DNA from: a virus
Reading direction: 5' to 3' (one strand)
Virus record (IMG/VR): IMGVR_UViG_3300043444_000128
Location: 1 to 32,635 of that record
DNA length: 32,635 bases
The stretch's first letter is position 1, and every line of letters begins with the position of its first letter. Below, piece by piece: positions 1 to 32,635 of the stretch. A program made the position numbers and the translations under genes. The notes beneath the pieces were generated by a model. That model saw nothing but the letters and a program-made list of their open reading frames with translations. It was not told where the DNA came from and ran no database searches.

Positions 1-240
1 AGTATTTATCTTGAACCGCTAAAAGTTCTCTATCTTGCTCTGATAAGGTATTTAGGTAATTTTGTTCTGCAATATCTTCGAGTTTTTGCTGTAACTCGTT
101 TTCTTTTTCAATAGCAATACGTTTGGCCTCAGCATCGCTTTTAGCTATAAGTTCTGCTTGTGCTTTTCTTTCTTCTTTAGCTTTTTCGTTTGCTTCTTTG
201 CGTTGCTCCGCTACCTTTTCACTTGCTTCTTTTGCTGCTT
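1..240. repeat. Terminal direct repeat (left copy), contig circularity
   Basis: These 240 bases recur at 32396-32635. The only difference I see is C at 128 versus T at 32523, which is a synonymous GAG/GAA change in the tape measure gene on the minus strand. The tape measure frame continues exactly across the joined ends. I read this as overlap from assembling a circular or circularly permuted molecule, giving a unit of about 32,395 bp. A true physical terminal repeat is possible but less likely, since it falls inside a gene. Confidence 0.93.
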
Positions 241-1330
241 GTATTTGAGCATTCTTTAAGTCTGTTTGCTCTTGTCTTACCTCAACCTGATTTTGTCTTG
301 CAATTTCTTGACGGTTTTGGTATGCTTCTTTGAGATCTGAGTACTCTTCTTTTAAAGCTTCTCTTGATTTTGTAACAAGTTCACGTTGTTTTTCAATTAC
401 CTCATCGCTTACGCCTAAACTCTTGTAGCTTGCTAAAGTGTTCTTTTCTTTTTCATACGTGTTTTTGGCAGTTGCTAAAGTTGCTTTCTCTAATGCGATC
501 TCTTCATCTGCGTGCTTCAATGCCAATTTACGTAATGCTTCAGCACTTGCACCGGATGCCTTAGCCATTTCGTATTCGTGTCCGTTTTTGGTTTTTAGGG
601 CATCGCTGGCTCTTTGACTTGCTGCAATCTGCTTGTTAAGTTCTTGAGTGCTTTTCTTGGTAGCTGCTGCGGCTTTCTCATTTGCTTCGGCAGAATCTTG
701 AAACATTGTGATCAGCTTATAACCTATCGCAATAAAAGCTACAATACCGGCAATAATTGCGCTAATAGGGTTAGCAGCTAAAGCAGTATTATACAACCAT
801 TGAAAGCCAGTTAAGATCTTTTGAAAAGCTGAAGTAGCTTTAATTGTTTCTCCTAATGCTTTGAAACTTGAAATGCTTTCTCGTACTCCTTGAATACCCT
901 GCGAGATAGCCATAGCGGATTGTACCTTAAGCAATGCCTCTTCTACTTGAGCAGATTCCGCACCGAAAGTACCCATTACGCCCTGCGCTAATTCAAATCC
1001 GGAAGTAACTCCGCCTAAAGCTCCACCGAGTTTTTGAGCCATAGTTGTAGCAGCCGCATCAACTGCCATATCCGTTTGGATCTGTACTTTACGGTAATTA
1101 GCAACAGAAGCCAATAAATCTTTGTACTCTTGCGTTGCAGTTTGACCAGCATTCGCTAATTCATACAAGCGATCTTCCGCTTCGCCCATTCTCGTGGTAA
1201 GCGGTTGCAGATCTCCGTAAACTTCTTCAAAACTTTTGCTTACATCGTTAGTAGCTTTGGAAAGGCTTTCCATTGCATCAACTGCACCTTTCGTATCTAC
1301 GTTTATCTTAACTGTTTTAACTTCTGCCAT
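1..1330 (-). CDS. Tail tape measure protein, N-terminal part (runs off left end)
   Basis: The frame starts at an ATG at 1330 (MAEVKTVKINVDTKGAV...) and is open to base 1. Joined through the terminal repeat to 31674-32395 it makes 2052 nt, that is 683 aa. The N-terminal part has helical, Ala/Gln-rich sequence, a hydrophobic stretch at residues about 180-210 (ANPISAIIAGIVAFIAIGYK) and then long Lys/Glu/Ala-rich coiled coil. This is typical of tape measure proteins, which set tail length and line the tail lumen. At about 0.15 nm per residue the tail would be near 100 nm (inference). The start overlaps the preceding 53-aa gene by 14 bp, so translation is probably coupled. It is split only by the contig ends. 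Confidence 0.85.
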   Translation of the reverse strand, partial: MAEVKTVKINVDTKGAVDAMESLSKATNDVSKSFEEVYGDLQPLTTRMGEAEDRLYELANAGQTATQEYKDLLASVANYRKVQIQTDMAVDAAATTMAQKLGGALGGVTSGFELAQGVMGTFGAESAQVEEALLKVQSAMAISQGIQGVRESISSFKALGETIKATSAFQKILTGFQWLYNTALAANPISAIIAGIVAFIAIGYKLITMFQDSAEANEKAAAATKKSTQELNKQIAASQRASDALKTKNGHEYEMAKASGASAEALRKLALKHADEEIALEKATLATAKNTYEKEKNTLASYKSLGVSDEVIEKQRELVTKSREALKEEYSDLKEAYQNRQEIARQNQVEVRQEQTDLKNAQIQAAKEASEKVAEQRKEANEKAKEERKAQAELIAKSDAEAKRIAIEKENELQQKLEDIAEQNYLNTLSEQDRELLAVQDKY

Positions 1331-1478
1331 TTCGCTTGTTTGTTAGTTCTCTTTTTGCTTGTTTTATTTGCTTACGGATTGACGTATGTAATTTGTACTT
1401 TCCTTTAGCTATGTCTATATATTCTCCCTGTCCGTAGAAATCATCTACTTGCAGTAACTGGATTAAATTCTTTATCAT
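1317..1478 (-). CDS. Small protein upstream of tape measure (53 aa)
   Basis: The frame is MIKNLIQLLQVDDFYGQGEY... and ends in a Lys/Arg-rich tail. The ATG at 1478 overlaps the TGA of the 802-aa tail gene (ATGA), and the 3' end overlaps the tape measure start by 14 bp, so it is very likely translated as part of the chain. I do not recognise a domain. Its position between tail genes suggests a small tail or assembly factor, but that is inference from context only. Confidence 0.6.
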   Translation of the reverse strand: MIKNLIQLLQVDDFYGQGEYIDIAKGKYKLHTSIRKQIKQAKRELTNKRNGRS

Positions 1479-3883
1479 ACCACTACTATATTTATTGTTT
1501 CATCTGTTCTTATTCCATTCGTGTTTGTATAAGCTACACTTATTGAATATGCTGTACCTGCTGAAGCAGCCGGAGTTGTTACTGTAATATTTTGGCTTGA
1601 TGTTAACGTATAAGCACTTAAAACCAAATCAGAACTTGATGGAGTTAATACTGCTGATCCCCCTCCGTTTGGTAAGTTGATTGCAGTTGCTATTGATCCT
1701 CCAGAAGTTGGTACTTGGTAAAAAGGAACTTTGTTGATCATCGGCCTAAAGTCAAGATAAAGCGAAAAGTTTACTTCTCCTGATGTTAGGTTAGTTTGCA
1801 TATCGTTAATAATATAACGCTTATCTCTGATGATTAATCTATCGTTTAGCTTCAATCCGGTAAGCAGGCTTATTGGTAATTTCGTCTTTACGTTGATCAA
1901 TCTTTGCTTTAAATTGTAAAGGTTAAAAAGGTAAGAGAAATAATACTGAGCAAATAACGTATTTTGTATTGGCGTAAGTAATAAGCTGGAAGTTTCCGGA
2001 GCAAAGTTTAAAGTAAGATCCGTGTTATTGAATCTTAGATCTTGACCAAAAGGAGTGTAATTGGTAATTGTTACGTGCGAGCCTACCATTAACTTAAAAT
2101 CGCAATCTTGGTTGTCATACTGATAAAGCAAAATAGGCTTTGGTGTATATGGTGCAAATTCGTTATTTAAAGCATAACCAACCTGTAACTCTGTACCATC
2201 AAACTTCTGTTGTAAGATATTCTCGAAAGGTAAGTCAACTGTAAACTCTCCACCATCGTAAGGATACTGATAGGTCATATCTCCGTATCCTCTGGAATAT
2301 ACTTGGCTAAATTGTTTGTTTAAGAAGCACTCTGAATCTTGGTATTTAAACGTAATCTTTTTGTAAAGCGGCATACGTGATACGTCAATACTTTCAACGC
2401 TAGTGTATTTAGTTATATCTACAATAGCTCCTTGTCCATACCAATCGTCAATAGGCGCAATTTGATACGTGTTTTCATCCGTACCAATACAGATCATATT
2501 AAATACCTTGAGGATTCCTGCAAAGAAATCTGCAATCTTCATTTGAGGTGCGTTAGCTGCAAGGTTTTGGTTGATAGTCATAGTCAAGTTACTGACTGTA
2601 ATTGCTACACTATCAGAAGCAAGAGATAAACCACTAAAATACGTTACTGCATACCCAACTGAAAGTGTTAAGTTTACTGCTCCGTTTGGTCTAATCTTAA
2701 ATGAATAAGTTGTATCAAGACCTGCGGTGTTGGTTACGTATTCAGTAAAAACAGAGCCAGTTCCAGAATGTTGAATTGAGTTAATTAAGTTTCCGTTTTG
2801 GTAAACATCAAGATAGTACGTAGACGTAGTGGAAGCAGTATTAACAAATACTCCAATATTGTGAGTAGCAACTCCGTTTATAAATTGAACACTTATCTCG
2901 TTTGTAGTTAAGTCAACTGTGTTAGTAAGGTCGTAAGTTGTAAAGGTAGGCGTTACGCTTGTAAAGTCAAGTTCATAGTTACCTCCAGTAATCTCAAACT
3001 CACCTTTGTTTTTATAGTATAAGAATAGCTTAGTAAATCTATCATCCTGCAAGAAAGTACCGTTGAAAGTTACTCCGTATTTTGCTTGAATCAAATCAAA
3101 GATTGTACTCACTCGAACTGCAGGAAATAGCTCATTGTATTTAACTGCTCCACTTGTTGAATAGATGTTGTTGTCAGCGATTGACTGAATGTCTAACCAG
3201 TTTGGTGTTGTAGCGTTTACGTAAGTTGATTGATAGTGCCAAATTCGTTTAGAACTGATTAGCGGATACTTTACATCGTATTGGTTAGTACCATCCGTAA
3301 TTCTGTTGGCAATCTCTGTTCCGTTGTAAACGTGGTTATAATCTGTGTAGTCTAAGTCTGAAAGTAAGTCCTCGCCAAAGTAATCTTTCAAAGTACGACC
3401 ATCCCCGTAGAATGTTACAGAGTAGCTTTCAGGTCTTCCGTTTTTTAGGTTCGCTTTCTCAATCTGAAGTTTACCTCGTCTAAAGAAAGTCAAGTCAATC
3501 TCAATAAACGAATCTAAGCGGATGTTGTAATCAATCAGCGAGTTTACGTCAGACTGATAGAAGTGTTGTAAGATTTGATTGTTGTGGTCGTTAGCAGGAA
3601 TTGTAAACGACTGCGAGAAATCCGTAAATGTCTTAGAGATGTCTTGTACGTTTTGCACTGTACTTGTTACGCTGATCTGTTCATCATTAAACAATTCAAG
3701 TTTCTCAGAAGATGTCAATAGTCCGGAAATCCCACCAAGCGATGTTAGATAATCGAACATACAGCCGGTAGCTTCGCAAGTACCTCCGTTATTAGTTGCA
3801 GACGTAACAAAATTATTAACTACTGAAGTTGTAGCATCTTGAAACCTTGTAGTGCTTACGTATAAATGTACCTTTCTTTTCAT
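1475..3883 (-). CDS. Large tail/baseplate protein (802 aa)
   Basis: The product is a long beta-rich, Thr/Ser/Asn-rich protein with few charged clusters, typical of virion proteins. The N-terminal third (residues about 60-200) has a regular pattern (DISKTFTDFSQSFTIPAN, SFIEIDLTFFRRGKLQIEKA) that I associate with tail or baseplate proteins of Bacteroidota siphophages. The C-terminus (about 740-802) looks like a small Ig-like or adhesin-like beta domain after a Gly/Ser linker. Its TAATG overlap with the 346-aa gene and ATGA overlap with the 53-aa gene place it in one translational chain leading to the tape measure. A distal tail or hub role is inferred; no enzymatic motif was seen. Confidence 0.65.
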   Translation of the reverse strand: MKRKVHLYVSTTRFQDATTSVVNNFVTSATNNGGTCEATGCMFDYLTSLGGISGLLTSSEKLELFNDEQISVTSTVQNVQDISKTFTDFSQSFTIPANDHNNQILQHFYQSDVNSLIDYNIRLDSFIEIDLTFFRRGKLQIEKANLKNGRPESYSVTFYGDGRTLKDYFGEDLLSDLDYTDYNHVYNGTEIANRITDGTNQYDVKYPLISSKRIWHYQSTYVNATTPNWLDIQSIADNNIYSTSGAVKYNELFPAVRVSTIFDLIQAKYGVTFNGTFLQDDRFTKLFLYYKNKGEFEITGGNYELDFTSVTPTFTTYDLTNTVDLTTNEISVQFINGVATHNIGVFVNTASTTSTYYLDVYQNGNLINSIQHSGTGSVFTEYVTNTAGLDTTYSFKIRPNGAVNLTLSVGYAVTYFSGLSLASDSVAITVSNLTMTINQNLAANAPQMKIADFFAGILKVFNMICIGTDENTYQIAPIDDWYGQGAIVDITKYTSVESIDVSRMPLYKKITFKYQDSECFLNKQFSQVYSRGYGDMTYQYPYDGGEFTVDLPFENILQQKFDGTELQVGYALNNEFAPYTPKPILLYQYDNQDCDFKLMVGSHVTITNYTPFGQDLRFNNTDLTLNFAPETSSLLLTPIQNTLFAQYYFSYLFNLYNLKQRLINVKTKLPISLLTGLKLNDRLIIRDKRYIINDMQTNLTSGEVNFSLYLDFRPMINKVPFYQVPTSGGSIATAINLPNGGGSAVLTPSSSDLVLSAYTLTSSQNITVTTPAASAGTAYSISVAYTNTNGIRTDETINIVVV

Positions 3884-4923
3884 TAGATAACCGAGTTGAT
3901 AGTATCAAATGCGTATTCAAATTCCAACTGATAGTTGATCATCTTAGTATTGATTGACTTAAATAGATCAGTTGACTTCGTGTTTATCTTAGCAGCTTTT
4001 TCGTTTACTAATATCTTTTCGCTTAACAATAGTTGTTTAATAGTTTCTGAATAGCTTTCTTCAACCCAGTCAGTATTTAGTCTTATTGTTTGCTTTCCGT
4101 TAGCGTTAAATACTTCTCTTTGTCCTTCTGTTTGTAGGTAATTAGGGAATTGAGATTGTAAGATGTTATACTCCGTGCTTTCAACGTTTAAACTATCATA
4201 AGAAGCACCAAACATCCACTCACGTTGCCAAGCTCCGTATTTATTTACAAAGTCAACTTGAACTGGAACGTATTTACATTTTTCTTTAGGATAAAAATAC
4301 GAGGTCCATAAAACGCCATTAGCTGAATCTAATATTTCTAATTTGTTTCCTACCGCCTCCCAACTTGGATAAACCCTATTTACATCCCTAACGGTATCTG
4401 TTGAAAGGTTAATTAATTGCGTTGCAGCAGTGCTTAAATTGGTCCAGCGTGCTTTTACTGCGGTTTCAGTGTAAACAGTAACCCAACCAACGTTACTTAT
4501 TGGATTATAATAGTAATTACCCTGTGGCAATAATATATCTGAAACTGTTGGATTGTATCCATCTGTATAATATCCAAACCCTTCAAAACCTAAACCTGTA
4601 ATATTAGATCCAACCTGCGTGAAAGTTGTACCTATTCTTTTGTATTTTTTAATTGTATAATTACAATACTGCGCTGTTGGTGTAGCTGCTTGAGTGTTTG
4701 GCTGCGTTTGTAGGCTGTTATGGCTTATAAATTCACGTATGTAAGGAGAAACATCATAATAAGTAGCCGGAGCATTTGAAGCGGCTATTAGCTTATTTAG
4801 AATGTACTGCGGAGCACTTGGAATACTTCCGGTATTCCATAAGTAAAGCTCAATCTTTGTTTCTACTTGCCCTGTTTCGTTTATTTCGATTATATAGGGG
4901 CTTCTTGCAAATATGTTAGCCAT
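3883..4923 (-). CDS. Tail/virion structural protein (346 aa)
   Basis: The protein begins MANIFARSPYIIEINETGQV and is rich in Tyr, Asn, Thr and aromatic residues, with predicted beta structure throughout. A cluster at about residues 210-245 (YFYPKEKCKYVPVQVDFVNK then WQREWMFG) resembles proteins that sit beside baseplate genes in Bacteroidota phages. It overlaps the 170-aa gene by 8 bp upstream and the 802-aa gene by TAATG downstream. A distal tail or baseplate-wedge-like role is inferred from neighbours. I see no catalytic motif and cannot name a family with certainty. Confidence 0.55.
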   Translation of the reverse strand: MANIFARSPYIIEINETGQVETKIELYLWNTGSIPSAPQYILNKLIAASNAPATYYDVSPYIREFISHNSLQTQPNTQAATPTAQYCNYTIKKYKRIGTTFTQVGSNITGLGFEGFGYYTDGYNPTVSDILLPQGNYYYNPISNVGWVTVYTETAVKARWTNLSTAATQLINLSTDTVRDVNRVYPSWEAVGNKLEILDSANGVLWTSYFYPKEKCKYVPVQVDFVNKYGAWQREWMFGASYDSLNVESTEYNILQSQFPNYLQTEGQREVFNANGKQTIRLNTDWVEESYSETIKQLLLSEKILVNEKAAKINTKSTDLFKSINTKMINYQLEFEYAFDTINSVI

Positions 4924-5428
4924 TTTCTAAATTGTATAATGTTTCGTTAAATAATTTAAGGGCATCTAATCCGTATTTATCTATAAGATCCTCCGGTAAT
5001 TTCTTGTAAGCGTTTTCAAACGGTCTTGTAAAAAATAAACTTGGTTTAATTCCGTTTTTAAATATGAATCTTGACAAAGCAAACTGCAAACCTTTGCGGC
5101 TTGTAAATTGTCCTGCGCTATTTCTTGGCGTTAATCCTTTTTTTACAATCCACTTATCAAATGCTTTTGGCGGTGGTGCTTTTTGTTTATATGAAAAAGG
5201 AGTATTGTATTTCTTATTAGTTCCGGATACACCTTTGTCTTGATAGATACCGTAATCTTCCATCCAGAACTCAAGCTCAAAACTATTCTTATTTACTTTT
5301 AATCGGCTATCTAAAGAATCTTCAAGATCTCCTCCGCCCTTTCCGTATTTACGTAGGTTTTTCTTTGATTCGTTTATAACGAACTTACGGAACTTGTCTA
5401 ATTCTTTATAAACTTCCGATTGCTCCAT
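4916..5428 (-). CDS. Tail completion / HK97 gp10-like protein (170 aa)
   Basis: The start at 5428 (MEQSEVYKELDKFRKFV) was chosen because it forms TAATG with the stop of the upstream gene; an ATG six bases earlier would add two residues. The N-terminal helix, the central 'YGIYQDKGVSG' segment and a C-terminal helical half with Pro/Lys-rich loops (KQKAPPPKAFDKWIVKKG) fit the broad class of small head-tail joining or tail completion proteins. The assignment rests on size, general pattern and position next to another small tail protein, so it is tentative. Confidence 0.5.
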   Translation of the reverse strand: MEQSEVYKELDKFRKFVINESKKNLRKYGKGGGDLEDSLDSRLKVNKNSFELEFWMEDYGIYQDKGVSGTNKKYNTPFSYKQKAPPPKAFDKWIVKKGLTPRNSAGQFTSRKGLQFALSRFIFKNGIKPSLFFTRPFENAYKKLPEDLIDKYGLDALKLFNETLYNLENG

Positions 5429-5880
5429 TAACAAATAGTCATTTCATTAGGAACAACAATATCAAACGTCATAGCCCAACCTGCCAGATTGTTCTCAAAG
5501 CGCTCTGAGAATGGCTCTAAAGTGGCTGTATCTTCAATTACAACCTTATCATCCCATAGGTTGCCGGCTTTCATTAGTTTGTAAGCTCTGATTAGTACAG
5601 AATGCATTGCGTTTAGCGCATCTGTTTCGTTATCCATACCATAAAACAAATCCGTATCCTGCGCTTTGCTTAGATCAACTATATCCATTGCCATAATAGT
5701 TATGTTGTAACGTATTACAAATTCTTCAGCAGTTGAGTTGTTGATCATAATATGAACCAACGGAAAGATAGTTTTCTTGTTTAAGTCAATAGAAAATATA
5801 TCTCCTTGCGTTATTTCGTTCACTACTGGATCCGAAGCAAAATGAGCTCTTAAGGTATCTATGGTGGTAAAGTAATTCAT
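5428..5880 (-). CDS. Probable tail terminator / neck protein (150 aa)
   Basis: The sequence starts MNYFTTIDTLRAHFASDPVV and ends with a beta-rich segment (LAGWAMTFDIVVPNEMTIC). An alpha-beta protein of about 150 aa just upstream of a gp10-like protein matches the usual place and size of tail terminator or neck proteins. Its ATG overlaps (ATGA) the stop of the -1 frame of the tail-chaperone locus, which supports that frame being translated. Function is inferred from size, fold pattern and context. Confidence 0.5.
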   Translation of the reverse strand: MNYFTTIDTLRAHFASDPVVNEITQGDIFSIDLNKKTIFPLVHIMINNSTAEEFVIRYNITIMAMDIVDLSKAQDTDLFYGMDNETDALNAMHSVLIRAYKLMKAGNLWDDKVVIEDTATLEPFSERFENNLAGWAMTFDIVVPNEMTIC

Positions 5881-6173
5881 CGTCTTAATCTTTCAAGTTG
5901 TCGTTGTTCAATTTCGTTTTTTTGCTTTTCAAACGTGAGAAACGTGAGGCATTTAGTAAGTCTGAGCTTGGCAACATCATCGAATTTTGTAACATCTCCT
6001 TTAGCGAGTGCATATAAACTCTGATACCATCCCCATCGTTTTGCAAATTGAGTTGTTTCGCTAAAATCGTTAATGTCTCCGGATTCTTCTTGATCTCCTT
6101 CTCCAAATAACTCAGGGTAGCCGGAAATAATTCGTTTCCTAAATTCCAAAAAAAAAGCGATGCTGCAATACAA
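5877..6173 (-). CDS. Tail assembly chaperone, -1 frame extension (T-like domain)
   Basis: This 98-codon open frame overlaps the 252-aa chaperone ORF in the -1 frame. Its only near-upstream initiator is a TTG at 6173, so I think it is entered by a -1 slip on the nine-T run at 6148-6156, reading from 6149 (LEFRKRIISGYPELF...). The product would be 165 residues of the 0 frame plus 90 residues here, 255 aa in total. The segment 'FAKRWGWYQSLYALAKGD' followed by 'KLRLTKCLTFLTFEKQKNE' resembles small proteins found after tail-chaperone genes in Bacteroidota phages. Its TGA overlaps the next gene's ATG, as expected for a translated frame. Independent initiation cannot be excluded. Confidence 0.65.
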   Translation of the reverse strand: MYCSIAFFLEFRKRIISGYPELFGEGDQEESGDINDFSETTQFAKRWGWYQSLYALAKGDVTKFDDVAKLRLTKCLTFLTFEKQKNEIEQRQLERLRR

Positions 6174-6643
6174 ACATCCAGCGGAGCAAATCGCATAAGC
6201 TCCTCCATTTCTACACTGGGGTTATATTCTGCAATCTGATATTTATCTCCGTGTTTTTTTGTAATCGGTCTGTAAAGTTTAGCCATCGCCCTGTGAAAAG
6301 TTGACCAACTGCTCAAAGTGCTTTCTAAATCTACGTATTCAGCAAATGTGATCTCTTCAAGTTCCGGAATAAAACCGAACTCCATATCCTTGATCTTAAA
6401 CGTAGGCTTAAACTTTGGCTTGGTATCAAATAACTTAATAAAATGTACAACCAACTCCTGTAAAGACGTAAGCTTAATTTTTACAATATCCTTTAACTGA
6501 ATATCGCAAAAGATCTCAATCATCTTCTGGGCCACAAATTCCTCATCATTGGATTTTTCCTGCATATCAATATAAGCTTGGTAACGCTTTAACGTTATTT
6601 CGCTTAGATCAGTAGGTACATTTATTTTTAAATCCATACTCAT
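5885..6643 (-). CDS. Tail assembly chaperone (G-like), 0-frame product, 252 aa
   Basis: The ORF starts MSMDLKINVPTDLSEITLKR; the second Met (6637) is an alternative start. The middle has the pattern 'FAEYVDLESTLSSWSTFHRA' followed by 'MAKLYRPI', which I associate with tail assembly chaperones of Bacteroidota siphophages. These bind the tape measure during tail assembly and are not in the virion. After a slippery T9 run (codons 163-166) the 0 frame continues for 87 more codons with plausible protein sequence (NDGDGIRVYMHSLKEML), while the -1 frame is also open and protein-like. The locus lies after terminase and about 4 kb from the tape measure, which is farther than usual. Confidence 0.65.
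   Translation of the reverse strand: MSMDLKINVPTDLSEITLKRYQAYIDMQEKSNDEEFVAQKMIEIFCDIQLKDIVKIKLTSLQELVVHFIKLFDTKPKFKPTFKIKDMEFGFIPELEEITFAEYVDLESTLSSWSTFHRAMAKLYRPITKKHGDKYQIAEYNPSVEMEELMRFAPLDVCIAASLFFWNLGNELFPATLSYLEKEIKKNPETLTILAKQLNLQNDGDGIRVYMHSLKEMLQNSMMLPSSDLLNASRFSRLKSKKTKLNNDNLKD
6148..6156 (-). promoter_or_regulatory. Programmed -1 frameshift site (T9 slippery run)
   Basis: On the minus strand the sequence is C, nine T, GG, read in frame as CTT TTT TTT TGG. It contains the canonical slippery form T TTT TTT with Phe codons in the P and A sites. A -1 slip continues as TTG GAA into the 5877 frame, whose stop is translationally coupled to the next gene. Tail chaperone genes are a classic site of such frameshifts. 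I did not identify a clear downstream pseudoknot by eye. Confidence 0.65.
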
Positions 6644-6648
6644 ATAAC

Positions 6649-6816
6649 TTATTTTTTAGTTTGTTGTTGCACGTAGTTATACGCTTCACGTAGCATTATT
6701 AAGTGAACTCGCAACTTCTGGGGGTTATTAAAGATTATTTGTATCCGTTTTCCTGTACGGTGTTGTATGTAAGCCTCGACTACATAGCACATTGCTCTTG
6801 TGTAATCTTCAGCCAT
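6649..6816 (-). CDS. Small protein after large terminase (55 aa)
   Basis: The frame runs MAEDYTRAMCYVVEAYIQHR... to ...NYVQQQTKK. Its ATG shares a base with the TAA of the large terminase gene (TAATG), and it ends 5 bp before the chaperone start, so it fills the gap completely. The sequence is helical and mildly basic, with no recognisable domain. Reality is supported by coupling and by filling an otherwise empty gap; function is unknown. Confidence 0.6.
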   Translation of the reverse strand: MAEDYTRAMCYVVEAYIQHRTGKRIQIIFNNPQKLRVHLIMLREAYNYVQQQTKK

Positions 6817-7976
6817 TAGCGAATATTATAAGTACCGTAGTTTTTCTTTAGGCCTAACGTTTCCATTTCGTGATATCTCAAAGCATCTATGGCGTGATCC
6901 AATCCACCGGCTGGGTTTCTTCCTCTGTTGCCTGATCGGTCAACATCCCAACAGTATGCTCTAAGTTCTTTGATTAGGTTTGTACTTTGTTTGGTTACTA
7001 AATACTCTTGCTGTTGCATTACGTCAATCCCATAGTTAATTGAATCCTTACCCTTAGTTACTCCTTTAATCGTCTTTCCGTAACGTTTTATTTCATCAAT
7101 ACTTTTTGGTTCTGAACTATCAGCATAAATAACTACTCCAGACGGTAAAGCTTTGGCAATATCTGAATTAAGCATTCCATTACGGTAAACAAGTTCGTTT
7201 ACTATTCGCTTTCCGTTCCAATTATAAACCTCAATGATTGCTGTTGGATCATTAGTATATCCAAAGTCAAGGCCTATTCCTACTAAACGTGCATCTTGCG
7301 GCACTTTATCAATTTCTTTCCAGTTCTCGAATATTACGCCCTCAAGCATACCGACCTCGCCTAATCCATATACTCGCCACCAATTAGCCCAGTATGAACT
7401 TGTAGCTGCTTTGTCACGGTTCTTCTCAATTTGTGTGACAATACTCTGATCAAGTGCTTCGTTATCTTTGTAAGTAAGGATTATGAAATCTGCATCTGGT
7501 TCGTCTTTTAGTTCTTTATGTACCCAGAACTCATTAGCTGGGTTAAAGTCAAGGTAAATATCCTTTTTAGTACGGATAGAAAGCTCATTGTAACTTTCAA
7601 ACGTTACGTTATTGCACTCGTTTATATACAAGATATCACGTCTGGCACCACGTAACTTGCTGGAATCATCTGCTGAGAAAAACTCAATATAACTTCCGTT
7701 CTTGAATGTGTAGGTTAATAACGACTTATTAAACTGCTCATCTACGTAACGATTAGTCCACTTCATTATTTTCAAGAAGTCTTTTAAGGCACCCCTACGT
7801 AAATGCGGTATGCTTTCAGCTACAACACTGATCTCAACGTTAGGTTGTTTGATTGCTCGGTCTATAAGGATTGGCAATATACCGAATGTTTTACCGGCAC
7901 TTGTTCCTCCCTGTATAATCTTAATCCGTTTTTTTAAATCAAGGATCTTATTGATCGAGGTTGTCCGTTTGAACAT
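6816..7976 (-). CDS. terL: Terminase large subunit
   Basis: This is the DNA-packaging motor, with an ATPase domain followed by a nuclease. Walker A is GGTSAGKT (residues 23-30), Walker B with its catalytic acid is DILYINEC (114-121, Glu120), and there is a coupling-type motif DFNP (143-146). The RNase H-like nuclease shows Asp237 (LDFGY), Asp286 (YADSSEP) and Asp360 (DHAIDALRY). At 386 aa it is a short but complete member. The ATG at 7976 lies inside the end of the small subunit gene (29-bp overlap), as is usual for this pair. Fully intact. Confidence 0.95.
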   Translation of the reverse strand: MFKRTTSINKILDLKKRIKIIQGGTSAGKTFGILPILIDRAIKQPNVEISVVAESIPHLRRGALKDFLKIMKWTNRYVDEQFNKSLLTYTFKNGSYIEFFSADDSSKLRGARRDILYINECNNVTFESYNELSIRTKKDIYLDFNPANEFWVHKELKDEPDADFIILTYKDNEALDQSIVTQIEKNRDKAATSSYWANWWRVYGLGEVGMLEGVIFENWKEIDKVPQDARLVGIGLDFGYTNDPTAIIEVYNWNGKRIVNELVYRNGMLNSDIAKALPSGVVIYADSSEPKSIDEIKRYGKTIKGVTKGKDSINYGIDVMQQQEYLVTKQSTNLIKELRAYCWDVDRSGNRGRNPAGGLDHAIDALRYHEMETLGLKKNYGTYNIR

Positions 7977-8283
7977 CTGGGAATAAAGGTTGTTCTATAT
8001 TAGTTTGTTCAATTTGTTGTAAAGGTGCTCCGTATCCGGAATCCATCAAAGCCTTGTAAGCTGCAACATCTCCTTCTCTTGCTTTCTTGATTAAAGCCAA
8101 AGTCATTAAATCTTCTTGGCTCATTGTTTCGCTTTCCCCTGTCAATGGGTTCTTAAGCGATTGGTTAACTTCTAACCATTTACGAGCTATTGTGCTTCTA
8201 TTCTTACTTCCTTTTGGTCTGCCAGATGGGTTTCCGCTTTCGCCTTTTTGCCATCGTGGTTCTATTTGTCCTTTACCTGCCAT
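7948..8283 (-). CDS. terS: Terminase small subunit
   Basis: The 111-aa protein has the N-terminal signature 'KGESGNPSGRPKGSKNRSTI', seen in small terminase-like proteins carrying a DUF5681-type start, followed by helical sequence and an acidic, Gln-rich C-terminal tail. It recognises packaging-site DNA and feeds it to the large subunit. The immediate overlap with the large subunit gene supports the call. The start at 8283 gives the expected MAGKGQIEPRW beginning. Confidence 0.8.
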   Translation of the reverse strand: MAGKGQIEPRWQKGESGNPSGRPKGSKNRSTIARKWLEVNQSLKNPLTGESETMSQEDLMTLALIKKAREGDVAAYKALMDSGYGAPLQQIEQTNIEQPLFPDVQTDNLDQ

Positions 8284-8303
8284 TGTTCGTTGTTGATTCG
8301 TTG

Positions 8304-9380
8304 TTACTTTAATTCAAATGATGCGGTAATTCTTTCTTTAGAATTGTTTGCTTTATTATTATTTCCGTGTATTATTCCTGTATCAGCTTTTAATCTACCA
8401 TAATGTTTACAAACCCATTGTTTAGATTTTTTTAAAGCATTAATCAAACTTGGAGCAGAAGTTACTATTGTATAACGCCAATTTTCTCTTTTATACAACT
8501 TACCTACTTCATTTAATAGTTTTAATCCAATGCCTGCTCCTTGATAATCTGGCAATATAACTAACCTATGAACTTTCTTAATTGTTTTGGCTTTTGGATG
8601 CGGTAAATGCAATATACTGATAAACCCTGCTACTTCATCATTAACCGTAGCTACAAATACATTAGCAGCGTTATTATGCGAATGACTTAAATAGTGGTGC
8701 TTAGCAAACATTTTCCAGATGCTTTTATCTCCATAATTGAATATTTCAAATTTGATATCTGGTCTATTTTTTTTTTGCCCTTCAAAACTTTGAAAGGTCA
8801 TCGTATCGGTATTAAATACCCAATCTGGAAGCAGCCAATCTTGTACGTCAAAGTGACAAGTAACTGCTATGAATTTTTTATCCGTCTTTCTGATTGCTTT
8901 CTGCATAGCAAAAGAACCAATCTGAGCTACGTTTCTATCTACTACGCTGGTAAACTCATCAAATACAAATAGTTCGTTTTTTTCTAAAATGGCACGAGCT
9001 AAATCAACTCGCATCTTTTGTCCATTACTTAATACAGAATAAGGTTTTAACCAACTCGGTGGACTTGAAAAGCCTACTGAATTAAATGCTGCTGTAATTT
9101 CTTCAACGCTACACTCCTTTGGCATATCATCTAAAACAGTTTCAGCAGTATATTCATAAGAAGTTATATAAGCATCTTCAAATAATTGTTTTGCTATTGT
9201 GGTCTTTCCAGTTCCGCTTTTTCCTACAATTAAACCTACTTGCCACTCATTAGGAATATCAATATCTCCTTTAAAGTGTTCAACTACATTTTCCGATTGT
9301 AAATCAAACTTACCAATAACAGAAGCCACCCTAAATGTTTTAGTTGGCTTTACTTCTTTTATAATGTCAAAAGTCGGCAT
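8304..9380 (-). CDS. ABC-type ATPase fused to GNAT acyltransferase, possible DNA modifier
   Basis: The 358-aa protein has two domains. Residues about 25-200 are an ABC ATPase: Walker A GKSGTGKTT (53-61), signature LSNGQ (117-121), Walker B LFVFDE (137-142) and H-loop His176. There are no membrane segments, so it is not a transporter. Residues about 205-345 are a GNAT fold with the acetyl-CoA loop region HRLVILPDYQGAGIG (271-285) and a preceding HHYLSHSH motif. Phage Mu Mom, which makes a modified adenine, is a GNAT-like enzyme, and an ABC-GNAT protein beside a ParB-like gene suggests a related base-modification role. It overlaps the ParB gene by 22 bp and precedes terminase. The domains are clear; the DNA-modification role is inference. 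Confidence 0.85.
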   Translation of the reverse strand: MPTFDIIKEVKPTKTFRVASVIGKFDLQSENVVEHFKGDIDIPNEWQVGLIVGKSGTGKTTIAKQLFEDAYITSYEYTAETVLDDMPKECSVEEITAAFNSVGFSSPPSWLKPYSVLSNGQKMRVDLARAILEKNELFVFDEFTSVVDRNVAQIGSFAMQKAIRKTDKKFIAVTCHFDVQDWLLPDWVFNTDTMTFQSFEGQKKNRPDIKFEIFNYGDKSIWKMFAKHHYLSHSHNNAANVFVATVNDEVAGFISILHLPHPKAKTIKKVHRLVILPDYQGAGIGLKLLNEVGKLYKRENWRYTIVTSAPSLINALKKSKQWVCKHYGRLKADTGIIHGNNNKANNSKERITASFELK

Positions 9381-9880
9381 TCGTATCCTTGTTCAATTAG
9401 TTTATTATACGTGTTTTCTTGGTGTTCTTCATCCTTACAAACAATTTCAATGCGGTAAAGATTATCAATAGTGCTGCTTAAATCCTTTAGTTCTAAATCT
9501 TCATCAGCATCTAATATTTTAGGAACGTCTAAACCCCACTCATCTAACTTTTCAGTATCCCATTCATTAGCTAACATATCCCAATCCCACTCACCAAAGC
9601 CTACGTTATCTTTTACTATGAATTCGTCTTTTTGTAGTTCGGTTAAGTTCTTAGCTTTTACAATATACACTTCTTTTAATCCAGCTTCTTTGCAGGCCTT
9701 TAAACGCATATTTCCACCAAGTACAATATTGTTTTCATCAACTACGATAGGTCGTAGCTCTAACATCTGCGGAAACTCCTGTATTGATTTGACTAACTTA
9801 CGAAATTTATCGTCTTTTATTAGTCTTGGGTTTTTTGGGTTATTTTTTACCTCGCTTATTTTTACTTTGTTGACTTGCAT
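9359..9880 (-). CDS. ParB-like nuclease-domain protein
   Basis: The N-terminal about 90 residues form a ParB/sulfiredoxin-like domain: NPKNPRLI (14-21), then ELRPIVVDENNIVLGGNMRL (41-60) and ACKEAGLKEVYIV. The GGNMR box is the typical ParB/Srx motif in phage versions that partner DNA-modifying enzymes. The remainder is acidic with Trp-rich repeats (FGEWDWDMLANEWD) and a small C-terminal alpha-beta segment. It is not a partition protein by context, since no ParA is present. The overlap with the ABC-GNAT gene suggests a joint function, perhaps NTP-dependent DNA targeting. Whether it cuts DNA is unknown. Confidence 0.85.
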   Translation of the reverse strand: MQVNKVKISEVKNNPKNPRLIKDDKFRKLVKSIQEFPQMLELRPIVVDENNIVLGGNMRLKACKEAGLKEVYIVKAKNLTELQKDEFIVKDNVGFGEWDWDMLANEWDTEKLDEWGLDVPKILDADEDLELKDLSSTIDNLYRIEIVCKDEEHQENTYNKLIEQGYECRLLTL

Positions 9881-10016
9881 TTTCTGTTAATTGGTTTCTA
9901 CAAACTGCTATTCTTTGGTTGATATCTGGAAATTCTTTAACCATTACCGGATCCATTATGCATCGTTGTACAAATTCTCCGGCCTGTTCTCTTGGTAATA
10001 ACTTTGGTATTGGCAT
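9840..10016 (-). CDS. Small conserved phage protein (58 aa)
   Basis: The frame begins MPIPKLLPREQAGEFVQRCI and continues MDPVMVKEFPDINQRIAVC, then a basic Lys/Asn-rich tail. The 'RCxxDPVMxxEFPDxxQRxAVC' pattern resembles short segments I associate with phage structural or packaging proteins. Its ATG overlaps the stop of the metallophosphoesterase gene (TAATG), and its 3' end overlaps the ParB gene start by 41 bp. The role is unknown. Confidence 0.7.
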   Translation of the reverse strand: MPIPKLLPREQAGEFVQRCIMDPVMVKEFPDINQRIAVCRNQLTENASQQSKNKRGKK

Positions 10017-10891
10017 TAGATATTAAATAAGTGGGAATCTACTTTGTTGTAATAACTTTGGGATCCGTCTTTTTGTTTGCGGATCATCTTAATAGTTAAG
10101 ATACGTCCACCGAGTGGCTTTGGTGGCGCTCCCCTTTCAACGTGCCATCCGTGATCTCCATCTCCGTACTCTTCTTTATAGGTACCGGTAAGCATCATAT
10201 GTAAAGGTCTTTGTTCGCTTCTGTATCCGTTTTTAGGGTTGTGCACAATACTTTCTCTGACATCATTACGCGCTGAGTTCTCGTGAATGTGACCCATAGT
10301 AAACACATCGAAGTCCTCGTACATTTCTAAAGCTCTGGTTAAGTTCAAAGCACCTTTGGTAACTACTCCTCCGCCGCCTGATCCGTGGTAATATTTTACT
10401 TTAGTGCTTAAACGAGTGCTTCCATCGTGGTTTTTAATGATCAACCAACCTCCGTAACCACCTGTCTGAACATTTGCTCCAGATCTGTAATTAAGTAGAT
10501 CAACAAAACGAGTTAAGATATCGGTTTCTTGGTACTTAATAATTCCTGTTTCGTGGTTTCCGTAACCAATTACTGTCAGAATATGAGCATACGGTAAAAA
10601 CCATTCAACCGCAGTTTCAACAATCGAATCTAAATAACGTGCATTGTTATGTTCCGGTCGGATATCTGATTTGTTTCTACGATTATCGCCACGTCCCTGC
10701 ATTAAACAAAACGTATCTCCGTTTAAAAATACTTTGATATCGTGCTTTAAACAATAGTCAAGATGCTGTTTTAAGAGCTCGTGATCGCATTTCGGGTTGT
10801 CCCAGTGTACATCACTAAGGAAAGCTATTTTAACGTCTTTAGAATCAAAATTTAATTCGTGTACGTTTCTTGTGTGTTTGATTAGTTTCAT
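10016..10891 (-). CDS. Calcineurin-like metallophosphoesterase
   Basis: All motifs of a two-metal phosphoesterase are present in order: SDVHWD (26-31, Asp27 and His29), NGD (57-59), GNHE (111-114), a histidine in YYHGSGGGG (167-175) and GHIH (200-203). The enzyme probably hydrolyses a phosphodiester or phosphomonoester; in phages such proteins may act on nucleic acid ends, nucleotides or nucleotide signals. The substrate cannot be read from sequence. It forms ATGA with the upstream gene and TAATG with the downstream one. Length 291 aa, intact. Confidence 0.88.
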   Translation of the reverse strand: MKLIKHTRNVHELNFDSKDVKIAFLSDVHWDNPKCDHELLKQHLDYCLKHDIKVFLNGDTFCLMQGRGDNRRNKSDIRPEHNNARYLDSIVETAVEWFLPYAHILTVIGYGNHETGIIKYQETDILTRFVDLLNYRSGANVQTGGYGGWLIIKNHDGSTRLSTKVKYYHGSGGGGVVTKGALNLTRALEMYEDFDVFTMGHIHENSARNDVRESIVHNPKNGYRSEQRPLHMMLTGTYKEEYGDGDHGWHVERGAPPKPLGGRILTIKMIRKQKDGSQSYYNKVDSHLFNI

Positions 10892-11241
10892 CCTTCGTAA
10901 GTGGCGTAAACTGCCTTAAGGTCATTCATAATCTGCACCCAGCAACTTGCGCAAGTAGTCGGGGATTTTCTTTTGTTAAATACTCGCTGGTAAATATCCA
11001 AGATCTGCTTTTGCTCAGTCGGTGTTAAACTGTACTTATTATTAATATCTAAATCGGTAAGGTAATTGTACTCCTGCTCTGTTAAACAATTAAAGTAGGG
11101 AAATCTTTGGTTTAGTTTCTCCTTACGTTCATTGCATCCGCAATCATCTCCTGCGATAAATTTAACTACTGCTGCAATACCGGTTGCTTCTAATACATTT
11201 TCAACCGTATCTCCTAATCCTTTTGCTTTTCTTTTAGCCAT
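10888..11241 (-). CDS. Cysteine-containing hypothetical protein (117 aa)
   Basis: The product begins MAKRKAKGLGDTVENVLEAT and has two Cys motifs, DDCGCNERKEK (32-42) and TTCASCW (95-101), which may bind metal. The combination 'GLGDTVENV...ATGI' followed by 'CGCNERKEKLN' recurs in Bacteroidota phages as far as I recall, but I know no assigned function. It is coupled to the metallophosphoesterase (ATGA) and overlaps the 67-aa coiled-coil gene by 28 bp. Confidence 0.65.
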   Translation of the reverse strand: MAKRKAKGLGDTVENVLEATGIAAVVKFIAGDDCGCNERKEKLNQRFPYFNCLTEQEYNYLTDLDINNKYSLTPTEQKQILDIYQRVFNKRKSPTTCASCWVQIMNDLKAVYATYEG

Positions 11242-11417
11242 TCTTTTTGGTATTGGTTACTTAATTCTTTTAAATCGTTTCTAAGCATCTTGTTTTCGTG
11301 TTTAAGGTTCTCAATCTGATCAGCCATATCATTGAAAAACCTGCTGTTTTCTTTTTGCTTTTCTTTGTAGCTTTCGAGCTTCTCGTCTAATGCTTGCAAT
11401 ATGTTTAGTAGTTTCAT
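11214..11417 (-). CDS. Coiled-coil small protein (67 aa)
   Basis: The sequence is almost entirely charged helix with heptad-like spacing (LEKLESYKEKQKE region, then IENLKHENKMLRNDLKELS), which predicts a single coiled coil. There is no known domain. The ATG overlaps the sigma-factor stop (ATGA), so the two are probably co-translated; it could be a partner or modulator of that protein, but this is only inferred from position. Confidence 0.6.
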   Translation of the reverse strand: MKLLNILQALDEKLESYKEKQKENSRFFNDMADQIENLKHENKMLRNDLKELSNQYQKEWLKEKQKD

Positions 11418-11953
11418 ATTAGTTCATAGTCTTGATTCATATAATCTTGCCAATCTTCTCCGATGGCTTCGCTTAGTTTTTTCTTACAGTTGTTGATTGT
11501 TTGCCATATTGATCGTAAACCTATTCCGACTTCAGTTTCTATTTTACGCATACTGAATCCAGAATTTCTGTAAAGGATAAATAATTGTCTATCGTACTCA
11601 TCCCAGTTTTGCATTTCTGCTTTTATTTTTAGTTCAATGCGTTCTAATGCTTCCAGTCTTTCCGTGTTTTGCTGCGTTTTAACAACGTTTTGCACGGTTT
11701 CATATGGTATTAACTGCATTGATTCTTTTTTGTTGATTGTAAAGAACATATTGCGAAGCGTTACCCACATCAAAGCTCGGTTTATTTCTCCGTTTTCAAA
11801 GTATTTTTCCGGATCTCCAATCTTCATCAACTTGATATAGCACTCCTGTACAATATCTTCTGGGTTATCAGTACCGAATAAACGTACAATGGCCACCCAT
11901 TCTTTATGATGAGCGGCCACTGCTGTTATCCAATTTGTTTTGTTTAGTTCCAA
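11414..11953 (-). CDS. ECF-like RNA polymerase sigma factor
   Basis: Residues about 20-70 resemble sigma region 2, including TDNPEDIVQECYIKLMKIG (28-46). Residues about 110-160 resemble sigma region 4 with a helix-turn-helix (GFSMRKIETEVGIGLRSIWQ, 132-151, then TINNCKKKL). The linker is short, as in ECF or phage-type sigmas. It probably redirects host RNA polymerase to phage promoters; lying just upstream of the late genes, it is a candidate late regulator. No ATG fits: the frame opens with TTG at 11953, inside the end of the 43-aa gene, and the next Met is within region 2. Weak initiation may limit its level. A sigma-like transcription factor without polymerase binding is the alternative. 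Confidence 0.78.
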   Translation of the reverse strand: MELNKTNWITAVAAHHKEWVAIVRLFGTDNPEDIVQECYIKLMKIGDPEKYFENGEINRALMWVTLRNMFFTINKKESMQLIPYETVQNVVKTQQNTERLEALERIELKIKAEMQNWDEYDRQLFILYRNSGFSMRKIETEVGIGLRSIWQTINNCKKKLSEAIGEDWQDYMNQDYELI

Positions 11954-12075
11954 TCTAATTCAAATACAACGTTCAAAATCATTAACCCCATTCCGCTGGT
12001 TGAAATTAGTAAGCCAAAACCGTAGTTATCGTCTACGTGAACTTTGGCCTTAAACCTTTTAAATATTCGTTTCAT
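11944..12075 (-). CDS. Small hydrophobic protein (43 aa)
   Basis: The frame is MKRIFKRFKAKVHVDDNYGF... with a C-terminal hydrophobic stretch (GLLISTSGMGLMILNVVF). The ATG at 12075 lies 17 bp inside the end of the zinc-ribbon gene, and its stop overlaps the TTG start of the sigma factor, so its translation may help initiate the sigma gene. A basic N-terminus plus one weak membrane-like segment is all that can be said of function. Confidence 0.5.
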   Translation of the reverse strand: MKRIFKRFKAKVHVDDNYGFGLLISTSGMGLMILNVVFELDWN

Positions 12076-12472
12076 AAGTCGAAAGTATTTGTTTATATAA
12101 TTTTATTCTATCTATTCCTTTATTAATTGTATCTATGCGGTTATGCCATTTTGCGTAAAGCTCAGTCATTAAACCCATTTGACGTAAGGCGTTAATTGAG
12201 AATAAAACCATTTCCTTTCGTCTTTGCATACCGGACAACATACGATCAGCATCATCTACAAAACCAATTACGTTAGAATATTCTAAACCGTGTTTTTGTT
12301 CCATTCTGCTTAGCATCTCATCCAGATCAATTATAGCTCCTTTACCATTACATTCATCGCATTGTAATTCAACAACGTTTTGTGCATATGGCTCATAGTT
12401 GCCTGTTGTTTCTTCTAATACGTAACCTCTACCTTCGCAGCAGTTACATTGTAAATAGTTAATTGCAATCAT
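12059..12472 (-). CDS. DnaJ-type zinc-ribbon protein (137 aa)
   Basis: I place the start at 12472 (MIAINYLQCNCCEGRGYVLE) because the mapped promoter would begin transcription near 12490, which excludes the open frame further upstream. Two CxxCxGxG-like motifs (CNCCEGRG and CDECNGKG) flank about 30 residues, as in the DnaJ zinc finger, so it should bind one or two zinc ions. The C-terminal 90 residues are helical (LSRMEQKHGLEYSNVIGFVD). There is no J domain. It is the first gene of the promoter-12497 operon that also holds the sigma factor. Confidence 0.7.
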   Translation of the reverse strand: MIAINYLQCNCCEGRGYVLEETTGNYEPYAQNVVELQCDECNGKGAIIDLDEMLSRMEQKHGLEYSNVIGFVDDADRMLSGMQRRKEMVLFSINALRQMGLMTELYAKWHNRIDTINKGIDRIKLYKQILSTYETNI

Positions 12473-12496
12473 TGTTTTTGTTTTAATGTTATAGGA

Positions 12497-12525
12497 CAAA
12501 TATAATAATATTTTTAATTATACAA
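12497..12525 (-). promoter_or_regulatory. Bacteroidota-type promoter (middle operon)
   Basis: On the minus strand: TTG (12525-12523), an 18-bp AT-rich spacer, then TATATTTG (12504-12497), matching the -33 TTG and -7 TAnnTTTG boxes of Bacteroidota housekeeping promoters. Transcription should start near 12490, about 18 nt before the zinc-ribbon gene. The -33 box overlaps the last codons of the Xre-like regulator gene, which hints at possible local control. Confidence 0.75.
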
Positions 12526-12730
12526 CATTTTTTAAATAATTTGCTAATTTTTGTAATGTTGGTGCTGAAAGGTTTTTACCTCTTAGGAATAAAAATAAAT
12601 TCGACTGGTACATTTTAGCCTCTACGCTAAATGCAGTTAATGTCATTCCGCTTTTTTCTAAATACTGGATAAGAGCGGCACGAACAATTTCCGTACCGCT
12701 TCCAATAATTTCTAACTGTTTTCTGCTCAT
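12518..12730 (-). CDS. Xre-like helix-turn-helix regulator (70 aa)
   Basis: Residues about 15-65 fit a small Cro/Xre-type HTH: IVRAALIQYLEKSGMTLTAF, then SVEAKMYQSNLFLFLRGKNL, then SAPTLQKLANYLK. It should bind a DNA operator as a dimer. It is the last gene of its operon and its final codons overlap the -33 box of the next promoter, so it might regulate that promoter or the early promoters. With no integrase present, a true lysogeny repressor is less likely. Confidence 0.7.
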   Translation of the reverse strand: MSRKQLEIIGSGTEIVRAALIQYLEKSGMTLTAFSVEAKMYQSNLFLFLRGKNLSAPTLQKLANYLKNVV

Positions 12731-12733
12731 ATC

Positions 12734-12967
12734 TTAAAAGGGCAAATCCGAATCAATACTATCTCCGATTGGTGCACGTTCAGCAGGTGCTACATAAGGC
12801 TCAGAGAATGATGCTGAGAAGAAACTTCCGTTCTTACCTTGCTTTACCCATAGGGCAACTTCCATTTCTTTTCCGTTTACGTTTACTTTACCTCTGTAAT
12901 CAGGGTGCTTGTCGCTCGTCTTTTTGTCGTTTTTAAAGATTGCTCCTGTGTTTAACTTGTTTTCCAT
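12734..12967 (-). CDS. SSB-like small protein with acidic DLPF tail (77 aa)
   Basis: The start MENKLNTGAIFKNDKKTSDK is followed by a beta-rich stretch (YRGKVNVNGKEMEVALWVKQ) and the protein ends DSIDSDLPF. An acidic tail ending in a hydrophobic Pro-Phe tip is the hallmark of SSB proteins, which use it to recruit replication and repair enzymes. The body is too short for a standard SSB OB fold (about 110 aa), so this may be a minimal ssDNA-binding protein or a partner using the same docking tail. It lies in the recombination operon with ERF and the exonuclease. Confidence 0.6.
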   Translation of the reverse strand: MENKLNTGAIFKNDKKTSDKHPDYRGKVNVNGKEMEVALWVKQGKNGSFFSASFSEPYVAPAERAPIGDSIDSDLPF

Positions 12968-12972
12968 TATGT

Positions 12973-13089
12973 TTATTTTAAAAGGTTACTAATTATTGCT
13001 GCTATGATTAAGGTTAGAACTACTGACATCAGTACAATAGTTCCCCAAGCAGCCATTTCTTCTCTGCGGTCATCTCTATTTAGTTTCAT
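12973..13089 (-). CDS. Single-pass membrane micro-protein (38 aa)
   Basis: The frame is MKLNRDDRREEMAAWGTIVL followed by a strongly hydrophobic segment (MSVVLTLIIAAIISNLL). The ATG overlaps the TGA of the 96-aa gene (ATGA). It should sit in the inner membrane with its charged N-terminus in the cytoplasm. Its first codons and the sequence before them repeat the start region of the preceding gene. Function is unknown. Confidence 0.6.
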   Translation of the reverse strand: MKLNRDDRREEMAAWGTIVLMSVVLTLIIAAIISNLLK

Positions 13090-13106
13090 TGTTCTTGTTG
13101 TTTAAA
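13079..13106 (-). repeat. Direct repeat at gene junction, copy 1
   Basis: This junction (end of the 96-aa gene, start of the 38-aa gene) matches 13366-13390. On the minus strand both read TTTAAACAA, then GAACAATGAAACTAAA, with one extra CAA codon in this copy. The shared part spans the last codons (FKQ(Q)EQ stop) and the first codons (MKLN) of successive genes, and weaker similarity continues over DDRR. Confidence 0.85.
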
Positions 13107-13376
13107 GGTTTCGTTGTAAAAATCTTCAAAGCTAATTGCTTTACCATACGTTGCACTTATTACAGCTTCATCCCAAATGTATTTTATTATTTCCTTTTCA
13201 ATGATTTTATTTTGTTCTAATACCATCTTACCCATTTGGTAACACGCATTTAACATATTACTGTATCTAAATGTGTGTTGATGTCCATTGCAAACTTTTT
13301 TAGCTAATGCTCTAATTTTACTTTCTGATAATTCAGAAGCAGTCATTATTCTTCTATCGTCTTTGTTTAGTTTCAT
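13086..13376 (-). CDS. Hypothetical helical protein (96 aa)
   Basis: The product starts MKLNKDDRRIMTASELSESK; the ATG overlaps the TGA of the HNH gene (ATGA). It is mostly helical, with no domain I recognise (KKVCNGHQHTFRYSNMLNAC has Cys and His but no clear metal site). It is bracketed by the direct repeats at 13079 and 13366, so it or the HNH gene upstream may have been inserted or duplicated here. Function is unknown. Confidence 0.6.
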   Translation of the reverse strand: MKLNKDDRRIMTASELSESKIRALAKKVCNGHQHTFRYSNMLNACYQMGKMVLEQNKIIEKEIIKYIWDEAVISATYGKAISFEDFYNETFKQQEQ

Positions 13377-13390
13377 TGTTCTTGTTTAAA
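13366..13390 (-). repeat. Direct repeat at gene junction, copy 2
   Basis: This is the junction between the HNH gene end and the 96-aa gene start. It shares a 21-base exact core (13366-13386 versus 13079-13099) with copy 1 plus flanking TTTAAA, with one codon missing relative to copy 1. Confidence 0.85.
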
Positions 13391-13984
13391 TTGTTTTACT
13401 TCGTCTTTTAGTCGTTGGTATTCACTTAGTCTTTTAATCCATTTCAAGAAATCTTCTTCTGAATTGTTGTTTTTAGCTATGTTACACATTTTGCAACAAG
13501 ATACAACATTGTCATTTTCATATCCTTTTGAGTTATCAACTCTGTCAATTCCATTGTAATAAACATTGTAATAAGATTTCCAAAACAAATTTGATGGCTC
13601 TATACCACAATAATTACATTTTGATTTCATTAGATTTACTGCATAATCAAAGTCAACATTAAAATTTAATTTTCGAGCTCTTGCATTTTGTTTATACCTA
13701 ACATAAACACTTCTATATCCCGCATCTTCTTTTACAATCTTATACCTTGATTTTATAGAATTTTCAGCTGATTTTGTAGGTGTCAAACATCCGCAAGATT
13801 TCTTTTTATTACAAGTTAATGCTCCAGTGTTTGCTTCAGTCATATTTCCGCAATCGCATTTGCATAACCACATTCTTTTTTTATGGTATTTACTCTTATC
13901 TCCGTATACTCTACTTGGTAATTGTTCAACTACAACAAGCATATTATACCTCAATCCAGTTAAATCAAGTTGTTTTGCTCCCAT
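13373..13984 (-). CDS. HNH homing-type endonuclease (203 aa)
   Basis: The N-terminal part has Cys-rich recognition-type elements: LTGLRYNMLVVVE (8-20), WLCKCDCGN (39-47) and KKSCGCL (61-67), common in free-standing phage HNH endonucleases. The catalytic HNH region is CNYCGIEP (123-130), GIDRVDNSKGYENDNVVSCC (145-164), then KMCNIAKNN (165-173), with paired Cys-x-x-Cys zinc ligands. It overlaps the preceding 72-aa gene by 20 bp and its stop is fused to the next start. Such genes are selfish elements that cut related genomes to spread. Its 3' end resembles that of the next gene, suggesting a recombinational insertion. Confidence 0.85.
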   Translation of the reverse strand: MGAKQLDLTGLRYNMLVVVEQLPSRVYGDKSKYHKKRMWLCKCDCGNMTEANTGALTCNKKKSCGCLTPTKSAENSIKSRYKIVKEDAGYRSVYVRYKQNARARKLNFNVDFDYAVNLMKSKCNYCGIEPSNLFWKSYYNVYYNGIDRVDNSKGYENDNVVSCCKMCNIAKNNNSEEDFLKWIKRLSEYQRLKDEVKQFKQEQ

Positions 13985-14183
13985 CTTTTTGTATTCTGTT
14001 TATAGCTGCTTCGCAATATAATGCCCAATCCATAGCCTCAGCTTGTGCTTCTTTTAACCAATCTATTAGTTCATAATCAGTTCGTGTTAACATAGTACCG
14101 TACTTTTCAATTCCTTTCTGAGAGCGTTCTGCGTACTTGGCAAGAACTTTCAAAACTATTGGATCTTCAATTTGTTGTTTCAT
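13965..14183 (-). CDS. Small phage protein, MazG-like helical pattern (72 aa)
   Basis: The sequence MKQQIEDPIVLKVLAKYAER then SQKGIEKYGTMLTRTDYELI, DWLKEAQAEAMDWALYCEAA fits short phage proteins with a KYG...DWL.EAQAEAMDW pattern, which resembles one half of a MazG-like all-alpha nucleotide pyrophosphohydrolase. The acidic residues in EAQAEAMDW could bind metal, but the protein is very short, so activity is uncertain. Confidence 0.55.
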   Translation of the reverse strand: MKQQIEDPIVLKVLAKYAERSQKGIEKYGTMLTRTDYELIDWLKEAQAEAMDWALYCEAAINRIQKDGSKTT

Positions 14184-14370
14184 TGTTTTGTGCTTTAAGT
14201 TGTTCTAATTGTGCTTTAAGAAAATGTGTATTAGCTTTTAATTGCTGATTTTCTCGATTAACGGTTCTTATTTGTTGTTCGTGTCTTTCTACACGTTGCT
14301 TGTAATAAATTAATTCTTGCATAGCTTTCTCATACCTATCAAGAATTTCAATAACTAAGTTCTTTCGCAT
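14167..14370 (-). CDS. Coiled-coil small protein (67 aa)
   Basis: The protein is almost wholly helical with heptad-like hydrophobics (MQELIYYKQRVERHEQQIRT, then LKAQLEQLKAQ) and no known domain. It overlaps the next gene by 17 bp and follows the 73-aa gene by 5 bp. It is supported mainly by dense packing in the operon; function is unknown. Confidence 0.55.
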   Translation of the reverse strand: MRKNLVIEILDRYEKAMQELIYYKQRVERHEQQIRTVNRENQQLKANTHFLKAQLEQLKAQNNETTN

Positions 14371-14375
14371 ATTGT

Positions 14376-14597
14376 TTAATTTAGTGGTGCTATTGCATCT
14401 TTGTACTCATCCTCTGTTACTTCTTCCAGATAAATATCTTCTCCGCTGGTATATTGTATTATGTACTTTACATTCAATTCTCTTAGTAGATCTTCAAAGC
14501 GATCATTAATTAATTCAAATTGAGGTTCGTGTATGCTTATAACAGCGATGAAATACCTATTTAGTTTTTTCCCATAAGGTTGTTGTACATTTCGCAT
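14376..14597 (-). CDS. Hypothetical protein (73 aa)
   Basis: The product begins MRNVQQPYGKKLNRYFIAVI and has alternating strand and helix (ELINDRFEDLLRELNVKYII) and an acidic C-terminal third. It overlaps the exonuclease gene end by 37 bp. There is no recognisable family; a small alpha-beta protein in the recombination operon is all that can be supported. Confidence 0.55.
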   Translation of the reverse strand: MRNVQQPYGKKLNRYFIAVISIHEPQFELINDRFEDLLRELNVKYIIQYTSGEDIYLEEVTEDEYKDAIAPLN

Positions 14598-15232
14598 CCT
14601 ATCTTTATTTTCTCTTTTGCTCGTTCAATATCTTGCTCGTTGTAATCTATATAAAATTGTTTGATTCTTTCGTGTTTAGGTATGTGATCAAAATTATGCT
14701 GGGCCTCAACGTAAGCTCTTAACTCTTGGCTTTCATCAATTAAATTCTGTTTCCAGTGTTCTCTGCGGATCTCATCCTCAAGGATTAAGTAAGGCGTATT
14801 GATTAGGCAGTAAACAACCAAAGCTCTACGCTTACCGGTCAACCACATATAAGCCTGCATTTGCCAATAATAATCCGTGTTTGGTAAATCATCTTCAAAG
14901 AACGGAAACGTACTTGCGGACCAACTAACCTTAGTATCTATAATCAGATCATTTGTAATTACATCCGGAGTACCTTTAACAAAATCATTCTGGAATTTCT
15001 CTTCATTCTTAAATACAAATCCAAGATCTAAAACATCAGCAACTAATTGTATTGCTTCATCTTCTGTTTGGTTACCCTTGTCCGTGTATCTGGAATTAAA
15101 CTCTTTGTAAATTCCGTATTTATCCTGTAATACTATTTCTTTAATGTAGCTTTTAGCGGTCTGAGAAAGCAGCTCCCCTTTTGATCGGGGAGTAGCCATC
15201 ATTTTACCTAAAGCAGAGGCTCTAACTTTCAT
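14561..15232 (-). CDS. YqaJ/RecE-like exonuclease (PD-(D/E)XK)
   Basis: The 223-aa protein opens with RASALGKMMATPRSKGELLS, the start typical of phage YqaJ-like exonucleases. Core nuclease motifs are TEDEAIQ (56-62), KGTPDVI (86-92, Asp90), LIIDTKVSW (96-104, Asp99 and Lys101) and WQMQAYMWLTG (123-133). Such enzymes resect double-stranded DNA to give 3' tails for an annealing protein. The ERF gene lies just upstream with ATGA coupling, completing a Red-like recombination pair. Intact. Confidence 0.85.
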   Translation of the reverse strand: MKVRASALGKMMATPRSKGELLSQTAKSYIKEIVLQDKYGIYKEFNSRYTDKGNQTEDEAIQLVADVLDLGFVFKNEEKFQNDFVKGTPDVITNDLIIDTKVSWSASTFPFFEDDLPNTDYYWQMQAYMWLTGKRRALVVYCLINTPYLILEDEIRREHWKQNLIDESQELRAYVEAQHNFDHIPKHERIKQFYIDYNEQDIERAKEKIKIGCEMYNNLMGKN

Positions 15233-15756
15233 AGTGCATTTAAGATATCAATTTGACCTTGAGTTAATGCAAATGCTTTTTCTAAATTCTCACGCTTGTA
15301 AGATCCAGCTATAATTGCTTTTACTGCTTCTTGAAATCTTTTTTCGTCAATACTTGGTAATATCTTTTCTTTCTTTACTTGTTCTCCAGAAGCATCCGTG
15401 TCTTTGTCCGTTACTAATGCAAGGCTACTGGCTAATGCATATCTGCGGTAATAGGTTACTCCAGATCCAAACGACTGGTAATCATTCATACCTTTTAAAC
15501 TTACGCTTGGGATTTCAGTGCGACTTTCAAGGCTTTCTCCGCTTTCTATATGGAAAATAACGGTATCTAAGTAATTAACACCATCCTTTGAATTAAGCAA
15601 CTGTGTAAATCCTAATCCGTGTTTTTTTAATAGTGGATTGATTTTGTCAAATATTGTTGGAAGATCAGCATACGAGTAACCAAATCCTTGCGTTCCTTTG
15701 TGAATTACCGGAACCTCTTGCTGAAACGATGCCAGCGCTTTAAATAAATTTTTCAT
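15229..15756 (-). CDS. erf: ERF family single-strand annealing protein
   Basis: The start at 15756 (MKNLFKALASFQQEVPVIHK) is preferred because the promoter would start transcription near 15774, so the longer open frame is not transcribed. ERF family features are the N-terminal helix followed by GFGYSYADLPTIFDKINPLL, the strand run with NYLDTVIFHIESGESL, and FGSGVTYYRRYALASSLAL before a DKDTDAS acidic segment. ERF proteins anneal ssDNA and promote phage genome circularisation and recombination. At 175 aa it is near the usual length. First gene of its operon. Confidence 0.88.
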   Translation of the reverse strand: MKNLFKALASFQQEVPVIHKGTQGFGYSYADLPTIFDKINPLLKKHGLGFTQLLNSKDGVNYLDTVIFHIESGESLESRTEIPSVSLKGMNDYQSFGSGVTYYRRYALASSLALVTDKDTDASGEQVKKEKILPSIDEKRFQEAVKAIIAGSYKRENLEKAFALTQGQIDILNAL

Positions 15757-15780
15757 TGTTTTTAGTTTTGAATTATAGAA

Positions 15781-15809
15781 CAAATATAATATTATTTTTC
15801 AATATAAAA
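15781..15809 (-). promoter_or_regulatory. Bacteroidota-type promoter (recombination operon)
   Basis: The -7 box TATATTTG (15788-15781) is preceded by a spacer nearly identical to that of the 12497 and 20876 promoters. The -33 position holds TTT rather than TTG, so it may be somewhat weaker. It lies in the short gap between the 127-aa gene and erf; transcription should begin near 15774. Confidence 0.65.
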
Positions 15810-15828
15810 TAGTTTCCAAAAAATATTT

Positions 15829-16212
15829 TTAAATTTTTTTAGCCAAACTAATATCCAGCATTCCGTAAGTTTTCTCAATCCGTTCCGTGTTTTTAAATTC
15901 AGTTGTCTTTGGCATCCTGCTATCTGTTTGCCATTGTGGTTCAATCCAACGTAAATCAAAAACAAATACTCCTTTTGGTGTTGAGTTTATATACAATGGT
16001 ATGTTGTTAAATATTGTGTAATGAGCCATAAGTTCCGTGTACTTGTCTATTTCGATCATTAAGCTGGAGTAATGCGTATTTCTTGATTTTAGTTCTATTC
16101 GTGTTTTGTACTGATCGCTGTAACAATCCCACCTGCTATATTGATCATCTGCTCTGATTAAATCTGGAAAGTAAGTTTGCTTTAAATAGTCGAATAGTTT
16201 AGCTTCGTTCAT
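15829..16212 (-). CDS. Putative PD-(D/E)XK-type nuclease (127 aa)
   Basis: The segment YSRWDCYSDQYKTRIELKSR (25-44) has the D-x(n)-(E)-x-K arrangement (Asp29, Glu40, Lys42) of restriction-endonuclease-like folds, preceded by a helical start (MNEAKLFDYLKQTYFPDLIR). A C-terminal alpha-beta part follows. A small Holliday junction or flap nuclease is plausible beside NinG, but the assignment is based on a short motif. ATGA overlap with ninG; last gene of its operon. Confidence 0.55.
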   Translation of the reverse strand: MNEAKLFDYLKQTYFPDLIRADDQYSRWDCYSDQYKTRIELKSRNTHYSSLMIEIDKYTELMAHYTIFNNIPLYINSTPKGVFVFDLRWIEPQWQTDSRMPKTTEFKNTERIEKTYGMLDISLAKKI

Positions 16213-16727
16213 AATTGCTTAATTTTTTCTTTGTAGTGTTTAATTAGATCTCTGAGTTCTTCTCTGGTATACTTTACTGACTTATGCGCTTTTTCGTGTA
16301 GCTGCATTAATCTTTCTCCTCCGATACGCTGCTCAATTCCTATTTGGTATTGTATAAGGTTTCCGTGTTTCCATTGGTTACAGGCTACGCATTGACCGTG
16401 TACGTTATCTTCATCAAAGGTTACTGCTTTATGTCCTCCAGAACTAAAATAATGCCCGGCGTCAAATTTATCTTCCAGCTTTGATCCACAACTGATGCAA
16501 GGTTGAGCCTTATCTCTTTCTCGTATATACTTGTTAAATACAATCTGAGCTGCTTTCATTAATTCCTGTACGGTTTCAATTTCAGCTTTCATTTTCTTTT
16601 TCGTCTTTTTCCAATTCTGATCCTTTGCTTCACTTACCCATACTTTAACGCATTCCGGATCAAAGCAAAATTTTTGGTTAAAACGTACCGGCTCAAATTT
16701 CTGCTTACAATTTTTGCATCTGGGCAT
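16209..16727 (-). CDS. ninG: NinG-like recombination nuclease
   Basis: The N-terminal zinc finger is CKNCKQKF...FCFDPEC (Cys4, Cys7, Cys21, Cys26), then a long Lys-rich helix, then an HNH-like metal centre: CISCGS (77-82), DAGHYFS (89-95), NVHGQCVACNQWKHGN (108-123). This arrangement matches lambda NinG (Rap), which acts on branched recombination intermediates. At 172 aa it is close to the usual length. It overlaps the 87-aa zinc-ribbon gene by 23 bp. Confidence 0.88.
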   Translation of the reverse strand: MPRCKNCKQKFEPVRFNQKFCFDPECVKVWVSEAKDQNWKKTKKKMKAEIETVQELMKAAQIVFNKYIRERDKAQPCISCGSKLEDKFDAGHYFSSGGHKAVTFDEDNVHGQCVACNQWKHGNLIQYQIGIEQRIGGERLMQLHEKAHKSVKYTREELRDLIKHYKEKIKQL

Positions 16728-16968
16728 CTTTTAGGAATTTAAGTGCTTGATTTTTATTTTTAAATTGATGTATTACAAATTTTCGTTCTGTGAAGTCGTA
16801 TCGGACTGCTCGTAATTCAGACAACACTCTTGCTCGTGTGCATCTCTTACAACTGAACAGAGTTCCTCTTCTGCTTTTAAGATTGTATTCTCGTCTATTT
16901 TGGTCGAATTTATCGAGCGTTTTAAACTGGTAACAAGACCAACATTGTACTTTGTCATTTGTTTTCAT
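16705..16968 (-). CDS. Zinc-ribbon small protein (87 aa)
   Basis: Two Cys pairs, CWSC (9-12) and CKRC (40-43), separated by a basic stretch predict a zinc ribbon. The C-terminal half is basic and helical (KFVIHQFKNKNQALKFLKDA). It may bind nucleic acid and overlaps ninG by 23 bp and the upstream gene by 14 bp. A second open frame within this locus (16773-16958) lacks such motifs and I reject it. Confidence 0.6.
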   Translation of the reverse strand: MKTNDKVQCWSCYQFKTLDKFDQNRREYNLKSRRGTLFSCKRCTRARVLSELRAVRYDFTERKFVIHQFKNKNQALKFLKDAQMQKL

Positions 16969-17182
16969 TATATACTTCTATGATAGACCAACCGCTTTTG
17001 CCTGTATGTGCTTTCATTGCTACTTTAGTTCCAAATTCTAGCATTCTTTCTTTCTCCATTTCTTTGGCTTTTCTCAATGCCTCATCTGCCATTTCTTTCC
17101 ATTGGCCAAAGTTTAAATTACCCATTTGCCATTTGCGCTCCATTTCGAGCATCTCTTCGTGGTAAAATTCTACTGCTGTCAT
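16955..17182 (-). CDS. Hypothetical helical protein (75 aa)
   Basis: The product begins MTAVEFYHEEMLEMERKWQM and is a charged helix with a short beta end (GKSGWSIIEVYNENK). It has no known domain. The 62-bp gap before it (17183-17244) is AT-rich with repeated ATATAAA/ACGTAAAAA-like words but no clear promoter. Function is unknown. Confidence 0.55.
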   Translation of the reverse strand: MTAVEFYHEEMLEMERKWQMGNLNFGQWKEMADEALRKAKEMEKERMLEFGTKVAMKAHTGKSGWSIIEVYNENK

Positions 17183-17244
17183 ATTTATATGTTTTTACGT
17201 ATATTTTCGTTTATATTCGTGTTTTTATATGCTTAGGCGTATAG

Positions 17245-17541
17245 TTAAAGGTCTATGTCTTTAAACTTTAGTTCGTCTTTTAGTTCCTGAAAAGCCACTC
17301 GGAGCTGAGCGTTACGTCTTGCAAGCTGATTGAGTTCTCGGTTTAGTCCTTTGATCTCGTTTTCCATTTCGATGATTACCAATTCAGTCTTGAGCAGTTG
17401 CTCTTCCGATTCTTTACTTCCGTTAATGTAGTCTTTGGCATCAGGTTTGTCAATCTCAAGTTTTTCACGTACGTTCTTGATGCGTTCTCGCACTACCCAA
17501 ATCGTGTTCTTAGCCCATAATATTTTAAGTGATAAATCCAT
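17245..17541 (-). CDS. Coiled-coil protein (98 aa)
   Basis: The sequence has long heptad-patterned helix, for example LKTELVIIEMENEIKGLNRE then LNQLARRNAQLRVAFQELKD. It starts one base after the helicase stop. It could be a helicase partner or a small structural protein; nothing in the sequence decides. Confidence 0.55.
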   Translation of the reverse strand: MDLSLKILWAKNTIWVVRERIKNVREKLEIDKPDAKDYINGSKESEEQLLKTELVIIEMENEIKGLNRELNQLARRNAQLRVAFQELKDELKFKDIDL

Positions 17542-17542
17542 T

Positions 17543-18430
17543 TTAAAAAGGTGTTTTAAGTTGCACTGGTGGTTTTACTCTGAAATTCTTTAGCGGATCA
17601 ACTGCGTTAATTTCAAAACCAACACCGGAGTTAAAATTACAAATAATTGGCTCATTCAAAAGCGTATGCTTTCCGCCTGTTTCTGTATCCTTAACTTTTT
17701 CAACGTTGATCCAAGTTGAATATTTCCATTCTGGGTGCTTAATTAAACGGTGTATTACAAACATATCATCACATCGGTTTAGGAAAGCCTTGCCTCCTTC
17801 AATGTGATCCTTAAGCGGTGGTTTCAAATGTCCTTTCCAATCTCCGTCTTGATATAAATTTGCGTTTCTGCCGGATTCCGTGTTTGGATGGGTATTTATG
17901 TATAAAGTTTTTCCGGTACTATTTACAAACTGTCGGGCGTTATTCATAAAAGTATAATTGCCATCAAATGTCATTTGCCGATCAAGTCCCGTGAATGGAT
18001 CAATCAAACAAACATCCGCCTCTGATTGTACAAATAAATCAAACAACTCTTCTGGTTTATACAGCTTTGAATTGTCTACAAACGTAAAGAACTGTTCTAA
18101 ATATGCGGTGTGTCTGTGGATCTCATCGTAACTTAATTGCTTGAATGGTTTACCGGAATACATCTGTACGAGATCTCTAAGTATCTGGCCCTTTTGGTTT
18201 TCTCCGGACCATAAACAAAAACTTAATCCGTGTTGTAATGCGAGGTTTAAAAAGTACCAATTAATCCAGTACGTCTTACCTACGTTGTCGTGGCCTAAAA
18301 TGATGTTTACTTGTTTAGGTTTGAATTTTAAGTGCTCGTCTAAATAGCATCCGATACCTAAACCCTGTTTGATTTTTCCGTCTTTATAATCCAGTAAATA
18401 CTGAATTGAATCACCCTTGTTTTTTAGCAT
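17543..18430 (-). CDS. RecA/DnaB-type replicative helicase domain ATPase
   Basis: The 295-aa protein is a compact RecA-fold ATPase: Walker A GHDNVGKT (46-53), a following LWSGENQKGQI segment (73-83), Walker B VCLIDPFTGLD (140-150) and a sensor-type LYINTHPNTESG (176-187). This fits DnaB/Twinkle-like helicases without a primase or N-terminal domain. It is coupled (20-bp overlap) to the replication-initiator-like gene, so the pair probably loads and drives the replication fork. DnaB-like versus RepA-like cannot be decided by eye. Confidence 0.78.
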   Translation of the reverse strand: MLKNKGDSIQYLLDYKDGKIKQGLGIGCYLDEHLKFKPKQVNIILGHDNVGKTYWINWYFLNLALQHGLSFCLWSGENQKGQILRDLVQMYSGKPFKQLSYDEIHRHTAYLEQFFTFVDNSKLYKPEELFDLFVQSEADVCLIDPFTGLDRQMTFDGNYTFMNNARQFVNSTGKTLYINTHPNTESGRNANLYQDGDWKGHLKPPLKDHIEGGKAFLNRCDDMFVIHRLIKHPEWKYSTWINVEKVKDTETGGKHTLLNEPIICNFNSGVGFEINAVDPLKNFRVKPPVQLKTPF

Positions 18431-18980
18431 ATTGTCTTAGTATTTGTAATTCTCTTGGTTCTTCTATTTCGGTTGTCTTTTTGTTTTTACTCAACCACTT
18501 ATTAGCTGTCAAATATAAGGAAGTATAATTTTTATTTCCCTTATAATTTTGAATTGCATCTAAAACTTCATCAATCTCAGTAATGGAATATTTATCCAAT
18601 AGCTTTTCAACATCAGCATTTGATATAGACAAGTGAGCGAAGCTTCTATATATATCTTTAGATATAACTTTATCTTTATCTTTTTCTTTATCGGCATTTT
18701 TAGCATCATTTGGTATGCGGTCGGATGCGGTGGCATCCCATCGCTTACGTGCGTTTTCGCTGTTACGTTTACAAATGTCCTCGTATTTTTGTAGATCTCT
18801 TTTTAAAGTTTGTTTTATAGGTTCAAAAACTACTTCTGTAAACTGATCACTTTCAGGGTTGTTATCATTAACATACTCAAGTATATGTTTAAATAACTTA
18901 CCAGCTTGTTCATCGCTTAATTTGTTTATCGTATGGATTAAATCCGAATACAGTATAAACCCTTTTTTGTCTTTTGCCAT
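18411..18980 (-). CDS. Replication initiation / helicase-loading-like protein (189 aa)
   Basis: The N-terminal about 80 residues (KGFILYSDLIHTINKLSDEQ, then AGKLFKHILEYV and VVFEPIKQTLKRDLQKYEDI) match a domain common at the start of Bacteroidota phage replication proteins (DUF6291-type, from memory). A Lys/Asp-rich linker follows (ADKEKDKDKVISKD), then a helical C-terminal region with NYTSLYLTANKWLSK, as in DnaD-like or O-like initiators. It begins the replication operon behind a promoter and a hairpin leader. Confidence 0.65.
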   Translation of the reverse strand: MAKDKKGFILYSDLIHTINKLSDEQAGKLFKHILEYVNDNNPESDQFTEVVFEPIKQTLKRDLQKYEDICKRNSENARKRWDATASDRIPNDAKNADKEKDKDKVISKDIYRSFAHLSISNADVEKLLDKYSITEIDEVLDAIQNYKGNKNYTSLYLTANKWLSKNKKTTEIEEPRELQILRQYAKKQG

Positions 18981-18996
18981 TTTACTGCCTTAAAAT

Positions 18997-19048
18997 AAAA
19001 AAGCCCTTTCAGTGTTCCCGAGGCAGCGGTACTAACCAAAAGAGCTTT
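18997..19048 (-). terminator. Terminator-like hairpin in the leader of the replication operon
   Basis: On the minus strand AAAGCTCTTT (19048-19039) pairs with AAAGGGCTTT (19009-19000), a 10-bp stem with one G-U, a 29-nt loop and then a T6 run (19002-18997). It lies between the predicted start site (about 19075) and the gene starting at 18980. It could end the upstream operon, act as an attenuator, or terminate a short RNA of about 75 nt. Confidence 0.65.
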
Positions 19049-19081
19049 CAATAATGTTTTTTCGTGGCCTGCCTGCCGAAA

Positions 19082-19113
19082 CAAATATAATAATTATTTT
19101 AATAACTTATCAA
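19082..19113 (-). promoter_or_regulatory. Bacteroidota-type promoter (replication operon)
   Basis: TTG (19113-19111), a 21-bp AT-rich spacer and TATATTTG (19089-19082) on the minus strand. The -33 box and spacer overlap the final codons of the 96-aa gene. Expected start near 19075, giving a leader of about 95 nt before the initiator gene. Confidence 0.7.
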
Positions 19114-19384
19114 AAGTAAAGTTTTCTTTTACCCATTGTCTAAATGCACGTTGAATGTCTATCTGTTGGTTCTGAGCATCTGCATCAGCACTGTCAATTA
19201 TTAGCCTATCCGTTTTTCTGATCTCATCCAGAAACATATTTGCTCGGCGTTTGACGTTCTTTTTAAAGATATTAGCATCGTTAAGATCTTCAATGTAATC
19301 CCCAAGCACTGGGAGTATTGCAGTTAGTACAATAAGCTTTTCTAAATTACGCTTTACTGCTTCGGTGTATTCTTCTTTTTCCAT
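19094..19384 (-). CDS. Hypothetical helical protein (96 aa)
   Basis: The product begins MEKEEYTEAVKRNLEKLIVL and is all-helical with a basic middle (FKKNVKRRANMFLDEIRKTD). It is the last gene of the first early operon. No family recognised; small early phage proteins of this kind often target host functions, but nothing here shows which. Confidence 0.55.
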   Translation of the reverse strand: MEKEEYTEAVKRNLEKLIVLTAILPVLGDYIEDLNDANIFKKNVKRRANMFLDEIRKTDRLIIDSADADAQNQQIDIQRAFRQWVKENFTFDKLLK

Positions 19385-19385
19385 T

Positions 19386-19613
19386 TTATAGTTTATTTAT
19401 TTCTTGTTTAACTTCATTCCAATAATTTAAGTGGTCCCAACCATTTGTTGCATCGGTTAATTTTGCAAAATCTATTAACTCATTAACTGCAATTACAGCG
19501 CATTGCTTGGCGTGGTATTCACTATCAAAAGCATATTCGGTTACGTTATCCCATTCAACTGTATGCTCCATAAATTGATCTACTAATTCAATTGCTTTTT
19601 CTTTTGGTGTCAT
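19386..19613 (-). CDS. Hypothetical protein (75 aa)
   Basis: The sequence MTPKEKAIELVDQFMEHTVE continues as an acidic helical protein containing DSEYHAKQCAVIAVNELIDF. It resembles short helical proteins common in Bacteroidota phage and host genomes beginning MTPKEKA.ELV.KF, whose role is unknown to me. ATGA coupling with the 184-aa gene upstream. Confidence 0.6.
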   Translation of the reverse strand: MTPKEKAIELVDQFMEHTVEWDNVTEYAFDSEYHAKQCAVIAVNELIDFAKLTDATNGWDHLNYWNEVKQEINKL

Positions 19614-20164
19614 AGGAATTTTTTTAGTTCATTATCATATTCTTCAACTGTCATTGCTTTTTCAAAGCTTACAAATTTACCAAGTAAATAAGCATCATAT
19701 TCATTACGTGCTCTAGTACCAACCATTACAAATCCGTCTTTTTCTACAATGTTTCTAATATCAAGGCAAACATTTTTACGTAAATAATCTTGAGCTTTAG
19801 CCTTGAGTTCATCGTAATATTTTAGCTTGTTAACTACCATTAAATAAGTTGGAGAAACTGAATAAAAAACTGCTTTTACTCTGTAATTATTTTCATCCGT
19901 TTCTTCATCTACTGTAAAATTATCCAAAACTATATCTGGCCTTTGATTATCTAATTTTTTACTTAAATACGAATACAAATGTATTTTTTCACCGGTATAC
20001 ATATTATGCATTTTCATATCGTTATCTAAGTCAAATTTATGAAACATCATTGATCCGTAAATAAGATCTTTCGTTTTATCCTTTTGTCTGTAATCAAAAT
20101 AATATTTAGCCAATTTATTTAGCCTTTGTTGGATTATTTCGTCTTTTTCTAATAGATATCTCAT
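19610..20164 (-). CDS. Hypothetical early protein (184 aa)
   Basis: The product starts MRYLLEKDEIIQQRLNKLAK. It is a charged alpha-beta protein with no motif I recognise (segments YFDYRQKDKTKDLIYGSMMF and VFYSVSPTYLMVVNKLKYYD). It lies in the first early operon, coupled on both sides by ATGA overlaps. Function cannot be assigned. Confidence 0.55.
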   Translation of the reverse strand: MRYLLEKDEIIQQRLNKLAKYYFDYRQKDKTKDLIYGSMMFHKFDLDNDMKMHNMYTGEKIHLYSYLSKKLDNQRPDIVLDNFTVDEETDENNYRVKAVFYSVSPTYLMVVNKLKYYDELKAKAQDYLRKNVCLDIRNIVEKDGFVMVGTRARNEYDAYLLGKFVSFEKAMTVEEYDNELKKFL

Positions 20165-20442
20165 ATTCTTGATTTTACGATTTGGTAAGTTTTTCCATCT
20201 ATATCAGCCATATCAACTTCACGTGATAGCTTGTAATCTTGTCTACCGTACATTAAAAACATCTTGCCAGCGTATTTATACGTATGATCAATTTCTTGCG
20301 TTCCGGAAAGGATATGCTTGCGTAATTCTTCAACCATAGCATCAAAGCAAGGTTCGTTAGTGTACTCAACAATGATCTGCAAACGTTTTGTTTTATGCAG
20401 GATATTCTGAGCTTGGTTATTATAGTATTGTTCTTTAGTCAT
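20161..20442 (-). CDS. Hypothetical early protein (93 aa)
   Basis: The sequence begins MTKEQYYNNQAQNILHKTKR and ends in a beta-rich part (MADIDGKTYQIVKSRI). No domain was recognised. It overlaps the 83-aa membrane protein gene by 8 bp and is ATGA-coupled to the 184-aa gene. Confidence 0.55.
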   Translation of the reverse strand: MTKEQYYNNQAQNILHKTKRLQIIVEYTNEPCFDAMVEELRKHILSGTQEIDHTYKYAGKMFLMYGRQDYKLSREVDMADIDGKTYQIVKSRI

Positions 20443-20686
20443 TGTATTTACGATTATAGCATCCTTCAGCGTATTTTGCCCAAGATCCTTTTAGTTCGTA
20501 ATTAGGTTTCATTTCAGTTTGCGGATCCGGTACCTTAGCATCTAATACAGGCGGCGTATTTGTACTAACCAACCAAACAAAGATTGAAGCGATAGGAATA
20601 AAGAAAATTAAAATGTTTCGGAAAAAGTCTTTGTCATAATCCGATAACTCTTTCCATTCTGCGATAATTGTTTTTACTGTGTTCAT
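20435..20686 (-). CDS. Small membrane protein (83 aa)
   Basis: A charged N-terminal helix is followed by one clear transmembrane segment (ILIFFIPIASIFVWLVS, about 26-42) and a Pro-rich, probably periplasmic tail (PPVLDAKVPDPQTEMKPNYE). An inner-membrane early protein could affect the host envelope or superinfection, but there is no direct evidence. It shares one base with the upstream small gene (TAATG). Confidence 0.6.
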   Translation of the reverse strand: MNTVKTIIAEWKELSDYDKDFFRNILIFFIPIASIFVWLVSTNTPPVLDAKVPDPQTEMKPNYELKGSWAKYAEGCYNRKYND

Positions 20687-20853
20687 TATTTCTGTGTTAT
20701 GTGGTTAATTAATTCGTTTATTTCTTGCCAAATAGCGTAGTGTCTTTTAGTAACTGCGTGTAAGTTTCCGTTTGCTTCACGCGCTTCTAAATACTCCTCC
20801 CAAAGTTGACGTTCTCTGGCTTGGATGAACTGGATAATTTCGTTTGCTTTCAT
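20686..20853 (-). CDS. First early gene, small protein (55 aa)
   Basis: The frame is MKANEIIQFIQARERQLWEE... through ...INELINHITQK, a charged helical protein. Its start lies about 16 nt downstream of the predicted transcription start of the early promoter at 20876-20904, and its TAA overlaps the next ATG. This placement makes it the first product expected after infection. No domain recognised. Confidence 0.65.
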   Translation of the reverse strand: MKANEIIQFIQARERQLWEEYLEAREANGNLHAVTKRHYAIWQEINELINHITQK

Positions 20854-20875
20854 AGTATTGTTTTAAATGTTTAGA

Positions 20876-20904
20876 CAAAACTAATATTATTTTTTAATAT
20901 ACAA
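20876..20904 (-). promoter_or_regulatory. Bacteroidota-type early promoter
   Basis: TTG (20904-20902), an 18-bp AT-rich spacer and TAGTTTTG (20883-20876) on the minus strand, with predicted start near 20869. It lies at the head of the leftward early operon and shares its spacer sequence with the promoters at 12497 and 15781. Confidence 0.72.
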
Positions 20905-21200
20905 GCTATTTTTTTAAAATATTTTTTTCAATCTTAATGTTTTACCCTGATTTTGTAACAAAGTTTGTCAGGTTTTACCCTTATTTTATACATAAGGTTC
21001 GTATTGTGTATAGATTTTGGCGTTTTGTATACATAAGATTGCACAACTGCCTGAATTTTTCCGAATTATTAATGCAAATAAAACACTATAAAGTGGGAAT
21101 TTTACCGATTATGTCCAGTTTTTTCAACTATAAAGCGGACAAATAGCCAAGTATTTTAAGCTTAAAAGTTGACATTCTCGATTCGCGAATCAAGGATAAC
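20905..21200. other. Gene-free control region, candidate replication origin
   Basis: No convincing gene is seen here. It contains a very AT-rich block (about 20906-20937), an imperfect direct repeat GTTTTACCCTgATTTTgTA (20939-20957) and GTTTTACCCTtATTTTaTA (20972-20990), a second pair TATACATAAGgTT (20987-20999) and TATACATAAGaTT (21028-21040), a third pair ACTATAAAGyGG (21085-21096 and 21127-21138), and two perfect palindromes, TTTTAAGCTTAAAA (21154-21167) and GATTCGCGAATC (21180-21191). Iteron-like repeats beside an AT-rich block at the only large gap fit an origin and/or operator cluster. Confidence 0.5.
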
Positions 21201-21234
21201 AAAAAAGGGTTACCGCTTTCAACTGGCAACCCTT
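21201..21234 (-). terminator. Rho-independent terminator of the late operon
   Basis: On the minus strand AAGGGTTGCC (21234-21225), a 10-nt loop and GGTAACCCTT (21214-21205) form a 10-bp stem with one G-U, followed by T6 (21206-21201). It follows the endolysin/GIY-YIG genes and separates late from early transcription. Confidence 0.85.
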
Positions 21235-21280
21235 CTTCTAATAACACTAAAAACAATTATGCTCTACAAATGTAGCATTT

Positions 21281-21316
21281 AAAATTCATCAACCAAACAA
21301 TATGTTACAAATTTTA
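21281..21316 (-). pseudogene. Orphan 3' end of the endolysin gene
   Basis: On the minus strand this reads KFVTYCLVDEF followed by TAA, against KFVSYCLIDEF and TAG at the real end of the endolysin gene (21872-21909). 27 of 36 bases match, and nearly all differences are at synonymous third positions or give Ser/Thr and Ile/Val changes. It begins right at the stop codon of the GIY-YIG gene and has no start of its own. I interpret it as the resident endolysin C-terminus displaced by insertion of the endonuclease gene. Confidence 0.85.
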
Positions 21317-21871
21317 TTCAATTACGTATCTTTTCATCAATTTATATTTGCCTTTGCAAGTTCTAACGTTAGATGCTTTACAATTTAATGCCTTTGCACA
21401 TTCTTTAGAATTAATATAATATGTGACTTTTCCTGTTAATGTATCTGTTACTTTTAATTGAACTTTGCTTTGAGCAATGGATTGTGTTTTTCTCCATTCA
21501 TCAGTACACAAAGCACCACCTAAATTTGGATTTGGTTTAGATGCTAAAGATTTTTTTATTTTAGATATGATCTCGGCTTTGTTTGGATGATTAGATATTG
21601 TATCTCCTCCAATACCACCGGTTGTAATATTGGTTAATGTTCCGCCATTTTTATATATGCCTATTCTAACAATCCAATACTTTTCTAAACGCAAAGATTC
21701 CTGCTCAGATAAATTGCTTTCTATTATTACAGGATCAAAACCATATTTATTTACGACTTTATTCCAAAAGTCATTCCTATATTTTTTTGATTTTAATCTA
21801 TTGTCTGATCCTTTACCAATGTAAAAAGGTATTCCGGATTCTGGGTGTAAGTGGGCGTAAACGTAAAACAT
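21314..21871 (-). CDS. GIY-YIG homing endonuclease (185 aa)
   Basis: The catalytic domain occupies residues 1-90: YVY (3-5) and FYIGKG (16-21) give the two hallmark strands, followed by Arg25, a helix with SEQESLRLEKYWI (55-67, the metal-binding Glu region) and LTNITTGGIGG (79-89). The C-terminal part has a modular DNA-binding pattern: KSLASKPNPN, a TDEWRKTQSIAQ segment and a NUMOD/IENR-like unit KECAKALNCKASNVRTCKG (157-175). The ATG directly abuts the endolysin stop with no gap. The gene lies between two versions of the endolysin 3' end, as expected for a mobile element that inserted there. Confidence 0.88.
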   Translation of the reverse strand: MFYVYAHLHPESGIPFYIGKGSDNRLKSKKYRNDFWNKVVNKYGFDPVIIESNLSEQESLRLEKYWIVRIGIYKNGGTLTNITTGGIGGDTISNHPNKAEIISKIKKSLASKPNPNLGGALCTDEWRKTQSIAQSKVQLKVTDTLTGKVTYYINSKECAKALNCKASNVRTCKGKYKLMKRYVIE

Positions 21872-22450
21872 CTAAAACTCGTCAATCAAGCAGTAAGATA
21901 CGAATTTTTCTTGTTTTAATAACTTAATCATTGCCTTATAATTTTCCACATTATTGACAACTTGACATCCAGCAGAAAACCAACCAATGCTGCTGCTTGT
22001 AACTTTCCTACTCAGATCATAGGTGTTAGGGTGAAAATTAATCCCAAAATAACCCGACTGTAAAGCTCCTTGTTCTTCTGACTTTGAATCTCGGTCTGTA
22101 TCTCTATAAACTTGCACTTTGTTTCCGAGCTGTAACAAGGCTTCAACCTTTCCGTTATGTTTACCATACTTCCAAACGTTATAATACCACTGATTAGCTT
22201 TTAATACTGCTGCTCCGTCTTTATTTACCTTTTCAAATTGTTTCAGCGTAGGGGTACCGGGATTAGTTGTGGCTGAAGTAACCAATACAAACTCTTCTCC
22301 TTTAAATAAATAGATCTTATCATCAAACGTATTTGGGATATCATCCAAAGATCTTACGCCTAATAACCAATATCCCGCAGGAATGTTCTTAAAACTATCC
22401 AGCTCTTTAACTCTTGCAAGCAACTGCTTGTCTGTATATTGTCTAACCAT
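21872..22450 (-). CDS. Endolysin candidate, YkuD-like fold
   Basis: The 192-aa protein has a C-terminal catalytic pattern FGINFHPNTYDL (135-146, His140) followed by SIGWFSAGCQV (154-164, Ser159, Gly161, Cys162), which resembles the H...S/T-x-G-C signature of L,D-transpeptidase (YkuD) folds. Proteins of this type lie in lysis cassettes of Bacteroidota phages and probably cut or remodel peptidoglycan cross-links. No signal peptide is seen, so export would need the holin. It follows the spanin gene (8-bp overlap). Its last 11 codons (182-192) have a diverged duplicate at 21281-21316, beyond the GIY-YIG gene, so the current C-terminus may be donor-derived. Confidence 0.72.
   Translation of the reverse strand: MVRQYTDKQLLARVKELDSFKNIPAGYWLLGVRSLDDIPNTFDDKIYLFKGEEFVLVTSATTNPGTPTLKQFEKVNKDGAAVLKANQWYYNVWKYGKHNGKVEALLQLGNKVQVYRDTDRDSKSEEQGALQSGYFGINFHPNTYDLSRKVTSSSIGWFSAGCQVVNNVENYKAMIKLLKQEKFVSYCLIDEF
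21874..21909 (-). repeat. Active endolysin 3' end, copy of 21281-21316
   Basis: This segment encodes KFVSYCLIDEF at the end of the endolysin. It matches the orphan copy beyond the GIY-YIG gene at 27 of 36 bases. Together the two copies bracket the endonuclease gene. Confidence 0.85.
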
Positions 22451-22931
22451 TGATTAATAAATAACGTCTAACTGCACGAACTACAAAAAACAAGCCAATA
22501 AGCAACAAACTAAAGAAGATCCAGCGCATAGCATCAGCAAAAGTATTCTTGTTTTCACTCCTTACTTGCTTTAAATCAGTTTTAAGCGTTGTTTTCTTTG
22601 TTTTAAGCGCATATTTAAGCGAATCTGAGTAGATAGTTCGAATATGTTCTAAACTATCGTTAAAACGCTTTAAATCGAATCTTTGTATTATACGTGTTTT
22701 TGGAACGTACTGCTTCTGGATCTGAATAATTGTATCTTTCTGAGTAATGTACTTTTCCCAAACTATCGAATCACGAACAATAACCGGAAATGAATCAACC
22801 GTATTAATACGTATTGTATCGTATACTGGTGGCTTGTAACCTTTCTTGATCGCTTTATTTAGGTGATAGTTCATTGAGCAACCTGTCGCAAGAATAGTAG
22901 ATATTAGCGACAAAATAAAGATCCTTTTCAT
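22443..22931 (-). CDS. Unimolecular spanin candidate (lipoprotein plus C-terminal TM)
   Basis: The N-terminus is a lipoprotein signal peptide with lipobox LATGC (14-18), so Cys18 would be lipidated. The middle (about 30-130) is periplasmic, with many short strands and then a helix. A C-terminal transmembrane segment (WIFFSLLLIGLFFVVRAV, 137-154) ends with a basic tail. A protein anchored in the outer membrane by lipid and in the inner membrane by a TM is the plan of u-spanins such as T1 gp11, which fuse the two membranes at the last step of lysis. It sits between the holin-like and endolysin genes. An inner-membrane lipoprotein is an alternative. Confidence 0.65.
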   Translation of the reverse strand: MKRIFILSLISTILATGCSMNYHLNKAIKKGYKPPVYDTIRINTVDSFPVIVRDSIVWEKYITQKDTIIQIQKQYVPKTRIIQRFDLKRFNDSLEHIRTIYSDSLKYALKTKKTTLKTDLKQVRSENKNTFADAMRWIFFSLLLIGLFFVVRAVRRYLLING

Positions 22932-23143
22932 TCCTTAATAGTTTTGTTCCATACTGTTAATCCAATCGCAGTAGCTGAATAAGTAAGCAGGCCTACAAAA
23001 ACAAACTCGTGTACTTCAAACGGTCTGAAAAGCGGAATTAAAGCATAAGCAACCGATAGCCAAAAAGACGTAAAGGCACTTAAGCGTTTAATAGACCACT
23101 TGCCATTAGGCTTGAGTGTTTCTGCGATTAGTTTTTTTATCAT
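22928..23143 (-). CDS. Holin-like two-TM protein (71 aa)
   Basis: The start at 23143 (MIKKLIAETLKPNGKWSIKR) is preferred; an ATG at 23158 would add five residues. Two hydrophobic segments (LSAFTSFWLSVAYALIPLF and FVFVGLLTYSATAIGLTVW) separated by a short charged turn, on a protein of about 70 aa, fit a small class II-type holin. The gene lies in the lysis cassette before the spanin (ATGA) and overlaps the preceding gene by 38 bp. Holin function is inferred from topology and neighbours. Confidence 0.65.
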   Translation of the reverse strand: MIKKLIAETLKPNGKWSIKRLSAFTSFWLSVAYALIPLFRPFEVHEFVFVGLLTYSATAIGLTVWNKTIKE

Positions 23144-23333
23144 TAGGTAAGATTGCAAATAAGCGTTCTGGAATGTTTATTCGTGTATTTGTAGCTTGTC
23201 TGAAGCTCTGTTCTTTATAGCAGTCATACAAAGCAGTTTCAACCTTATTCAATCGGTTGTCAGTGTGCCACAACCATAAGGCAAGCACTCCTGTTACTCC
23301 GTACTTTTTAACGATGGTTACAAATTCGGTCAT
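23106..23333 (-). CDS. Small membrane protein of the lysis region (75 aa)
   Basis: One short hydrophobic segment (YGVTGVLALWLWHT, about 11-24) is followed by a helical DNRLNKVETALYDCYKEQS region and a basic tail. This resembles one-TM phage proteins near holins, sometimes called holin-like or pinholin/antiholin candidates. ATGA overlap with the 116-aa gene; its 3' end overlaps the holin-like gene. An antiholin or accessory role is possible. Confidence 0.55.
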   Translation of the reverse strand: MTEFVTIVKKYGVTGVLALWLWHTDNRLNKVETALYDCYKEQSFRQATNTRINIPERLFAILPNDKKTNRRNTQA

Positions 23334-23680
23334 TGTTCAGTTAAAATTTGCGGTTCGTAAGGAAACTCTTCTTTAACACTATGACCAGCGAATGCGTGCT
23401 TTGGGTTCTTTGGTTCGACAAGGTTTGACCCGAAGTCATAGGTGTTGTCCGACATTACATCGTAATGATATCCGTCTGCGTAGATAGGTTCGGTAATTAC
23501 TTCCATTCCTTCCATTACGGGAGGGGTTAACATAATAAGTCCTATCTCAACAACTGCTTGTACTCCGCTTCCGTATGCTTCGTGTTTTTCTCCGTTGAAC
23601 TCTACCTCTACAAGAATGCCTTTTGCTTTCAAGTCTGCGAGTGCTTGTTCCTTGTCTGTGTATGTTAGCTTGTAAATCAT
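23330..23680 (-). CDS. Protein following the tail fibre (116 aa)
   Basis: The start at 23680 (MIYKLTYTDKEQALADLKAK) forms ATGA with the stop of the fibre gene; a longer upstream frame reads through the fibre's end and is rejected. The protein has an alpha-beta start and a C-terminal segment YADGYHYDVMSDNTYDFGSN with PKNPKHAFAG. The position directly behind the fibre suggests a fibre-associated protein or chaperone; no family was recognised. Confidence 0.6.
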   Translation of the reverse strand: MIYKLTYTDKEQALADLKAKGILVEVEFNGEKHEAYGSGVQAVVEIGLIMLTPPVMEGMEVITEPIYADGYHYDVMSDNTYDFGSNLVEPKNPKHAFAGHSVKEEFPYEPQILTEQ

Positions 23681-25293
23681 ATGCTTGTGAGTTGTGCGAG
23701 TTGAGTGTTTGTTAAGCGAGTTTTCCAAAGGGCGGCAGCGTTGTATTCGTTACTTGGGGTGTATGTAGAACTGAAGTAACCTAAACAAAAGTCATCAGTT
23801 GCTGGAACGTTTCCACTTGTATCTGTTGCAATTTGAACCCCATCTACATACAAGACAAAGTCATTTTGCTTATATGCGTATGCGAGTTTATGATGCCCAT
23901 TTGTAGCACCTCCATAGTACAAATAACTTTGTTGAACCCCTCCTAAATATGTTTGAACTTGAATTCCTCCACTTGCTAAAATTTGAGCGTAAACTTCATT
24001 TGTCCAAGCAGTATTTCTAAAGCTAAATAAAATAGGGTTTGGTTGTCCATTAAAATTATCATAGTTAAAGTCAACAAAACAAGTCCCCTCTGTTTGTCCT
24101 ATAAGCGAACTAATACCAGTCTTTGAAATAACATCTGCGTTGCGTGTTACACTTGCAGAGGTTGTAGGTATGTATGAAGTAGCGTAGCTTCCGAGTTCGA
24201 GTTGAACACCCCAAACGAGTAGGTCTGCACTTGCAGAAGTTCCTGCTAAATTAACCCAAGTAATTAGGTTGAAACCTGCTGAAGTATCTGCAGCTGTAAA
24301 AGTGTGAGTATATCTTACCCACTCATTAGTAAATGTTACAGGGTTTTGGTAACTTCCGTTAATAGTTGTATAAAGCGTTGGCGTTCCCGTTACTGCCTTA
24401 CCCCAAAACGAAAGAGTATAAGTTTGACCAATAGTTGTGGTTTTCCTTTGGCGTGTTTCAACATATGTTGTACCTCTTGTGATTTGTAATCTGTCTGCAG
24501 TTTGATTTCCGTCAGGTGCAATTCCATAATTAGCTGACACGACCACACTTGAACCAGCACCACCTACAGTACTATAAGCTGCATTATTTAATTGCTCGCT
24601 AAAAAGGTTTAGATTAGTCCTCTGCGGTTCTACAAGTAAACTTGGACAAGTTCCGTTTGAGTAGTCAAGTCTTGGGATGTTAAGTCTTGTTTCCGTTTTT
24701 TGGTAGTCTTTAGCGGTTGAGCCTTCGACTATTTGCGCGCCCCATATTGCAAATGTCCCTACTTGGTTGTAGATAATCCATTGTAAAGGTTGAAGCGAAG
24801 TAGTGGTATTAAACGTCCTTGTGATAGTATGTCTGTACCAACCGCCACCTACGTCTGTAATTGTTGAGGTATCTGTACCCGTTGCAGTTCCCCCACCAAA
24901 AATCAAGAAATTAGATATGTTCGTTTTTGCGTAAACAGACAAAGTAACTGATTGACCACTAACCGCAGGAAATAAAGTGAGTTGCTGAAGCAAGTAACCT
25001 AAACTTGATATGGTTACAGAGTCAGCGGTTAAAGTTCCATTAGGAGCGATAGTTGTGTTTGCTGAAATTGTAGCACCTGATTTTGCCCACGCTGCGTTGT
25101 CGAACTGCTCGGAATAAGTGACAAGGTTGTAAGGCACTAACTCCACCAAGCCAGCAGAGTTTACTCGTGTTGCGGTGGTCGCTCGTGTTACTGACAAGTC
25201 GCCACTTCCGTCCGACGGAATAACGGAATATAATTTGCCCTCCTTATATCCGTTTGGCGTTACAATTAAAGAGGCAGTATCTAATAGGCTCAT
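23677..25293 (-). CDS. Receptor-binding / tail fibre protein with lectin-like domains (538 aa)
   Basis: The start at 25293 (MSLLDTASLIVTPNGYKEGK) overlaps the upstream stop as ATGA. The N-terminal part contains SVTRATTATRVNSAGLVELV, a segment typical of phage fibre/adhesin proteins. Two carbohydrate-binding-module-like repeats follow (starting YNLVTYSEQFDNAAWAKSGA and LNLFSEQLNNAAYSTVGGAG, about 55-210 and 225-380), each ending in an ELGSYATSYIPT- or EGSTAKDYQKT-like segment. The C-terminus (about 400-538) resembles a concanavalin A/LamG-like lectin domain (DFVLYVDGVQIATDTSG). It probably binds host surface glycans. Confidence 0.75.
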   Translation of the reverse strand: MSLLDTASLIVTPNGYKEGKLYSVIPSDGSGDLSVTRATTATRVNSAGLVELVPYNLVTYSEQFDNAAWAKSGATISANTTIAPNGTLTADSVTISSLGYLLQQLTLFPAVSGQSVTLSVYAKTNISNFLIFGGGTATGTDTSTITDVGGGWYRHTITRTFNTTTSLQPLQWIIYNQVGTFAIWGAQIVEGSTAKDYQKTETRLNIPRLDYSNGTCPSLLVEPQRTNLNLFSEQLNNAAYSTVGGAGSSVVVSANYGIAPDGNQTADRLQITRGTTYVETRQRKTTTIGQTYTLSFWGKAVTGTPTLYTTINGSYQNPVTFTNEWVRYTHTFTAADTSAGFNLITWVNLAGTSASADLLVWGVQLELGSYATSYIPTTSASVTRNADVISKTGISSLIGQTEGTCFVDFNYDNFNGQPNPILFSFRNTAWTNEVYAQILASGGIQVQTYLGGVQQSYLYYGGATNGHHKLAYAYKQNDFVLYVDGVQIATDTSGNVPATDDFCLGYFSSTYTPSNEYNAAALWKTRLTNTQLAQLTSI

Positions 25294-25493
25294 ATTTGAG
25301 AAAGGTTTAAAATGGTTAAAGACATACAAAAAGACGATTCCAATACTCCACCCTCTGAGGCTACTCTTAACTCAAGTTCAAAAGGTGCATTAAAGGTTGT
25401 AGTAGCGTAATCATACGTAGAATCTGCGGTGTTAATTTGGTCTCCCCACCACGTTGATTCGTAGATCTTTCCCCAACTGATATTATTTGACAT
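25290..25493 (-). CDS. Small virion-associated protein (67 aa)
   Basis: The product begins MSNNISWGKIYESTWWGDQI. The 'SWGKIY' start is one I associate with small proteins near the connector and fibre genes of Bacteroidota phages. It is beta-rich, with no catalytic motif. It overlaps the 33-aa ORF by 11 bp upstream and is ATGA-coupled to the fibre gene. Confidence 0.6.
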   Translation of the reverse strand: MSNNISWGKIYESTWWGDQINTADSTYDYATTTFNAPFELELRVASEGGVLESSFCMSLTILNLSQI

Positions 25494-25584
25494 TTTCTTT
25501 TGCTATTTTTTGTAAATAAACCTGCAACTTTTCTACGTTTTCTTTTTTCGGTTTGTAGCTGCCTAACTTTATTCGTTTTTTCAT
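25483..25584 (-). CDS. Basic micro-protein (33 aa)
   Basis: The frame is MKKRIKLGSYKPKKENVEKL followed by QVYLQKIAKENVK. The ATG overlaps the TGA of the connector-like gene (ATGA) and the stop overlaps the next gene start, so it fills an otherwise unexplained 87-bp gap. It is strongly basic. Tight coupling on both sides supports translation. Confidence 0.5.
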   Translation of the reverse strand: MKKRIKLGSYKPKKENVEKLQVYLQKIAKENVK

Positions 25585-26081
25585 ATGTACCAAGAAGTGT
25601 AATTATTCATTCGATCCGGATACATATCATCATTTGAATTTGTATTGTACTCCGGAAACAAGTAATTATTGAAACACATATAATTAATGAAACGCTCCGT
25701 GTAATGCTGAGCAATAGATCTTTCTTTTTCTGTTAAATAATCAATCTCGTTCTTTTCTGCATTGGTTGCGTTTTCTGATCCGTGTTTATATACGCCTTTG
25801 TTAGCGATGGTATAAGCCGCAAAAGGCAAGTATTCAAACATTGCCCAGTGGATCAACATTGGCTTAACGTATGTTGTAACTAAATTTAGGTAATTACCGG
25901 AAAGCGTGCCAGCAATAATATCTGCTTCAATCTTCTCGAGTAACTTGGTACCTAAATAGTTTTGTATGTGAATATCTTGAGCAATCTTAATGAATTGCAC
26001 AAATTTGTCTACGTCTACATTTCCGTTTGTAGCGGTAAACTTTACCAGATCAGCGTCTGTTATTAATAGTGCTTGTGCCAT
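25581..26081 (-). CDS. Head-tail connector-like protein (166 aa)
   Basis: The sequence starts MAQALLITDADLVKFTATNG and is mainly helical (IAQDIHIQNYLGTKLLEKIE, then KPMLIHWAMFEYLPFAAYTI), matching a family of about 170-aa proteins that follow the portal gene in Bacteroidota phages (DUF6712, from memory) and resemble head-tail adaptors. It shares one base region with the portal stop (stop/start overlap at 26081). Adaptor function is inferred from helical makeup and position. Confidence 0.6.
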   Translation of the reverse strand: MAQALLITDADLVKFTATNGNVDVDKFVQFIKIAQDIHIQNYLGTKLLEKIEADIIAGTLSGNYLNLVTTYVKPMLIHWAMFEYLPFAAYTIANKGVYKHGSENATNAEKNEIDYLTEKERSIAQHYTERFINYMCFNNYLFPEYNTNSNDDMYPDRMNNYTSWYI

Positions 26082-27877
26082 TATCTTGTAATTGTGCGTT
26101 TAGGTTGAGGATTGCTTGGTAAAAATCCGTAATTAGGCATATCAACAGGTCGCTTAGAAACAAGCTCATTGTTTGTAACTACGTAACCACGAGCAGCGGC
26201 CTTACTTACTGCAATTTGTCTGATTTTAGGATCATTAATATTGATTGCCTTACCTTCAATAGCAGCATAAACCTGTTTGTTCCATCTGTGGTGGCAGTTA
26301 CCTCCGCCTTTGTACAACCAAATGTCATACGTTGCAGCTCCTTCTGGGCCCCAACCTGCATTAACCGCTTGTCCGGACATTTTCTGGATATCTTCTTTGC
26401 GGTAAACTTTACCGGCTGCCATCATTTTTTGACAAAATTCTCTTGAATTACTGCTTAAAGAACCAGCGTAAACATAACGAGTAATAAATTTAACGCCATC
26501 AATTACCTTATCTTGATTGCTTCGGATATTAGGGCGGCTATCTCCAGTGCTTACTAATTCAATCAGCTTGCTAAATAAGCTTTGTTTAGGCTCATTAGAA
26601 AGCATTTCGTTCTCTTGATCATCTGTATCATAGTCAACTTCTTTTTCGTCTATTAGAAGCCAATTATCAGCAGGCATTTCTCCTAAAGCAATAAGCGGTT
26701 CTGCAATCGCATCTAATCCGCAATCGTGTTTGCTTAACTCGGTACCTGTTTCTTCTTGTACTTGTTCTTCTGTAATTGCGTTTTCGAGATCCGTAAATTC
26801 TAAAGGTTGTAAAGTTTTGAAGAAAAGACGAACTGAAAGGCCATTAAAGTGCAACACTTGCTCAAAAGCAGCAATTATTTCATCTTGGATAGGCCTAATA
26901 ACCATATTGTCAAACAATACAGAAGAGTTCTTAAGCTCATCTGCATTTGAACTAAATCCATTTGTTGAAGCAACACCAAATAACAAAGGAGAAGTAACGT
27001 TATGGCCCAACATAATTTTACGCATACACTCCTCAGATAAATACTGATAATGTTCCGGAGCATCATTCAAAGGAATGGCATCAACCGTAGTTTTCATTTC
27101 AGCATTTTCGTTGTATGAAGTAACTACCTTTTTGCCTTTAGGGCCAGTAAGTTGGCTTTTAACTTTGGCATCAATGATATTCATTTGCTCCTCAGTCGGT
27201 ACTCCGTTGTTGAAGTTTACGATCATCGTTGGAGAAAAGCCATTCTGAACATCGTTGATCAGATATTCGGCTATTTCTTGCTCCATTAGGGCATAGGGTA
27301 ATGAACCTTGATAGTCTGGATACGCATAGTATTTCATACCTACCGTGTAGGGCTTTGAATAAATGATCTCAATCAATTCATTCTTACCGCCGAATCCAAA
27401 AGCTGGAATGCGTTTAGGCTCAAACTTACGTGTATCCGTCCAATCATCAGAGTAATAATAACCCTCTATTTCTCCGTCTTTGTTACATTTTTCTGATCTA
27501 AGCAAGTTGACTGGCATATGGTATGCCTTGAGTATTTTTGACTTGCTTTGGTTGTAGTGTACTTGCAATGCGAATTGTCCCAATAACTTGCGGTCCATAA
27601 CGATTTTACGGATGCAATCATCGTGAAACAAGGCTTTGACTTGTGCATATTCATTAGGTTTGCGATCTGCGTTTAAAACGCCTAAACCACGACCATAAAT
27701 CAAACGTGTTACGTTGTTTATAATTGCGGCATTGGTTGTACTGTGATTATAGCGGTCAATTAAGAACTGGAAGTAATTGTTTTCACCTCCAAATTCAACC
27801 CAATTATCTCGTTTGCTTTCCGTTATAATAGGTGGCTCGTATTGGCTTAAATTGACAAACTGTATGTTACTGCTCAT
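26081..27877 (-). CDS. Portal protein with C-terminal extra domain (598 aa)
   Basis: The first about 420 residues are portal-like: YNHSTTNAAIINNVTRLIYG near the N-terminus, KAYHMPVNLLRSEKCNKDGE, a LPYALMEQEIAEYLINDVQN helix region and GHNVTSPLLFGVASTNGFSS, which is typical of portals. Portals form the dodecameric vertex through which DNA is packaged. Residues about 455-598 form a separate domain (SREFCQKMMAAGKVYRKEDI, then NAGWGPEGAATYDIWLYKGG, GNCHHRWN) with Cys/His-rich motifs reminiscent of minor head (Mu F-like) C-termini. It lies downstream of two terminators, far after the capsid gene. Confidence 0.8.
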   Translation of the reverse strand: MSSNIQFVNLSQYEPPIITESKRDNWVEFGGENNYFQFLIDRYNHSTTNAAIINNVTRLIYGRGLGVLNADRKPNEYAQVKALFHDDCIRKIVMDRKLLGQFALQVHYNQSKSKILKAYHMPVNLLRSEKCNKDGEIEGYYYSDDWTDTRKFEPKRIPAFGFGGKNELIEIIYSKPYTVGMKYYAYPDYQGSLPYALMEQEIAEYLINDVQNGFSPTMIVNFNNGVPTEEQMNIIDAKVKSQLTGPKGKKVVTSYNENAEMKTTVDAIPLNDAPEHYQYLSEECMRKIMLGHNVTSPLLFGVASTNGFSSNADELKNSSVLFDNMVIRPIQDEIIAAFEQVLHFNGLSVRLFFKTLQPLEFTDLENAITEEQVQEETGTELSKHDCGLDAIAEPLIALGEMPADNWLLIDEKEVDYDTDDQENEMLSNEPKQSLFSKLIELVSTGDSRPNIRSNQDKVIDGVKFITRYVYAGSLSSNSREFCQKMMAAGKVYRKEDIQKMSGQAVNAGWGPEGAATYDIWLYKGGGNCHHRWNKQVYAAIEGKAININDPKIRQIAVSKAAARGYVVTNNELVSKRPVDMPNYGFLPSNPQPKRTITR

Positions 27878-28203
27878 ATTACGATAAATTCGTTGTTAGA
27901 TACGTTAGACGTATATTGGTTGTAGTTTACACTAAAGTTAGTTAAAGGCGAATCAGTACAGTATATCTTATCTCTGTAAATGATATTAGATCCGTTTTTT
28001 AATACCAATAAATAACTGCGGCCCTCAACAAGATCAAACGTAGCAGTAATTGAATGAGTATAATCTCCGGCAACACTTGACGTAATCGAAACTGTTTCCG
28101 TTGTATTTTCAATTTCATCAATAATCTGCATAGTATTGTAACCTGTTTTGCGAGGTACAAAGCTAAACGTTTGCGCTGAGTTTGAAGTTGTAAGTACAAT
28201 CAT
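27874..28203 (-). CDS. Beta-rich virion protein (109 aa)
   Basis: I start it at the ATG at 28203 (MIVLTTSNSAQTFSFVPRKT). The longer open frame would begin with GTG inside the terminator hairpin, so it is unlikely. The protein is beta-rich with regular strand spacing (FDLVEGRSYLLVLKNGSNII) and may be a small tail, head decoration or connector protein. It is ATGA-coupled to the portal gene. Function is unknown. Confidence 0.55.
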   Translation of the reverse strand: MIVLTTSNSAQTFSFVPRKTGYNTMQIIDEIENTTETVSITSSVAGDYTHSITATFDLVEGRSYLLVLKNGSNIIYRDKIYCTDSPLTNFSVNYNQYTSNVSNNEFIVI

Positions 28204-28240
28204 ATCTTCATAACTACTTTCATTCAATTTTGTTGCAAAT

Positions 28241-28269
28241 AAAAAAGCCACCCGATTAAGAGTGGCCTT
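28241..28269 (-). terminator. Rho-independent terminator after the tail-tube gene
   Basis: On the minus strand AAGGCCAC (28269-28262), a 10-nt loop and GTGGCTTT (28251-28244) form an 8-bp stem with one G-U pair, followed by T6 (28246-28241). It follows the 180-aa gene by about 20 bp. Confidence 0.8.
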
Positions 28270-28289
28270 TCCATAGTAGTTAGTAGATC

Positions 28290-28832
28290 TTAGTTAGTGT
28301 CAATAGTTGCACCACCAAAAGCAGTTGCTAATGCAGTTTCAGAAGCAACATCAATGAAATTGGCTAAAAGCTTCTCTTGACCAACCATTGTAAAAGTGTA
28401 ACCGTTTAGGTCACCCATCGCAGTTCCGTTAACAACGTTAGCAGTAGTTACCTCTAAACCGTGCTCAAGGCCAGCGAAGAAATAAGAACCATTACGTGAA
28501 CGAACAACAACGTGAGGACGTCCGTAAGCCAAAAGCTTAGCAGTTTTATGCGTAGCAATATCTTGGTTTTTCAAAGTGAAAGTCAAAGTTTGCTCAACAA
28601 ATGTAGTTCCGTTTTCACGTGAAGAGTTAATTACTTGATCAAAAGAATTTGTACCCTTAAGTTCAAATTTGTAAAGTGTGGTAACACCGGCAACTGAATC
28701 AATTACATCAGTGTTTGTACCATCGTAAGTAATACCAGAGTAATCTCCGTAGTTAACAAAATAGATAGCATCAATACCACCTACTGCTGTCTTACATACC
28801 TCAAGTCTACCGTTAGCTAAATCGCAGCTCAT
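28290..28832 (-). CDS. Probable major tail tube protein (180 aa)
   Basis: The product begins MSCDLANGRLEVCKTAVGGI and shows the pattern FELKGTNSFDQVINSSRENG then TTFVEQTLTFTLK, which is common to abundant tail proteins of Bacteroidota siphophages. It is a compact beta protein of typical tail-tube length. It has its own strong terminators on both sides (28241-28269 and 28857-28889), as expected for an abundant virion protein. A head decoration role is the alternative. Confidence 0.65.
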   Translation of the reverse strand: MSCDLANGRLEVCKTAVGGIDAIYFVNYGDYSGITYDGTNTDVIDSVAGVTTLYKFELKGTNSFDQVINSSRENGTTFVEQTLTFTLKNQDIATHKTAKLLAYGRPHVVVRSRNGSYFFAGLEHGLEVTTANVVNGTAMGDLNGYTFTMVGQEKLLANFIDVASETALATAFGGATIDTN

Positions 28833-28856
28833 ATCTTAAAAATTTTTAAAGTTTAT

Positions 28857-28889
28857 AAAAAAGGGAGGGAAGTTTTTTACCGCCCTCCC
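28857..28889 (-). terminator. Rho-independent terminator after the major capsid gene
   Basis: On the minus strand GGGAGGG (28889-28883), a 13-nt loop and CCCTCCC (28869-28863) form a perfect 7-bp GC-rich stem followed by T6 (28862-28857). It lies about 20 bp beyond the capsid stop. Confidence 0.85.
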
Positions 28890-28911
28890 CAGTTATTTAG
28901 GTTAATTAAGA

Positions 28912-29862
28912 TTAGTTAGCAGAGTTTGTAATTCCGTAAGTAACCATATCTTCAGCAAAACCGTATTTAGCATCTGCGGTGAAACGCATAATTACTCTGA
29001 CGTTTTCAGATCCGTCAAGGTCTGCCATATCAAGCACTTTAACAAGGTTCATATCGTTTAAGATACCTGTTGCAAAGTGTAAGTTTGAAGATGGAGTAGC
29101 GATAGCTGTGTTAGCAGCCATACCGTTAGCCATAAATACCGGAATACCGTCAAAGAATACATCACCAAGAACTTGGTTTGTACCTTGATTGTTATAACCG
29201 TTAGCACCAACACCAGAAGCAGCAAAACCACCTAAAGCACGTACATACGCTTTGTAGATGTTTTGTGAAACGTAAAGTTTAAGATCTGGGTGACCGTAAA
29301 GGCGAGCAGGAATAGCATCAACCAATTTACCAAGCTCAGTGATAGCGTTAGCAGCAGTTACAGTTGTACCGGCAACTTCTTGAGCAGATGGCAAAGCAGC
29401 ATCAGCAGCAATTTGAGTAGAGATACCATCGAACTGACCAGCGGTAGCGTTAGCACCAACCCAGATAGTAGATTCCATATTTGAAGCAACTTTCTCAGAA
29501 ACGTGTCCGATCAAGAAGTCAACAAATGACTTAGGCATAACATCAAATGCAGAGTAACCCATTTCAGCAGCCTGCCAAGTCGAATGAAAGTCTTTTTTAC
29601 AAAGTTGTAAGTTTACTTGGAACTCTTCCGGTTGTAAGATACGCTCAGTAAGTGTTACAGTTGACGTTGCATCGAAATCGCAAGTTGCGTTCTTGATGAT
29701 GTCGTTTGTACCAACTTTTTGAATTACTTGCTTGTACTTAACATTTGGGTGGATAGTAAATCCGCCTTTCTCCAAAGTTGGAGCAGATAACAATGCAGCA
29801 GCGATATATTTTCCGCTAAATTCGCCAGCATATGTTGTAGTGATTGAAGTGGTAGTAGCCAT
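28912..29862 (-). CDS. Major capsid protein (HK97-fold candidate)
   Basis: The 316-aa protein starts MATTTSITTTYAGEFSGKYI and includes TLTERILQPEEFQVNLQLCK, KDFHSTWQAAEMGYSAFDVM and FLIGHVSEKVASNMESTIWV, which I recognise as the major capsid type common in Bacteroidota phages. The C-terminal half (RLYGHPDLKLYVSQNIYKAY and VFFDGIPVFMANGM) has the strand and P-domain pattern of HK97-like capsid proteins. It lies after a scaffold-like gene and the protease, and before a strong terminator. No frameshift or truncation. Confidence 0.85.
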   Translation of the reverse strand: MATTTSITTTYAGEFSGKYIAAALLSAPTLEKGGFTIHPNVKYKQVIQKVGTNDIIKNATCDFDATSTVTLTERILQPEEFQVNLQLCKKDFHSTWQAAEMGYSAFDVMPKSFVDFLIGHVSEKVASNMESTIWVGANATAGQFDGISTQIAADAALPSAQEVAGTTVTAANAITELGKLVDAIPARLYGHPDLKLYVSQNIYKAYVRALGGFAASGVGANGYNNQGTNQVLGDVFFDGIPVFMANGMAANTAIATPSSNLHFATGILNDMNLVKVLDMADLDGSENVRVIMRFTADAKYGFAEDMVTYGITNSAN

Positions 29863-29885
29863 TTCTTAAAATTTAATTTAGTTAA

Positions 29886-30509
29886 TTATTTGTTTAGTTT
29901 TTCAAAGATTGAATCCATAGTCGTGCGTGCCTTTTTTGGAGTTAATTTGAATAACTCAACAGGTTGTGCATTTTCTGGATTATGTAAAATTGGTTTTGGC
30001 TCAGATTCAACAGCAGCTAACTCAACCGGAGCTTCTTCTTCTTTTGCTTCCTCAGTTGGTTGTGCAGATAGTTTTGCCAATTCAGCTTTCAATGTTTCGT
30101 TTTCTTTTTGTAAAGCTTCCATTTCTTTAAAATGAGATTCTTTTACAATAGATTCAATAATTTTCTTTGCAGTTGGTGCAGCTTCAGCGGCCATTTCTTC
30201 TTCAACAGGCATTCCTGCTTCAACTTCCGGCTCTTCAACTTCAACTTCAACTTCTGGCTCAGCAGCTTCACGAACATCAGCAATAATACCTTCTTCTAAT
30301 ACAACGAGAATACGCATATCTTCTAATTCGTATTCACCAATAGGCAAAGGAATTTTTTGCTCATCTTCAGTTACAATAAAAACTTCGTTGCCAGCTTCAA
30401 AAGCATCAGCTTCCAAAACAGATACACCATCAGTTAATTTCATTTGTTCTAATTTAACTTCCAATCCAAGAAGCGCGCGAACTTTGTTTAAAATCTTGTT
30501 TTCGTTCAT
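29886..30509 (-). CDS. Scaffold-like acidic coiled-coil protein (207 aa)
   Basis: The N-terminal 75 residues are a small beta domain (VSVLEADAFEAGNEVFIVTE). A very acidic Glu/Val/Pro-rich stretch follows (about 80-110, EVEVEVEEPEVEAGM), then a coiled coil (FKEMEALQKENETLKAELAK, about 128-147) and a basic C-terminal helix (KKARTTMDSIFEKLNK). Acidic, helical proteins between protease and major capsid genes are typically scaffolds that guide procapsid assembly and are then removed. The basic C-terminal helix would bind the capsid protein. Function is inferred from context and composition. Confidence 0.65.
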   Translation of the reverse strand: MNENKILNKVRALLGLEVKLEQMKLTDGVSVLEADAFEAGNEVFIVTEDEQKIPLPIGEYELEDMRILVVLEEGIIADVREAAEPEVEVEVEEPEVEAGMPVEEEMAAEAAPTAKKIIESIVKESHFKEMEALQKENETLKAELAKLSAQPTEEAKEEEAPVELAAVESEPKPILHNPENAQPVELFKLTPKKARTTMDSIFEKLNK

Positions 30510-30562
30510 TTTTATTTTAGTTTATACCGCTTAAACTATAATATATTAATTCTGTTGCGTTT

Positions 30563-30763
30563 TTATCCGTTTACTCCTGTAATCGTTCTCGGTTGGTTCG
30601 TGTTTGTAACGGTACTGGATCCTTGCTGAACCAAAGCACCTACGCCTTGATTTTGTAGATCTCCATTGCAGCAATCTTTTGAATACGTACCATCATCGCA
30701 TAAGCATCCTCGTTTCCCACCTCTTGGGCTTGACTTGCTTGGTGTTTTCTTTAAAAATGACAT
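30563..30763 (-). CDS. Cys/Gly-rich small protein (66 aa)
   Basis: The sequence MSFLKKTPSKSSPRGGKRGC then LCDDGTYSKDCCNGDLQNQG has four or five cysteines (C-L-C and C-C) and a Gln/Asn/Thr-rich tail. This 'CxCDDGTYSxxCCxG' pattern recurs in Bacteroidota phages from memory, beside capsid genes. A small virion or assembly factor is possible; function unknown. Confidence 0.6.
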   Translation of the reverse strand: MSFLKKTPSKSSPRGGKRGCLCDDGTYSKDCCNGDLQNQGVGALVQQGSSTVTNTNQPRTITGVNG

Positions 30764-30764
30764 A

Positions 30765-31652
30765 TTATTTATTTTTAAGTTGTTCTAATTTTCTTTGTGC
30801 CCATTCAATACCGGCATCTCCACCCCAAGCTAACCACATTAACCTGCCACATCCATCGCCTAACTCCTTTTGTGAGTTTTGTCTGTGACGTTCAAATGCA
30901 GCCATTCTGCTGATAGTTTCTTGAGATATAGGTTCTCCATTTGCAAGTTGGTTTGCACGTTGTTTTCCTACCGGTGTTCCGCAAGATCCCCATCCGTTTT
31001 CAGCAGCCCAACGCAAAGCAATTTTAGCGTTTTCTTTAGCGGCTTCTGGATAGTCAGAATAAGATTCAAGTTTGATATCTAAGATCTCTTTTAAATAAGC
31101 TATGACTTCGTCTTTTTCTTCTGTTTGTGCGCTCATTTCGTATTTATCAGCAAAGTAGCCTTCAATAGAAAAACCTTTAACTTCTCCGGCCTTTACTCGC
31201 TTCCAGATATCATCGTTGTTTACTTTCATTGAAATCATCCAAGTTCCTTTAGGTAAATCAAAACCATATAACTTAGATTTGTCAGTTTTCGGATCATCAA
31301 TAATCCAGCTTTCAACTACTGACATTCCATCAATTTCTTTAGCGTGTTCTAACGTAGCATTGTTCTGATTAGATCGCATTAAGAATAACTCAGATGCTTT
31401 GCGTACTGTATCTTCAGAAAAGAATATTTCCCACTCACGTTTCGTCTTTTCATCGTTACGATAAATCTTTTTATTAGGCGTTAATGCTGGGCCCATCAAA
31501 ATACGCTTCTCTTGATCAACTTCTTTGAGTTGTACTTGGTGCTTATTCAAAGCAATAAAGTTTTCCTCAATAGCCGGAAATTCAACAACGCTTACCGCTT
31601 CGATCCCGTGCATTGGATCCTTCTCGTCAATGATTAATTCTATTAAATCCAT
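30765..31652 (-). CDS. XkdF-like prohead protease with C-terminal domain (295 aa)
   Basis: Residues about 40-180 match the XkdF-like putative phage serine protease family: KRILMGPALTPNKKIYRNDE, then ESWIIDDPKTDKSKLYGFDL and PKGTWMISMKVNNDDIWKRV, VKGFSIEGYF. It would mature the procapsid by cleaving scaffold and capsid proteins. Residues about 205-295 form a distinct domain (ALRWAAENGWGSCGTPVGKQ, then GCGRLMWLAWGGDAGIEWAQ) that I have seen attached to several Bacteroidota phage proteins; its role is unknown. Position before the scaffold-like and capsid genes supports the call. Confidence 0.8.
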   Translation of the reverse strand: MDLIELIIDEKDPMHGIEAVSVVEFPAIEENFIALNKHQVQLKEVDQEKRILMGPALTPNKKIYRNDEKTKREWEIFFSEDTVRKASELFLMRSNQNNATLEHAKEIDGMSVVESWIIDDPKTDKSKLYGFDLPKGTWMISMKVNNDDIWKRVKAGEVKGFSIEGYFADKYEMSAQTEEKDEVIAYLKEILDIKLESYSDYPEAAKENAKIALRWAAENGWGSCGTPVGKQRANQLANGEPISQETISRMAAFERHRQNSQKELGDGCGRLMWLAWGGDAGIEWAQRKLEQLKNK

Positions 31653-31673
31653 ATTCCCTAAACTTAAAATGGT

Positions 31674-32635
31674 TTATAATGTTGCGTTTTCTACTCTGTT
31701 GCGATCTAAACTTTGAGCAGTAGTTACCTGTCCAGAAACAACGTAAGCTTGTACAGGAGTTTGTTGTAATTGCGCTAATTGGTTTATACCAGAGTTACCT
31801 ACCACATTAAACTGCGGAGCTTGTGCTTGCATACCACCACCTGCTGATCCTCCGCCTCCGCCAAGTGATGGAGGTGTTGGAGTGCTTCCGCCACCAAGAC
31901 TTTGTAACGCTTTAGCAGTTGCCGCAATATTTCCTGCAATACCAATACCTGTAGATATGTTATTCATAGCAATTACAGGAATAGCCGCAGCTCCTGAAGT
32001 AGCAATAGCTTGTGGCGTTGCCAATGCTGCGACATTTGCTGCTTTGTTAGCAATAATCATTTTAGCAATACCAATGGCAGATTCTGCAATGACCGCTGCC
32101 TTTTGTACTCCTTTAGATTTTTCAAATACACCTTTGATTAAAGCAACTCCTTGAGATGCTACTTCCAAGCCTTGCATCTGGATTGCTCTCTTTTGCTCTT
32201 CTACTGCCTTAGCTGCTGCAATTTCTTCTTCTGCTGCCTTTGCATCCAGTTCTTTTTTCTTTTCCTTAGCTGCTTTATCTAAATCGTATGCCTGTTGTTG
32301 ATATTTGACATTGATGTCATTCATCTCATTCATTTTGGCAATCTCAATTTGCTGAAGTGCATCTGCATTGCCTTGAGCTAAAGTTTCAAGTTCAAAGTAT
32401 TTATCTTGAACCGCTAAAAGTTCTCTATCTTGCTCTGATAAGGTATTTAGGTAATTTTGTTCTGCAATATCTTCGAGTTTTTGCTGTAACTCGTTTTCTT
32501 TTTCAATAGCAATACGTTTGGCTTCAGCATCGCTTTTAGCTATAAGTTCTGCTTGTGCTTTTCTTTCTTCTTTAGCTTTTTCGTTTGCTTCTTTGCGTTG
32601 CTCCGCTACCTTTTCACTTGCTTCTTTTGCTGCTT
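31674..32635 (-). CDS. Tail tape measure protein, C-terminal part (runs off right end)
   Basis: This is the remainder of the 683-aa gene that begins at 1330, read through the contig ends; bases 32396-32635 duplicate 1-240. It has a Lys/Glu/Ala-rich coiled coil, then a hydrophobic Ala/Ile-rich region (GIAKMIIANKAANVAALATP, AIPVIAMNNISTGIGIAGNI), a Gly-rich linker and a conserved-looking tail ending VVSGQVTTAQSLDRNRVENA, common at the C-terminus of tape measure proteins in this phage group. The stop is TAA at 31674, 21 bp before the protease gene. Confidence 0.85.
   Translation of the reverse strand, partial: AAKEASEKVAEQRKEANEKAKEERKAQAELIAKSDAEAKRIAIEKENELQQKLEDIAEQNYLNTLSEQDRELLAVQDKYFELETLAQGNADALQQIEIAKMNEMNDINVKYQQQAYDLDKAAKEKKKELDAKAAEEEIAAAKAVEEQKRAIQMQGLEVASQGVALIKGVFEKSKGVQKAAVIAESAIGIAKMIIANKAANVAALATPQAIATSGAAAIPVIAMNNISTGIGIAGNIAATAKALQSLGGGSTPTPPSLGGGGGSAGGGMQAQAPQFNVVGNSGINQLAQLQQTPVQAYVVSGQVTTAQSLDRNRVENATL
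32396..32635. repeat. Terminal direct repeat (right copy)
   Basis: Right-hand copy of bases 1-240, with T at 32523 where the left copy has C at 128. It should be removed before annotation so the genome is counted once. Confidence 0.93.

Follow-up and report, generated by a model that had tools for sequence, protein, structure and literature searches.

A predicted leader RNA with kissing hairpin loops ahead of the replication genes of phages of Flavobacterium-like bacteria

Complementary hairpin loops control replication in ColE1 (RNAI/RNAII) and in the pT181 attenuator, where the two partners are transcribed from opposite strands. Among phages, the CI RNA of P4, as outlined in PMC4825925, pairs with an upstream (seqA) and a downstream (seqC) sequence and controls replication genes; the same paper describes short and read-through forms of IsrK in Gifsy-1. 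The c4 RNA blocks a start site and has complementarity to the ribosome-binding region of the target, according to PMC12197685, and the family is named as RF01695 in PMC2864571. RNA control in the phages of Bacteroidota is little known, and a search of titles and the start of abstracts in the open-licence PMC literature on phage RNA or DUF6291 found no description of the RNA presented here.

The locus belongs to the virus record IMGVR_UViG_3300043444_000128 of IMG/VR, whose positions 1 to 32,635 were analysed as one stretch of 32,635 nucleotides (the window). The 40 bases at its start are found again 32,395 bases further along (1-240 versus 32396-32635); an exact terminal repeat of 21-300 bases is absent, so that the recurrence represents a near-exact overlap; the window is probably a circularly permuted or complete phage genome of about 32.4 kb. 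Among the 39 distinct window ORFs that were scanned against PHROGs there was no integrase and no sign of lysogeny genes. On the minus strand, the gene at 18411..18980 encodes a DUF6291 protein (PF19808, 1.4e-25) with weak PHROG matches to a primosomal protein (phrog_6451, 6.3e-6) and a replisome organizer (phrog_13246, 8.5e-5), and the gene at 17543..18430 of the same operon and strand encodes a helicase-like partner (DNA primase/helicase, phrog_18375 / phrog_239, about 1e-17). These weak matches and the helicase-like neighbour are the grounds on which the former is presumed to be a replication initiator or primosomal protein; DUF6291 itself is a Pfam family of unknown function. Elsewhere, positions 12059-12499 (minus strand) show a weak match to a Q-like antitermination protein (phrog_127, 2.4e-5), and a 72-nt promoter plus 5' leader occurs three times (12469-12540, 15753-15824, 20850-20921), each copy near a start codon; identity to the first copy is 78% and 61% for the other two.

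Upstream of the presumed initiator gene, on the minus strand, a first-pass annotation had placed a promoter box, a 10-bp stem with a 29-nt loop, a T6 run and a start codon 17 bp beyond, and all of these coordinates proved correct. The Bacteroidota-type promoter (19082..19113) comprises TTG(A) at 19113 and TATATTTG at 19089-19082, the box that is conserved upstream of X. Then comes a 5' hairpin, P1 (19060..19081), with a TTTC/GAAA outer stem, an AC bulge and the pairing of GGC (19077-19075) with GCC (19068-19066); its entire loop is AGGCAG, here called X (19069..19074). A conserved A/T-rich linker, AAACATTATTG (19049..19059; alignments A1, A3 and A5), leads to the terminator-like hairpin (19000..19048), whose arms AAAGCTCTTT (19048-19039) and AAAGGGCTTT (19009-19000) form 10 bp including one G-U pair. 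The 29-nt loop (19038-19010) reads AGTA, CCG, CTGCCT, CGG and GAA in this order and forms the P3 region (19015..19033): AGTA (19033-19030) faces GAA (19017-19015), presumably as a loop-E-like motif, beneath a 3-bp stem of CCG (19029-19027) and CGG (19020-19018), and the entire apical loop, X' (CTGCCT, 19021..19026), is the exact complement of X. The T6 run (18997..19002) overlaps the 3' arm, and between it and the ATG at 18980, 17 bp past 18997, a third copy of AGGCAG, X3 (18985..18990), lies 4 nt ahead of the start codon and is likewise complementary to X'. A pairing of GGCAGGCAGG with CTGCC had previously been proposed as an alternative fold. The pairing can indeed form, but rather than competing with the stem it joins two loops, can coexist with the stem and is kept by compensatory change. 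Its loop-to-loop nature, the AGTA/GAA motif under the apical hairpin and X3 were absent from the earlier account.

Taken by itself, the window makes a modest case for the element. Its fold is no more stable than dinucleotide shuffles (z = -0.55), and the single-sequence fold was for that reason dropped as evidence; a stock terminator scan of the window (loop 3-8) did not have the hairpin among its matches. A gene-blind detector, which looks for a hairpin and a terminator with mutually complementary loops, returned one match on the gene strand of the window and none on the other, versus 0.15 per strand in 60 shuffles. Relatives were retrieved with the DUF6291 protein (80 loci), with the helicase-like protein (80 loci, 76 of them under new locus ids), with the protein of locus L114 (51 loci) and with a DNA pattern modelled on the type-B fold described below, X3 excluded (76 stretches). 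Several loci come from near-identical contigs and are not independent; the counts of X3 and of promoters given below refer to distinct element sequences only. The detector found the arrangement on the gene strand in 61/80, 67/76 and 43/51 of the replication-gene loci and on the opposite strand of the same loci in 0/80, 0/76 and 0/51. With these relatives, the predicted element is far beyond chance.

The relatives follow different builds. Type A has a P1 stem of 5-6 bp, an X of 8 nt and an X' hairpin between TGAA and GGAT, whereas in type B, the build of the window, the P1 and apical loops are 6-7 nt long and consist wholly of X and X', with AGTA/GAA beneath the apical hairpin. After 18 of 79 upstream sequences had been set aside by eye, the folds were compared in alignments, of which A3 and A1 are small; A4 omits L078 and four sequences with X = GAGTCTCA (L046, L015, L050, L076), which MAFFT shifted by one base, and the rows of A5 were picked for the presence of X3, the near-identical L222 not being among them. 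In type A (32 sequences), the 28 proposed pairs are paired in 95.6% of cells and 24 of them show changes on both sides. Such cells number 213, versus 62 in shuffles, none of 500 shuffles reaches any of five measures, and sliding the structure by 1-3 columns lowers pairing to 33-46%. By helix, pairing amounts to 83.7% in P1, 97.3% in the kissing helix, 100% in the terminator (10 pairs) and 99.2% in the apical stem, with both-sided changes in 6/6, 6/8, 8/10 and 4/4 pairs, respectively; few stretches are as well conserved as the linker. The 20 sequences of type B have 97.2% of cells paired, and both-sided changes affect 12 of 20 pairs. The kissing helix is paired throughout (100%), with two of its six pairs changed; the terminator stem, of which seven pairs are aligned, reaches 97.0%; compensatory changes occur in all four aligned pairs of P1 and all three of the P3 stem, and AGTA is invariant in A5. 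Covariation in related phages, which the first-pass annotation had named as a check on its own reading, is thus present in both builds. Type A, type B and the detector all yield two hairpin loops with conserved complementarity, as in a kissing interaction, and the stable stem is followed by a U-run, as in an intrinsic terminator.

A covariance model of type A (R1) gave 57 matches in 99 sources and 35 in 63 sources; of two sets of 13 and 17 records, 6 and 9, respectively, had a match, always as a single copy. For model R2, RNAalifold recovered just part of the fold, and the searches used R1. Among 395 genomes of the class of G013 there were 0 matches with R1, a weak test in which 10 candidates per listed genome were scored. 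Further elements were seen at individual loci. A second type-B-like element, with X = AATGCAG, sits upstream of the type-A element that precedes the replication gene at L038 (2142), L041 (705), L049 (2168) and L052 (2187), and an element at L264 (3217) has a 10-nt complementary loop pair, GCGTGGAAAC. A locus retrieved through a DUF6291 match in a GTDB genome, L167, carries a plausible element at 1392 (minus strand; X = CTCGAC), which would belong either to a prophage or to a phage contig that had been binned with a bacterium.

Of 130 distinct elements, 124 have a TAnnTTTG box no more than 45 nt upstream of X and 123 have it 6-12 nt before X, at a place where about 0.04 boxes per element would be expected; this count treats six X types (AATAACA, AGTTAT, ATAACT, GGTAAAT, TAATTGT, TTGATC) as chance matches. 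The Bacteroides -33/-7 consensus, as given in PMC7366714, is TTTG / TAnnTTTG. The fixed spacing bears out the earlier view of promoter and terminator-like hairpin as a single leader unit. From this spacing, the predicted RNA very probably starts at P1, and the same fixed distance makes a transcript of about 75 nt, with its 5' end near 19075 and its 3' end at 18997, very plausible.

What is new here is X3, the third copy 4 nt before the start codon. The count covered the sequence between the U-run and a point 15 bases from the first ATG and required at least 6 nt of the own X. By this measure the own X is present in 42 of 60 type-B elements, covering 7 of 12 X types, versus 0 of 649 when X was swapped between types. 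The other elements, including two chance matches judged by eye, contain it in 3 of 81 cases, all CCTTCGAC (swapped, 7/2469). It is in these elements and in the window that complementarity to the start region of the downstream gene is found within the same transcript. Two in-frame ATGs flank X3 in the GTTGCAG type, and an earlier count of 26/60, which stopped at the first ATG, missed this type and was too low. Two variable X3 columns in A5 change together with X'; the 100% pairing of X3 with X' in that alignment follows from the selection of its rows for X3. Other arrangements show the same correspondence at a distance or in mixed builds. At L011, L012, L014, L019, L020 and L111, the element lies 1.88 kb upstream of the DUF6291 gene, with three genes in between in L012 (DUF6378, thymidylate synthase, MazG-like), and X3 = X = GTGCAG is found 4 nt before the DUF6291 ATG and is missing before the gene nearest the element. 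At L004/L121/L155, a type-A element is followed by a type-B-like tail carrying CTTCGAC, which matches its own type-A X, and in a third build read by eye (L058/L061), AAATCGAC serves as X and X3 with GTCGATTT between.

X3 is missing near the first ATG in 18 of 60 type-B elements, including L192, L194 and L019, whose element is that of the 1.88-kb lineage or, in L194, resembles that lineage in the next gene, and next to the first start it is missing in 78 of 81 non-type-B elements. Targets of X at other gene starts were considered and rejected: a whole-contig scan covered 24 contigs and the window, with the element located in 20 contigs and the window, and in the 14 type-A contigs read over their full length X occurred at no first-ATG gene start. 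As the scan used the first ATG only, known X3 copies in records such as G002 and G417 went unreported. Lying past the U-run, X3 cannot act on that terminator; its position at the start codon points to translation and suggests that the element acts on translation as well. Its absence from most type-A and many type-B elements means that start-site pairing cannot be the shared function, which may be only that of a folded, self-locking terminator.

The comparison among relatives demonstrates a conserved promoter, a predicted P1 and a terminator-like hairpin with a kissing X:X' contact and a U-run, ahead of the replication module; in the type of the window, it also demonstrates the same 6-7 nt (X3) at the putative initiator start codon, covarying with X and X'. 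With moderate confidence, we read this arrangement as a leader and small RNA of about 75 nt that limits initiator output both by termination and by pairing of X' at the initiator start site. Most transcripts would stop at the U-run and yield a stable small RNA, and those that read through would encode initiator and helicase. X' would pair with X3, either as part of the free small RNA acting in trans or inside the read-through mRNA itself, and reduce translation initiation, and the P1 loop X would act as a built-in copy of the target that keeps X' occupied until displaced. Because RNA and initiator share one promoter, initiator output would limit itself as the number of genome copies grows. Double limitation of the initiator is favoured by the presence of X3 at the start codon and of its complement X' in the same leader; that the control is repression, rather than relief as in IsrK, is a guess. 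For the type-B X words tried, the energies of X:X' and X':X3 range from -6.0 to -10.5 kcal/mol; with identical sequences the two helices have like energies, so that geometry or timing must decide between them. Against start-site pairing, the intramolecular X:X' contact should win over X':X3.

A transcription attenuator acting purely in cis, in which the kissing contact helps or delays the terminator to give a fixed or factor-dependent read-through and X3 is incidental or a relic, is possible if somewhat doubtful. It accords with the fully paired terminator arms of type A and with the fact that nearly all type-A elements have every part except X3, and the putative Q-like protein of the window, which could act on the leader, could provide a factor; yet it leaves unexplained why X3 tracks X in seven X types, why it matches at 1.88 kb in one lineage and why it recurs where a type-B tail follows a type-A element. 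A small RNA acting in trans mostly on host or other phage RNAs, with the initiator start as just one target, would suit an element with its own promoter and terminator, a compact fold and a conserved linker and internal loop, which moreover precedes varied genes, e.g., small ORFs in L083, L092 and L093. We nevertheless regard such a role as unlikely, given the lack of X at first-ATG gene starts in the 14 type-A contigs and the position of the element in or beside the replication module at the sampled loci, which, apart from the DNA-pattern set, were sampled by replication genes.

Origins are often located around the initiator gene, and three short copies around this gene, X and X3 direct and X' inverted, could serve the initiator as DNA sites, whether iterons or operators, or mark an origin. 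This reading is very improbable and was rejected, as X is uncoupled from the protein: the initiators of the window and L003 are 89% identical, yet X is AGGCAG in one and GAAGCAG in the other, whereas the protein of L088, still DUF6291 by Pfam, aligns significantly by BLASTP over a short C-terminal stretch only and yet goes with AGGCAG. The stems around X and X' covary too. That the hairpin is an ordinary intrinsic terminator of the upstream gene next to a chance promoter is hardly credible; the upstream ORF does end at 19094, but the conserved promoter spacing and the kissing helix do not fit this view, already disfavoured by covariation.

An extension of the preferred reading, double limitation of the initiator, would make the X types incompatibility groups among Bacteroidota phages, in a system of copy number and superinfection: the leader RNA would silence the initiator of an incoming phage with the same X, and a different X would escape. 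Loop sequences play such a role in plasmids, and one lineage fits: the elements of L029/L032/L033/L056 versus L030/L031/L035 differ by 0-6% outside X/X' and at 3 of 8 positions in X and 2 of 8 in X'. Against this idea, which we consider rather unlikely, X overall diverges no faster than the P1 and P3 stems (mean distance 0.37 for X, 0.43 for P1 and 0.54 for P3), and general diversifying selection on X was rejected on these values.

The element is also found in cultured phages. Cellulophaga phage phi18:3 has a type-A element with X CTTCTGAC, read by eye, and phi19:3, phi13:2 and, by DNA match, phi46:3 have a weaker element with X CTCTCAC. The Flavobacterium phages lillamy, filifjonk, snork, stinky and hemulen have the common X GTGAGACG, and the two elemo records (Flavobacterium) examined have X = TGAGAGC; in the lillamy and elemo groups, a small ORF separates the element from the replication gene, and a relaxed detector was needed for the A/T-rich P1 stems. 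The retrieved stretches of phage 11b, Riemerella CRP19 and Maribacter Panino contained no convincing element. Judged by sequence comparison, many phages of Flavobacterium-like bacteria have conserved the element, and it probably controls the amount of replication protein made. Compensatory changes give very strong evidence for this structured RNA, which is widespread and sits at the switch to replication. Its presence in cultured phages makes structure, termination and start-site control directly testable, and the triplet X / X' / X3 lends itself to a clean design of three-way compensatory mutations.

How the element relates to described families was examined with Rfam, which gave no match at the gathering threshold in the window or in 15 loci. 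Below this threshold (48.1 bits), RT-14 (RF02921) scored 31.7 bits at 19001-19121 (minus strand) of the window and 30.1 bits in L258. RT-14 and the present element share a long stem with a UUAGUA...GAA motif and an A-rich linker; membership was rejected on the score and because the 5' half of RT-14 is a different nested hairpin. RT-14 is presumably associated with a reverse transcriptase gene, as its name implies. The sole genome match to RT-14, itself sub-threshold, lies near an ORF resembling a reverse transcriptase by eye (L360), and no reverse transcriptase was found among the window ORFs scanned. The AGTA/GAA hairpin is possibly an RNA module common to RT-14 and the window. The covariance model of c4 (RF01695) had no match in the leader region at E up to 10. 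Like c4 of phages P1/P7, the predicted small RNA is complementary to the start region of a target, but the candidate target here is a replication gene and that of c4 an antirepressor. With IsrK it would share a short RNA that ends at a terminator and a read-through form that is the mRNA acted on; unlike it, IsrK activates, belongs to another host group and has a target that feeds an antiterminator. Both kissing loops lie in one RNA here, in contrast to ColE1 and pT181. As in P4 CI, one segment, X', is complementary to an upstream (X) and a downstream (X3) copy within one leader before replication genes, the P4 counterpart of X' being seqB. The P4 RNA is processed and acts by termination, and the present element differs from it in kissing-loop matches of 6-8 nt, a hairpin like that of an intrinsic terminator and a Bacteroidota promoter. 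A member of no family tested, the predicted element is in its layout of the same kind as P4 CI, c4 and IsrK.
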